This document shows positions 1 to 44,342 of a stretch of 44,342 bases of DNA, in pieces. How positions within the stretch are numbered: position 1 is the stretch's first letter; the number at the start of each line of letters is the position of its first letter. A program made the position numbers and the translations under genes. The stretch is taken from the IMG/VR virus record IMGVR_UViG_3300044946_000030, positions 1 through 44,342 of that record; one strand, written 5' to 3'. The DNA comes from a virus. The notes beneath the pieces are model-generated. The model did no database searches and had not been told where the DNA came from. It was given only the letters and a program-made list of their open reading frames with translations.

Positions 1-405
1 TATCCTGAATGGAAACGCCTTATTCCAACGATGCAGCTTTTGTCTAACACAACTGACGGGCGAATTAATTTTAATCAGCCTACGGAAGATATTCTTGACC
101 AGCTTTACGATTTGGCGATTGTGTTGAATCCTGCTCAAGGTCCAGCCGCCAAAACAGAAATCCCCGCTGTGACGCCGGTTACTCCTATGCCAGTGGCGAA
201 AACTCAAGCTGAATATGAAGCTGATCTTGCTGCCGCCAAGAAAGCAGGATTTGAAGAGGCCCAAAAAGCTGCTCTTGCTGAACAGTCTGGCGGAGGAATT
301 GGTAGCCGTGGAACCGGAGCTAGACGTTCGACAACCACAAGTAAAGAGGCATTTCAGAATATGCCTTTGGCAGACCTAAAAAGATTGATTCAAACTGCGG
401 GTTAA
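1..405 (+). CDS. scaffold-like virion assembly protein, 5' end outside window
   Basis: The frame is open from the first base, so the gene starts left of the window; 134 residues are visible. The visible part has a helical N-terminal portion, a Pro/Ala-rich linker, a charged Ala/Glu/Lys helix and a Gly/Ser/Thr-rich stretch. It ends in a short helix NMPLADLKRLIQ. Its position directly before the major capsid gene and its low-complexity, charged character fit a scaffolding or capsid assembly protein, but no family motif proves this. The C-terminal NMPLxxLK motif recurs in the next three small proteins. The portal would be expected further left. Confidence 0.5.
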   Translation, partial: YPEWKRLIPTMQLLSNTTDGRINFNQPTEDILDQLYDLAIVLNPAQGPAAKTEIPAVTPVTPMPVAKTQAEYEADLAAAKKAGFEEAQKAALAEQSGGGIGSRGTGARRSTTTSKEAFQNMPLADLKRLIQTAG

Positions 406-601
406 ACGATTTAAAGTAACACACCCTCTGAAGCAGAGGAAGGACAAGGATGAATTTTCCCCCTGATCCTGTGGACGAATAAGGTTAGAGAGATGGTTGC
501 AATAGACGGATAAGCGTAAGCCCCGTCGAAGATTTCCATCAATCAAAAGGTGAGTCGCATTTCGTTGTGGCCCACCACTCTAAACTTAAAGGGGACAACA
601 A
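406..601 (+). promoter_or_regulatory. 196-nt leader before capsid gene with several hairpins
   Basis: There is no open frame of interest here. As RNA it can form a perfect 6-bp stem CCTCTG/CAGAGG (425-430 with 434-439), AGGAT/ATCCT (447-451 with 466-470), GACGG/CCGTC (505-509 with 523-527) enclosing a GC-GTAA-GC tetraloop-like element, and GGTG/CACC (549-552 with 573-576). It ends in the ribosome binding site AAAGGGG before ATG 602. A structured 5' leader that sets capsid expression is the simplest reading. No known RNA family was recognised. Confidence 0.35.
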
Positions 602-874
602 ATGTCTCTTAATGCAAACCTGACCAACACTTCAGGTCTTAATGACGCTAGTGCTATTTTCTATGACCGGACTCTTCTGGAATTTTTGCAGTTTCCGTTG
701 TTTTTTCAGGAATCTGCTGAGAAGCGTCCGATGCCTGGGAAGAACGGTACGCAAATTCAGTTTTTGCGGCCTGTCACTCTAGCTGTTGCTACAACCGCAA
801 TTACCGAAGGTACAAACCCTAATGGCGCTCTCTGGAATTCTACAAAGATTTTGGCAACGCCTTTACAATACGGT
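602..874 (+). CDS. major capsid protein, N4-gp56 family, exon 1
   Basis: This is the first 91 codons of the major capsid protein. Residues resemble the N4-gp56 family signature: an N-terminal YDRTLLEF helix, then KRPMPGKNGTQIQFLRP, TTAITEGTNPNG and the conserved LQYG. After LQYG the frame reads only three more codons into the intron (Met-Ala-Ala-stop at 884), so an unspliced product would be a useless 94-aa fragment. Joining base 874 to base 1475 restores one frame of 324 residues, a normal length for this family. Start ATG 602 follows AAAGGGG at a good distance. It builds the icosahedral shell together with the preceding scaffold-like protein. Confidence 0.85.
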
Positions 875-1474
875 ATGGCCGCATAATTGCCGTATAAAAA
901 TCGAAATTAAACAAACTGGAAAATCCTTTATGGACAATCAGACCCAAGCGATTCAGTATGCTTATTTAGCAGGAATCATTGATGGCGAAGGGTGGATCGG
1001 AATCACTAAGTCTACCAAAGCCGACTGTGTAAATCCTACTTATGTTCCAAAAATTCAAGTTGGAATGGTAGATCCGAATATCCCTTTCTTTTTAAAGAAG
1101 GTTTTTGGTGGATCGATTCATACTGAAAGCGTTCAGAACAGACAACTGATTTATCGTTGGCACCTTACATCGATCAGCGAACTTCAAAATTGTTTGGCTG
1201 CTGTTATACCATATCTTATTGTTAAGAAAGAAATGGCGGAACAGATTAGTGAATTTATTGCTTCTCGTGTGGATCTTCATGCTTTTCCCCACAATTCTAA
1301 AGACTGTGAGAAACTTAAATCTTCTGAAATACAACGGCGTGAAAGCTATTTTCAAAGTCTGAAAAAGCTTAATGCAGTTGGAGCAGGGGCAACGACTAAA
1401 CATCTCGACACTCGTAAGAGTGAAGCTATAGTCTGAACAGCACAGCAATGTGTTGAGGCCAACAGAAATGATTG
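875..1474 (+). ncRNA. group I self-splicing intron in the capsid gene
   Basis: The 5' splice site sits in a P1-like stem: exon bases ATACGGT (868-874) pair with GCCGTAT (889-895), giving the hallmark U874-G889 wobble with cleavage after U874. The 3' core is clear: P7 as GACTA (1394-1398) with TAGTC (1429-1433), P8 as CACTC-GTAA-GAGTG (1409-1422), and P9 as CAGCACA-GCAA-TGTGTTG (1438-1455). It resembles the AGATATAGTC region of the phage T4 td intron. G1474 is the only terminal G nearby that rejoins the capsid frame, giving an intron of exactly 600 nt. P3-P6 were not resolved. The intron carries a homing endonuclease gene. Confidence 0.82.
930..1436 (+). CDS. LAGLIDADG homing endonuclease in intron
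   Basis: This 168-residue protein carries one clear LAGLIDADG-type motif near its N-terminus, YLAGIIDGEGWIGI, where the acidic residue after II is the catalytic metal ligand. A typical second half follows (PYLIVKKEMAEQISEF) with a basic C-terminus. A single motif implies action as a homodimer that cuts intron-less capsid alleles and spreads the intron. The frame is open upstream to 786, but that part overlaps exon 1 in another frame, so ATG 930 is taken as the start. No strong ribosome binding site precedes it. The last codons and the TGA overlap the P7/P8 core of the intron. Confidence 0.85.
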   Translation: MDNQTQAIQYAYLAGIIDGEGWIGITKSTKADCVNPTYVPKIQVGMVDPNIPFFLKKVFGGSIHTESVQNRQLIYRWHLTSISELQNCLAAVIPYLIVKKEMAEQISEFIASRVDLHAFPHNSKDCEKLKSSEIQRRESYFQSLKKLNAVGAGATTKHLDTRKSEAIV

Positions 1475-2176
1475 GTCCTCGTTGATCTGACGAGTAACAA
1501 ATTGAACTATGTCGGTTTCTCAGATCGTTTGATCTTGGAAGCATACGACAACATCACCGAAGCAATGCACGAAGTTCTCGGCTATAACGCCGGTCTAACC
1601 TTCGACACGCTTCAACGTAACCAAATGGATGCCAGCATGACTATTCAGTACACTGGTGCTGCTACATCCGAAGCCACTGTGGCCGTCGCTTGTGCCGCTG
1701 TTGACTTTCGTAAAGCCTCAAAAGCACTCCAGACTCTCGCGGTTATGCCGTTTGAGGATGGCTGCTATCACGGTCTTGTCCATCCGGCTACCGCTGCTGA
1801 TCTTCAAGCAGACTCGGCTGCTGGTTCTTGGCTTGATCTGAATAAGTACATCTCTATCGATAAGAACCACCAGGCTATGCTTCGTGGTGAAATCGGTAAG
1901 ATATTCAACATACGTGTTCAAGTGAGTCCCAATATTTCAACCGGGACTGGTAGTGGCTCTGCTACTACATATCACAATTGGGTGATCGGGAAACAGGGTG
2001 TTGGTGCTGTCGATGTTGCCAATGAAGGTATTGAGAAAATTGTGCATATGCCGGGAGAAGCTGGCGTGTATGATCCTCTCAACTTGACGGGATCTATCGG
2101 TTATAAGTTCTATGCCGTTTTTCCCATCCTTGATGCGAATCGCGCCATTGAAATCATTGGTACCTCTGGTTACTAA
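1475..2176 (+). CDS. major capsid protein, N4-gp56 family, exon 2
   Basis: This is the C-terminal 233 residues of the capsid protein, continuing exon 1 after splicing. It contains VGFSDRLILEAYDNITEA, GYNAGLTFDTLQRN, a central PFEDGCYHGLVHPATAADL segment, the LRGEIGKIFNIRVQVS strand and a C-terminal region rich in beta strands, all typical of the P22/N4-like HK97-fold coat family. An in-frame TGA lies at 1469-1471 just upstream. A TTG at 1472 could be called as a start, but splicing explains the arrangement better than independent initiation because no ribosome binding site or N-terminal helix is present. Confidence 0.85.
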   Translation, partial: VLVDLTSNKLNYVGFSDRLILEAYDNITEAMHEVLGYNAGLTFDTLQRNQMDASMTIQYTGAATSEATVAVACAAVDFRKASKALQTLAVMPFEDGCYHGLVHPATAADLQADSAAGSWLDLNKYISIDKNHQAMLRGEIGKIFNIRVQVSPNISTGTGSGSATTYHNWVIGKQGVGAVDVANEGIEKIVHMPGEAGVYDPLNLTGSIGYKFYAVFPILDANRAIEIIGTSGY

Positions 2177-2299
2177 GTAGATTCAAACTAGCATCCTCCG
2201 ATGCGTCGGGGCTAGAGTTATTTCGTTTCGACCTCCACGATATGAAATTTAAATAGCCCCACCAATTTTGATTCACATTTTTAAAAGGCGGTAAAGCAG
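2177..2299 (+). other. gene-free spacer after capsid gene with nested hairpins
   Basis: Non-coding 123-nt spacer. GCATC-CTCC-GATGC (2191-2204) forms a short hairpin. GGGGCTA (2208-2214) pairs perfectly with TAGCCCC (2254-2260), enclosing ATTTC/GAAAT (2220-2224 with 2244-2248). No run of T follows the stems, so this is not a standard intrinsic terminator. It may be an RNA processing or stability element that separates abundant capsid message from downstream genes. The downstream gene starts after GGCGG at 2287. Confidence 0.35.
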
Positions 2300-2617
2300 A
2301 TGGTTGTACTCCCGAAAAAAGAATGGCCGAAGGAACTTAATTCGGCTGGCCTCAAACGAGGCGATATTGTCCAAATGGAAGTTGCTGATTCTACGCCGGA
2401 ATATATTTCTGTAGACCCTTCTACCCTCAAGCTTCATCAGGTTCGCAATCCTGTGGAAAATCGAGAGCCAATTATGAAACCGAAGAAACAGAATGCGGCA
2501 AACATGCCTCTTCCTGCTCTGAAGAATATGTTGCCTAACGCTCCAATGCCAGCCCCCACCGGCAATCCGCAAGCGGCTCCTCTAATGCCTCCTGCTGGTG
2601 CGCCTGTCGTTCATTAA
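2300..2617 (+). CDS. small virion-region protein with NMPLxxLK motif
   Basis: A 105-residue protein of unknown family. The N-terminal half (to about residue 50) looks like a small beta-rich domain (KRGDIVQMEVADSTPEYI). A basic linker follows, then the motif AANMPLPALKNML at 66-78 and a Pro/Ala-rich tail that is probably disordered. The motif resembles the C-terminus of the scaffold-like protein at the left edge. ATG 2300 has GGCGG nearby. Its position directly after the capsid gene suggests a head decoration or assembly role; that is inference. Confidence 0.6.
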   Translation: MVVLPKKEWPKELNSAGLKRGDIVQMEVADSTPEYISVDPSTLKLHQVRNPVENREPIMKPKKQNAANMPLPALKNMLPNAPMPAPTGNPQAAPLMPPAGAPVVH

Positions 2618-2627
2618 GGAGAACACT

Positions 2628-2912
2628 ATGCCTATTGAAATTATGTCGGCTTCGCCGGATAAGCCTAAGAAATATTCCAGAATTTGTGTCACTAAGGAAC
2701 AAGCCAAAGAGTTTAAGATCGGCAAAAATGTTTCCCTGAAGCTAACTGGTGAAGTTAAATCGGTTGGACGTTCCTATGGTGGCGAAGACGACTATGAAGT
2801 TGAAATCGAGGAACCGGAAGTGGATGATATTGAAGCGGACGAAGACGATGATAGCTACGCTACGATGCCTCGTGAAGAATTAAAGAAAGCCATTACAAAG
2901 AAAGAGTATTAA
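2628..2912 (+). CDS. small acidic virion-region protein with TMPxxxLK motif
   Basis: A 94-residue protein of unknown family. It has a compact N-terminal domain (KKYSRICVTKEQAKEF..IGKNVSLKLTGEVKSV), an acidic stretch at about 57-76, and the C-terminal helix TMPREELKKAITKKEY. ATG 2628 is chosen over an upstream in-frame ATG because AAGGAG lies 6 nt before it. The C-terminal helix is the third copy of the MPxxxLK motif in this gene block, which suggests docking to a common partner such as the capsid or scaffold. Confidence 0.65.
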   Translation: MPIEIMSASPDKPKKYSRICVTKEQAKEFKIGKNVSLKLTGEVKSVGRSYGGEDDYEVEIEEPEVDDIEADEDDDSYATMPREELKKAITKKEY

Positions 2913-2913
2913 T

Positions 2914-3237
2914 ATGCTTGCCCCTATTTCAGATGCCACACAGAATTCCACAATTGCTACACAGATTCTTAGCGACATACAAATACTAATCACCAAAGAT
3001 AGCGATGCTTCTGGAACAGATAACGATTTAGAAGACGCCGCTGAGAGCGTGCAGAGATACATCGAGAAAAATAAAGGCACAGATTCGACGGTTTCCCCCG
3101 ATGCTGCTACTTCTCCTAGAGCGCAAATGGGTCCGGTATTCGATACGGCAGGGGTTACCGATACTGGTGTTTTGACTGGACCTTTGAACGGGCTTAAGAA
3201 TTTCTTAGTCAAGAACGCTACAGATCGTCAGTCCTAA
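2914..3237 (+). CDS. hypothetical small virion-region protein
   Basis: A 107-residue protein that begins one base after the stop of the preceding gene. It is largely helical and Asp/Ser/Thr-rich, with a likely disordered middle (residues 55-85). It ends in GPLNGLKNFLVK, a weaker version of the MPxxxLK helix of its neighbours. No catalytic motif or membrane segment is visible. A minor head protein or assembly factor is possible from position alone. Confidence 0.55.
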   Translation: MLAPISDATQNSTIATQILSDIQILITKDSDASGTDNDLEDAAESVQRYIEKNKGTDSTVSPDAATSPRAQMGPVFDTAGVTDTGVLTGPLNGLKNFLVKNATDRQS

Positions 3238-3257
3238 TCTTTTCTTGGAGGAAAAGA

Positions 3258-3860
3258 ATGCTGCAACACACTTGGTATCAGAAGTTACGCCGATTAAATT
3301 CGCGTCTTAGGGTGAGTCAATATGATTGTTCAACGCATCTTCCAGGTATTTATTACGTCCACGAACGTGATGGTATTGTCGATGTTTGCGCTACTGATAT
3401 TGGATTTGTACCTCCAGTGGCGAAGTATGAGAATAACCAACTCGTTAAAAGCGGGTATCGTAGAGCGGTGAATATTCTTCTTCATCTGAAATTGACCACA
3501 CACGACAAGGTTAGAAAAGAATTTCCTGGTTTTTTTGAAGCAAGATATCCCTCTTCTTCTTTGGTTCAGATCAAATCGGCTCATCATAGCTGGTCTGAGA
3601 TGATGAAAGAGGAACGCAAGAGACTCAGTATTATTGGAGAGGTTAATCAGGTTGATGTTGGTGATCCTGTGATTAACAAGATGAAAGAGATGGAGATAGA
3701 CAATTTTAATCGCAAGAAAGACTCAGCATTATCGGGCGAACAGTTTTTAGAACTCGCTTCGGACATCAAAGAAAAAATGCCGGACCATACAAAAGATGTT
3801 CTTGAACAGAACAAATTCAACTACGAAAAGGCGATTGGTAGCAGAAAGATCGTCGCATAA
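3258..3860 (+). CDS. hypothetical virion-region protein, 200 aa
   Basis: Start ATG 3258 follows GGAGG closely. The protein has a beta-rich N-terminal half (PGIYYVHERDGIVDVCATDIGFVPPVAKYENN) and a helical, charged C-terminal half with likely coiled-coil segments around residues 110-185. The family is not recognised. Lying between capsid-associated genes and the adaptor, it probably belongs to head completion or virion assembly, but no motif confirms this. Confidence 0.6.
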   Translation: MLQHTWYQKLRRLNSRLRVSQYDCSTHLPGIYYVHERDGIVDVCATDIGFVPPVAKYENNQLVKSGYRRAVNILLHLKLTTHDKVRKEFPGFFEARYPSSSLVQIKSAHHSWSEMMKEERKRLSIIGEVNQVDVGDPVINKMKEMEIDNFNRKKDSALSGEQFLELASDIKEKMPDHTKDVLEQNKFNYEKAIGSRKIVA

Positions 3861-3872
3861 GGATTAATTTCG

Positions 3873-4487
3873 ATGAGCAATGCAACATATACATATCCAA
3901 CCGTGACGATTGGCACTATTACTTTTACTGCTAAACGATGGGGGCAATTTCCGACTATTCAATTGACCTCTGGTGCTGTTGCTGGAAGCGAGGTTGCAAC
4001 CGCAACGCTGACGGGAACGCAATGGGCAGTAGCCATTCAAATAGCCAGTGGAACGAGTACGGACAATCAAATTATCGCTACGTTGACTAACTCCACTGGA
4101 AATTCAAATAACTTAAATCCTGGGGATTTGGTTTCAGCGACGACAAGCAACGGATCGGCAACGGAATCTTCCGGTTCTGTTCAGACAATGACGGGAGCTA
4201 TTGGCGCACAAGGATTGAGTTTTTATTCGGATCAGACGATTACTGCCCTTACTGCTTCTTTTGTTTTCTTCCCGTTTAATGGCGATGCAAGTATGATTCT
4301 TATAAAGAATAATTCTAGTTTGGGTAGCGGAAATAATGTGGTTTATAGTTTTGATGGGGTTAATGTTTCCGGTACAGTTACAGGTTCTTTGTTCGATTCG
4401 TTAATCGACGTTCATAAGAAAGGGATATTTTTAAAATACGCTGGTTCCGCTGCTCCAAACTATATAGCCACGGCGGTTTTGGAATAA
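3873..4487 (+). CDS. beta-rich structural protein, probable capsid decoration
   Basis: A 204-residue protein made almost entirely of Ser/Thr/Gly/Ala-rich predicted beta strands, with few charged residues and no signal peptide. That composition is common in head decoration or fibre-type virion proteins. ATG 3873 follows AAGGA at about 10 nt. It sits four bases before the adaptor gene, so the two are probably translated from one message. Alternatives are a short head fibre or a minor tail protein. Confidence 0.5.
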   Translation: MSNATYTYPTVTIGTITFTAKRWGQFPTIQLTSGAVAGSEVATATLTGTQWAVAIQIASGTSTDNQIIATLTNSTGNSNNLNPGDLVSATTSNGSATESSGSVQTMTGAIGAQGLSFYSDQTITALTASFVFFPFNGDASMILIKNNSSLGSGNNVVYSFDGVNVSGTVTGSLFDSLIDVHKKGIFLKYAGSAAPNYIATAVLE

Positions 4488-4490
4488 AAA

Positions 4491-5246
4491 ATGTCGGTTA
4501 CTACAACTGGCAATACAATAGTTGCCGATGTTCGCGCCGAAATAATTGAACCAAGTCCCACGTTTTTCTCAAACGCGAGGATGTTGTATTTGATTAACCA
4601 GGCGCAGAATGATTATGTCGCTAAAACAAGAGTTCTTCAAAATATTGCTTATACCTCTTCGGTATTAGGCCAAGCGGATTATCCGATGCCTACGAACTGG
4701 TTAGGCAGCGAGAAGATATTTTATAACGCCGTAACTTTGAATAATCTTCCTAATTGGCGTCCTCTTGGTGCAACGAACATTGAGAAAATGGGGCAAGAGT
4801 ATCCAAATTTTCTGTCAACAGATCCTTCAACCCTGAGTTATCCGTTTCGTTATTGGGTTATTGGGCAGACGATGTATATCTATCCCACTCCGGTTACAAA
4901 CGGCACAAACGATTTATTTTTGTTTTATGAATCCTGGCCCACTCAGTTATCTACTTTGAACAGCCTATTGTCAATTGATGACAGTCTTTATCCCGGTGTT
5001 CGCGCCTATGTACTTTCAAAATTATGGAAAGCTGACGGGGAAGATGCTAAGGCTAAAGATGAAATGAGTGGCAATATGCAAAACCCCGGTAACTATGAAA
5101 ACATGGTGAAGGAAGGTTTCAAATGGAAGAACAAACGGATTCTTGATGGTCGTTGGAAGATCGATATCGAATCTTATTTGCCTTTCAGCTATTCAACTTT
5201 TACTTCCGGTACAACAACCGGGGGAATCAATCCTCTGTCGCTTTAA
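4491..5246 (+). CDS. head-tail adaptor-like protein
   Basis: A 251-residue protein whose N-terminal third reads as a phage adaptor: IVADVRAEIIEPSPTFFSNA followed by RMLYLINQAQNDYV, a helical region typical of podovirus head-tail connectors. A beta-rich middle with YPMPTNWLGSEKIFYN and TMYIYPTP follows, then a C-terminal helix bundle. It would form a ring under the portal and join head to tail. The start ATG 4491 is three bases after the previous stop, indicating translational coupling. Family assignment rests on motif pattern, not on a search. Confidence 0.65.
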   Translation: MSVTTTGNTIVADVRAEIIEPSPTFFSNARMLYLINQAQNDYVAKTRVLQNIAYTSSVLGQADYPMPTNWLGSEKIFYNAVTLNNLPNWRPLGATNIEKMGQEYPNFLSTDPSTLSYPFRYWVIGQTMYIYPTPVTNGTNDLFLFYESWPTQLSTLNSLLSIDDSLYPGVRAYVLSKLWKADGEDAKAKDEMSGNMQNPGNYENMVKEGFKWKNKRILDGRWKIDIESYLPFSYSTFTSGTTTGGINPLSL

Positions 5247-5252
5247 GGATTT

Positions 5253-5732
5253 ATGGGCTGGCCTACATCAGTTTCTAACGCATCGAATCTTTTTACAGCG
5301 GTCAATATTCTTCAGACGCAACTAACCGTTGCGATGACTTCAAATTCACCCGCTGTTATCACTGTGGCGAATACGGTCGGATTTCCTATAGTTGGTGCAT
5401 TGAATATAGATCAAGAGGTTATTTTCTATACAGGAATTTCGGGTAATACTTTTACTGGTTTAACTCGTGGTGCCGATAATACCAATGTGAGTTTTCATGC
5501 AATCGGTGCCAACGTCAATGCAGCAATTGTTGCCTATCACATTAATGCTTTAAATGCAGAAGTTATAGCTATCGAGAAATATCTGAATACAGCAAGATCA
5601 ACAGACATCTATACAATTGGAACATATACCTCGACGATGACTTTAAATCCGGCTTCAACGACTCTCAATACTGTGGCTAATGTTTTGGCTACTCTTTTAA
5701 ATAGTTTGACAAATGCCGGAATAATTCAGTGA
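5253..5732 (+). CDS. tail or fibre attachment protein
   Basis: A 159-residue protein with a small beta domain carrying INxDQEVIFYTGISGNTFTG-like text and TRGADNTNVSFHAIGA. This pattern recurs in phage tail and fibre proteins where strands wrap a trimeric or hexameric hub. The C-terminal half is helical and Ala/Leu-rich. It shares four bases with the following fibre gene (stop TGA inside GTGA). It could be the virion-side anchor of that fibre. Confidence 0.5.
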   Translation: MGWPTSVSNASNLFTAVNILQTQLTVAMTSNSPAVITVANTVGFPIVGALNIDQEVIFYTGISGNTFTGLTRGADNTNVSFHAIGANVNAAIVAYHINALNAEVIAIEKYLNTARSTDIYTIGTYTSTMTLNPASTTLNTVANVLATLLNSLTNAGIIQ

Positions 5733-8700
5733 AGAAAAAACTTCTTTCATTAATCCTTTTGCTCCTTCCCGTCACAGCTTTGGCTGATACGCTTGGAACA
5801 CTGAACAACAATGCTTCGGTAGAGCTTAGCACTCAAGCGGTTCAAATTCAGAGCAGCCTTCAAACCGGAGCTACGGTCTTTATTACAAGTGGAACCGTCG
5901 CAAGTTATCTTGCAGATCAGGCTTTAACGAACGGTGGATGTGTTCAGGCTGGTCCGAATGGTCAGTTTACTACTCCTACGTCCAATGCTTGCGGAACAGG
6001 ATCAGGTGGTGGTGCCGCATCAACCACTACAGCCTATGGTTTACTTTATACTTCTAGTTCAAGCGTCACTCAGACATTGATAAGCACAACTCCTGTCGTT
6101 CTAAATGCTTTTCAGAATACAGGTGCTTCGTATCAAACCGTTCTCAGTACAACGGCATCGAGTATTATTGTCAGCACAGGGGGAGTGTTCTATGTTTGGG
6201 CGAATATTCTTTCTACCGGAACAGGAACCTACAATCAATATTTTTCTATAGGGATAAACGGAAGTCCTACCGCCTATACCTGTCAGGATACACCTTCTGC
6301 GCGTTGTGTGTTGACTTCGATTGTTAGTTTGTCTGCCGGTTCGACGGTTCAGATTTACACAAATACGAGTTTGGTCGGGCAAGCTACTTGCACGATAACC
6401 GATGCTCAATTTGGATTGACGACTATTACCGGACCTACAGGACCACAAGGATTATCGAATTTTATTTCCGCTGGTTATGCTATTTCCGCAGTTGCTAATG
6501 GATCAACAACGACGGTTTCTTTGCTCGGTAACTCGACAAACTATATACAAAATTCCAGTAGCTTACAGTCCAACACTACTTTTTATGTTTCGAGTGCTGC
6601 TGTTAAAGGTCCGTTTATGGTTATCGGATCGACGAATGCCACTCCCACTACGATAGAAGGACCATTCGGTTCATCGACAACTGCTGGTCCGAATAATTAT
6701 TCGTTCATTCTTGGCAACTATGGATCTCATGCGGCTGGAACAGATGTTTCTTTGGGTTTATATCAATATAGCAGTTTTGGTGGTGGTACTTGGACGCCTT
6801 TCGGTTCTATAGAGTGTATTAAACAAAGCGATAACTATTTAAACGATGGATCAGATTTGGTCTTTCGCGTTTATAGTGGTGGGGCTGGAAGTACAGAGGC
6901 TCTTAGACTCTCTGGTTCAACGACTAATGGTGTTGGTCCAACAGTTAAGCTAGGGGGTGCGCTCTATACAAACGGATCTTCCGGTACTTTTGGTTATGTC
7001 TTGCAATCTAATGGGGCGAATGTTGCGCCTTCGTGGGTAGTGAATTCGCCGGGGTCAAATAATTTTATTCTTCTCCAAAGCACTCTCCAAGCTGGAGCTA
7101 CTTTTTATGTTTCCAGCGCTGCTGTTGCCGGTAATTTAACCATCGGGACATTAACGGGAAACACCTGGAATGGTACATTAGGAACACTCACACCTACGAT
7201 AAGCATGTTAGCCGAAGGTGTTACTATGAGTGATGGCGGAGCAACATTTCTTCAAAGTCAAGTAGGAAGTGGCAATGTTACGACATTGGCTTCTGCCGGT
7301 GGTGGTACTGTATTAACCTTGAATGAAAACTCACCTTCAACCTTTAATGGTAGCAGTAGTTTAGGTTTATATATGGTCAATCAACCTTTTGGTTGGTCCG
7401 ATAGCAATGCTAAAGTTTCTTATATACAAAATCCGACAGGATATATTTCAACGTACACATTAACGCTTCCTATACAACTCGGTACACCTGGACAGGTTTT
7501 AGAACAGATTAATTCAACGGGAACTCTATCGTTTGTTAGTTCGGCTGGAGCAGGAGTTTCTTTCGCCACAGGAACTATTTTACAAACACCGTCAGCCCCC
7601 GCTGGTGGAACTTGGCTTGCTTGTGACGGTAGTGTTCAGTCTACCGCTACTTATCCCGCACTTTATAATGCAATTGGTCAGACGTATATGAACTTTACGT
7701 CAACTTTTCCTGCATCTACAAATACCGTATCTGCGGCATCAATTCCTGTTTGGTTGGGCAATTCAAATTGGTTAGTTACGTCGGCTAACGGTACAGCAGT
7801 CTGGTGGGGATCTACAGGTACTTGGCTAACACAGACGAGTGTTGGTTCGGGTTTAAGTGCCTTGAGTGTAAATTTAGCCGTAGGATATGCGTTAGGATAT
7901 ACCAACACAACCGCTGCTGCTCTTACTGCGTCATTGACGAGCATCAATTTTGTCGGCAACACACTTCCTTCTGCGCCCGGATCATTTCAAAAAGTAATTG
8001 CTCCAGGGAACGCTAATACGGCTGTTTTCCTGTATTGCGTAACTGGCTCTCAAACGGTTTACACGATGACAAAGGGCGGAACTACTTGGGCTAGTACCGC
8101 CAGTGCATTGCCAAAAACCGGAACACCTGGAGCTATTTGGTGGGATGGGACTGATTGGAATATCTTAATGACCAATGGCGTACTAGAGCAAACTTCACTC
8201 GTTTCTGGAACGGCCAATTGGACAGTCGCTTATTCGTCAACTTCTATTCTTGCGCTCTATGCGCCTATCATGAACAATCAACAAAATGCCGAGGTGGGCT
8301 CGTTTGACAATGCACCCAACGTGGTATTAGCACCGTTTTCTTCGGGTAACTCTATTGTTTCCAGTAATTCTCTTTTAACGTCCACACAATATCCACAGAG
8401 TTTTGTTACTTATCAATCACCCACATCTGTTTTTTGGAACGGATATGTCTATGTGGCGATTGTTGCATTTAATAGTTCTACAGCCGTTAATAACGTAGTT
8501 CCCCAATATATCAATTCGACGATTTATACTTCTATAGACGGTAAAGTATGGAGAAATGCAACCACAGGAATTTTCATGTGTCCTGCTGCTCAGTTTACAG
8601 GAACGACCACAAACACGCTTACGGCTAATACTACCACAGGGGCTTTTTTAATGCTCGGAGAAAATGCCGGTGGTCCTAGCCCTGGCGGTACAAACTTGAT

Positions 8701-8779
8701 GATTGTTTTTCCTACGGTTAATCCCGCATCGCAATTCAATTTACCCTTGCAGCCCGGTTATTATATTCGCGCATTATGA
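5729..8779 (+). CDS. large tail fibre/adhesin with Sec signal peptide and collar domain
   Basis: A 1016-residue protein starting at GTG 5729, overlapping the previous stop by four bases. Residues 1-19 form a textbook Sec signal peptide (KKK, a Leu-rich core, TALAD cleavage site), which is unusual for a virion fibre. The body is Ser/Thr/Gly beta-rich with three copies of a LQxGATFYVSSAAV-like unit near residues 42, 273 and 447. Around residues 611-655 is a phage tail-collar-like segment (FATGTILQ..PAGGTWLACDG..YPALYNAIG). The C-terminal 350 residues contain repeated WDGTDWN/SIDGKVWRN text reminiscent of Asp-box beta-propellers, a likely receptor-binding tip. A collagen-like GPTGPQG appears near 237. 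Confidence 0.7.
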   Translation: MKKKLLSLILLLLPVTALADTLGTLNNNASVELSTQAVQIQSSLQTGATVFITSGTVASYLADQALTNGGCVQAGPNGQFTTPTSNACGTGSGGGAASTTTAYGLLYTSSSSVTQTLISTTPVVLNAFQNTGASYQTVLSTTASSIIVSTGGVFYVWANILSTGTGTYNQYFSIGINGSPTAYTCQDTPSARCVLTSIVSLSAGSTVQIYTNTSLVGQATCTITDAQFGLTTITGPTGPQGLSNFISAGYAISAVANGSTTTVSLLGNSTNYIQNSSSLQSNTTFYVSSAAVKGPFMVIGSTNATPTTIEGPFGSSTTAGPNNYSFILGNYGSHAAGTDVSLGLYQYSSFGGGTWTPFGSIECIKQSDNYLNDGSDLVFRVYSGGAGSTEALRLSGSTTNGVGPTVKLGGALYTNGSSGTFGYVLQSNGANVAPSWVVNSPGSNNFILLQSTLQAGATFYVSSAAVAGNLTIGTLTGNTWNGTLGTLTPTISMLAEGVTMSDGGATFLQSQVGSGNVTTLASAGGGTVLTLNENSPSTFNGSSSLGLYMVNQPFGWSDSNAKVSYIQNPTGYISTYTLTLPIQLGTPGQVLEQINSTGTLSFVSSAGAGVSFATGTILQTPSAPAGGTWLACDGSVQSTATYPALYNAIGQTYMNFTSTFPASTNTVSAASIPVWLGNSNWLVTSANGTAVWWGSTGTWLTQTSVGSGLSALSVNLAVGYALGYTNTTAAALTASLTSINFVGNTLPSAPGSFQKVIAPGNANTAVFLYCVTGSQTVYTMTKGGTTWASTASALPKTGTPGAIWWDGTDWNILMTNGVLEQTSLVSGTANWTVAYSSTSILALYAPIMNNQQNAEVGSFDNAPNVVLAPFSSGNSIVSSNSLLTSTQYPQSFVTYQSPTSVFWNGYVYVAIVAFNSSTAVNNVVPQYINSTIYTSIDGKVWRNATTGIFMCPAAQFTGTTTNTLTANTTTGAFLMLGENAGGPSPGGTNLMIVFPTVNPASQFNLPLQPGYYIRAL

Positions 8780-9735
8780 AGAAATTAATTACTTTTTTTT
8801 CGTTGCTGCTTTTTGGAACTTTAGGATGGGCTGGCAGTCCAAAAAACTTTAGCCAAATTACGCTCGATAACGGTGTTTCAATCTCGACTAATCCTCCTTC
8901 AGGCGGAATGGCGGTTTCGTCGTCAATGACGGTGAACGGTGCGATTGTTGTAAACAGCGGTCCAGGTAATGCTTCTACTCTTGCGCTAACCATCGGTTCA
9001 AATCTGACATCTGGTTTTTTCGTTCCTGCAACGGGTTTAATAAGCCTTGCACTAAATGGTGGGCAAGTTATTGCTTTTACGACAGCAGGATTTGTCTGTA
9101 ATGGTGTGGCTTATTCTACGTTCACTCCTACGATTCATACTTTTCTTTCGGGCAGCGGAACATATACAACGCCAACAGGAGTTCAATGGATAAAAGTTAG
9201 AGCCTGTGGTGGCGGAGGCGGAGGAGGAGGTTCAGGAACCTCTGCAACACTTGGAGGTATTGGTGGTGCTACATTCTTTGGTTTGAATTTAACTACGGCT
9301 ACAGCCGGTAATGGTGGATCGACAGGAACACAAACAGCCGGTGCGGGAATTTCAGTTGGAGGCGATCTTAATTGGGGAAGCCCATTAGCTCAAGGTGCTG
9401 GCGCAAGTTTAGCCGATAATGGTGGATCTCCCGGTACGGGTTCGGTTCTTTTTAATGGTGCTGGAACCGCTGGAATTGCGGCAGTTGTAGGAAGTACAGC
9501 CACGGTTAATACAGGAGGCGGAGGAGGAGGCGGAGGCGGAGGAACTGGTCTGGCTTTTGGTGGAGGAGGAACAGCCGGTGGTTGTTTTGAGAAAACCATA
9601 GGTGCGCCAGCGGCATCATATCCTTATACCGTAGGTGCCGGTGGAACAGCAGGATTGCCAGGATCTACAGGTTTTGCCGGTGGTGGTGGGGCTGCTGGGA
9701 TTATTATTGTGGAAGAACATTATTCTGGTGGCTAA
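8776..9735 (+). CDS. glycine-rich adhesin with Sec signal peptide
   Basis: A 319-residue protein overlapping the preceding gene by ATGA. It has a signal peptide (MKKLITFFSLLLFGTLGWAG), a beta-rich N-terminal domain, then from about residue 122 a glycine-rich domain opening with TFLSGSGTYTTPTGVQWIKV and containing several runs of 8-10 glycines. It closes with GGAAGIIIVEEHY. This layout matches Gly-rich phage receptor-binding domains of the polyglycine-II sandwich type (as in S16-like gp38 adhesins). It probably acts with the preceding fibre at the cell surface or fibre tip. Why a virion adhesin should carry a signal peptide is unexplained. Confidence 0.65.
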   Translation: MKKLITFFSLLLFGTLGWAGSPKNFSQITLDNGVSISTNPPSGGMAVSSSMTVNGAIVVNSGPGNASTLALTIGSNLTSGFFVPATGLISLALNGGQVIAFTTAGFVCNGVAYSTFTPTIHTFLSGSGTYTTPTGVQWIKVRACGGGGGGGGSGTSATLGGIGGATFFGLNLTTATAGNGGSTGTQTAGAGISVGGDLNWGSPLAQGAGASLADNGGSPGTGSVLFNGAGTAGIAAVVGSTATVNTGGGGGGGGGGTGLAFGGGGTAGGCFEKTIGAPAASYPYTVGAGGTAGLPGSTGFAGGGGAAGIIIVEEHYSGG

Positions 9736-9765
9736 TTTGAACAAGATTTTGAAGGAGAATGATTA

Positions 9766-10158
9766 ATGAAGATATTAAAAGTTGCAATGCTTTTCGCTGG
9801 ACTTAGTTTTGTTTATTGCATTGTAAATGCTCAAGAGTTTTATGTTCCACAAGTTTCCTCGAATACGCAGACTTCAACGAATGCTCAGATAGTTCTCTCA
9901 ACGCCTACTGTTGCTACATCCATAAATTGTATTCAGCATTTGACCGTTGAAAGTCCTAACTCTACTACCGTTGATATTCTTTCGTTGGGTACGACTATCT
10001 ATTCGATTGTCACTTCAACAGGAGTTCCATTTGACACACAATGGGGTGCCGGTACTGCGTTATGCGGAAACAAGGGGCAGCAAATGACGATTGACGACAC
10101 TGGTGGAGGGGCTTATACCATCAGCATAGAATCATTCGTTACTGCAAGCGGTTATTAA
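9766..10158 (+). CDS. small exported protein, fibre-cassette paralog 1
   Basis: A 130-residue protein with an N-terminal signal peptide (MKILKVAMLFAGLSFVYCIV, predicted cleavage after VNA). The mature part is a single beta-rich domain containing NCIQHL near residue 47 and WGAGTALCGNKGQQMTI near residue 95. The same two-cysteine pattern recurs in the next gene, so the two are paralogs and the cysteines could form a disulfide after export. AAGGAG precedes ATG 9766. No enzyme motif is visible. Confidence 0.6.
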   Translation: MKILKVAMLFAGLSFVYCIVNAQEFYVPQVSSNTQTSTNAQIVLSTPTVATSINCIQHLTVESPNSTTVDILSLGTTIYSIVTSTGVPFDTQWGAGTALCGNKGQQMTIDDTGGGAYTISIESFVTASGY

Positions 10159-10202
10159 ATTTGGTGAGCAATCACCAACAAAGAAACAAAGGAGAATCAA
10201 AG

Positions 10203-10784
10203 ATGAAAAAGTCACTAATGGCGGTTGGCCTATTGTTTGGCCTGTTGTTTACCGTCGGAAAATCCTATGCCGGGATTCCTCTCACTAAAGATGCTGGACT
10301 TGATGGTACTTACGGACATGCCATTAATTTTAATCTTGGTGTATATGGAAGCACCAATCCGGCTAGTTCCACTAGTGGATCGATTGTGTTTGCCGTTGTT
10401 CAGGCAACTTATCAAGTTTCAAACAACGGTGGAACCTCCAGCACAAACGGCGGAACTAATGGTGTGTCAGTTGCCACTGTTACTGCTCGTACTTGCTTGG
10501 ACTATATTGAAGCCTCTTTGTCCACTGGAACGACCATTTATATTCTTGATGGCGGAACGACTGATTATACGATTTATGGATCAAATCTTATCTTGTATAG
10601 CGGTCAAACTGCGGTTGAATATAAGCACGTTTGGAATGCTGGCGAACCTTTTTGCGGAACGACCGGAAATACTTTGACAATTAGTATTCCTGCTCCTACC
10701 GTGAATACGGCTACTAATGCTGTCAACGCGGAAGGTTATACGATCTTCTCTGGTGCCGGACAAACTTACAATTCAGGTCAGTAA
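10203..10784 (+). CDS. exported protein, fibre-cassette paralog 2
   Basis: A 193-residue protein. ATG 10203 is chosen because AAAGGAG precedes it and it yields a clean signal peptide (MKKSLMAVGLLFGLLFTVGK, then SYAG). The C-terminal domain contains TCLDYIEASLSTGTTIYIL and WNAGEPFCGTTGNTLTI, matching the cysteine pair and WxAGxxxCGxxG motif of the preceding protein. An additional Asn/Gly-rich segment precedes that domain. Function unknown; the context suggests a cell-surface or fibre-associated role. Confidence 0.6.
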   Translation: MKKSLMAVGLLFGLLFTVGKSYAGIPLTKDAGLDGTYGHAINFNLGVYGSTNPASSTSGSIVFAVVQATYQVSNNGGTSSTNGGTNGVSVATVTARTCLDYIEASLSTGTTIYILDGGTTDYTIYGSNLILYSGQTAVEYKHVWNAGEPFCGTTGNTLTISIPAPTVNTATNAVNAEGYTIFSGAGQTYNSGQ

Positions 10785-10812
10785 AAACGGGTGTTCTGCC
10801 GGTTAAATTCTA

Positions 10813-11076
10813 ATGAATCCGAGTGATGAAACAGAACTTGCTGTACTAAAAAAGTCTTTTGAGGACTATGTTGCAAACTCAAAAGAGTGGCGAACACAGT
10901 TCGACAGCAAAATGGAACGGATAGAGAGAAATATAGAAATTCTAATGTTCCCCCCCAAAGTTGTTGCGTGGATCATTCGTGCAATAGCTTGGACAGTTGG
11001 TGTAGGAAGTGTTGGTGCGTTGGCTTCTTATGAACTGTATCAAAAACTAAGAGGTATACCGCATCAAGGAAATTAA
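10813..11076 (+). CDS. coiled-coil plus single-TM protein, holin candidate
   Basis: An 87-residue protein with a charged N-terminal coiled coil (ELAVLKKSFEDYV..SKMERIERNIEIL) and one hydrophobic segment at about 50-73 (VVAWIIRAIAWTVGVGSVGA), followed by a short basic tail. This resembles XhlA-type holin-associated proteins. The next gene, one base away, encodes the endolysin, so a holin or pinholin role is the best guess. There are no signs of a dual start. Confidence 0.5.
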   Translation: MNPSDETELAVLKKSFEDYVANSKEWRTQFDSKMERIERNIEILMFPPKVVAWIIRAIAWTVGVGSVGALASYELYQKLRGIPHQGN

Positions 11077-11077
11077 G

Positions 11078-11428
11078 GTGGCTATAGTTCTTAAGTATTT
11101 TAAACCCGATGAAGTAGCGAATTTGGATGACAATCTTTGCCTCATGCTCGATAAAGCTAGAGGTTTGGGTAATGCTCCTTATGTGATTACTTCTGGTTTT
11201 CGTACTGCTGCTCAGAATGAAGCCCTAACAGAATCCGTTAAAGACTCGTCGCATTTAACGGGAAATGCTGTTGATTTAAAGTGTGACGATTCAACGAGTA
11301 GATTCCTAATGCTAAAGGATTTAATTCAGGTTGGTTTTAATCGAATTGGCGTTTATGAGAATCATATTCATGTTGATAATTCCCCTTCTCTACCTCCAAA
11401 TGTTTGTTGGTATGTGATGGGATCATAA
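11078..11428 (+). CDS. M15-type peptidase, endolysin
   Basis: A 116-residue protein starting at GTG 11078 after AAGGAA. It shows the M15 zinc peptidase signature: SGFRTAAQNEAL, then SSHLTGNAVDL (SxHxxGxAxD, His59 and Asp66 as ligands) and HIHVD (His98). Such single-domain enzymes cut D-Ala-containing peptide bonds in peptidoglycan stems and serve as phage endolysins. It has no signal peptide, so it would need the upstream holin-like protein for release. Confidence 0.82.
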   Translation: MAIVLKYFKPDEVANLDDNLCLMLDKARGLGNAPYVITSGFRTAAQNEALTESVKDSSHLTGNAVDLKCDDSTSRFLMLKDLIQVGFNRIGVYENHIHVDNSPSLPPNVCWYVMGS

Positions 11429-11441
11429 ATGGAGAAATAAA

Positions 11442-11633
11442 ATGAATGCGATTGAAAGTGCGTTGGTTGCTGTTGTGTTGCCCGTCATTCGTCCTGCGTT
11501 GCTGGCCGAAGTGGCTACTCTTCAGCCTAAGTTCGCTGCTGCATTGGCTAAGACTAATCTGGACGCTGCTACTCAGGCTCAGGTGGTTACTGCTGTTCTT
11601 GCCGTTGTGAACGCTGAGATTGCCGCTTTGTAA
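11442..11633 (+). CDS. small Ala/Val-rich helical protein
   Basis: A 63-residue protein consisting of two amphipathic Ala/Val/Leu-rich helices separated by a short linker (TNLDAATQ). GGAGAAATAAA precedes ATG 11442. It is located directly after the endolysin. It could be a membrane-active lysis accessory or a small structural peptide; nothing in the sequence decides between these. Confidence 0.5.
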   Translation: MNAIESALVAVVLPVIRPALLAEVATLQPKFAAALAKTNLDAATQAQVVTAVLAVVNAEIAAL

Positions 11634-11641
11634 GAACTTAA

Positions 11642-12172
11642 ATGTTTCAGAACGGTGATATCGGACTGATATATAGTCCTGGGATTATCTCGTGGCTTGA
11701 GAACCTTTATGCCAACAAATACAAAGAGGGCAATATAAAGGCAAGCCACGGATTTTTCTTTAAAGATGAGAATCTTCTGTCCGAAGCGGAAGGTTTTTCT
11801 ATTCACGAAGTTTCGAGGTTTAAATACTTTCACGAAGATCCCAACATTAAAACGTGGATTTTTCGGTATTCGCATTTAACTTCTGAACAACTTGGTTTGA
11901 TGAACACTTATGTTACGGCTTCAGAAAACGGAGATGCGAGATATTCTTGGTCCGGTATATGGTCTTTTGCCGAATCATATTTTAACGGGAAAAGAACATT
12001 TGTCGATCCATCGGGAGAATTTTGCACAGACTATACTGGTCAAATAATTTCTGCTGCTCAACTGCCATATATTACCGCGCTAAAGCCGTGGGAAATAGAT
12101 CCGACTACGCAGCTTAATTACTTTCTAAGCGACCAAGCGAAACAAGATGGATGGATTCAGGTCTATCAATGA
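11642..12172 (+). CDS. putative permuted NlpC/P60-like (YiiX-type) hydrolase
   Basis: A 176-residue protein with GDIGLIYSPGIISWLENLY at the start, SHGFFF (candidate catalytic His), ALSEAEG-like LLSEAEGF and a later EFCTDYTGQII (candidate nucleophile Cys). The order GD..W, SH..., EA..., then C is that of permuted papain-fold peptidases of the YiiX/YebB group. It may trim peptidoglycan during entry or lysis, or act as a structural enzyme on the virion. The His and Cys assignments are by pattern only. Confidence 0.45.
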   Translation: MFQNGDIGLIYSPGIISWLENLYANKYKEGNIKASHGFFFKDENLLSEAEGFSIHEVSRFKYFHEDPNIKTWIFRYSHLTSEQLGLMNTYVTASENGDARYSWSGIWSFAESYFNGKRTFVDPSGEFCTDYTGQIISAAQLPYITALKPWEIDPTTQLNYFLSDQAKQDGWIQVYQ

Positions 12173-12375
12173 CAGTTTGGATAATAGATCCATTTCCGGT
12201 CGATCCTGAATTTCTCGATGTTCCTACACTGTTCGGGCTAAGACTGTTCGGGCAATATCTTTATGCCACCACTCCTAGTCTGAATGATATCTGGACCCAA
12301 GAGCCTCAGCAATCTGCTGTTTGGACTCCTTATGCTCCAAATCCCTCGACTGTTTGGGTTAATACTCCACAATGA
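12169..12375 (+). CDS. small Trp/Pro-rich protein
   Basis: A 68-residue protein starting at the ATGA overlap with the preceding gene and ending in an ATGA overlap with the following giant gene (12372). Composition is Pro/Trp/Tyr-rich, with repeated xxVWxxxP text (DIWTQEP, AVWTPYAP, TVWVNTP) at the C-terminus, suggesting a short repeated binding peptide. Tight coupling with the large tail gene suggests it contributes to the tail. Confidence 0.6.
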   Translation: MTVWIIDPFPVDPEFLDVPTLFGLRLFGQYLYATTPSLNDIWTQEPQQSAVWTPYAPNPSTVWVNTPQ

Positions 12376-15300
12376 ACAAACAAAAACTATCAATTCCTAC
12401 AGGAAAATTTGGGACTATAAAATCAAAATATCAGCCTGAATCCAATTCTGTCGGTAATGATGAATTCACGGCGGGAAGTAATAACTTTGTCACCAATAAT
12501 ACAGGTGCCATTGAAAAGCGTCCTGCTGATTCTATTTTTAGTGTTTCTCCTTTTACCAATCAGCCTACAGATCAGTACGAAGCCGTCTTTCCTAATGGTG
12601 TTCGTCATATGTTGGTGATGGATGGACCAACATTGAAATATTCTGCTGGAAATGGCTCCTATGCTTCAATGTCGCAAGTCTTTACCGCTGGTGCATCGAT
12701 GGAATATGCGCCTTATCAGGGAAGAATCTACCTAGATAACGGTATTGATGCGCCTATGGTGTATGATATTACTCCGAATTATGGTGGTGTGACTTATAGT
12801 GTGCCTCACTTAACGCTAATGGGGGCATTTGCTCCTACGACGGCACCAATAGTTCCGGCATCGGGAAGTTCTGGTGGTGCAATTCCTGACGGAACATATT
12901 TTTATACGATTACTTACGTTTATTACGGTGACGAAGAGTCCGATGCCGGGCTCACTTCAACCGCCGTAACCATTTCAAGTACGAATCAGACGGTTGCGCT
13001 CTCCAACATCCCCACTGGTGGAATCGGCGTTACGGCTAGAAATATTTATCGAGGAAATAATGGTTCTTTCCTGCTGGTGGGTACGCTTAATGACAATACC
13101 ACAACGACATTTACGGATACCGTCGCTGCCGGGACAACCCCTATTCCTACGCTAAATGGTTTGCCTCCCACGTTTAACTATATTACCAATGTTCTTTCTA
13201 GGAATTGGGTTATTTCTACTTCTACTCCGTATACGCTCTATTGGAGTTCTCCTGATTGGCCGGATATTTTCAATCCCAACAATTTTTTATTTTGCAATCC
13301 AAAGGACATTCTGAAAGGTGTTACTGCTTTCCAGAATTATCCTGTCGTTTTTAGCCAACATAGTTTCGGAACGATTCTTGGAAATACAGACAATACTTTT
13401 TATTACAACGAAATTAGTCCTACCGTAGGCTGTGTCGATAATCGTTCTATTCAAATTCGCACCATCGATGGTGTGCCTGTTCTTATTTGGCTATCGGATC
13501 ATGGTTACTATAAATTTGATGGAAGTTCAGCCACTTATATTTCCGATGATATTGAAGATTTGGTTAATTTTAATCTTCAACAAGTACAGTTTACAACCGG
13601 CGGTAACAGCCAAGCCACTGAAGCAGATTATGCTGGTGGTGTAAGCACACCCGGTATTAATTTAACCATAGATCCTAATGCCATTACGCTAAATAATCCT
13701 ACTCAGACATTTCAAATCGAGGCGGATTGGGAAAGCGGTGTTCTCACCAACATAGAAACGGCAGACGGTACCAATGAACTTAAAGTGCCGACAGCATTTA
13801 CTCCTGTCATTACAGCCGGTATGCTTGGCGGTCAGGCATTTATAGACGGAACAGATACTTATTTAGAATTGCCGGTTATTCCTCTCGAATCAGGACAAAC
13901 ACTAGGAAATCCTAGTGACTATACTGAATTTCGCACCAATACAGGTCCAGGAAGTCAGAACAACGGAACTTTAGGTTTTGCTTGGTCGATTACACCAACT
14001 TATACAGGGACTTTGGGAACGCTGACATTCAACTTTGGTGCTTCTGGTTTTTCTGGTGTGACGCAACCGACGTATACGGTTTATGTCTGGAATGATGCGC
14101 TTGGAAATCCTGGTGCCGCAATTTATACAGGATCAGCAACCAATATTAGCGGGAATACTCTTCCTAACAGCACTTCGGTAAGTGTCAATGTTGCTACATC
14201 TTTGACCGGAGGAACGAAATATTGGTTTGGCGTTCTAATCACATATCCAAGTTATGTAAATCCCATTATTAGTTTCAAGGAAGTTGAGTTTGATGGGGTA
14301 ACATCCCCAAAAGCCTATGACGGTGTTGGTGGTTCGTCTTTGTGGTCCTCTGTGAATACGGCCAATGGTGTTTTCGTGCCATACGGAATCCCTACAAACA
14401 CTGATACAGTTTCGTACACATATACACAAACGACAACATCAACGTCTGGAACATGGACCTCAAGTGTTTATGATAGCGGCAGCATTGGTTCGGCTATCGG
14501 ATATCAAGTTTCTTTAGCTGCTGTGGCCTATGCGACATTTACGACAGGAACGCTCTATTTAGACGCAAGCGATGATTCCACATTCAATACCGGAGTGACG
14601 ACACAGACATTCGTGCAGCCGGGAGAAACATCTTATAGTGTTACAACCACTAATTTGCGTTATTGGCGCTTTAGGTGGAGCATATCTTCAACAAATAATC
14701 TTTACACACCAACAGTCGGAATGCCGATTCTGACGTTTAATACAACTGGTACATGGATTTCACCAGCGATCAATTGCACTTCTGACGTAACGAGCTATGG
14801 CACACTAACTGCCGCCACCAACATTCCTTCAGGTACGAGCGTCGTCGTTACGGTCGCTACGAGTGCTGATGGAGTCACTTATTCCACTTATGGTCCATTC
14901 AGTAGTGCCGTGGTGCAGCCTTTTATCAAGGTTCAGATTGTTCTCGCAACGAATGCCGGTAATACCGTCACTCCTTACGTGTCTAGTCTGATTTTAACTT
15001 GGAATCTCACCAGCACTTTCACTAGCAGCATAATTAATGTCGGTCAAGTTCCTGCCGGATGGGGGATATTTCAAGACGACACTATGCTAAATGGTGGTAC
15101 GGCTCAATTCTATTTCCGTAGTGCAAGTACGTTTTTAGGAATGTCATCGGCTACATATTATGCCGTTTCAAATGGTTCATTTCCTTCCAGTAATGTTCTC
15201 CCTCTCCAATATTGTCAATGGAAAATAGTCTTTACGGCCAGTGTTAATGCTGTTCCCGTTGTTTCCGGTGTAACCGTTAATTGGTTTATCGGAAATAACA

Positions 15301-15920
15301 CCACACCAATAAGAACTGCTTCTCTATTTTACAACAAGACATATTATTGTTCAGCGGCAACATTAGGCAGCAGCACAAACAATGTTGTTGTTTCGTGGGA
15401 CTATGAGAATAAATGGAGAGTTTGGTATGGAGTTACCATCAATGCGATGGGACTATTTTTCAATCAGCCTTTCTATTCCGATGCTACAAGAAATAATGTC
15501 TATCAGTGGTTGATTCCTCTTCCTTCTAATGGTTCTGGACCATCTGTAATGATGGACGTTCGCACGAAAGCCTTTGATTTATCGAACATAAATGTTCTTA
15601 AAAATGTTCGTAGCTTGAGAATAACGGGATTGAATACGGGTACGACTATTCACGCTTATTATTCACCTGACCGTGGTGTGACTTTCGTAGAGATGTTGAA
15701 TGTTGATGGAGCATTGGGTTACACCACTTCTTTGACAGGAACTAAATTCAGCCAATATTTCGTTCCCGATTATTCGGGGCTTATTTCTGGTAATGCTCTT
15801 GTTTCAGGAAGCACAGTGATGTTTAGAGTGGTGAGCAGCGATAGTTATCCTTGCACTATCATCGGAATGGAACCTGTTATGTATGTTAGAAGCGGAAAAT
15901 ATTTGGAAGTTCAAGATTAA
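12372..15920 (+). CDS. giant tail protein, probable tail nozzle/hub
   Basis: An 1182-residue beta-rich protein without a signal peptide. The N-terminus reads DEFTAGSNNFVTNNTGAIEK followed by RPADSIF, similar to podovirus tail nozzle proteins where an acidic-aromatic strand precedes the statement GxLxKRPG. The next 350 residues suggest a beta-propeller (repeats of YxxxxLYWSSPDWPD type). The middle contains jelly-roll-like TYTVYVWNDALGNPGAAIYT, and the C-terminal third again resembles propeller blades. It likely forms the distal tail tube/needle. Four-base overlap with the upstream small gene indicates coupling. Confidence 0.6.
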   Translation: MNKQKLSIPTGKFGTIKSKYQPESNSVGNDEFTAGSNNFVTNNTGAIEKRPADSIFSVSPFTNQPTDQYEAVFPNGVRHMLVMDGPTLKYSAGNGSYASMSQVFTAGASMEYAPYQGRIYLDNGIDAPMVYDITPNYGGVTYSVPHLTLMGAFAPTTAPIVPASGSSGGAIPDGTYFYTITYVYYGDEESDAGLTSTAVTISSTNQTVALSNIPTGGIGVTARNIYRGNNGSFLLVGTLNDNTTTTFTDTVAAGTTPIPTLNGLPPTFNYITNVLSRNWVISTSTPYTLYWSSPDWPDIFNPNNFLFCNPKDILKGVTAFQNYPVVFSQHSFGTILGNTDNTFYYNEISPTVGCVDNRSIQIRTIDGVPVLIWLSDHGYYKFDGSSATYISDDIEDLVNFNLQQVQFTTGGNSQATEADYAGGVSTPGINLTIDPNAITLNNPTQTFQIEADWESGVLTNIETADGTNELKVPTAFTPVITAGMLGGQAFIDGTDTYLELPVIPLESGQTLGNPSDYTEFRTNTGPGSQNNGTLGFAWSITPTYTGTLGTLTFNFGASGFSGVTQPTYTVYVWNDALGNPGAAIYTGSATNISGNTLPNSTSVSVNVATSLTGGTKYWFGVLITYPSYVNPIISFKEVEFDGVTSPKAYDGVGGSSLWSSVNTANGVFVPYGIPTNTDTVSYTYTQTTTSTSGTWTSSVYDSGSIGSAIGYQVSLAAVAYATFTTGTLYLDASDDSTFNTGVTTQTFVQPGETSYSVTTTNLRYWRFRWSISSTNNLYTPTVGMPILTFNTTGTWISPAINCTSDVTSYGTLTAATNIPSGTSVVVTVATSADGVTYSTYGPFSSAVVQPFIKVQIVLATNAGNTVTPYVSSLILTWNLTSTFTSSIINVGQVPAGWGIFQDDTMLNGGTAQFYFRSASTFLGMSSATYYAVSNGSFPSSNVLPLQYCQWKIVFTASVNAVPVVSGVTVNWFIGNNTTPIRTASLFYNKTYYCSAATLGSSTNNVVVSWDYENKWRVWYGVTINAMGLFFNQPFYSDATRNNVYQWLIPLPSNGSGPSVMMDVRTKAFDLSNINVLKNVRSLRITGLNTGTTIHAYYSPDRGVTFVEMLNVDGALGYTTSLTGTKFSQYFVPDYSGLISGNALVSGSTVMFRVVSSDSYPCTIIGMEPVMYVRSGKYLEVQD

Positions 15921-15922
15921 AT

Positions 15923-16165
15923 ATGAGCATACAGCAACCAGGAAATTTAGCTCCCCCGATTCCTTCTGACCGTCTTACACTTGTTAATTTTACGGCCATT
16001 CTTCAAAGGTTATACGGAACGCTTTTTCAAGCGGCCCACAATCACACTATCGTTACGACTGTACCAACATCGAATGAAGGAAATGTTGGTGATATCTATA
16101 TTGTTCAAACAACCTCAAGCACTCATCTGTACGCGAAACTAGCTTCCGGTTGGACACAAGTTTAA
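15923..16165 (+). CDS. small tail-associated protein
   Basis: An 80-residue protein that begins two bases after the giant tail gene. It has a helix (LVNFTAILQRLYGTLFQAAH) and a C-terminal beta unit GNVGDIYIVQTTSSTHLYAK..GW, which resembles short collar/needle-tip domains found at the end of phage structural proteins. Probably a virion component; function not further defined. Confidence 0.55.
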   Translation: MSIQQPGNLAPPIPSDRLTLVNFTAILQRLYGTLFQAAHNHTIVTTVPTSNEGNVGDIYIVQTTSSTHLYAKLASGWTQV

Positions 16166-16177
16166 GGAGAAATAATC

Positions 16178-16981
16178 ATGCCTACCGGAACAGCCGGGTC
16201 TATTGCTGGTGCGCTTCAAGGATCATTAGATTCCGGTCCTGTTGCTGCTCCAAATCTTCAACAGCTTTTTACAACAATTGATAATGCCGGTCAATATCAG
16301 CAGCAGATTATCAATTCATTACCGGCGGAAATACAACAACAATATGCCGCTTATAAATCGTCCAATGCCCAAACAGGGCAACAGCTTCAGCAATCTGTAG
16401 CCCAAACAGGGCAGAATCTCTTAACTCAGACTGCTGCAAACTATGGTCCAAATAATCAAACGGTACAAGCTGGTGAAGCTGCCGCTTTAACTGCTGCAAA
16501 CGCGAATGTTCCTGCACAGCAAAATGCCATTCGTCAAGCTCTTGCCGCAACTGGTGGATTCGGTAGAGGAAATGCCGCTACGGCTCTTGCCGCACCTGTG
16601 GTTCAAGCAGGACAGCAATATAATCAATCGGTTGCCAATCTTACCACATCGCAGCTTCAACAGCAGCAACAAGCGCAGCAGCAAGCGATTAATACGCTTA
16701 ATTCAATGAACGATCAAACCGCACAGCAATTGTTCGGAATGAACGTGCAACAAGCTTTGCAAGTTGTTAATGGCACTAATTCGTCCTTGTCGAATCAACT
16801 CACACAATTAATTAATCAGTCCAATACTCAGACACAGCAAACTCTTGCCACTCAAGGGGCTAATATTCAGAATCAGTACAATGCGAATGTTGCTCAGAAC
16901 GCTTTTAATAACAATCAAACGAATGGTTGGATCAATGCTGGAACGAATGTTGGAAGCAGCATTGCTGGTGCTTTGAGTTAA
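16178..16981 (+). CDS. Gln/Ala-rich internal virion (ejection) protein
   Basis: A 267-residue protein with an extreme Gln, Ala and Asn content and long helical stretches (LTTSQLQQQQQAQQQAINTL). It is preceded by AAGGAG. Proteins of this type follow the tail genes in podoviruses and are carried inside the head, then injected with DNA (P22 gp7/gp20 class). No enzymatic motif. The paired downstream genes have the same character. Confidence 0.6.
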   Translation: MPTGTAGSIAGALQGSLDSGPVAAPNLQQLFTTIDNAGQYQQQIINSLPAEIQQQYAAYKSSNAQTGQQLQQSVAQTGQNLLTQTAANYGPNNQTVQAGEAAALTAANANVPAQQNAIRQALAATGGFGRGNAATALAAPVVQAGQQYNQSVANLTTSQLQQQQQAQQQAINTLNSMNDQTAQQLFGMNVQQALQVVNGTNSSLSNQLTQLINQSNTQTQQTLATQGANIQNQYNANVAQNAFNNNQTNGWINAGTNVGSSIAGALS

Positions 16982-16991
16982 GGAGGACATT

Positions 16992-18245
16992 ATGGCAGAC
17001 TTTGCTCCACAAACGTCTTTAACATCTGAACTTATCTCTGCTGGGTTAAATCCAAACAATCCTTCACAGACATCAACTGATTTCGGAAATACTGTGGCTT
17101 CTAATATTTTGAATGCCCAACAAAAGCAAGCATCGATTGAAAGCACACAAGCCGGTACAGCATCCACTCAGGCTCAAACAATGACACCAGAACAAGCTGG
17201 AGCCACGGTTAAATTGATGCTTCAGGAAAAAGGAATTCAGTTCAATCCTGCCGATATCGATTCTTGGGTAGCCACTCTTGGCGATCAAGAAGTTCCGGCC
17301 AACTTGGTTGAGAGTTTCGCCAATCGTTATTCGGGCGAAAAGACTCGTACTGCCCTCCCAGCAATGTTTACCACGAGCCATGAGATTATTATTCCATCGG
17401 GAATGAGTGCCAAGGATCTTGGACTAGAAAACGAAGAAAGCTCTGATGGTAAGTCTGTGGATGATGGAACTACGTCAGACGGAACATTTCATGCTTTTGT
17501 TCCTGAAGATGGAATGTATTCTGTGATGTACGACAATCAGGGAAATATTCTTAAGATTATTCCCGCCGGAAAAGAACCGGCTGCAAATACCTCTGGAGGT
17601 CCATCGGAAAAATCTAATGAATTTTGGACTAATCAATGGAAGACTAGGATTGCCAATAAGATTAGCCCATATCTTGCCAGTACCCGTACTCAAGTTGGAG
17701 TTGCTATCCAGGCTTTTGTTCGATGTGAACGAGCTTTACAAGTTTTGAATAAGCCTCCCGTTACCAAACAGGATGCAACAAACGTTATCATCGAAATTGG
17801 TGCTGTTTTCAAAGGTGGTTCACCCGATAACGCAGCAATATTAAATACGGTTTATAATTCTGTTTATGGTGATTTTCAAGACTGGACTCAAAGTATTTTA
17901 GGTAAAGTTCATAATGCGTTGCCCGATAATATTCGTCAGCATCTTGTTATGCGTATTCAAGACTTAGAAAATCAGAGCAAAAAAGTTGTTGATGATTCGA
18001 TTTCTTCTGCTGAGGCTCTCAATTCGGATGTCATTGCTCATTTTCCCGATCAATGGCAAGCCTATTTAGCCGAAATAAATAAAGAACTTCAGGACACTAA
18101 TAATCCTGCTCCCGTCACTCCGGCGACAGGTGCAACATTTACGCCCCCAACTGGTCCTGTTTCTGGAGTGCTTACTACACCAAATCCAACTGCGGTTCAA
18201 ACTGGTACTCCTAGTCTTCAAAGTCTGATAGATAGATATAAATAA
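16992..18245 (+). CDS. internal virion (ejection) protein, 417 aa
   Basis: AAGGAGG precedes ATG 16992. The N-terminal third is Gln/Thr/Ser-rich and helical, with QAGATVKLMLQEKGIQFNPA like the small helical modules seen in ejection proteins. A central beta-rich segment (DGTFHAFVPEDGMYSVMYDN) follows, then a helical domain (about 210-350) and a Pro/Thr-rich tail. Most likely a DNA-ejection channel component; the exact family is unknown. Confidence 0.6.
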   Translation: MADFAPQTSLTSELISAGLNPNNPSQTSTDFGNTVASNILNAQQKQASIESTQAGTASTQAQTMTPEQAGATVKLMLQEKGIQFNPADIDSWVATLGDQEVPANLVESFANRYSGEKTRTALPAMFTTSHEIIIPSGMSAKDLGLENEESSDGKSVDDGTTSDGTFHAFVPEDGMYSVMYDNQGNILKIIPAGKEPAANTSGGPSEKSNEFWTNQWKTRIANKISPYLASTRTQVGVAIQAFVRCERALQVLNKPPVTKQDATNVIIEIGAVFKGGSPDNAAILNTVYNSVYGDFQDWTQSILGKVHNALPDNIRQHLVMRIQDLENQSKKVVDDSISSAEALNSDVIAHFPDQWQAYLAEINKELQDTNNPAPVTPATGATFTPPTGPVSGVLTTPNPTAVQTGTPSLQSLIDRYK

Positions 18246-18246
18246 C

Positions 18247-19626
18247 ATGGCTAACATAAAAGGAATGGTCAACGATCCCGATTTTCAGGGACTTTCTGCA
18301 GCCGATCAACAGTCGGCTTTGTCCGCTATTGATCCTGCGTTTGGTTCATTATCGCCTTCTGACTTTCAATCAGCTATTAAAGCAATTGGTGGACCTTCGA
18401 CCATGGATAAAGTCGGTAGTGCTGCTCGTGTTGCCACTACAGCCTTAACTGGTGGAGTAGGAACATCGATGTCCGATGTTGGAAACCTCTGGAATTTAGG
18501 AAATGATGTTGGAAAGGCCGCAGCTTCAGGCTTGGCATCGAATCCTGGTGGGATAACACCAACTGTTAATGCGCCTGGAGTGGATACAGGAGAGGAAATA
18601 GCGGGAAATTTAATGAATCCTATAGCCGCTGGCGCAGGAGAAGCGGTGGGATTAATCGGTGAAGCCACTGGTATTGGGCCATGGATGTCCAATTGGGTTA
18701 AAGGCGTAGCTGGTGATTTTGCTTTGTTGGCTATAAACAAGGTTAAAGCTCTTGCAAAGGCTTTAAACATCACTGGCGATGGTTTGGATGCTCTTGGCGA
18801 GTTTTTGCTGGGTCCAATTAAGGTTGGGAGTCAAACATTCGATCCGATCATCAAGGCAAACAGCAGCCCACAATCGATGCTTGACTATGCTCAGGAGATC
18901 AGAGAGGCCATTGGTGATCGTTTAGGAGTGACGGCTAAAAATGCCGATGCCGCTATTTCCGATATTACGAATAATGCTGGTACAGCAATAAATAATTCTC
19001 CAATTACTCTTGATCTAGGTGGGCTTCTTAATAAAATTCAGGATCTCAAACAATCGATAGTCGGTGGATTAGAGAATACAGCACCAGATGTAGTGAATGA
19101 ATTTAATAACATATTAAAGGATCTTCAAAAGTTTGCATCAAATCAAATTAACGGAGAAACGGATAAAGCCTTTTCAGAATTAACGGCTCTTAAAACAAAA
19201 CTAGGAAACTTAACTAATTTTAATAGTGCCACCAAAAGCAATGCTGCGCTTCAACAAATATATGGAATCATTAGTCAAACACTTCAGGATGCTGCTCAAA
19301 AGCTGCCGGGAGTAAGCGGTACTGAATATGCCGCTTCTTTGGATCAATATCGGAAAATCATGGCTGTCATTGCTGGTCTGCAAGGAAGATCGATTGATGC
19401 CCATAATCTTTTCACGGCAACAGGAGCTATAGTTGGAGCTATTGCCGGTCATGGAATAATGAGCGTTCCTGCTGCCGCTGCTGGGGCTGTAGCGGCTCGT
19501 ACAGCCTCTAACTATGGTCCTCAAGTCATTGCTGCCGGTCTAAATGCTCTTCCAGGCTTTGTTTCCACGGCCTCTCCTTTGGCTGCACAGGCCGCTAATG
19601 CGATTGGAAATGCTTTGACTCAATAA
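18247..19626 (+). CDS. internal virion (ejection) protein with hydrophobic segments
   Basis: A 459-residue, mainly helical protein. It begins with a DPDFQGLSAADQQSALSAID motif, a short helical repeat (DFQGL..DFQSAI) common near the start of phage ejection proteins. It has a Gly/Ala-rich hydrophobic stretch at about 120-165, coiled-coil regions at 240-330, and a second hydrophobic stretch near 400-430 (GAIVGAIAGHGIMSVPAAAA) able to insert in membranes. That fits a protein that crosses the envelope ahead of phage DNA. Confidence 0.6.
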   Translation: MANIKGMVNDPDFQGLSAADQQSALSAIDPAFGSLSPSDFQSAIKAIGGPSTMDKVGSAARVATTALTGGVGTSMSDVGNLWNLGNDVGKAAASGLASNPGGITPTVNAPGVDTGEEIAGNLMNPIAAGAGEAVGLIGEATGIGPWMSNWVKGVAGDFALLAINKVKALAKALNITGDGLDALGEFLLGPIKVGSQTFDPIIKANSSPQSMLDYAQEIREAIGDRLGVTAKNADAAISDITNNAGTAINNSPITLDLGGLLNKIQDLKQSIVGGLENTAPDVVNEFNNILKDLQKFASNQINGETDKAFSELTALKTKLGNLTNFNSATKSNAALQQIYGIISQTLQDAAQKLPGVSGTEYAASLDQYRKIMAVIAGLQGRSIDAHNLFTATGAIVGAIAGHGIMSVPAAAAGAVAARTASNYGPQVIAAGLNALPGFVSTASPLAAQAANAIGNALTQ

Positions 19627-19853
19627 TGCTCCTAGTCCCCGTCAACACCCCTTCCACCGACGTTCTAACAGCAGGATATGATCCTGACGGACTAGAAATG
19701 CAGATACAGTTCACGAATAATCGGATTTATTCGTATGCCAACGTGCCACCGGAGATTTATCAGAGCTTCTTGGATGCTCCTAGTAAAGGACAATGGGTGG
19801 CTATGTACTTTAGGCACCAACCTGGAATTTATTTAGCGACGAGGTTACAATAA
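19626..19853 (+). CDS. KTSC domain protein
   Basis: A 75-residue protein overlapping the preceding stop by one base (TAATG). The order of conserved elements matches the KTSC family: an N-terminal Val-Ser/Thr segment, GYDPDGLEMQIQFTNNRIYSY, VPPEIYQSFLDAPSKG and a C-terminal YFRHQP. KTSC domains are common small phage proteins with a proposed nucleic-acid-related role, but their biochemical function is not established. Confidence 0.8.
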   Translation: MLLVPVNTPSTDVLTAGYDPDGLEMQIQFTNNRIYSYANVPPEIYQSFLDAPSKGQWVAMYFRHQPGIYLATRLQ

Positions 19854-20068
19854 TGAAATTAACTTATGGAGAGAGAAAGCACATGAAATCTTCGGAGTTT
19901 GTTTTTCCCGAAGAAAAACAATATCCGATAGAGGATCTAGCTCACGCCAGGAATGCGCTTGCGAGAAGTTCTGGAAAGCCAGAGGAAGGAAAAGTCAGGG
20001 CTGCGGTTTATAGAAAGTTTCCTGAGCTTCGGAAGTCAAAGGCGATTAGTGAGGCTTTAATAAACTAA
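19853..20068 (+). CDS. small protein with YPI..HARNALARS motif
   Basis: A 71-residue protein overlapping the KTSC gene by one base (TAATG). The segment FVFPEEKQYPIEDLAHARNA followed by LARSSGKPEEGKVRAAVYRK is a recurrent phage small-protein signature (DUF6582-like), often found beside capsid protease or structural genes. It is the last gene of the rightward arm. Its final 12 bases overlap the end of the convergent gene on the other strand. Confidence 0.65.
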   Translation: MKLTYGERKHMKSSEFVFPEEKQYPIEDLAHARNALARSSGKPEEGKVRAAVYRKFPELRKSKAISEALIN

Positions 20069-20236
20069 AAACGAAGCAATGATTTCACTAAACCCGAAAG
20101 ATCCTGCGATGAGCAAGCTACATTCGGTCAAGATTTTCAAAGCAACCATTCCCGTTATCATATAACCAGCAATCAAAAAACATAGCCAACTAAGCGTTAC
20201 GACACTTAAAAGTTTCAATATGTAACTATTGGTCAT
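20057..20236 (-). CDS. 59-aa two-TM membrane protein
   Basis: Reading leftward from ATG 20236, a 59-residue frame follows a very good ribosome binding site (GAGGTGAGAAA). It holds two hydrophobic segments, about residues 8-28 (LLSVVTLSWLCFLIAGYMIT) and 32-57, with little charge in between. It is the last gene of the leftward arm and converges with the + strand gene ending at 20068. A lysis or superinfection-exclusion role is conceivable; the sequence does not decide. Confidence 0.55.
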   Translation of the reverse strand: MTNSYILKLLSVVTLSWLCFLIAGYMITGMVALKILTECSLLIAGSFGFSEIIASFLVY

Positions 20237-20502
20237 TTTCTCACCTCCTCAATCTTCGTAAGAGCGGACTGTAATTTTTCTTTCAGAGAATTCCACCTGT
20301 AAAGCGTTGGGTAGAGATAATCAGTAGCATTCTTAACCGCCTCCACAAGCGCGCTGACTTCGGGGCCGCGGAGAGCGGAGAGATATGCCTTTGCCCGACT
20401 ATAGGTGTCAAAATCTTCGAGATTTGGAACCTTTGTCAAAATCGCAGCCCCCTCATAGTGCCTAATAATCTTCTTCGCTTCCTCTGCGGATCGGATAGTC
20501 AT
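20233..20502 (-). CDS. hypothetical helical protein, 89 aa
   Basis: Start ATG 20502 is chosen since AGGAGGGAAGCC precedes it; the frame continues upstream without support. The protein is helical and charged throughout (MTIRSAEEAKKIIRHYEGA.., then NSLKEKLQSALTKIEEVRK), probably a short helical bundle. It overlaps the upstream methyltransferase by ATGA and the downstream small membrane gene by four bases. Function unknown. Confidence 0.6.
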   Translation of the reverse strand: MTIRSAEEAKKIIRHYEGAAILTKVPNLEDFDTYSRAKAYLSALRGPEVSALVEAVKNATDYLYPTLYRWNSLKEKLQSALTKIEEVRK

Positions 20503-21128
20503 GGCTTCCCTCCTGAAAAATGCTTTATTCGTTCTTTTGTTTCTGCCACCCATGTTTTGTCTATATCTATTCCTAACCCATCAAATCCTTTTTGAAATGC
20601 GGCTACCATACTACTACCGCTTCCCACAAACGGATCAAAAACAAAAGCATCTTTTAATTTCAGTTGTTCAAGGCACCAAACCATTAGTTGTATCGGCTTC
20701 TCACATATATGTTTTTTCGGAAAAATTCTTTTATTAAAATACGCATCAATTCTGGACATACGAAATACTTTATGTCCTTTTAATGGGGCATTTGTCCACG
20801 CCATTTCTGCATCTGAACCCCTATTTGATTGTAGTTTATCCCATATCATCCAAAAAGGCATTTGAGGTAAGCAATAATTGTTCCCTCCCCAAATAATCGC
20901 AATATCACTCCACGCAATTAAATTATTAAGCAGATTTAGGTCTATTAAATTCTTGTCCCATGTTGGAACCGCGCCATTGCGTAATGTACTCTTACCATTA
21001 TTTCCGTGCCATTGTTTTTTCCATGACATATTGATCCCGTATGGGGGATCAGTCAAAAGAATTTTGGTTTTTCTTGTCTTTGGCCAGAGTGATACAGACG
21101 AGGCATTTCCTTCAATAACATCAATCAT
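20499..21128 (-). CDS. DNA adenine/cytosine-N4 methyltransferase (beta-class)
   Basis: A 209-residue enzyme with the catalytic DPPYG motif at residues 27-31 (motif IV) and the SAM-binding FDPFVGSGS motif I near residue 170, the beta-group order of the N4/N6-Mtase family (PF01555). It probably methylates phage DNA at a specific site to evade host restriction. No cognate restriction enzyme is seen nearby, so it is an orphan. Start ATG 21128 is supported by GGAGGGAAAGC. Confidence 0.88.
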   Translation of the reverse strand: MIDVIEGNASSVSLWPKTRKTKILLTDPPYGINMSWKKQWHGNNGKSTLRNGAVPTWDKNLIDLNLLNNLIAWSDIAIIWGGNNYCLPQMPFWMIWDKLQSNRGSDAEMAWTNAPLKGHKVFRMSRIDAYFNKRIFPKKHICEKPIQLMVWCLEQLKLKDAFVFDPFVGSGSSMVAAFQKGFDGLGIDIDKTWVAETKERIKHFSGGKP

Positions 21129-21591
21129 GCTTTCCCTCCTGTCCCAGCACCGCCTCGGCGGTCTTGAGCGCTGATTCAAGTTCAGTTCTTAATTTCAATA
21201 ATACCCGGCCTGATATAGTCCCTTTTTCATGCTGATACCAAGTAGAGGAATCAATATCAAGCATCATTGCGATCTCTGTTCCACGATCAAAGAATTTAAT
21301 TTTATTCACCGCCTCGCACAACTCCCTCAACGCATGGGAGAGAGATTCTTCGCGGCCTGTCTGCTGTGAATTTTGCACAGTGTCCGGTGTCTCCCGTAGC
21401 TTCTGTATTTGGCTTTCCTTTGGCAGTTCTTGTACTGGCACATACAAATTAACTCCTTTAATTGTCCCACGCTCATCTTCAATGACCGTCAAGTATGGGT
21501 CAATCCAGTGAGCGATAAATGACCCATCCTCTATTTGGTATTCAAACTGTTCCCCCGCAACATTGTACCAGGGCTTTAATTTTTCGCTCAT
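21121..21591 (-). CDS. hypothetical protein with C-terminal HTH-like segment
   Basis: A 156-residue protein. The N-terminal half is beta-rich with a PWYNVAGEQFEYQIEDGSF start. The C-terminal half has the pattern TEIAMMLDIDSSTWYQHEKG, close to an XRE-type recognition helix pair (IA..L.I..sTwy..E.G). It may bind DNA and could regulate the downstream methyltransferase, which it overlaps by 8 bases. A GGGAGGGTGAG ribosome binding site precedes ATG 21591. Confidence 0.6.
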   Translation of the reverse strand: MSEKLKPWYNVAGEQFEYQIEDGSFIAHWIDPYLTVIEDERGTIKGVNLYVPVQELPKESQIQKLRETPDTVQNSQQTGREESLSHALRELCEAVNKIKFFDRGTEIAMMLDIDSSTWYQHEKGTISGRVLLKLRTELESALKTAEAVLGQEGKHD

Positions 21592-21592
21592 C

Positions 21593-21763
21593 TCACCCTC
21601 CCACGCTATCGACGGAAGATTTTTCTGGTAATTGAGCCATAGTAAATCTTCGACAATCCCAGCACATAAACATTACCCCAGGATGGGTTTCTTTCCTGGT
21701 CTTAATTGTTTTTTTATTTTTACACTCTGTACATTGTAGATGAACGGTTTTCAGTTCAATCAT
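21593..21763 (-). CDS. small zinc-ribbon protein, 56 aa
   Basis: Start ATG 21763 follows GGGGAAGGGAA. The protein shows HLQCTECKNKKTIKTRK and MFMCWDCRRF: two CxxC knuckles spaced about 20 residues apart, a classic four-cysteine zinc ribbon. Small phage zinc ribbons often bind nucleic acid or host RNA polymerase; here no partner can be named. It overlaps the upstream gene by four bases. Confidence 0.65.
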   Translation of the reverse strand: MIELKTVHLQCTECKNKKTIKTRKETHPGVMFMCWDCRRFTMAQLPEKSSVDSVGG

Positions 21764-22035
21764 TTCCCTTCCCCCAGCGTCGATGCGGCTAAATTTCTGC
21801 AATAAGGATCTCCGCAAGTATCTGCAATTATTTTCAACGCCCTCTCGTACCTCTCGACCTTTGCAATGAGGGCGGCGCGGTCGTTTACGGATCGGACGAT
21901 GAGTTCAAGATTATGTTTGTCCTCATCCACGCTAATCGCCGCACCATAATCACAAATGTACCTCCCATCCTCGGAAAAAATACATAGACCTTTTAATTTC
22001 CACGGCCTCGGCGTCGCTTTCGGTTCATCGGGCAT
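21760..22035 (-). CDS. phage protein with ATPRPW motif
   Basis: A 91-residue protein starting at ATG 22035 after AAGGAGGCAGCA. It begins with PKATPRPWKLKG, followed by NLELIVRSVNDRAALIAKVE and a helical C-terminus with two cysteines. This TPRPW...NDRAALIA layout is widespread among small phage early proteins of unknown role. Four-base overlap with the zinc-ribbon gene downstream. Confidence 0.65.
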   Translation of the reverse strand: MPDEPKATPRPWKLKGLCIFSEDGRYICDYGAAISVDEDKHNLELIVRSVNDRAALIAKVERYERALKIIADTCGDPYCRNLAASTLGEGK

Positions 22036-22279
22036 TGCTGCCTCCTTCCTCAACCGGCCAATTCTGTTTTAGTTTAAGCACCTTCTTTGTGGCATGGCAT
22101 TCGTCCACAGCCATTTCCAAAGCGGCATTCCAGATTTCTATTAAACTTTTTTCCAAATCTTCATTTGATTTAGCCCTCGTAATACTTCTTATATCGCGTT
22201 GATATAGGGCATCAAAAATCTGTTTGATTTTTTCTTGTAGATACACAGTCTGATCCTTATGTTGTTTTTTCTTTTTCAT
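22025..22279 (-). CDS. hypothetical helical protein, 84 aa
   Basis: A Lys-rich N-terminus followed by a helical body (YLQEKIKQIFDALYQRDIRS). No recognised family. No convincing ribosome binding site precedes ATG 22279; upstream lies a ~97-nt gap containing a small CCCGT/ACGGG hairpin. It overlaps the next gene by 11 bases. Confidence 0.5.
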   Translation of the reverse strand: MKKKKQHKDQTVYLQEKIKQIFDALYQRDIRSITRAKSNEDLEKSLIEIWNAALEMAVDECHATKKVLKLKQNWPVEEGGSNAR

Positions 22280-22376
22280 AATAAATAGATGCCCGTCACG
22301 GCTCTACAACGGGACTTTATGCGGATCAAAGGCCGCACTCCTGAGAACCGTTATTTGGATTAGCTAATTACCAAAT

Positions 22377-22496
22377 TTAATGTTGCGAAGTTATAGGAAC
22401 AATTCCTTTTGGACCATTAACAATGTGGCTTGTGCCTCCATTATTTGAACACCCGGCCAGAACGATCAGCAATCCGATGAGCCCTATTATTTTCAC
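22377..22496 (-). CDS. 39-aa lipoprotein
   Basis: A short frame starting at GTG 22496 with GGAGG placed ideally upstream. It reads as a signal-lipoprotein: MKIIGLIGLLIVLAGC ends in a perfect lipobox (LAGC), followed by a 23-residue polar mature part. It would be lipidated at Cys16 and anchored in a membrane. Size is compatible with an Rz1-type outer spanin or an exclusion lipoprotein. Its first 56 bases overlap the end of the neighbouring gene in another frame. Confidence 0.6.
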   Translation of the reverse strand: MKIIGLIGLLIVLAGCSNNGGTSHIVNGPKGIVPITSQH

Positions 22497-22707
22497 AGTT
22501 TAGCCTCCTTTTTTCTCTGCTTTGGAGGTTATTTTCTATCATTTTTTTTGCTAGAACGCAAGCACCATCACCGTATCTATGTTTGATCGTTTGTCGGTTA
22601 TGTAGCATATAGGTATTAATATCGTCTGGCTTTGTACCGCCTTGGATTCGTAGGACGGTTAGAAGTTCAATGATATGCTCGTTTACTCGGATGCTGACGA
22701 TTAGCAT
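22441..22707 (-). CDS. hypothetical protein, 88 aa
   Basis: From ATG 22707 (a TTG at 22719 is the alternative) the frame gives 88 residues: MLIVSIRVNEHIIELLTVLR, a loop, HRYGDGACVLAKKMIENN and a basic Arg-rich tail. The family is unknown. It overlaps the downstream lipoprotein gene by 56 bases in a different frame, an overlap larger than elsewhere in the arm. Confidence 0.5.
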   Translation of the reverse strand: MLIVSIRVNEHIIELLTVLRIQGGTKPDDINTYMLHNRQTIKHRYGDGACVLAKKMIENNLQSREKRRLNCENNRAHRIADRSGRVFK

Positions 22708-23054
22708 AAATTTAACCAAATCACTTTTTCATAGCCTTTCAGATTCAGCCTATGTTTGATTCTATTAATAAGAGTGGGTCTTAATTTCTTGGCTCCCGAA
22801 GTATTCATTGGATCGGACAAACGCCAATATGTCTTTTCTTCAGACCAATAAGGACGATAATCAAACATCACACCCATGCCCCGCAGAGCTACCAGTTCAT
22901 TGTGAGCCTGATTCAACTTACCATGAAGTTTAGTGATACCTGATTTTTCCATTAATCGTTCCCACCATCTACCTTCAAACAGCATCTCGACAACCGTTAA
23001 AAGAGTTTGGCCTTTGTAGACTAATTCTGGTGCTGCTTCCATTACATAAATCAT
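22701..23054 (-). CDS. hypothetical protein, 117 aa
   Basis: Start ATG 23054 is coupled to the stop of the kinase-phosphatase gene and preceded by GGAGGGAG. A helical N-terminal part (LVYKGQTLLTVVEMLFEGRW) precedes a compact basic C-terminal domain (KKLRPTLINRIKHRLNLKGY). The basic patch may contact nucleic acid. Family not recognised. Confidence 0.55.
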   Translation of the reverse strand: MIYVMEAAPELVYKGQTLLTVVEMLFEGRWWERLMEKSGITKLHGKLNQAHNELVALRGMGVMFDYRPYWSEEKTYWRLSDPMNTSGAKKLRPTLINRIKHRLNLKGYEKVIWLNLC

Positions 23055-23899
23055 CAAAAATCTCCCTCCGCAACCTGAAGACAAGTCAGCCCATTCCTAC
23101 GCCACATATCGACCACTCGATTACGGTCATCCAAAACAAAATGAATATTGTAAAACGGTTTGATGTTTTTGTCGTAGTGTTCCTGCTTTACAATGCTATC
23201 TTCCCGATAGTCTCCGTTCTGGCGCATAAATACCTTCTTAAATCCAAACCCAATAGGATAAAGCCACAATAAGGTATCTCTCCTAAATCTCTCCTCTCGT
23301 CCAGTAACAAAAATAATTTCCGCAGTTTCCTCGTATCTTTTTAATATCGATAAAACCACTTGATTATATTTATCCGACATACATTTGGCCGTATCATATG
23401 GGCTTCGTCCGTTATGTAAGGCAAGTGTACCATCCAAGTCACAGATGATTGCCAACGATTTAAGGGGATCAACAACAGCCGGTTCAATCTTCGGAGCTAG
23501 ATATTGCCGCCACATCTTCTTAATGACTTTCTCACCGACTGAATCAAGACGCTTGAGATCATTTTTAATACAGTCTTCCAATGGAGTATCAAACTTCATT
23601 TCCTCAAAAGAAGCATGACAGTATTCAGCGATTTCTCGTAGTTTTATTTCGTGCTTTAGATGAAAGTTGGTATCGTCCACAACCACATTAAATCCGTTTT
23701 CAAGAGCCGTTATAATCTGCGAATCTCTAAGCGTCAATACTTTAGATTCAGACGACAAAGAATAATTCATCATCTTGCGTATGGAGTCTTTATTAACCCG
23801 AATCCACCATTTATTCTGGTTTACGAACGTAGTGGCCCACGTCGATTTACCAGAGCCAGGCAGACCTTTAAGCATTAAGAGCTTTAATTTATTCTCCAT
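23054..23899 (-). CDS. pseT: polynucleotide 5'-kinase / 3'-phosphatase (T4 PseT-like)
   Basis: A 281-residue bifunctional RNA end-healing enzyme. The kinase domain is N-terminal, with P-loop GLPGSGKST at 12-20 and VVVDDTNF near 72-79. The HAD phosphatase domain is C-terminal, with DLDGTLA at 154-160, FVTGREERFRR at 197-207 and VLDDRNRVVDMW at 255-266. This matches T4 Pnkp (301 residues) in order and size. It removes 3'-phosphates and phosphorylates 5'-OH ends so that RNA ligase can seal them. ATG 23899 follows GGAGGAAGAAATCG. An RNA ligase lies 1.1 kb upstream in the same operon. Confidence 0.9.
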   Translation of the reverse strand: MENKLKLLMLKGLPGSGKSTWATTFVNQNKWWIRVNKDSIRKMMNYSLSSESKVLTLRDSQIITALENGFNVVVDDTNFHLKHEIKLREIAEYCHASFEEMKFDTPLEDCIKNDLKRLDSVGEKVIKKMWRQYLAPKIEPAVVDPLKSLAIICDLDGTLALHNGRSPYDTAKCMSDKYNQVVLSILKRYEETAEIIFVTGREERFRRDTLLWLYPIGFGFKKVFMRQNGDYREDSIVKQEHYDKNIKPFYNIHFVLDDRNRVVDMWRRNGLTCLQVAEGDF

Positions 23900-24029
23900 C
23901 GATTTCTTCCTCCGCATTCTTGTGTTGCCTTCTTGCCTGAATTGCCAATATCTGCCCAATCCGAAGATCCACCAAGTATTCAACGTCAAGCTCAGTGTCC
24001 CAGCACCATTGGACTATTCGTTTAGCCAT
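23889..24029 (-). CDS. 46-aa micro-protein before kinase-phosphatase
   Basis: A 46-residue frame beginning at ATG 24029, inside the end of the upstream zinc micro-gene, and ending 11 bases into the kinase-phosphatase gene. The sequence starts MAKRIVQWCWDTELDVEY and continues as a likely amphipathic helix with an acidic end (NAEEEIDGE). The tight nesting on both sides supports translation, but no family is recognised. Confidence 0.5.
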   Translation of the reverse strand: MAKRIVQWCWDTELDVEYLVDLRIGQILAIQARRQHKNAEEEIDGE

Positions 24030-24153
24030 ACATCGCCTCGTGTTGTTCCTTCAATTCGCATTTTCTCGAACAATAACGACTAGGATCATCGGCATCAGAA
24101 TCACAGTCAAAGCAATAATGTTCCCTGCATGATCGGCATATTCCGACTGTCAC
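24022..24153 (-). CDS. zinc micro-protein, tandem copy 2
   Basis: A 43-residue protein starting at GTG 24153, which overlaps the stop of copy 1; GGAGG lies 6 bases upstream. Six cysteines in the order CRSC, YCFDC, YCS, KCE form two treble-clef or ribbon-like knuckles. The spacing CxxCxxxxCxxC...CxxxC matches the adjacent copy, so the two arose by duplication. It may bind RNA or bridge the RNA-repair enzymes encoded on both sides; no direct evidence. Confidence 0.6.
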   Translation of the reverse strand: MTVGICRSCREHYCFDCDSDADDPSRYCSRKCELKEQHEAMYG

Positions 24154-24275
24154 GATTCAGCCTCCTTCTCACACTCCTTAGAGCAATACATATATTGATG
24201 CTTTGCCTCTGAACAAGAAGTGCAATAGTCTTCCAGACAATTTTCACACTTAGAAATTCCGTTTGAATTTGGCAT
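24150..24275 (-). CDS. zinc micro-protein, tandem copy 1
   Basis: A 41-residue protein that starts directly after the TAG of the exonuclease gene, with AAGGGGG as ribosome binding site. Cysteines occur as KCENC, YCTSC, YCSKEC, the same order and spacing as copy 2. It could bind two zinc ions. It has no hydrophobic part. Together the pair separates a DnaQ-like exonuclease from a polynucleotide kinase. Confidence 0.6.
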   Translation of the reverse strand: MPNSNGISKCENCLEDYCTSCSEAKHQYMYCSKECEKEAES

Positions 24276-24986
24276 CTAAGCCCCCTTTTTCATAATTGGT
24301 GCAGATGTACTCCAATGTCCACAATCCTTACATCGATACCGTTTACGATAATGCCTCAATGCTGCTCTTGTTCCTTGTCGAATCAAGTTTCTGCTACCAC
24401 AAAAAGGACATCCATTAGGAAGATTATCTATAATGCAAATATTCGGATGGACTTTTGAAAGCGGCCCAATAAGTTCATAAGCTTCTTCGAGGAGCAATAC
24501 ATCCGTTTCACAACGCTTAATCACTTGCTTAAGTGCTTTAGGATCTCCAGCAGCGGCGGGAAACCAAACAGTTTCTAATGGCATCTTCTCCTTCGCTGTG
24601 TGCAAATCAAAGAATTTTCCAACATTCTCCAGACTACGGCCCATCTTGAGCTTATTTCTCGCCGTTTTAAGACCGTCTTCGTGAGGCACAGGCGGCAAAT
24701 ATCCAAGTCTGTGTTTCAACATTCTCGTTTGTAAATATTTGAGATCGAACTGTTCACCATTCCATGTCACAATCATATCTGCTTCTTGGAACACTGGAAG
24801 AAACTGCTGAATGATAGGTTTATCGTTCCACCACCCTTTTGACCACAAATGAGGATTCTTTCTGGTGATGGTGTGTACCACGCCAGGATGTTCATGTTTC
24901 CAGCGATAGCTAATCGCCATAATGAAGCCTCTATCAGCATTAAAATTCATGCCGAAAGTTTCAATATCGAGTAGCAAACATTTCAT
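24276..24986 (-). CDS. DnaQ-like 3'-5' exonuclease fused to zinc ribbon
   Basis: A 236-residue protein. The RNase H-like exonuclease fold shows LLLDIETFG (Exo I, Asp7 and Glu9), TWNGEQFDLKYLQTR (Exo II) and RCETDVLLLEEAY (Exo III Asp). The usual Tyr four residues before the last Asp is Arg here, so it is not a clean DEDDy enzyme. From about residue 190 a four-cysteine ribbon follows (CPFCGSRNLIRQGTRA, later CKDCGHWST), like those of transposases and RNA polymerase subunits. It may trim RNA or DNA ends before ligation. Next to an RNA ligase and kinase, RNA processing is plausible. Confidence 0.75.
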   Translation of the reverse strand: MKCLLLDIETFGMNFNADRGFIMAISYRWKHEHPGVVHTITRKNPHLWSKGWWNDKPIIQQFLPVFQEADMIVTWNGEQFDLKYLQTRMLKHRLGYLPPVPHEDGLKTARNKLKMGRSLENVGKFFDLHTAKEKMPLETVWFPAAAGDPKALKQVIKRCETDVLLLEEAYELIGPLSKVHPNICIIDNLPNGCPFCGSRNLIRQGTRAALRHYRKRYRCKDCGHWSTSAPIMKKGA

Positions 24987-24995
24987 TGGCTTTCC

Positions 24996-25943
24996 TTATG
25001 CAGCCTTAACTTCTGACGAAAATTGCTTCTCCGCCAGACGAGTCTTATAGTGCATTGCTAATGCTCCAGACGCGCCACGAAGAATCTGCGGTAGCGAGAA
25101 TTCATAGAGCTTGTCTTTGATCTCCGCTGAACATTCTTCAATAAGATCCTTTTGAAATTCCTTAATCAGCGGACCAATATCTTGCGGAGCATCCACTAAC
25201 TTACCAGCATCACGCATATGCTGAATGCTCTTGTCATATCGCTGAGGCGTACCATATGCGCTAATCATAAGCTGTATAACATCCTTCTTCGATGGATTGG
25301 CTCCTTTCCAAGCTCCTTGATGGATTTCTTTGAATTCCTCTCTGACATACTTCCCCATCAGAACTTTTCCATCGACTCCATATTGGTTATAGTTCTTAAT
25401 GACTATCCCTTCTGGTTTAGTACCACCAAGAAAAGAGGGCTTTTCGAGGATCTCCATGAATTGCTGAATATTGGTTAAAGCACCAGTATAAATAACAGGA
25501 ACCGTTTCCAAATCAAGTCTAGCTGCTTCGTGTTCTCGTGCTACTGGATCAAGGTAATGTTCACCTTTTGCCGTTTCGATATCAAAGATGATTAGATTAT
25601 GTCTCGGAACACGATCATAGGTAAGCGTATTATGCCTTGGTTTGCACAGCACTTCGCCACGATAGATCCAGCCGTTATTAAGTTCCCAACGAATAGACAT
25701 AATATAATCCACGGCATCTTTGAATAGCTTTGGTGCGGTTTCGGGATAAATCGTCGCTCCATGCGACCGAAGAAATATTTGATCGTCAATTCGCATGGCA
25801 GAGAACTGAGATCCGTCCATTTTCTCATCAACAACGACATTTCCGACTAGCAGATTTGTCAAATAACGATGTCCGATATGATAAATCTTTCCGTAGCTAG
25901 GAATGCTCATATGCAAAGCCGCTTCTTTCTCATCGTCGGTCAT
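24996..25943 (-). CDS. RNA ligase (Rnl2/RNA_ligase family)
   Basis: A 315-residue nucleotidyltransferase. Motif I DEKMDGSQ contains the candidate AMP-accepting Lys41. FLRSHG, IFDIE (119-123, motif III), EGIVIKN (178-184, motif IV) and MGKYVREEFKEIH (motif V, Lys198) follow in the correct order, with a helical C-terminal domain. It would seal RNA nicks with ATP, using ends prepared by the kinase-phosphatase, the T4-type defence against host anticodon nucleases. ATG 25943 follows AAGGAGGCATCC. DNA ligase is less likely because no OB domain motif VI is visible. Confidence 0.85.
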   Translation of the reverse strand: MTDDEKEAALHMSIPSYGKIYHIGHRYLTNLLVGNVVVDEKMDGSQFSAMRIDDQIFLRSHGATIYPETAPKLFKDAVDYIMSIRWELNNGWIYRGEVLCKPRHNTLTYDRVPRHNLIIFDIETAKGEHYLDPVAREHEAARLDLETVPVIYTGALTNIQQFMEILEKPSFLGGTKPEGIVIKNYNQYGVDGKVLMGKYVREEFKEIHQGAWKGANPSKKDVIQLMISAYGTPQRYDKSIQHMRDAGKLVDAPQDIGPLIKEFQKDLIEECSAEIKDKLYEFSLPQILRGASGALAMHYKTRLAEKQFSSEVKAA

Positions 25944-26283
25944 TGGATGCCTCCTTTTTCGCTTTTCTACGAAGTTTGTTTTCCTTTCTCGTTTTTCGGG
26001 AATGACAATTATCGATACATAGGGCTTTCAAGTTAGAATAAGGACTGAACAATCTTGTTGCAAATACATGGATTCCTTCCCATCCTTTAACAGGATCGAC
26101 TACAGGCTCCTTGTGGTCTACAGCTATTTCCCGAAGCATGAATATTTTATTGCATCCTTCGCATCGATATTGATTCGGTCCTTGTTTTACCCTACGAAGA
26201 GTGTCCCAATATAAGCAGCTTCGGCTGAACGCTTGTCTTAAGAGATAACAAGTGGTTTGTTCTGCTTTAGTCTTTTCGAGCAT
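25930..26283 (-). CDS. HNH endonuclease
   Basis: A 117-residue protein with the HNH signature: YRCEGC, then IAVDHKEPVVDP (the DH pair carrying the general base), and NLKALCIDNCHSRKTRKENK. The cysteine pairs bind structural zinc. It overlaps the RNA ligase by 14 bases. It could be a free-standing homing endonuclease or a nicking enzyme for replication or packaging; nothing here distinguishes these. Confidence 0.85.
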   Translation of the reverse strand: MLEKTKAEQTTCYLLRQAFSRSCLYWDTLRRVKQGPNQYRCEGCNKIFMLREIAVDHKEPVVDPVKGWEGIHVFATRLFSPYSNLKALCIDNCHSRKTRKENKLRRKAKKEASNDRR

Positions 26284-26773
26284 ACCGCTGATCCAGCACC
26301 TTCAAGAACTCTTCGTGATATTTTAGACCAGTGAGATTATCGACTTCTTCTAACTTTTCAGCATCCGTTTTATCTTCCAGATACACTTCCCAATGACCAT
26401 ATGTGTTGTCATTAATATCGAAGCTACATTCTTCTAGTGTTCCGTCATTAGTTCGAGCAACACCATATCCGATATTCTCAATAATTGTGTGCGGCATAAA
26501 CCATTCCCATCCATCTATCATCTTCTTCTTCCACAACGACCAAGTGTATCGATTTGCTAACTTCATTTTCTCCTCCGTTTTATAAAAGTCTTTTGGATCT
26601 ATGTACCCAAAAGCAATACCAATCTCTTTTAGATCGGCCCACATTTCACGCTCAATTTGCCTAATCTGATTATCCATTCTTTCCTTGGCTTCTCTATCTA
26701 TCTGTTTAGCCCACGCAATACTGAGTAACTTGGTTGTTAGATCAGCATCAAATTCTGCGTCTTGCTTTATCAT
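26267..26773 (-). CDS. hypothetical protein, 168 aa
   Basis: Start ATG 26773 overlaps the polymerase stop by four bases and follows GGAGAGGCGAAAGC. The N-terminal half is a charged helix (LLSIAWAKQIDREAKERMDN). The C-terminal half contains EWFMPHTIIENIGYGVARTN and YGHWEVYLEDK, beta-rich. Family unknown; a polymerase accessory role is inferred only from coupling. Confidence 0.6.
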   Translation of the reverse strand: MIKQDAEFDADLTTKLLSIAWAKQIDREAKERMDNQIRQIEREMWADLKEIGIAFGYIDPKDFYKTEEKMKLANRYTWSLWKKKMIDGWEWFMPHTIIENIGYGVARTNDGTLEECSFDINDNTYGHWEVYLEDKTDAEKLEEVDNLTGLKYHEEFLKVLDQRYARKD

Positions 26774-28623
26774 GCTTTCGCCTCTCCCCAATTTGGAGCA
26801 ATTCCTACTTCTGCTGCCAGCCGTATTTGAGGCAACCAATCTGGTGACGTTGACATCACACGCTTGAGCTTTTGTGCAACAATATTCGCAATCGGCTTCT
26901 TTGCAACCACCAGAAGTTCATCGTGGACCTGACCTACCACATTCTCGCCCATCTTCAGCATTGCTTCTTTGCATATCTCACCAGCAAGGGCTTGCGATAT
27001 GTTTTCAAGGCATTTACCTCCGTATAACGATGCCTTTTGATATCTCCGTTGCTTATAGGTATCGAATACCCATTGCAGCTTACCTTTGATTTCCTCTAAT
27101 CTTAGATTCGGATACTTGATCTTAAGTCCAGAAGGAAGCTGAAAATACTGATACCCGTATGATCCAGGCAAATCCCATATTAATGCCTTTTTTTCTCGAT
27201 CTGCAATGAACGGAATCATTCCATCCAATTTTTCCCATAATGCCGGTACTTTGGAATATCGAGTGCGGTAAAGGCTTACGGCTTTTTTTGCATCGTCGTC
27301 TGAAATAGACTTACCTGTTTGAATGCGAACCATCTTCTGAAATTTTCGCCATCCGCACCCGTATCCTAGACCGAGAATCGCCGTCTTACCAAAGAACCTC
27401 TCGTCTTTGTCTTCTTTGGTTATGTTTCGTCCATAGAACACTGAAGCAAAGTCGCAATAAATGTCAATTCCTTGTTCAATAGCTTGTACTAAACCTGGAT
27501 CTTTGGATAAGTACGCAACGATCCGAAGTTCGATGTTAGAAAAATCTCCGACAACCAATTTATATCCGGCAGGAGCTTCAACTGCTGTTCTAAGGGCTGA
27601 TCCTCTTGTAAAGTTTTGTGGATTTCCTCCAGCACCACTACCGCCGCTGAAACGGTGCGTCTGATCTGCCCCAGAGAACTGAACGTCAAAGGGCCACGTT
27701 CCGGTCTTTCCAATAGCTGCCAACTTTCCGCTTCTAGTTTCGAGAAGAGTGCTTTTAGCAGCGACTCTAGCTTCGCACAATGTTCTAAGTTCGTCATTTT
27801 CACTCTCCAGCATATCGAGAAATTCTTCGTCACCAAGCGCAAGCGCAGGAATCTGTAATGGTTCACCATCTTTGTCCTTTTTCTTTGGTGAATTTTTCAT
27901 CGGGCATTCAAAACCACGACTTTCAAGCAGCTTCGGAAATTTTACATTTGACGCGAATACTTTTTTATCAAGTCCCAATTCGAGAAAGATATTAGCTCTA
28001 CGAGCAGATTCAGCCTTTGCCGTTTCTTCCAATAAAGGAACATTAAGAACAAGTTTAGGACTAACGAACATGTCAACAGTACGATGTAAAGCTTCATATT
28101 GATTCTCCGGGAAATCTACAGCAAGTTTCTGGTAGATAGTGCGACATAACTCAACATCGTGAAGACAATAAGCTGCAAGAGCATTCTCTTCCTCCTGAGT
28201 CAGTGTTTCTTTGCCATCTGTTGCCATGATGCCTTTGGCTTCTAGGCCAAAGTGTTTGGCTAGGAGATCGAGGCTATGGCCTTTGACGGATTTGCCAAGT
28301 ACGGCCCTTGCCATTCCCATCGTGTCGATGTATTGACCGGCTTTGATGCCGTACTTTTCTTTAAGAATCAATGCATCAAATTTCAAATTGTGGCCTACAA
28401 GAGCAATGTTTGACCAGCCGACTGAACGCTCGATTTCTTCAATCAATATCCATAGCCTCTCGACTGTCACCCACGTTGGAGAGTCGGATTCAAACGCTGC
28501 ACCTAGTCCGAAAACCTTGAACCGCGAATCTCTCACATACATCAAGCTCGACAGCTTTTTCAGACTATAACCGTTCTTGCCTGTGGTATAGTATGTTTCC
28601 CAGTCAATAAAGAGTTTTTTCAT
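26770..28623 (-). CDS. family A DNA polymerase with 3'-5' exonuclease
   Basis: A 617-residue replicative polymerase. Proofreading motifs: DWET (7-10), GHNLKFD (77-83), YCLHD (152-156, YxxxD). Polymerase motifs: VVGDFSNIELRIVAYLS (A, Asp360), FFGKTAILGLGYGCGW (B, 410-425), VGQVHDELLV (C, His567-Asp568). The 5'-nuclease domain of E. coli Pol I is absent, as usual in phages. ATG 28623 overlaps the preceding micro-gene stop (TAATG), indicating coupled translation. It copies phage DNA with the primase-polymerase/helicase encoded upstream. Confidence 0.93.
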   Translation of the reverse strand: MKKLFIDWETYYTTGKNGYSLKKLSSLMYVRDSRFKVFGLGAAFESDSPTWVTVERLWILIEEIERSVGWSNIALVGHNLKFDALILKEKYGIKAGQYIDTMGMARAVLGKSVKGHSLDLLAKHFGLEAKGIMATDGKETLTQEEENALAAYCLHDVELCRTIYQKLAVDFPENQYEALHRTVDMFVSPKLVLNVPLLEETAKAESARRANIFLELGLDKKVFASNVKFPKLLESRGFECPMKNSPKKKDKDGEPLQIPALALGDEEFLDMLESENDELRTLCEARVAAKSTLLETRSGKLAAIGKTGTWPFDVQFSGADQTHRFSGGSGAGGNPQNFTRGSALRTAVEAPAGYKLVVGDFSNIELRIVAYLSKDPGLVQAIEQGIDIYCDFASVFYGRNITKEDKDERFFGKTAILGLGYGCGWRKFQKMVRIQTGKSISDDDAKKAVSLYRTRYSKVPALWEKLDGMIPFIADREKKALIWDLPGSYGYQYFQLPSGLKIKYPNLRLEEIKGKLQWVFDTYKQRRYQKASLYGGKCLENISQALAGEICKEAMLKMGENVVGQVHDELLVVAKKPIANIVAQKLKRVMSTSPDWLPQIRLAAEVGIAPNWGEAKA

Positions 28624-28778
28624 TAGTCTTTTTTTGCTCTTTTGTGTATCAAACATTTCGGACAGGTTACTCTCGCCCACGTTGTTACTACAAACGCATT
28701 ATCCTTTGTGTTGCCTGGGTCACAGACCGGATAGTTAAATCTCCATCTTGCTGCTTTATGAATGGTCAGTTTCTTCAT
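28623..28778 (-). CDS. 51-aa basic protein before polymerase
   Basis: A short frame starting at ATG 28778 within an ATGA overlap and ending in a TAATG overlap with the polymerase gene. The protein starts MKKLTIHKAARWRFNYPVC and ends TCPKCLIHKRAKKD. Three cysteines and a His (C, CPKC, H) could bind one zinc. Perfect nesting between two real genes argues that it is translated. Function unknown; perhaps a polymerase-associated factor. Confidence 0.6.
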   Translation of the reverse strand: MKKLTIHKAARWRFNYPVCDPGNTKDNAFVVTTWARVTCPKCLIHKRAKKD

Positions 28779-29152
28779 TTTCCCTTTTCGTTATTGATCT
28801 CATCAATCCATACCAAGTTCTGCACAATATTTAGCTTGGAACGTACCATCTCTGCTGCCGCTAAATTAAAGCAGACCGCAACAGCGTGATCCTCCGTTTC
28901 ATCTCCATCCAAGTATTGAAACAAGTGTCTAAGCGCACTCGCCTTAAATCTTTTTAGTTCGGCATCGGTTGATGCCAATCTCCAGTTATCCTCGCCATAC
29001 TTGACGGCTCCTCTTTCCATCAATGCAGCCCAACGCTTAAGGAAAGTTCGATCAATCAAATCATACCGTGGCTTTCCTTCTTGCGTGTCTCGTTTCATGC
29101 CCGTCGGGTATTCTTCGCGCTTTCCTGAATCTTTCGTAATGAACCTAGACAT
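28775..29152 (-). CDS. dATP/dGTP diphosphohydrolase-like protein (MazG-type fold)
   Basis: A 125-residue protein with the pattern GKPRYDLIDRTFLKRWAALM, RGAVKYGEDNWR, SALRHLFQYLDGDETEDHAV and FNLAAAEMV. This corresponds to the phage family annotated as dATP/dGTP diphosphohydrolase N-terminal (PF18909, formerly DUF5664). Acidic residues in the GDETEDHA helix are candidate magnesium ligands. It would hydrolyse dNTPs or modified dNTPs to monophosphates to shape the pool. It lies directly before the polymerase gene. Confidence 0.7.
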   Translation of the reverse strand: MSRFITKDSGKREEYPTGMKRDTQEGKPRYDLIDRTFLKRWAALMERGAVKYGEDNWRLASTDAELKRFKASALRHLFQYLDGDETEDHAVAVCFNLAAAEMVRSKLNIVQNLVWIDEINNEKGK

Positions 29153-29339
29153 ATATCCTAGTCCTCACAGTTCTTAATATAGATTCATACGGCAATCCTT
29201 GAAAGCTAATCGGAAGAAGTTCATTTCGTGTACAGCTGGCAATCTCTAATGCGGCATCAAGAACCTTCATCTCATTTTCGTCCAACAACAATTCATATTC
29301 CGCAATCCATTCTTTTTTAACACGCCTAATTCGGCTCAT
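29145..29339 (-). CDS. hypothetical protein, 64 aa
   Basis: A 64-residue charged protein starting at ATG 29339 with GAGGGTGCCGGA upstream. It reads WIAEYELLLDENEMKVLDAA followed by a helix with one Cys and a basic C-terminus (RTVRTRIYV). No family recognised. It overlaps the nucleotide hydrolase gene by 8 bases. Confidence 0.55.
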   Translation of the reverse strand: MSRIRRVKKEWIAEYELLLDENEMKVLDAALEIASCTRNELLPISFQGLPYESILRTVRTRIYV

Positions 29340-29587
29340 TCCGGCACCCTCAAGCGATACGTTGAATTCCTGGTAAAGATAAGCAAGTCAGCATCAGTCC
29401 CATCAAGCCTTGAAACAGCCGACGTATGACACAACCCATATCTATCGTTGATAAAATCAAACGATTCCCCTAATGACGGATACCTATTGAATTCAATCTT
29501 CATCGGCCATCCAACAGGCTCAAACACTGGATCGTGTTTTGATTCTTCTAAGATCAAGATTCCTTTAATGGGCTTTTCGAGCATCAT
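29336..29587 (-). CDS. hypothetical protein, 83 aa
   Basis: Two adjacent Met codons occur; ATG 29587 is taken because GGAGGAAGAGA precedes it. The protein is beta-rich: KPIKGILILEESKHDPVFEP, then FNRYPSLGESFDFINDRYG, and DADLLIFTRNSTYRLRVPE. It resembles small single-domain phage proteins without known function. Overlaps its neighbours by 4 and 23 bases. Confidence 0.55.
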   Translation of the reverse strand: MMLEKPIKGILILEESKHDPVFEPVGWPMKIEFNRYPSLGESFDFINDRYGLCHTSAVSRLDGTDADLLIFTRNSTYRLRVPE

Positions 29588-29726
29588 TCTCTTCCTCCAG
29601 TTGCAGCACCAGAACATTCGCCAAATATGCAAGCCGTTTAACACTTGGTAAATATAATACCGCAGCATTTTTACTCAAGTATTCAATTACCTTCCCTAGT
29701 TCATCAGAAGTCAGTTCAACTTGCAT
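29565..29726 (-). CDS. hypothetical helical protein, 53 aa
   Basis: ATG 29726 follows GGAGGTAAACAA; the longer upstream frame has no support. The product is a simple helical protein (MQVELTSDELGKVIEYLSKN, then a Leu/Val-rich helix and an acidic-basic end). Perhaps a small dimerising regulator. It is embedded in the operon by overlaps on both sides. Confidence 0.55.
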   Translation of the reverse strand: MQVELTSDELGKVIEYLSKNAAVLYLPSVKRLAYLANVLVLQLEEENDARKAH

Positions 29727-30108
29727 TTTGTTTACCTCCAAACTTCTTTTCCATGCTCTCTTTTGCCGTCTTAAACTCCACCAAATCACCGTTCTTTTCT
29801 CTGGCCTTAGCTTCATACATTTTGCCAATCCGTTCATAGAATTCGGCAAAAGCAAGCTCTCTTGCAACCTTTCGATCAAGATCAAGAACACCTAGCACCG
29901 TTAAAAGACTATCTACTCCATGAACTCCTTCATGTTTAAGAGGATCAAGACACGCCTTTCTTATTTTTGCCACGGATTCATAGCTTGGATCTGCGATAAA
30001 TATTTTAAGATACTCAACTGTATAGAGATAATTCCAATCTCCTGCATTACTGGCCGACTTCAGGACTTCCGACAGTTCCTTCTTCCGGCTTGCTGTCAAG
30101 TAGGGCAT
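29716..30108 (-). CDS. DUF6899-like phage protein, 130 aa
   Basis: ATG 30108 follows GGAGGT at the right distance; a TTG six bases upstream is less likely. The text MPYLTASRKKELSEVLKSA, GDWNYLYTVEYL and, near the end, EFYERIGKMYEAKAREKNGD matches the common layout of a phage family (MPYI..RR..L, LNYL.T, YRR...YE..K...NGD). The function of that family is unknown. The central part (about 45-85) is an extra region. Confidence 0.65.
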   Translation of the reverse strand: MPYLTASRKKELSEVLKSASNAGDWNYLYTVEYLKIFIADPSYESVAKIRKACLDPLKHEGVHGVDSLLTVLGVLDLDRKVARELAFAEFYERIGKMYEAKAREKNGDLVEFKTAKESMEKKFGGKQNAS

Positions 30109-30292
30109 TTTCAATTACCTCCTTTTCTTTAGGATCAATGGTGGATTTCACCGCATCTGTTAGCTTGTAATAGTTGATTTGCTTCTGTGTTTCCTGCGCT
30201 GCTTCCCATAGCTTCTTAATTCGACGTTGATACTTTTCTAGTTGCTTCTCAAGACGCATGAGAACTTGACGCTTATGCAATTGATGGTTCAT
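30047..30292 (-). CDS. coiled-coil protein, 81 aa
   Basis: Start ATG 30292 with GGAGTG upstream. Residues 5-50 form a strong charged coiled coil (VLMRLEKQLEKYQRRIKKLW). The C-terminal tail is acidic and flexible. It overlaps the next gene by 62 bases, more than usual here, so the last 20 codons may be under dual constraint. Function unknown. Confidence 0.5.
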   Translation of the reverse strand: MNHQLHKRQVLMRLEKQLEKYQRRIKKLWEAAQETQKQINYYKLTDAVKSTIDPKEKEVIENALLDSKPEEGTVGSPEVGQ

Positions 30293-30760
30293 TTATAACA
30301 CTCCTATTCCGACCCCAAACCACGATTTAAATATATGATATGGATTACCCCATCGATTCTTAATCACAAAAGCAGCTTCCTGGTGCGTAGCAGCCACATA
30401 ATCATGCGTGACTCGTGCGATATATCCTGCTGTTCCAACTGCCACAATTGGCTTCTTAATCTCTCTCGCATACATAAGCTCTGAAACTAGACCTTGACTC
30501 CATTTTTGAGGAATTTCGTAAACCAGCACATTGGATATCACAATATCCCGCTTATCCTGTTCCCATATTTCCGCCATTTCTACATCATTACGGTCTTCAA
30601 GAATTGTGGGAAGACTTCTTACATGCTCATCGATTACGGGAGAAATCACTCCTATTCCTTCTTTGATATAAATGTCTGACAGTTCAAAGGCTTTTCGCAA
30701 CAGTTCATCACACCGAAAACCAGTCATGGGCTGTGCCAAATATATAAGTGTGTTTTTCAC
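30293..30760 (-). CDS. nucleoside 2-deoxyribosyltransferase-like protein (DUF4406-like)
   Basis: A 155-residue protein starting at GTG 30760, overlapping the primase stop, with GGAGG upstream. YLAQPMTGFRCDELLRKAFE at the N-terminus, GIGVISPVIDEH, then DIVISNVLVYEIPQKWSQGL and SELMYAREIKKPIVAV make the Rossmann-like order of deoxyribosyltransferases: substrate loop, Asp pair, Ser-x-Glu. The catalytic Glu is probably in SELMYA. It may act on nucleosides or modified bases. Exact substrate cannot be read. Confidence 0.65.
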   Translation of the reverse strand: MKNTLIYLAQPMTGFRCDELLRKAFELSDIYIKEGIGVISPVIDEHVRSLPTILEDRNDVEMAEIWEQDKRDIVISNVLVYEIPQKWSQGLVSELMYAREIKKPIVAVGTAGYIARVTHDYVAATHQEAAFVIKNRWGNPYHIFKSWFGVGIGVL

Positions 30761-32205
30761 TAAAACGCCTCCACTATAATGCCTTTTTCAACGTCTTTAA
30801 CCCTAACACAGAACGGAGCAGCTTTGCTGCCCTGGGTACTCTTTGTGTGAAAAACGAAGCTGGATTCTTCATCGTGCTTTCGTACACCGAGACACACTTC
30901 CGCTGCCGCAGGAATCGCCACATTTCCTGACATATCAAGAAAAGTGCTTTCTGCTCCTTCTTTGTGAGACTGATATGCCCCTTTTGTTTCGTGATGGATG
31001 AATATAACCGCACATCCGTATTCTTCCCTCAGCCTCTTTAGTCGCTCCATTACTTGCTGAATCTCATATCGATTCGTTTCTTGCTTGCCATGAATCGTTG
31101 CAAACGAATCAATCAATAGTAGATTTGGTCGTAATTCACACAACTGCCTTTGCAAATCCCTAAACGTTTCTGGCTGATCGATATGTATGGCTGTTCCTGC
31201 CTGGACAAATAATGTGCTTTGCATGGACTGAACATTTATTTGTTTTGCTGCAATAACCGCATTCAGTCTTCTTTGTATTTCGCTTTTTCCTCTTTCTTGA
31301 TCGATCAGCAAGACTTTTCCAGCCTTTACAGGAAACTTGTTTAGCCACAATCCCCCCCCTCTTGCCATTTCCACAGCTAAATCGACCATGATCCACGATT
31401 TGCGACTTTCCGGTAATCCTGCAATGATTCCAATACACCCTTCGGCAAAAAACGGCTCACATATCCACTTCACCGGCTTTTGCTCTTTTAAGAAATCTGC
31501 AATGCCCTGACCGCCCAGCGAGGATACAGGGGCATCGTAGCGACCGATTGAACGGCAAATTGTCATTAATTCTGCTTCTGGAAAATTTACTTCACGAGCT
31601 TTCGGCCTCAAAAGCTCAAACATCGTTTCTATGTCGTACCCTTTACCTCGTAGGCTCCCGGCGAGTCTTGCGAAGGAATCATTTCGATTGCCTTGTTCAA
31701 TGCGCGAGATAATTTCGATTGCTTTGCCCTTACGGATGATTTCTCCGCCTTCTTTTTTAGGGAGCTTGTCGATGAGCCATTGCGGAGGTCTTGCAAGAGG
31801 GCAAACATACGGTGAAACTGTCCACCCATAGAAGACAACAAATCCGTTATCCCCCCCTCTTGTGTCAGTTTTATTCGCAATTCCGACTCTCGTGGTAATC
31901 CTGCTGTCCAAATCTCCAGTCCAACGGAAGTAGAAATGATCTCCCTTTCGAGTCTTGACATGAGGAGTTCTAGGAAGTCCAAGTCGTTTAGCTTCAGCCA
32001 ACGCTCTTTCATCATCTAAATCCAATACCAGGATGCCGGATACTGGCCCTGTCACTATTCCCCAATCGAATTGTCCTAATGTGTCCTTCCATTTCTGAAT
32101 TTCCTGCTCCGCTGCTCTCCGAGTCGTGAATTCCTTCCAAGGCACCAATGGGGTCTTGTTTCGTACCGGAATGATGCTGAACCGGCTTGGAATTTTGTTG
32201 AGCAT
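30760..32205 (-). CDS. bifunctional primase-polymerase / AAA helicase
   Basis: A 481-residue fusion. An N-terminal PrimPol domain carries LDLDD (61-65, catalytic Asp pair), GDHFYFRW (His90) and DTRGGDNGFVV (114-124). A short PriCT-like helical region follows (RNDSFARLAGSLRGKGYD). The C-terminal RecA-like ATPase has Walker A GLPESRKS (263-270) and Walker B NLLLIDSFA (361-369), with FIHHETKG afterwards, as in RepA/AAA_25 helicases. It would make primers and unwind DNA at the fork for the family A polymerase. AAGGA precedes ATG 32205. Confidence 0.9.
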   Translation of the reverse strand: MLNKIPSRFSIIPVRNKTPLVPWKEFTTRRAAEQEIQKWKDTLGQFDWGIVTGPVSGILVLDLDDERALAEAKRLGLPRTPHVKTRKGDHFYFRWTGDLDSRITTRVGIANKTDTRGGDNGFVVFYGWTVSPYVCPLARPPQWLIDKLPKKEGGEIIRKGKAIEIISRIEQGNRNDSFARLAGSLRGKGYDIETMFELLRPKAREVNFPEAELMTICRSIGRYDAPVSSLGGQGIADFLKEQKPVKWICEPFFAEGCIGIIAGLPESRKSWIMVDLAVEMARGGGLWLNKFPVKAGKVLLIDQERGKSEIQRRLNAVIAAKQINVQSMQSTLFVQAGTAIHIDQPETFRDLQRQLCELRPNLLLIDSFATIHGKQETNRYEIQQVMERLKRLREEYGCAVIFIHHETKGAYQSHKEGAESTFLDMSGNVAIPAAAEVCLGVRKHDEESSFVFHTKSTQGSKAAPFCVRVKDVEKGIIVEAF

Positions 32206-32216
32206 GAGAATCCTTC

Positions 32217-33080
32217 TTAAGCGGCTTTTTCATATTTTGGTGCATCGTAGAGTTTGATGAAATCAGACGTTCCCAAGCATCGGAGAGCCTGTTCTTCCAG
32301 ATCGTGAATCACTTTCAGATCAGTAATCGCAAGGGGTTCAAAATCTCCCGCATCTTTACCAAACCTAAGAATATGAAGCTCATCGACGTTCAGATTCATC
32401 CATTCACGAATACAGACACGATAGAGAGCCAACTGCAATTTATGCTCTATAAAGATACCTTTACTCGTTTTATAGTCGTAAAGAATTAGCCTTCCATTCG
32501 CTTTCTCAAGCAAATCAAATTTTCCGCATACTCTGTGCATTGGTGACCCAACAATTCCTTCTGCCGATATAACCTCACCAATATGTTTCGTATGCCATGT
32601 CAAATAAGACTGAACACAACTATCAATCAGCGGCCACTCTTTTAAACTCTTGGCTTTCTGCAAAATTGCATGAGCTTCTGTACGGTTACCTTGTCCCCAT
32701 AGCTCCGCAAATTCGTGTAATACCGTTCCGATATCAGCCGCATCTTGAGAGAAATCACGATCAGCAAGTTTGGCCTCCTTCACCAGTTCTATACGTCGAT
32801 CTTCGCTAATCGGCCATATCGCCTCACGAGGACCAAAAAGCAGCTTACCGACTGGCACAGTAAGGGCATTAAATATCGCTTCAGCCGTCTTTCCCTTCAT
32901 CCACGAGATAAGTCCCATGTTCGTAGGATACCCGCCCTTAATCGCTGTCGTGACACCTCGACAGGCTATTCCATCGAGCTTGTAACGATGAGTTTGTTCA
33001 TTAAATAGAATGGTATGCTTTTGATCAAATGAATGGCTTTCGAGTAATGCCGGTTCTAACGCTTTTATTTCTCGTGGCAT
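32217..33080 (-). CDS. PD-(D/E)XK nuclease (RecB/Cas4-like)
   Basis: A 287-residue nuclease. Catalytic elements: GTVLHEFAE (His122), GKFDLLEK (Asp189), LILYDYKTSKG (Asp202, Lys204) and KLQLALYR (Gln216, Tyr220), the exact order of the Cas4/RecB nuclease group without a cysteine cluster. Probably a 5'-3' or recombination exonuclease used in replication or host DNA breakdown. GGAGAAATAA lies before ATG 33080. A ~390-nt gene-free leader precedes it. Confidence 0.88.
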   Translation of the reverse strand: MPREIKALEPALLESHSFDQKHTILFNEQTHRYKLDGIACRGVTTAIKGGYPTNMGLISWMKGKTAEAIFNALTVPVGKLLFGPREAIWPISEDRRIELVKEAKLADRDFSQDAADIGTVLHEFAELWGQGNRTEAHAILQKAKSLKEWPLIDSCVQSYLTWHTKHIGEVISAEGIVGSPMHRVCGKFDLLEKANGRLILYDYKTSKGIFIEHKLQLALYRVCIREWMNLNVDELHILRFGKDAGDFEPLAITDLKVIHDLEEQALRCLGTSDFIKLYDAPKYEKAA

Positions 33081-33469
33081 TTATTTCTCCTAAATTATGG
33101 GAATCTCTCTCCCTAGTCAAGCCTAGATCCTCACGGACACCGGCTTTCGTGGTCTATTCTTTGGGCAATAGACAGCATAATTCTGGCCGATAGATAGGCG
33201 TACAATGACGCCTCGTTTTAGCGATTCAAGAGCATCGGGAGTGGTGGGGTTAAACCACCATCCTCTAGGACCATTCCTAGCGCATTAGGGTTTATGCTAA
33301 CTCCCGGCTAGTTGTGTCTCTTGACTCTCTACCGGATAATTACTTCCGCAGAATTAAAAGGACGCGACTTTATAATTTAATCGCTTTCCCCCACTCTGGT
33401 TTATGAAACCCGAAAAGAGGGCGAATGATTTGTCCCTAAATGGATTTTGTCATTCTCATCTAAAGTTAT
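33081..33469 (-). other. ~390-nt gene-free region with many hairpins (candidate ncRNA)
   Basis: No plausible gene on either strand. On the - strand RNA, stems appear in series: GAATGA/TCATTC, GGTTT-CAT-AAACC, a tRNA-shaped fold (33235-33306), AGGCGT-loop-ACGCCT (33196-33213), GTCTATT-loop8-AATAGAC (33152-33173) inside CGGC/GCCG, and AAGCC/GGCTT near 33120-33150. It could be a long leader of the nuclease/primase operon, an origin, or a structured noncoding RNA. No iterons and no intrinsic terminator were seen in it. Confidence 0.45.
33235..33306 (-). ncRNA. tRNA-like element with defective anticodon loop
   Basis: A 72-nt cloverleaf reads out on the - strand: acceptor CGGGAGT/ACTCCCG (7 perfect pairs), U8-A9 linker, D stem GCAT/ATGC with an 8-nt loop, one linker base, stem CTAGG/CCTAG with a loop of only 6 nt (AATGGT), a 5-nt variable region, T arm GGTGG-TTTAACC-CCACC with A58, and discriminator A. 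All helix lengths and spacers are tRNA-like. However, the D loop lacks GG, position 56 is not C and the anticodon loop is one base short. It is either a decayed tRNA gene or a tRNA mimic; no amino acid can be assigned. Confidence 0.5.
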
Positions 33470-33808
33470 TCAGAACGGGAGTGTTTCGTTGAATGCGTAC
33501 TTCACTCCATATTCAGCAGCCTCACGAATCAATAGCAACGATTCTTTCAAGTCCTTTGCTGGCAATCCTGCAATCGTAGGTGATGTCAAAGCCGCCGCAA
33601 ACATGGCAATCCTTGTTCCTTCTCGACCATCGAGCTTTGAAGACGACAGCTTCACAAGCGGTTCTGTCTGAAGAGAACCAGCACAGGCTTTAGCCGCATA
33701 GTTCTTCGCAGCCAAACGATCTATAGCAGCTTCAGCAAGACTTGGTTGAACAGCCAAAGGGGTCGTTTGATCCGTACTATTTGTTGCACTTCCTCGTTTA
33801 AGCGCCAT
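33470..33808 (-). CDS. hypothetical Ala-rich protein, 112 aa
   Basis: ATG 33808 follows GGAGGCCAATTAAC. The N-terminus is Ser/Thr/Gln-rich and flexible; from residue 25 on the protein is helical and Ala-rich (LAEAAIDRLAAKNYAAKACA, then KDLKESLLLIREAAEYGVKY). No motif. It sits one base after an OB-fold-like gene, so a replication accessory is possible. Confidence 0.55.
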   Translation of the reverse strand: MALKRGSATNSTDQTTPLAVQPSLAEAAIDRLAAKNYAAKACAGSLQTEPLVKLSSSKLDGREGTRIAMFAAALTSPTIAGLPAKDLKESLLLIREAAEYGVKYAFNETLPF

Positions 33809-33809
33809 G

Positions 33810-34175
33810 TTAATTGGCCTCCATAGAATATTGATTCATAGTACGTCCACGGCTCAATTTCGCTTTCCCAAGATTCTTGACCGTTACAATCTCACCAACT
33901 TGCAATTGAGGAATCATTTCACGAAGTTGCTTAGTCGATCCCACCAATTGAACCAGGGACTTAATATCGACATCCACTTCTTCATAGACGCCTTTGCTCA
34001 CCGATTTCTGCGTTGATCCTTCAAGATCATGCAGTTCAAGCGTGGCGTATGGATTACCGTTAGCCGTTTCACCCAAGCCCATCACTTTACCAACAACGTA
34101 TTGATCCTTTTCACGAATAGAAACCATAGGGAGAAAGTCTTCTCCGTTTGACTTCGGTTGAATTGTCCTTCCCAT
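33810..34175 (-). CDS. OB-fold-like protein, candidate ssDNA-binding protein
   Basis: A 121-residue protein preceded by AAGGAGAAATAAA. Strand-rich text YVVGKVMGLGETANGNPYAT followed by LELHDLEGSTQKSV, then a helix and LQVGEIVTVKNLGKAKLSRG, fits a five-stranded OB fold with a helix between strands. Basic residues near the C-terminus would contact nucleic acid. A phage SSB or a replication accessory is likely given the neighbours; the assignment is structural guesswork. Confidence 0.5.
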   Translation of the reverse strand: MGRTIQPKSNGEDFLPMVSIREKDQYVVGKVMGLGETANGNPYATLELHDLEGSTQKSVSKGVYEEVDVDIKSLVQLVGSTKQLREMIPQLQVGEIVTVKNLGKAKLSRGRTMNQYSMEAN

Positions 34176-34176
34176 T

Positions 34177-34539
34177 TTATTTCTCCTTAGTAGTTGCTAC
34201 AAATAAATCTTTTGGGTTTGACTCGATAATATCTGCAATCTTTTTAAATGTTATCCATTGATCGTTTAGATTCGCCAGAATTATAGACTTATCTTCTTGA
34301 AAATATCGCCCGTGTGGATTCTGTAATCCCAACCAATGACGAACACATGATTTATCCTCTTGCAAAGATAAGACTTCATAACCTTCCCCAAACCTCACTT
34401 TTTTCTTATGGGTTTTGTTATACACCGCGCAAGCAACACCAAGGCAACAATAGCCGTCCTTGTCGTGCAGAACACCGGTAGTCTGTGCATATCTTCCGCT
34501 CCGCAAGGCTTTCAACCATAACTTAACGCTCTTTCGCAT
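34177..34539 (-). CDS. conserved phage protein with WLKALRSGRY..GYCCLG motif
   Basis: ATG 34539 is supported by AAGGAGAAGGTT. Near the N-terminus, VKLWLKALRSGRYAQTTGVL is followed by HDKDGYCCLGVACAVY, a signature seen in many phage small proteins (W..AL.SG.Y.q..g.L....gyCCLGv.c). The C-terminal half has LANLNDQWITFKKIADIIES. The family has no known biochemical role. Confidence 0.7.
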   Translation of the reverse strand: MRKSVKLWLKALRSGRYAQTTGVLHDKDGYCCLGVACAVYNKTHKKKVRFGEGYEVLSLQEDKSCVRHWLGLQNPHGRYFQEDKSIILANLNDQWITFKKIADIIESNPKDLFVATTKEK

Positions 34540-34601
34540 AACCTTCTCCTTATCCCTACACCTATAGGTCGAGTTTAGTTGTTTTGATAACCCCCTATTC
34601 T

Positions 34602-35033
34602 TCATCGGACCTCGTTGTACGCCTTTTTAATAATAGCCCTCGCTCGATTCAGAAGTTTAACAACAGCCACTTGAGTAATCCCCATTATCTTCGCCGCTTC
34701 TCTCTGTGTATGTCCCTCCTCGCCGCATAAACGTATGACTTGTTGCTGCTGTGCTGTGAGCGTCGGCAATATTTCTTTTATAAGATCCAGCTTTTCGCGC
34801 CCGTCTTCGCTAAGATGTGCCTTGAAATACGAATCCTCCTCAGACAAAACATCAGGATTATCAAGAGGAGCTTCCCTTTCTTGATATTCATCTAAGAAAC
34901 TTCTATAAGGACTTTTTTCGCCACATCCCGGTACTAATCCTTCGTGATCTTTTGCTGCTTCTTCATCGAGATCCACAATACGGATTTTTCGCTTTTGTTC
35001 CGTGTTTGGTTCGCGCTTCTTTCTATCTTTCAT
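34602..35033 (-). CDS. sigma-70 region 4-like transcription factor
   Basis: A 143-residue protein. The N-terminal 80 residues are charged and flexible. The C-terminal part reads LPTLTAQQQQVIRLCGEEGH followed by TQREAAKIMGITQVAVVKLL, the helix-turn-helix of sigma region 4 that recognises -35 elements. No region 2 is visible, so it cannot be a full sigma factor. It may act as an accessory like the phage late-transcription factors that replace region 4. AAGGGG precedes ATG 35033. Confidence 0.75.
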   Translation of the reverse strand: MKDRKKREPNTEQKRKIRIVDLDEEAAKDHEGLVPGCGEKSPYRSFLDEYQEREAPLDNPDVLSEEDSYFKAHLSEDGREKLDLIKEILPTLTAQQQQVIRLCGEEGHTQREAAKIMGITQVAVVKLLNRARAIIKKAYNEVR

Positions 35034-35409
35034 TTTTTCCCCTTATCAATCGATAAACTTTTAGATGCCTCGTTCCTACTTGCTTTTCCTCTTCATAAGT
35101 CTGCACATAAATATCTACGCTTTTACGATTATTCGGTCCCATAACATCATTCACCTGTCTGAAACCGTATTTCTGTATATACAGCCAATCGCCATAATGA
35201 ATTCCTACAGCTTTCGGATTCCCACATCGACGATGCAACCGAAGACAAACAGAACAAAGAACATCACGAGATACTGCACAACCGTTTACCTTGACCCTTT
35301 CGTTGGTAGAGGTATAGAACGGAGAATCATCGGTTTGTTCCTTTACGGCTCGATAGCTCGTTACTTTCAGGTTTCCAACCACCACCAAGAGTAATAGAAT
35401 CGTCTTCAT
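35023..35409 (-). CDS. secreted 3D/RlpA-like double-psi beta-barrel protein
   Basis: A 128-residue protein with a short hydrophobic N-terminus (MKTILLLLVVVGNLKV) that may be a signal peptide. The rest reads VTSYRAVKEQTDDSPFYTST, then VSRDVL, IHYGDWLYIQKYGFRQVNDV and SVDIYV, the sequence order of 3D-type double-psi beta-barrels related to lytic transglycosylases (Asp residues in ND and VDIY). It could modify peptidoglycan. Its place inside the replication arm is odd. It overlaps the sigma-like gene by 11 bases. Confidence 0.65.
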   Translation of the reverse strand: MKTILLLLVVVGNLKVTSYRAVKEQTDDSPFYTSTNERVKVNGCAVSRDVLCSVCLRLHRRCGNPKAVGIHYGDWLYIQKYGFRQVNDVMGPNNRKSVDIYVQTYEEEKQVGTRHLKVYRLIRGKNER

Positions 35410-35530
35410 TTGGTTTTCTCCCTTTGAATGTCCCTCCGCATTCGATGCAATACCAAACCGACCTCAACCACCAATATTCGTGAAACTTTTTATGAGCCAT
35501 TCTGCAATAGAGCGTTTCAAACAAGTTCAT
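35327..35530 (-). CDS. small protein with CxxC pair, 67 aa
   Basis: ATG 35530 follows TGGAGGGTCGG. The text EYWWLRSVWYCIECGGTFKG carries a CxxC knuckle, with an earlier Cys-x-x-x-His pattern (YCRMAHKKFHEY) that could supply further zinc ligands. The C-terminus is polar and overlaps the secreted-protein gene by 83 bases, in a different frame. Possibly a nucleic-acid-binding zinc protein. Confidence 0.5.
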   Translation of the reverse strand: MNLFETLYCRMAHKKFHEYWWLRSVWYCIECGGTFKGRKPNEDDSITLGGGWKPESNELSSRKGTNR

Positions 35531-35757
35531 CCGACCCTCCAATTATCTAAATAATCTTCTTCGCCATCGCTTAACTTCGTCGCTGTCATTCCCCATACTT
35601 CGGCCAATGAACCTAACCGCCATATTTCTCTAGCCATATCCCTAAGATTCAAATCGGGATAGCGATCTTTCACCTGAGAATATTCATTGACCTTCTCTAT
35701 AAACTTCCTCTTATATTCAAAGAAGATGTCTTTTGCATATTGAAGACTGTACGACAT
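35527..35757 (-). CDS. hypothetical helical protein, 76 aa
   Basis: AAGGGAGGGAATACC precedes ATG 35757. The protein is helical and charged (LQYAKDIFFEYKRKFIEKVN; NLRDMAREIWRLGSLAEVWG) with an acidic C-terminus. No family recognised. It overlaps its neighbours by 4 and 41 bases. Confidence 0.55.
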   Translation of the reverse strand: MSYSLQYAKDIFFEYKRKFIEKVNEYSQVKDRYPDLNLRDMAREIWRLGSLAEVWGMTATKLSDGEEDYLDNWRVG

Positions 35758-35914
35758 GGTATTCCCTCCCTTTTCGATGTTCTAAACAAAGCAAATAATA
35801 TGTTCCCCTGATCTTTACTAATTTCAAATCCTCTGTTTTTCGTGAATCCTGCTCACAAAAATTACAGCGAAGTTTGAATCCTTTACCCCAACTAGAAGGT
35901 GATTGGCTAAGCAT
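35717..35914 (-). CDS. small putative zinc protein, 65 aa
   Basis: ATG 35914 follows CTAAGGAGAGTATT. Sequence contains LRCNFCEQDSRKTEDL and LLCLEHRKGREYH: CxxC followed by CxxH, suitable for one zinc ion (a ribbon of CxxC/CxxH type). The C-terminal part overlaps the next gene. Its ribosome binding region repeats almost exactly before the next upstream gene, suggesting local duplication. Confidence 0.5.
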   Translation of the reverse strand: MLSQSPSSWGKGFKLRCNFCEQDSRKTEDLKLVKIRGTYYLLCLEHRKGREYHVVQSSICKRHLL

Positions 35915-35924
35915 AATACTCTCC

Positions 35925-36017
35925 TTAGTTAAAGCTAAACTCTACTGTTACAAACTCCATACCTGTATACCTATCTTTTATAACAGCAACCATAACATAG
36001 TAATCTTGTTGAACCAT
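35925..36017 (-). CDS. 30-aa peptide gene
   Basis: ATG 36017 has the same leader (CTAAGGAGAGTGCT) as the neighbouring gene at 35914. The 30-residue product starts MVQQDYYVMVAVIKDRYTGM and ends EFVTVEFSFN, strand-like and hydrophobic. It is the first gene after the iteron region. A leader peptide or micro-protein is possible; evidence is limited to the ribosome binding site. Confidence 0.4.
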   Translation of the reverse strand: MVQQDYYVMVAVIKDRYTGMEFVTVEFSFN

Positions 36018-36198
36018 AGCACTCTCCTTAGTAACGATATGAATGTCGAGTATAAATGCGATGTCAAGGGGTAATTTGGTGGGCCTTGATTCGATTTGTA
36101 CTCGAACCAAGATAGAGCAATTATGATGCCAAGCTAAATTTATTTTTTAGTTCCACCTTGCGAAGGTAAAGAAAGGAAGTGTTTTACTAACGATTTAC

Positions 36199-36241
36199 TG
36201 TCACGCTACACTTTATATAGTGTCACGCTAGTGTCACGCTA
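36199..36241 (+). repeat. iteron group 1: three TGTCACGCTA copies
   Basis: Exact copies of TGTCACGCTA start at 36199, 36221 and 36232. The last two are spaced by 11 bp, one helical turn, so a protein could bind both on one face of the DNA. The first copy is preceded by TTTAC, as is the first of group 2. Confidence 0.85.
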
Positions 36242-36432
36242 GTAAATGCAGTAGTTTTTATATAAACGATCAGATACAAAATAGGAGAAAAGTAGGCTGT
36301 TTATTATTATGTAAACCTGAAGGAAGGTACTTATTTTTGAGGTATGGCTTCCATGTCAAGGAAGAATTCTACCGCTGAACTAACCGCGCAATGCCTCGTA
36401 TTCAATGGTTTTCAAAATGCCATATTTTTTAC

Positions 36433-36453
36433 TGTCACGCTAGTGTCACGCTA
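36433..36453 (+). repeat. iteron group 2: two TGTCACGCTA copies
   Basis: Exact copies at 36433 and 36444, again 11 bp apart and followed by GTAA as in group 1. Group 2 ends six bases before the stop of the neighbouring - strand gene. Confidence 0.85.
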
Positions 36454-36459
36454 GTAATT

Positions 36460-36717
36460 TCATTCCCGATACTTTGATTTTTCGATTATAGGAAAATGAC
36501 ATTGAGCTTCTTGAAAGGAAAGTTTATCGCCGTTTTTGGATACCCAATCTTCATCTCCGATTCCGATATATGCGGCATAATCGCCTATCTCGCCTTCTAC
36601 TAGGACTGTAACGATTCTTGGAGGGTCGTAACACCAATCGCCTACGTTTCGACGGTCTGGAAAGAGAGATGCCTGGGTAGGCCAACTTCGTTTGCTAATG
36701 CCGATTATATTGGACAA
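36460..36717 (-). CDS. hypothetical protein, 85 aa
   Basis: No ATG is available; TTG 36717 fits best because GGAGG lies five bases before it. The 85-residue product reads SNIIGISKRSWPTQASLFPD, then PPRIVTVLVEGEIGDYAAYI and DEDWVSKNGDKLSFQEAQCH, a beta-rich small domain. No family recognised. Confidence 0.5.
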   Translation of the reverse strand: MSNIIGISKRSWPTQASLFPDRRNVGDWCYDPPRIVTVLVEGEIGDYAAYIGIGDEDWVSKNGDKLSFQEAQCHFPIIEKSKYRE

Positions 36718-36817
36718 CTTATCCTCCAAAAGAAACTGCCACTAGGCCGGTTCTGATCCGACTTGCTATCAGGAATATCTCCAGACCCCTCTTCCAAAGA
36801 ACTAGTGGCAAAGCTTT

Positions 36818-37030
36818 CTACCCGACCAAAGTAGGCGTAAGGGGAGTGATCGATTCCCTAAACTCTTTCTCTTGCCAATTGGGATGAATAGTTTCATAAC
36901 GGCGAGGATCAATGCCCTGAATAAACAAAAAGAACTTTGGTTTTTCTTTGTCGATTCCAGAATCTTTCAGTTCTTTAATTGCCTCTTCAACCTTCCTGGC
37001 TAGAAATTCTCTTTCGGCAAAGGTAAACAT
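36818..37030 (-). CDS. hypothetical protein, 70 aa
   Basis: A 70-residue protein: a charged helix (FAEREFLARKVEEAIKELKD) followed by a short strand and a polar C-terminus (PRRYETIHPNWQEKEF). It starts two bases after the stop of the upstream gene, so coupled translation is likely. Function unknown. Confidence 0.55.
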   Translation of the reverse strand: MFTFAEREFLARKVEEAIKELKDSGIDKEKPKFFLFIQGIDPRRYETIHPNWQEKEFRESITPLTPTLVG

Positions 37031-37032
37031 GA

Positions 37033-37395
37033 TTATTTACCAGACAACTGCCAAAAGCCTTTCTTGAGTTTGAACTGCTTTTTGCGATTAAGCACAGATC
37101 GGATTGAACCGATATTCAATTCAGGAAGCTCCGTTTTAATTTGGGCCATGCTCTTTGGACCTGTGTGAAGACAACCGATTAATTGATCTGTCAATGTTCC
37201 ACCAAATTCAGACTTGGAAGGATTTTTGATTCTCGCTTGCGGTCTTTCAAGCGTCATAACATTAAGTTGTCCTTTCTCGTTATCGAACTGCATTCCTTCG
37301 ATTACATGATTAATCTCATCCGCCAAACGCAAACAATGATTTCCTTTTTTCCGATACTCTTCAGACTTCTTTTGCAAGATCGCTATCTCGTTCAT
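37033..37395 (-). CDS. coiled-coil plus winged-helix-like protein
   Basis: ATG 37395 follows AAAGGAGAAAAATAA. Residues 1-35 are a coiled coil; the C-terminal 55 residues (GTLTDQLIGCLHTGPKSMAQ, IKTELPELNIGSIRSVLNRK, then KLKKGFWQL) have the helix-helix-helix-wing layout of a winged helix with a basic recognition helix. It may be a DNA-binding regulator, the best local candidate for controlling the integrase or the iteron region. Confidence 0.6.
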   Translation of the reverse strand: MNEIAILQKKSEEYRKKGNHCLRLADEINHVIEGMQFDNEKGQLNVMTLERPQARIKNPSKSEFGGTLTDQLIGCLHTGPKSMAQIKTELPELNIGSIRSVLNRKKQFKLKKGFWQLSGK

Positions 37396-37415
37396 TTTAT
37401 TTTTCTCCTTTCGTA

Positions 37416-38561
37416 TCATATAACTTCTAACATCTGCTGTGGTGGATCTTCATCCGATGCAATTTTTGTTCCCATTTTTGATGCTTGATCCATCATGTGC
37501 TTTCTTGAAAGATGCCCATAGGTACTATCTACCATTCTCGTTGAAGTATGCCCCATTAAATGCCTTAACGAAAGAGCGTCACCACCACGTTGCAAGTATA
37601 GCGCAGCAAAGGTGTGACGTAAAGTATGAATTGTTACTTTATTTGGATCTTTTTTTGCGGTATAAAATCCTGCTTCAATCGTGGCTGCATTGAATCGTTC
37701 TTGCATACGATCTGTCCGAAGCAGCTTTCCGGTAGGTCGTTCCTTAATCAATCTGGCAAGTATGGGCTGAAGCGCCTCTGTTACTGGTACGTCATATGGA
37801 TTACCCGTCTTAGTTTCTTCGGCATTAATTGACGACCCGATTTCTAGTCCGCTAATATGTCTCGCTTCAAGTCTTTCGAGATTACCCTTACGAAAGCCGG
37901 TATTCAAAGCGATCATAACAATATCCCATAAATCCATATCTTTTTGCTTTTTAATTATCCCTAAGAGATGATCTATTTCCGCCTCAGAAAGCCAACGCTT
38001 GCGAATGTTCGCCCCTTTTAGTTTCTTGAGCTTGGCTAAAGGATTGTCGGCAATATATCCACGATCCACGGCATATTTTAGGATGACATTTAAGTGAGTC
38101 AAGTAACGATTAATCGCCCTCACACTTCTACCAAGTGCGAGTCGTTTTTCAATCCAATCTTCCCCATCTCGCAGCTTAATGTCCCCGATAGCTCGTTTAC
38201 CAAAGTATTTTTGAAATTCTCGTAAATAATATATTTCTGCAACCATCGGAGTTTTAATTCTTTTTTGCCCAATGGCTACTCTGTCCCACCATTCTTGAGA
38301 GACTTCAATAAACGGTTTATATGGCCTATTTAGCTGAAGTTCCCCTCGCTGAAAATCGGTACGCAGATCACGTTCATACGCCTCAGCTAAAGCTTTTGGA
38401 TTATTTACATCAGGGCCAAAAGTTTTTCTATAGCGTTTTCCTATTCCTTTTTCTTTCGGCTGGCAATCAACCGTCCATCCTAAGAATCTCTTATGATGTT
38501 CCACATCTTTACATCGTTCCCGACGGTCTTTACATTCCGTACAAACAGCGTAGACACTCAT
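37416..38561 (-). CDS. int: tyrosine recombinase (phage integrase)
   Basis: A 381-residue integrase. Catalytic residues are in place: Arg224 in NTGFRKGNLERL, Lys251 in EETKTGNPYDVP, His312 and Arg315 in HTLRHTFAALYLQRGG, His338 in LMGHTSTRMV, and Tyr348 in DSTYGHLS. A SAM-like core-binding domain lies at about 80-180. The first 35 residues contain a Cys-rich cluster (CTEC, C, HH, C) that may be a zinc-stabilised arm-binding domain. It would integrate the genome at an att site, which was not located. AAGGAG precedes ATG 38561. Confidence 0.93.
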   Translation of the reverse strand: MSVYAVCTECKDRRERCKDVEHHKRFLGWTVDCQPKEKGIGKRYRKTFGPDVNNPKALAEAYERDLRTDFQRGELQLNRPYKPFIEVSQEWWDRVAIGQKRIKTPMVAEIYYLREFQKYFGKRAIGDIKLRDGEDWIEKRLALGRSVRAINRYLTHLNVILKYAVDRGYIADNPLAKLKKLKGANIRKRWLSEAEIDHLLGIIKKQKDMDLWDIVMIALNTGFRKGNLERLEARHISGLEIGSSINAEETKTGNPYDVPVTEALQPILARLIKERPTGKLLRTDRMQERFNAATIEAGFYTAKKDPNKVTIHTLRHTFAALYLQRGGDALSLRHLMGHTSTRMVDSTYGHLSRKHMMDQASKMGTKIASDEDPPQQMLEVI

Positions 38562-38573
38562 AAAAATCTCCTT

Positions 38574-38855
38574 TCACTGGTCCTGATTTTCTAGGTCTGT
38601 CGGTTCTTCTTTCGGGATGGTTTCAAACTTATCAAACCGCATCATACGAGTAGCTATTCCAGACGGGTTTTCATCCGAATTAATTGCAACTCGTTCTTGT
38701 CCTTTGTATAAACACATCTGCATAACCATGACATGTTTCTCCCATTCCTGAAACACCACTCCACGTTCCTTAATAGGATCAGGCATATAATGAGCCTTCG
38801 CCAATCCTAATCCTAGCCCGATCAAAATGCCGTATCCAATGCTTACCTTGTCCAC
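38574..38855 (-). CDS. membrane-anchored hypothetical protein, 93 aa
   Basis: Begins at GTG 38855, overlapping the stop of the upstream micro-gene (TAGTG), with GGGGGGAAAG as ribosome binding site. Residues 4-24 (VSIGYGILIGLGLGLAKAHY) form a signal anchor; the remaining ~68 residues are polar and would lie outside the membrane. Might be an i-spanin-like or exclusion protein; no coiled coil long enough to be sure. Confidence 0.55.
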   Translation of the reverse strand: MDKVSIGYGILIGLGLGLAKAHYMPDPIKERGVVFQEWEKHVMVMQMCLYKGQERVAINSDENPSGIATRMMRFDKFETIPKEEPTDLENQDQ

Positions 38856-39016
38856 TATTCTTTCCCCCCGTTCAAATGAAGCCTAGCCTCTATCTGATCG
38901 AGCCTGGCTTCAAAGTCCATTAAGATTTCCCACATTTCGTCAAGTATAGCAAGCATAACTGCCTGTGGTGCCGATGCAATAGATATTCTGTCTTGTGGTA
39001 ATTTTGGATCTATCAA
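38855..39016 (-). CDS. 53-aa helical micro-protein
   Basis: A 53-residue frame starting at TTG 39016 in a TTGA overlap with the upstream stop, with GGAGG six bases before it, and ending in TAGTG with the next start. The product (MIDPKLPQDRISIASAPQAV, then a helix ILDEMWEILMDFEARLDQIE) looks like a short amphipathic coiled coil. Two-sided coupling supports it as real. Confidence 0.55.
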   Translation of the reverse strand: MIDPKLPQDRISIASAPQAVMLAILDEMWEILMDFEARLDQIEARLHLNGGKE

Positions 39017-39243
39017 TCTATCCTCCATAAACGATATTTTTTGTCCGCAATATTTCTTGAAGAAAGACGAATGCCGATCTTACGCGCTACGGCTTGATAA
39101 GCAGACGTGAGACTACGGGAATCAAGAACAAAAGAATCTCCTATTTCCAGTGTTTTCAGGAATTCCCTCACATTTTTTTGCGGGGCTTTCCCATAATAAA
39201 TAGGAATTCCCTTTTCTACTTTTGGTAAGTCCATTTTATTCAT
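39013..39243 (-). CDS. conserved phage protein with GIPIYYG..GDSFVL motif
   Basis: A 76-residue protein: VEKGIPIYYGKAPQKNVREF, LEIGDSFVLDSRS, SAYQAVARKIGIRLSSR and a terminal YRLWRID. This sequence order (KGIPIP.., ...GDSF.V, ..A...GI....R, ..R.WRI) is frequent in small phage early proteins of unknown function. ATG 39243 follows AAGGGCAACA. Confidence 0.65.
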   Translation of the reverse strand: MNKMDLPKVEKGIPIYYGKAPQKNVREFLKTLEIGDSFVLDSRSLTSAYQAVARKIGIRLSSRNIADKKYRLWRID

Positions 39244-39895
39244 TGTTGCCCTTCTCTGCCGCTCTCTTTTTACGCTCTATTTTGGGTTTCCATCCTGTAG
39301 GTCTTTTTGCGAGATATACTTTATCCTTACGAACCATAGGAAATATATTATCCGATAACTTGCCTGTTTTTCGCAAGATATAAACCTTCGATGCAATCTG
39401 CTTGTTTGTCGTGTCTGGAGGAATGTTATTATCAATCGGCATTGCCGTATCCGGTTTTAACTTACCTGCAAGGGCAATGATTCCTAATGAAAACGGAGAG
39501 GTTTCCATTTTGGAATCTATCTCACTAATCGGAATTGGTTGTTTCTCTAGCGATACTTGTAAGGTTTCCATGGCACTTATTATCTCCTTTTCGTCAACAT
39601 TATTTTTCACTCTACCTAAGTATATAAGAATCGTATCTATCGTGTTCAATTGCCAGAACATTGCTACTGCTGCTTCACCAACTGCAATACCTTCTAGGTG
39701 TCTTAGCTCTATCTTACGTTTAATAAGGAAGTCTGTCAAGGTCTGATATTTAATGTATGATTGTCTGTCTACTAAGTCTATTCTCACCCTCCTTTGATGG
39801 GAATTAATTTTATATCTCGTTATAACATTTGCATTGTCCTCTTGCTTTTGAGGAAAAATATTTTTGATGATTCGTCCTTTTGCTACGTTTCCCAC
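39236..39895 (-). CDS. hypothetical protein, 219 aa
   Basis: Start GTG 39895 with GGAGGG upstream. The N-terminus is basic (KGRIIKNIFPQK), followed by RRVRIDLVDRQSYIKYQTLT, a helical centre (LEGIAVGEAAVAMFWQLNTI) and a Lys/Arg-rich C-terminal tail. A nucleic-acid-binding function fits the charge, but no family is evident. It opens the leftward integrase gene group. Confidence 0.55.
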   Translation of the reverse strand: MGNVAKGRIIKNIFPQKQEDNANVITRYKINSHQRRVRIDLVDRQSYIKYQTLTDFLIKRKIELRHLEGIAVGEAAVAMFWQLNTIDTILIYLGRVKNNVDEKEIISAMETLQVSLEKQPIPISEIDSKMETSPFSLGIIALAGKLKPDTAMPIDNNIPPDTTNKQIASKVYILRKTGKLSDNIFPMVRKDKVYLAKRPTGWKPKIERKKRAAEKGNNE

Positions 39896-40284
39896 TTATT
39901 TCACCCTCCGATTTTCCCCTTGATCCGGGGGACCAAATTCAATCCCAAATCATTTGAGACATAGAATTGTTTTCCCGGTTTAAGAATTACTCAAACGCCT
40001 TTTTCTCTCTTCTGTCCGCCCGACAAGCTCCTGAGTTTCACCACTAGTAAGTAAATACTTACTTTAGATTCAAGGTGAAAGTTACAGTAAACTGTCAACT
40101 ATAAACTAGCTGAATTTGTAGGACAGTTTTGCCCCTATGTTCGAGCCCTATTCAGTTATCATGCGTTTAAACCCCCTCATTTGCCCATCTACAACCCTTT
40201 AAAATCGACGGGAAACCCGTCAAGGTTCGACGATTCCATATTCTACCATGCTAGACCTTACCCTTGAAAACGTCCTAGACCGTT
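39896..40284. promoter_or_regulatory. regulatory spacer with two operator-like palindromes
   Basis: A ~390-nt spacer with no credible gene. Perfect inverted repeats AGTAAGTA-AA-TACTTACT (40046-40063) and ACAGT-AA-ACTGT (40084-40095) share a central two-base AA spacing and lie 20 bp apart, as expected for dimeric repressor sites. A GC-rich hairpin GACGGG-AAA-CCCGTC lies at 40207-40221. The leftward operon begins here, so a promoter is expected, although no clear -10/-35 pair was found. Confidence 0.45.
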
Positions 40285-40410
40285 CTAATGGCCTTGCAAG
40301 CGATATTTAATCACCTGTAACCATAGTGTTATGCCATAAGACACAATAAACGATATCGCACATAATCCAGCTAGGATCAAATAAAATTTAATGGCACGTT
40401 TAATCCTCAT
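40285..40410 (-). CDS. 41-aa single-TM peptide
   Basis: A short frame from ATG 40410 with AAGGGG about seven bases upstream. The product reads MRIKRAIKFYLILAGLCAIS continuing to a hydrophobic stretch that ends near residue 30, then a basic tail: one membrane segment, N-terminus inside. It is isolated between the terminator at 40.5 kb and the operator-like region. Confidence 0.4.
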   Translation of the reverse strand: MRIKRAIKFYLILAGLCAISFIVSYGITLWLQVIKYRLQGH

Positions 40411-40471
40411 GCTATGCCCCTTAGCTTAGTCCAGAATCAATCAAAATCGGTTTACCATCCCTTATGCTCCT

Positions 40472-40518
40472 TCAAAATAAAAACCCTGCTATACTCAATT
40501 AAGAAGCATAGCAGGGTT
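40472..40518 (-). terminator. intrinsic terminator for leftward transcripts
   Basis: On the - strand an 11-bp perfect stem AACCCTGCTAT/ATAGCAGGGTT (40508-40518 with 40482-40492) with a 15-nt loop is followed directly by TTTTATTTT. This is a textbook rho-independent terminator ending the operon that begins with the genes to the right. Confidence 0.88.
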
Positions 40519-40546
40519 ATATGGGATAGTGTCAAACGTAAAACGT

Positions 40547-40831
40547 TTACCAGTCTAATCTCAAAACGTATTCCTTGCCCCTGCTCCCTTCTAGCCAATC
40601 ATTTCGCCGCCTGAATACAACCATCTCCCCTCTTTGCCGGATCTCTTCTAATGCTGTTACCTTTTTGTAGCATTGATGGCATAAGGGATTATCAGTATTA
40701 ACATAGCTACAATCGCCGTTAGTACAAGGAAATAATCCCTTGCATGACGGACAGTTGTGGGAATGGTTCCTTGGCCGCTTTTGCGCCGTGATAGGCGCGT
40801 TTTCTATTTCCTTCCAGGTATGACGGGACAT
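40547..40831 (-). CDS. small Cys/His-rich zinc protein, 94 aa
   Basis: ATG 40831 follows GGGGAGATCAACTG. The protein contains HSHNCPSCKGLFPCTNGDCS and LCHQCYKK, giving several CxxC knuckles for one or two zinc ions, flanked by basic segments. It is the last gene before the terminator. Probable nucleic-acid-binding accessory protein. Confidence 0.55.
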   Translation of the reverse strand: MSRHTWKEIENAPITAQKRPRNHSHNCPSCKGLFPCTNGDCSYVNTDNPLCHQCYKKVTALEEIRQRGEMVVFRRRNDWLEGSRGKEYVLRLDW

Positions 40832-40832
40832 A

Positions 40833-41447
40833 TCAGTTGATCTCCCCATCCTCAGTAAACTCATATTCATTAGTCCTAATTGATTCTGCTATTTGTTCAT
40901 CCTCATTCTGGTATTCAATATCATCAGCCACGCTTTTCATAAACGAATAAAAACAATCATCAATCAGTGTTTTAAAATCCATAGACAAATAATCCGGTTT
41001 TTTAATAAAATCGCGGATTGGACCTAACAGAATATCATCAGCAATATAGCCAGTAAACGGCGCGATAACTTCTTTAGTACAGTTTGAATATCGCTTTTTA
41101 TAATGATACTTACCATCAGCGTCATATGTTCCAGCCGTCGATTGATATTTCCCCTTTTCAATGAGATTCCAGAAATTATTTATCAACCATGTTCTAAGTC
41201 TTAATCCTGTCAATGATTCTAAGTTTTCATTCGTACAGTACCAATTAATATAAGATCGGTTTAAGTCTTCACCATAAGACCAGTCTTTTATTTTTATCGG
41301 TAAAGCATTTTCAAAACCTTTTAATGATTCCTGGCACTCTGAATACCAGGGATAGTCATTTCCCGATCTATACCATTCCCTAGCTTTTTCTTTTGCCTCG
41401 TCGCTTAATTCGTCGTATGAATAGACTTTCACTGTTATGGTTTTCAT
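40833..41447 (-). CDS. conserved phage protein with YSYDELSDEAKEKAREWYR start
   Basis: A 204-residue protein whose N-terminal segment KVYSYDELSDEAKEKAREWY is a common signature in phage and mobile-element proteins, followed by NDYPWYSECQESLKGFENAL and a helical C-terminal region. Its function is not established; in some annotations the family is listed as an antitoxin-like protein, which cannot be checked here. It overlaps the next gene upstream by four bases. Confidence 0.65.
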   Translation of the reverse strand: MKTITVKVYSYDELSDEAKEKAREWYRSGNDYPWYSECQESLKGFENALPIKIKDWSYGEDLNRSYINWYCTNENLESLTGLRLRTWLINNFWNLIEKGKYQSTAGTYDADGKYHYKKRYSNCTKEVIAPFTGYIADDILLGPIRDFIKKPDYLSMDFKTLIDDCFYSFMKSVADDIEYQNEDEQIAESIRTNEYEFTEDGEIN

Positions 41448-41698
41448 AGTCTAATATCCTTTTGATAATTCATTAATGCGTGTACGCCATCCATGTACCA
41501 TACATACCAGCATGACCCTTCTACTGCTAATTTCTTTTTGATTGATTCCCATTCTTCATTATCCCATAATTTCCGCAATAGATTTATAGCTTTTCGGTTT
41601 CCGTTTAATGCATGATCTATGATCCAATTTAATTCGTCCGATGCTCTCATTTCGGAATTGTTTTCTAGTCGCCATACGTCCGTTAATGGTTCGGTCAT
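41444..41698 (-). CDS. hypothetical protein, 84 aa
   Basis: An acidic, Trp-rich helical protein (LNWIIDHALNGNRKAINLLR; LWDNEEWESIKKKL). The ribosome binding site is weak (AAGGATAAAATAAA), as for several genes in this block. Overlaps the gene downstream by ATGA. No family recognised. Confidence 0.5.
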   Translation of the reverse strand: MTEPLTDVWRLENNSEMRASDELNWIIDHALNGNRKAINLLRKLWDNEEWESIKKKLAVEGSCWYVWYMDGVHALMNYQKDIRL

Positions 41699-41699
41699 T

Positions 41700-41956
41700 T
41701 TATTTTATCCTTTTGATTTCCCGATTGTAATATGCGGCACGTTCTTTGTTACCATCAATCATAAAATCGACACAATTAAAATATCGTCCGTTTATGGTAT
41801 ATCTAACACACGGCACCATGACGGCACCGACAATGCCAATAGATCCTTCTGGAATAGCAGGGACAACTATCATGCTGTTTGTTGCGTGATTAAATCGCCG
41901 GACATTATATGGCGATGCTGATACCAGGGTTTTTACTTTGTCATTGTAGTTTCCAT
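41700..41956 (-). pseudogene. small gene with an apparent one-base frame break near its start
   Basis: The long frame ends at 41700 and codes for VSASPYNVRRFNHATNSMIV, PEGSIGIVGAVMVPCVRYTI and NGRYFNCVDFMIDGNKERAA, a coherent small beta-rich protein. It has no start codon at its 5' end. An ATG at 41956 in the correct position begins MET and then hits TAA. Adding one A in the GGAAAC stretch would join them into 85 residues. Either the gene is broken, the base is missing, or translation starts at ATG 41873 giving 57 residues. Confidence 0.45.
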
Positions 41957-41958
41957 TT

Positions 41959-42219
41959 TTATAACCCCTCTAATATATTTCCCTCTTCATCAAAACGTCG
42001 ATAATATGAATTTTCTTTTTTAATAGCATCAATAGCTTCTTGACGGGTTTTGTATGGTCCCGATGGATCACTTTCTGGTAAACAACCGGGAAATGAAAAC
42101 CAATAATACCAGCCTTCACCGTATGGCTCATTATCATCCTTATTCCAAAAACAGGTGTCAGGTTGTTGTTCCTTTAATGGACTAAAAAATACTTCCATGT
42201 TATCGAATATATTTGCCAT
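41959..42219 (-). CDS. conserved phage protein with WYYWFSFPGCLPESD motif
   Basis: An 86-residue protein starting after AAGGAGAAATAAAGCC. The segment GEGWYYWFSFPGCLPESDPS followed by GPYKTRQEAIDAI is a frequent small-protein signature in phages and plasmids. The domain is probably a single alpha/beta unit. Biochemical function is unknown. Confidence 0.7.
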   Translation of the reverse strand: MANIFDNMEVFFSPLKEQQPDTCFWNKDDNEPYGEGWYYWFSFPGCLPESDPSGPYKTRQEAIDAIKKENSYYRRFDEEGNILEGL

Positions 42220-42223
42220 GGCT

Positions 42224-42838
42224 TTATTTCTCCTTAAGTATTGCGATTATTTTCTTTGCCGTTTCACCACTAACAGAATGAATATCTAAGGATACTTCGT
42301 TTCCATGTACGTCAATCGAACAAAAACCAGTTTCCATGTGTAGGCTGAATTTTCGATTTTCCGTTTCGTATTTATCCGCCGGAAAACCTTTTAATTCTTC
42401 TAATAGTTTGATCGAATTATTTTGATAATCGTTAGAGGATTTATTCAACTTTTGTACCTTGGCTAGACGGATTTTATATTCAGGCATTAATCTACGTTCT
42501 ATGTCTTTAGCTATTTGATCCGCTGTTTTTTCATGTGATACGTTGATGCTATCGCTTGCCTTTTCGTTGTAGTCATATGGTCTGATATATTCATTTTTCC
42601 AATTTCTAGGATAGTCACCGGAAATGCGGATTTTCCATTTCTCATACCCGGACGTAGAAACGTAGAGGCTCATATCGCCGTTTATATATTTTGATGATAT
42701 GCGCTCGAATGGTTTTTCATCGTTTGGTTTTCGCTTAAATCCTAAAATTGAAAATGCTTTATCTAGTTTTAGGTTTAACTCCCCCATAATTTTATTGTTC
42801 ACTTTTTGGCGTTCTGCTAACTCTTCCGTGTATCCCAT
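42224..42838 (-). CDS. hypothetical protein, 204 aa
   Basis: AAAGGAGATAACTAAA precedes ATG 42838. The protein has helical ends and a beta-rich middle (DMSLYVSTSGYEKWKIRISG) and a C-terminal segment FSLHMETGFCSIDVHGNEVS. No family recognised. Part of the accessory block. Confidence 0.55.
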   Translation of the reverse strand: MGYTEELAERQKVNNKIMGELNLKLDKAFSILGFKRKPNDEKPFERISSKYINGDMSLYVSTSGYEKWKIRISGDYPRNWKNEYIRPYDYNEKASDSINVSHEKTADQIAKDIERRLMPEYKIRLAKVQKLNKSSNDYQNNSIKLLEELKGFPADKYETENRKFSLHMETGFCSIDVHGNEVSLDIHSVSGETAKKIIAILKEK

Positions 42839-42839
42839 T

Positions 42840-42998
42840 TTAGTTATCTCCTTTTTTTGTTTTTGGTTTTTCCATAGCAGTAATAATATCTTGTTTTGTT
42901 AGATTGATAAATTTTATTTTCATACAGTAAAGGCATTTTTGAATTTTACCAGTTTTACCAATATCATGAAAAATATGTTCGTGCATTTTAGTATCCAT
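42840..42998 (-). CDS. 52-aa micro-protein with CLYC motif
   Basis: ATG 42998 lies inside the last codons of the upstream gene and the frame ends one base before the next start, whose ribosome binding site is its last codons. It reads MDTKMHEHIFHDIGKTGKIQ, then KCLYCMKIKFINLTKQDIIT and a basic tail. HEH..H and CLYC could bind zinc. Real translation is supported by the exact fit. Confidence 0.55.
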   Translation of the reverse strand: MDTKMHEHIFHDIGKTGKIQKCLYCMKIKFINLTKQDIITAMEKPKTKKGDN

Positions 42999-43239
42999 CG
43001 GTCTTTTCCGTCAGCATTAAATTAAATCTCTCTTCGCCGTCTTCCATGATATTGTAAACCTCAATTTGCAAGTTTGATCTAACGTTTCGCGCATATAGTA
43101 CACATTTTTTTAGCGACCGATATTCACCACTGGTTGAAAATGACCCGCCAAGTGTATTAACAACTGCCCATTTATAAACGGGATATTTTAAGTAGTTGTA
43201 CCGTCGAATAATTATTTTTTCACCTATTGCGTTTTCCAT
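42988..43239 (-). CDS. hypothetical protein, 83 aa
   Basis: Starts after GAGGTAAAATAAA. Sequence is beta-rich: AIGEKIIIRRYNYLKYPVYK, SLKKCVLYARNVRSNLQIEV. It resembles small phage accessory proteins but matches no remembered family. Overlaps the micro-gene downstream by 11 bases. Confidence 0.5.
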   Translation of the reverse strand: MENAIGEKIIIRRYNYLKYPVYKWAVVNTLGGSFSTSGEYRSLKKCVLYARNVRSNLQIEVYNIMEDGEERFNLMLTEKTDGY

Positions 43240-43240
43240 T

Positions 43241-43402
43241 TTATTTTACCTCGATTTTGTATTCCCAATCTTCCGCAAAAGGGAATAAGTCTTCTATAAT
43301 AAGATCCTCGATTCCTTGTCTAACCGTTTCCTGAGATTCTCCCGTCAATCCACTATCAGGATGGATGCTGATTTTTATGACAATGTTCCTGAATTTAATC
43401 AT
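43241..43402 (-). CDS. hypothetical protein, 53 aa
   Basis: ATG 43402 is chosen because GAGGG precedes it and it follows the lipoprotein stop at once; the longer frame upstream lies inside the lipoprotein gene. The product is beta-alpha (IKFRNIVIKISIHPDSGLTG) with an acidic C-terminal part. No family recognised. Confidence 0.5.
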   Translation of the reverse strand: MIKFRNIVIKISIHPDSGLTGESQETVRQGIEDLIIEDLFPFAEDWEYKIEVK

Positions 43403-43403
43403 A

Positions 43404-43577
43404 TCAATTCCCTCTAACAATCTTATAAGGCTCATGGTCCGCATAATTACTGCTAGGGACTATGCCCAAGGTTTTTTCTGTTTCGCCGTTTGTAGTGCTA
43501 GAACCGTTGACTATTTTATTTAGGCTGTGGCACGCCGTTAAGAATAGTAACGCTAATGCGATTATGTAAGGTTTCAT
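43404..43577 (-). CDS. 57-aa lipoprotein
   Basis: ATG 43577 has AAGGAGG upstream. The N-terminus MKPYIIALALLFLTAC is a lipoprotein signal with lipobox LTAC (Cys16), followed by a Ser/Thr/Asn-rich mature chain. It would be exported and membrane-anchored. In phages such small lipoproteins serve in superinfection exclusion or as outer spanins; here no inner spanin partner is adjacent. Confidence 0.6.
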   Translation of the reverse strand: MKPYIIALALLFLTACHSLNKIVNGSSTTNGETEKTLGIVPSSNYADHEPYKIVRGN

Positions 43578-43592
43578 TTTATGGTTTCCTCC

Positions 43593-43817
43593 TTAGTCAT
43601 TAGAATCATTAGAAATGTTCGGCCAATAAACAATATAATCTAAACCCATGTTGTCTATCTTTGCGCCTTGAATACCAACTGTTGCAATAATATCCTCCGG
43701 GCTCTCGCCAATCACGGCAAGGCAAGTTTTACCGTACATACCTCTGCCAGAATAGTTTAGTCTAACTCGCCAATCGTTTCGCTCAGCTATGGTTTTTATT
43801 TTTATTTGTTTGGTCAT
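43593..43817 (-). CDS. hypothetical protein, 74 aa
   Basis: AGGAGGACACA precedes ATG 43817. Sequence KIKTIAERNDWRVRLNYSGR followed by MYGKTCLAVIGESPEDIIAT suggests a small alpha/beta domain. Family unknown. Confidence 0.5.
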   Translation of the reverse strand: MTKQIKIKTIAERNDWRVRLNYSGRGMYGKTCLAVIGESPEDIIATVGIQGAKIDNMGLDYIVYWPNISNDSND

Positions 43818-43826
43818 TGTGTCCTC

Positions 43827-44342
43827 CTATCCCTTGTAATCTATTGCTTCCTGTTTTGTTATAAAAAAGTGAATACCGTTAGAACATTCGACGAATGGCG
43901 ATGGATCATAGCTATCAGGCTTGATAAATTTTCCTACGGTATAAATCGCTTTATCGGAATGGATACCAATACCAGATTTAACCTTTTTGCCTTTATCGTT
44001 TTCGATTGACAGTACCCTTGCGTATTCTGCCCGACACTTGCGCGATGAATACGCATTGACCCGTTTCGCTTTTTGTGGGATTTTGAGTGTAGCGATTAAG
44101 TTATCTTTGAGTTTTTTGTATCCGATGATATCTCCCTCTGATACAATCACCAGTGGGGAATGGTCAAAGTTTTTTGCTTTTGACAAATTGCTACGGGACA
44201 AATTGCTATAGGACAAATTGCTACGGGACAAATTGCTACGGGACAAATTGCTACGGGACAAATTGCTACCGGACAAATTGCTACGGGACAAATTGCTACC
44301 GGACAAATTGCTATAGGACAAATTGCTATAGGACAAATTGCT
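43827..44342 (-). CDS. pentapeptide-repeat protein with DUF5758-like tail, 5' end outside window
   Basis: The frame is open to the right edge, so the N-terminus is missing. At least ten NLSRS/NLSYS/NLSGS pentapeptides in a row form the visible start, predicted to fold as a right-handed four-sided beta-helix. The C-terminal ~115 residues include SEGDIIGYKKLKDNLIATLK, SSRKCRAEYARVLSI and FVECSNGIHFFITKQEAIDY, a tail found in phage and bacterial pentapeptide proteins (DUF5758-like). Some pentapeptide proteins mimic DNA and act on gyrase, but no such role can be shown here. Confidence 0.75.
   Translation of the reverse strand, partial: SNLSYSNLSYSNLSGSNLSRSNLSGSNLSRSNLSRSNLSRSNLSYSNLSRSNLSKAKNFDHSPLVIVSEGDIIGYKKLKDNLIATLKIPQKAKRVNAYSSRKCRAEYARVLSIENDKGKKVKSGIGIHSDKAIYTVGKFIKPDSYDPSPFVECSNGIHFFITKQEAIDYKG
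44182..44342 (-). repeat. 15-bp tandem repeats coding for pentapeptides
   Basis: About eleven nearly identical 15-bp units of GACAAATTGCTACGG type run to the window end. Variation is limited to ctacgg, ctatag and ctaccg, so DNA identity is far above what the protein motif requires, showing recent expansion by slippage or recombination. Confidence 0.9.

Follow-up and report, generated by a model that had tools for sequence, protein, structure and literature searches.

In a podovirus-like phage, four genes in a row that separate the adaptor block from the lysis genes encode proteins that all begin with Sec-type signal peptides (SPs). The phage is represented by a complete IMG/VR virus record of 44,342 nucleotides, which was analysed over its whole length and is hereafter called the window. 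SP-bearing genes also occupy the fiber slot of other, in part unrelated, phages; their products match fiber and virion domains, SPs are maintained despite sequence divergence, and a repeat found in many of the fibers is shared with bacteria of the Elusimicrobiota. We propose that the cassette encodes outer, receptor-facing parts of the virion that would leave the cytoplasm through Sec, undergo periplasmic processing and be added to the heads at lysis, a reading that we consider evenly poised between right and wrong.

The fiber cassette of the window phage

The window phage encodes an HK97-type capsid protein related to that of Bacillus phage Page, nozzle-like and ejection-type proteins, an M15 peptidase endolysin (PF08291, E = 5.9e-10; 11078–11428), PolA, a primase and a tyrosine integrase (PF00589, 1.6e-18). 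The fiber gene lies inside the virion/tail block, with the adaptor and a tail gene on one side and the endolysin and nozzle genes on the other (Table 1). The 87-aa protein encoded ahead of the endolysin is a putative holin, judging from its hydrophobic segment.

Table 1. Cassette genes and their neighbors in the window (SP, signal peptide; aa, amino acids).
Feature	Position	Strand	Observations
SU10-type head-tail adaptor	4491–5246	+	No SP; PF24175, E = 5.6e-14
Tail protein, 159 aa	5253–5732	+	No SP; directly upstream of fiber; PHROG baseplate wedge and tail fiber families, best 9.6e-8; stop overlaps fiber start (GTGA)
Fiber, 1016 aa	5729–8779	+	SP, residues 1–19; three LQxGATFYVSS repeat copies; Collar domain, residues 621–653; long C-terminal part
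Fiber signal peptide	5729–5785	+	Predicted cleavage ALA/DT
Glycine-rich protein, 319 aa	8776–9735	+	Sec SP, predicted cleavage GWA/GS; weak phrog_863 match
Small protein, 130 aa	9766–10158	+	Predicted exported; SP cleavage predicted VNA/QE; two Cys in mature part; paralogue of next gene product
Small protein, 193 aa	10203–10784	+	Predicted exported; SP cleavage predicted SYA/GI; same two Cys as 130-aa paralogue
Probable lysis genes	10813–11428	+	87-aa holin-like protein (one hydrophobic segment), M15 peptidase endolysin
Nozzle-like tail protein, 1182 aa	12372–15920	+	No SP; aligns with corresponding L017, L031 and L008 proteins

SPs were called with our own heuristic Sec rule, based on a charged n-region, an h-region of 8–15 residues and an AXA-like site. 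The rule called 7 of the 72 window ORFs, where shuffling of the N-termini predicts 1.0, with the 4 cassette members being consecutive; among control phages, it called 1 of 33 ORFs in T7, none of 37 in Bacillus phage Page and, in lambda, Lom, Rz, Bor and 2 other ORFs. A published SignalP 4.1 count puts each of five rumen phages at 0 to 2 SPs (PMC5723332). The initial annotation, which described four consecutive proteins with Sec SPs, is thus borne out by this rule, with all four genes in place. The fiber, initiated at GTG, starts with MKKKLLSLILLLLPVTALA and continues with DTLG after the predicted cleavage; the corresponding segments are MKKLITFFSLLLFGTLGWA followed by GSPK in the 319-aa protein, MKILKVAMLFAGLSFVYCIVNA followed by QEFY in the 130-aa protein, and MKKSLMAVGLLFGLLFTVGKSYA followed by GIPL in the 193-aa protein. 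The fiber gene and the gene of the 319-aa protein each start in a 4-base overlap with the stop of the gene before them (GTGA at 5729 and ATGA at 8776, respectively), and the remaining two genes have strong ribosome-binding sites, indicating that the four N-termini do not arise from a wrong choice of start. In the case of the fourth gene, the listed ORF starts at TTG 10161; we preferred ATG 10203 because it follows AAAGGAGAATCAAAG and yields a clean SP.

Most of the protein identities proposed earlier held as well. The collar domain of the fiber was recovered (PF07484, E = 2.9e-8) with a score of 34 bits, above the curated cut-off of 24; the fiber had no tblastn match in cultured phages and no match in PDB. 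Paralogy of the two small proteins was supported by phmmer (E = 4e-6), with both cysteines aligned. The label "polyglycine adhesin" is purely descriptive: the 319-aa protein is rich in glycine, with a single weak match, to phrog_863, a tail fiber assembly family (E = 2.2e-5). None of the four proteins matched the Lom/Ail or Bor Pfam families. AlphaFold models had pLDDT values of 40 for the small proteins and 32 for the fiber C-terminus, a quality insufficient for fold comparison. Once the SP proteins are set aside, the window phage has no recognisable fiber or spike gene.

Signal peptides in related phages and their maintenance

Queries with the whole fiber and nozzle proteins retrieved no relatives from viral contigs or cultured phages; an alignment of the fiber repeat LQSGATFYVSSGTV, about 33–35 aa long, succeeded instead. 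In two scans of viral contigs, it recovered 19 other contigs with podo-, sipho- and myo-like gene sets, spanning several podovirus lineages, all of them uncultured, partly fragmentary and known from sequence alone. In the siphovirus-like G357, the tape measure gene is followed by tail protein genes and then by an SP fiber gene, and G343 carries a sheath-like gene, its repeat-bearing gene being cut by the contig end. Absence of SPs from homologs would speak against the initial annotation; in the repeat-bearing set the opposite was found, with SPs on the repeat-bearing gene in 18/18 other contigs with a readable start (including G344, counted through an internal ATG that the automatic count missed), against 72/471 other late-strand genes of the same contigs. 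This enrichment is not circular, because the repeat search ignored SPs; the repeat may itself mark secreted proteins, as chromosomal secreted proteins of the presumed host carry it.

A typical cassette comprises 2–5 SP genes ahead of the lysis genes; G345 has 11 SP genes altogether, seven of them consecutive. Terminase and portal genes are present in the related contigs, and many of the repeat-bearing phages have no other fiber or spike candidate. SP proteins matched tail spike (phrog_4636, 4e-19), tail fiber (phrog_1980, 5e-9) and virion structural families (phrog_6002, 5e-17; phrog_8510, 4.5e-16), and further domains included K1-lyase_C in one protein (8e-23) and Laminin_G_3 (8e-27).

The same repeat points to the host. 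A scan of 84,980 species genomes gave five confirmed loci, all in Elusimicrobia groundwater MAGs, and a profile search found the repeat in chromosomal secreted proteins of 35/341 Elusimicrobiota genomes. Since the repeat is common to phage fibers and Elusimicrobiota genomes, we infer that the phages probably infect these bacteria; no prophage of the repeat-bearing group and no CRISPR match tying the phages to Elusimicrobiota was found. The shared repeat would also be expected if fiber modules had been captured from secreted host proteins, the SP being a mere passenger with no function for the phage. We regard such capture as improbable, given that the phage fibers lack the YQGRL-type N-terminal module of the host proteins, that SPs stand on many repeat-free proteins, including an adaptor, a nozzle and a conserved small protein (see below), and that SPs persisting through sequence divergence point to selection. 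Terminase and SU10-adaptor searches of Elusimicrobiota genomes turned up prophages (L080, L168, L170 and L173) with ordinary non-SP fibers; they were rejected as members of the group and serve as a contrast.

A second search used the capsid protein of the G344/G346/G350 lineage and thereby removed the bias of selection by the repeat, which was absent from all 16 new capsid-selected contigs tested. The repeat-free G362 has five consecutive SP genes in the fiber slot; in G371, the fiber has a polysaccharide deacetylase domain, its N-terminus is hydrophobic and devoid of basic residues, and an SP gene comes after it; G364 and G374 encode non-SP proteins in the slot. Judged from predicted SPs, export is frequent but labile within this single capsid lineage, and it is not obligatory, because G364, G374 and the four Elusimicrobiota prophages have non-SP fibers. 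Among capsid-related cultured phages, BUCT555 (Stenotrophomonas) and ppBjS10J-1 (Bradyrhizobium) have SPs in 0/31 structural genes, fiber slot included, and 4 contigs recovered by adaptor similarity (L138–L141) have them in 0/47 genes.

Maintenance of the SPs is best seen in a small protein whose gene immediately precedes that of the adaptor; this protein has an SP in G344, G362, G363 and G365. Across the four phages, the SP parts are 30% identical, compared to 65% for the mature parts, and two cysteines are invariant. Divergence of the SP with the property retained indicates real signal peptides under selection for export. One might instead see the hydrophobic N-terminus as an uncleaved anchor or an assembly tag within the virion rather than a working SP: the host envelope could impose such a structural role, and cleavage is a prediction here. 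This is highly improbable in light of the full n/h/c architecture and AXA-like sites in nearly all members and of the 30% versus 65% identity pattern, which is usual for cleaved signal peptides; a shared docking surface is further argued against by the N-termini differing too much in length and sequence. Cysteines gave a weakly positive signal: among proteins with at least 2 cysteines, the number was even in 39/51 SP proteins versus 133/219 others (Fisher p = 0.04). Overall cysteine content was the same, 9.3 per 1000, in SP proteins and the others.

Adaptor and nozzle proteins with signal peptides and a proposed route of assembly

SPs extend to proteins for which a role as surface adhesin makes no sense. 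In G345, the SU10-type adaptor starts with MNLIKRTLLILMLCALSRPLVA followed by LDLG and the nozzle-like protein with MKKLLYAFFLTSLVVFATSA followed by AEFE, both starts being fixed by ATGA-type overlaps. Adaptors with SPs are also encoded by G347 and G356, amounting to 3/11 contigs with a PF24175 match. Only the G345 nozzle was counted: G347 and G356 seem to have genuine SPs on their nozzles as well, with start codons that are ambiguous. The adaptor of G350 was rejected as an SP protein owing to its marginal score, internal start and ordinary N-terminus. Terminase, portal, capsid and ejection or internal virion proteins of the same contigs lack SPs.

These observations bear on the main rival to virion assembly, in which the infected cell or lysogen would display or secrete the proteins for receptor masking, phage exclusion or adhesion, without their being virion parts; they would be comparable to lambda Lom and Bor, though shaped as fibers. 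This rival draws some weight from the repeat-bearing SP proteins secreted by Elusimicrobiota themselves, from the tyrosine integrase of the window phage and from the position of lambda lom directly after the tail fiber gene J. Nevertheless, we consider it unlikely as a general explanation in view of the SPs on the G345 adaptor and nozzle, the SP genes filling the slot of the fiber in cultured relatives, the many repeat-bearing phages without an alternative fiber or spike candidate, and the matches of SP proteins to tail spike, tail fiber and virion structural families. Pure adhesin display is possible for individual cassette members. Of the two readings offered by the initial annotation, namely export for masking, exclusion or adhesion and assembly after lysis, the second is hence favored, short of proof, by SP genes in the fiber slot of unrelated phages, by cultured relatives without SPs and by the adaptor and nozzle SPs.

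Under assembly at lysis, the long Collar-domain fiber, the glycine-rich protein resembling a fiber tip and their two small partners would form the outer appendages of the virion. Sec would carry them across the inner membrane of the Elusimicrobiota host, signal peptidase would trim them, and they would fold in the periplasm, where the conserved cysteine pairs could form disulfides. DNA-filled heads would be assembled separately in the cytoplasm and would come into contact with the exported parts only once the products of the neighboring lysis genes have opened the cell, at which point the appendages would attach. The lability of SPs within a lineage fits late attachment, because after mixing of cytoplasm and periplasm a part can come from either side. 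One oddity is that, if the adaptor is exported, packaged heads would lack their normal stopper up to lysis. In its broader form, which we put forward tentatively and with more doubt than confidence, the proposal holds that a class of tailed phages builds the virion in two compartments: DNA-filled heads would be made in the cytoplasm, whereas the periplasm would supply fibers and decoration-like proteins and, for one lineage, also the adaptor and nozzle, with the virion becoming whole only at lysis.

Comparison with known systems

Tailed phages normally build their tails inside the cell, with fibers made and attached in the cytoplasm. A two-compartment virion, if true, would be a route of tailed-phage morphogenesis not described before, and as an exception that recurs, under selection, in several phage lineages tied to one host phylum it would change the model of tailed-phage assembly. 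Open-access literature contained no report of SP-bearing tail fibers as a group, nor of such Elusimicrobiota phages; tail fibers themselves are known, and it is SPs as a group trait of tailed-phage fibers that appear to be new. Absence of an SP has been used as an argument for a phage rather than bacterial-surface origin of a protein (PMC6199706). Annotation practice would need correcting in this respect, as exported fiber-like proteins seen in metagenomes could belong to virions, and the cassette would offer an entry point to the phages of Elusimicrobiota, a phylum with almost no cultured members. The question raised is what export gains for the phage, for example disulfides, modification in the periplasm or avoidance of premature binding.

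Several known systems share single features with the cassette. Filamentous phages (Inovirus) make their coat proteins with SPs and insert them through Sec/YidC, and thus also have SP-bearing virion proteins; they are, however, extruded with no need for lysis and lack a terminase, a portal, an icosahedral head and a tail, whereas HK97-type heads, terminase and lysis genes are found here. Lambda Lom and Bor are likewise phage proteins with SPs, lom being located among tail fiber genes, but they are single outer-membrane proteins rather than large fiber-like cassettes and have no virion-family matches. The secreted repeat proteins of Elusimicrobiota combine a Sec SP with the LQSGATFYVSSGTV repeat, as do the phage fibers; unlike the latter, which lack the YQGRL-type module and lie in virion operons, they have this module at the N-terminus and a chromosomal, non-phage neighborhood. 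Page, BUCT555 and ppBjS10J-1 have related capsid proteins and a podovirus-type gene order, but their structural genes are devoid of SPs. The closest counterparts of the fiber itself are tail fibers with the Collar domain (PF07484), which it resembles in this domain, in length, in repeat-rich composition and in its late-operon place near tail and lysis genes. Known fibers of this kind are usually cytoplasmic, with no signal peptide, whereas the window fiber and all 18 repeat-bearing relatives with readable starts begin with a Sec SP.

Adaptor, nozzle and fibre-slot proteins of related contigs

Related viral contigs whose head-tail adaptor or nozzle carries a predicted Sec signal peptide

Contig	Feature	Sequence stretch	Coordinates
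G345	Head-tail adaptor	L101	16977-17699
G345	Nozzle	L102	200-2722
G347	Head-tail adaptor	L105	15430-16179
G356	Head-tail adaptor	L131	3456-4193

In contig G371, the gene position at which cultured relatives encode the fibre (L207 16488-19646) is occupied by a 1053-aa protein with a hydrophobic N-terminus and a polysaccharide deacetylase domain (PF01522, 2e-7). Contigs G344, G346, G350, G351, G362, G364 and G374, which belong to one phage lineage, hold several genes that appear glycosyltransferase-like, as judged by eye from their sequences, in the capsid-adaptor interval.

Repeat proteins

Secreted proteins encoded on Elusimicrobiota chromosomes (loci L083, L086, L018 and L021), in some cases arranged in tandem, contain the phage-fibre repeat as well as a predicted signal peptide and a YQGRL-type module. 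An Elusimicrobia repeat protein (L020 59-2917) is interrupted by a HINT/intein-like stretch (CVTGDTLI...NHPYLT). At the contig end, the window encodes a pentapeptide-repeat protein (PF00805, 2.7e-22) fused with DUF5758 (43827-44336).

The split capsid gene

The capsid gene of the window (602-2176) is divided into two pieces, 602-886 and 1472-2176. The insert contains a LAGLIDADG-type ORF (PF00961, E=0.0024). It also hits RF00028, the model for group I introns, with a score of 25 bits (E=2.9e-4), under the gathering cut-off. When aligned to the capsid protein of Bacillus phage Page, the 2 pieces match adjoining parts of that protein.
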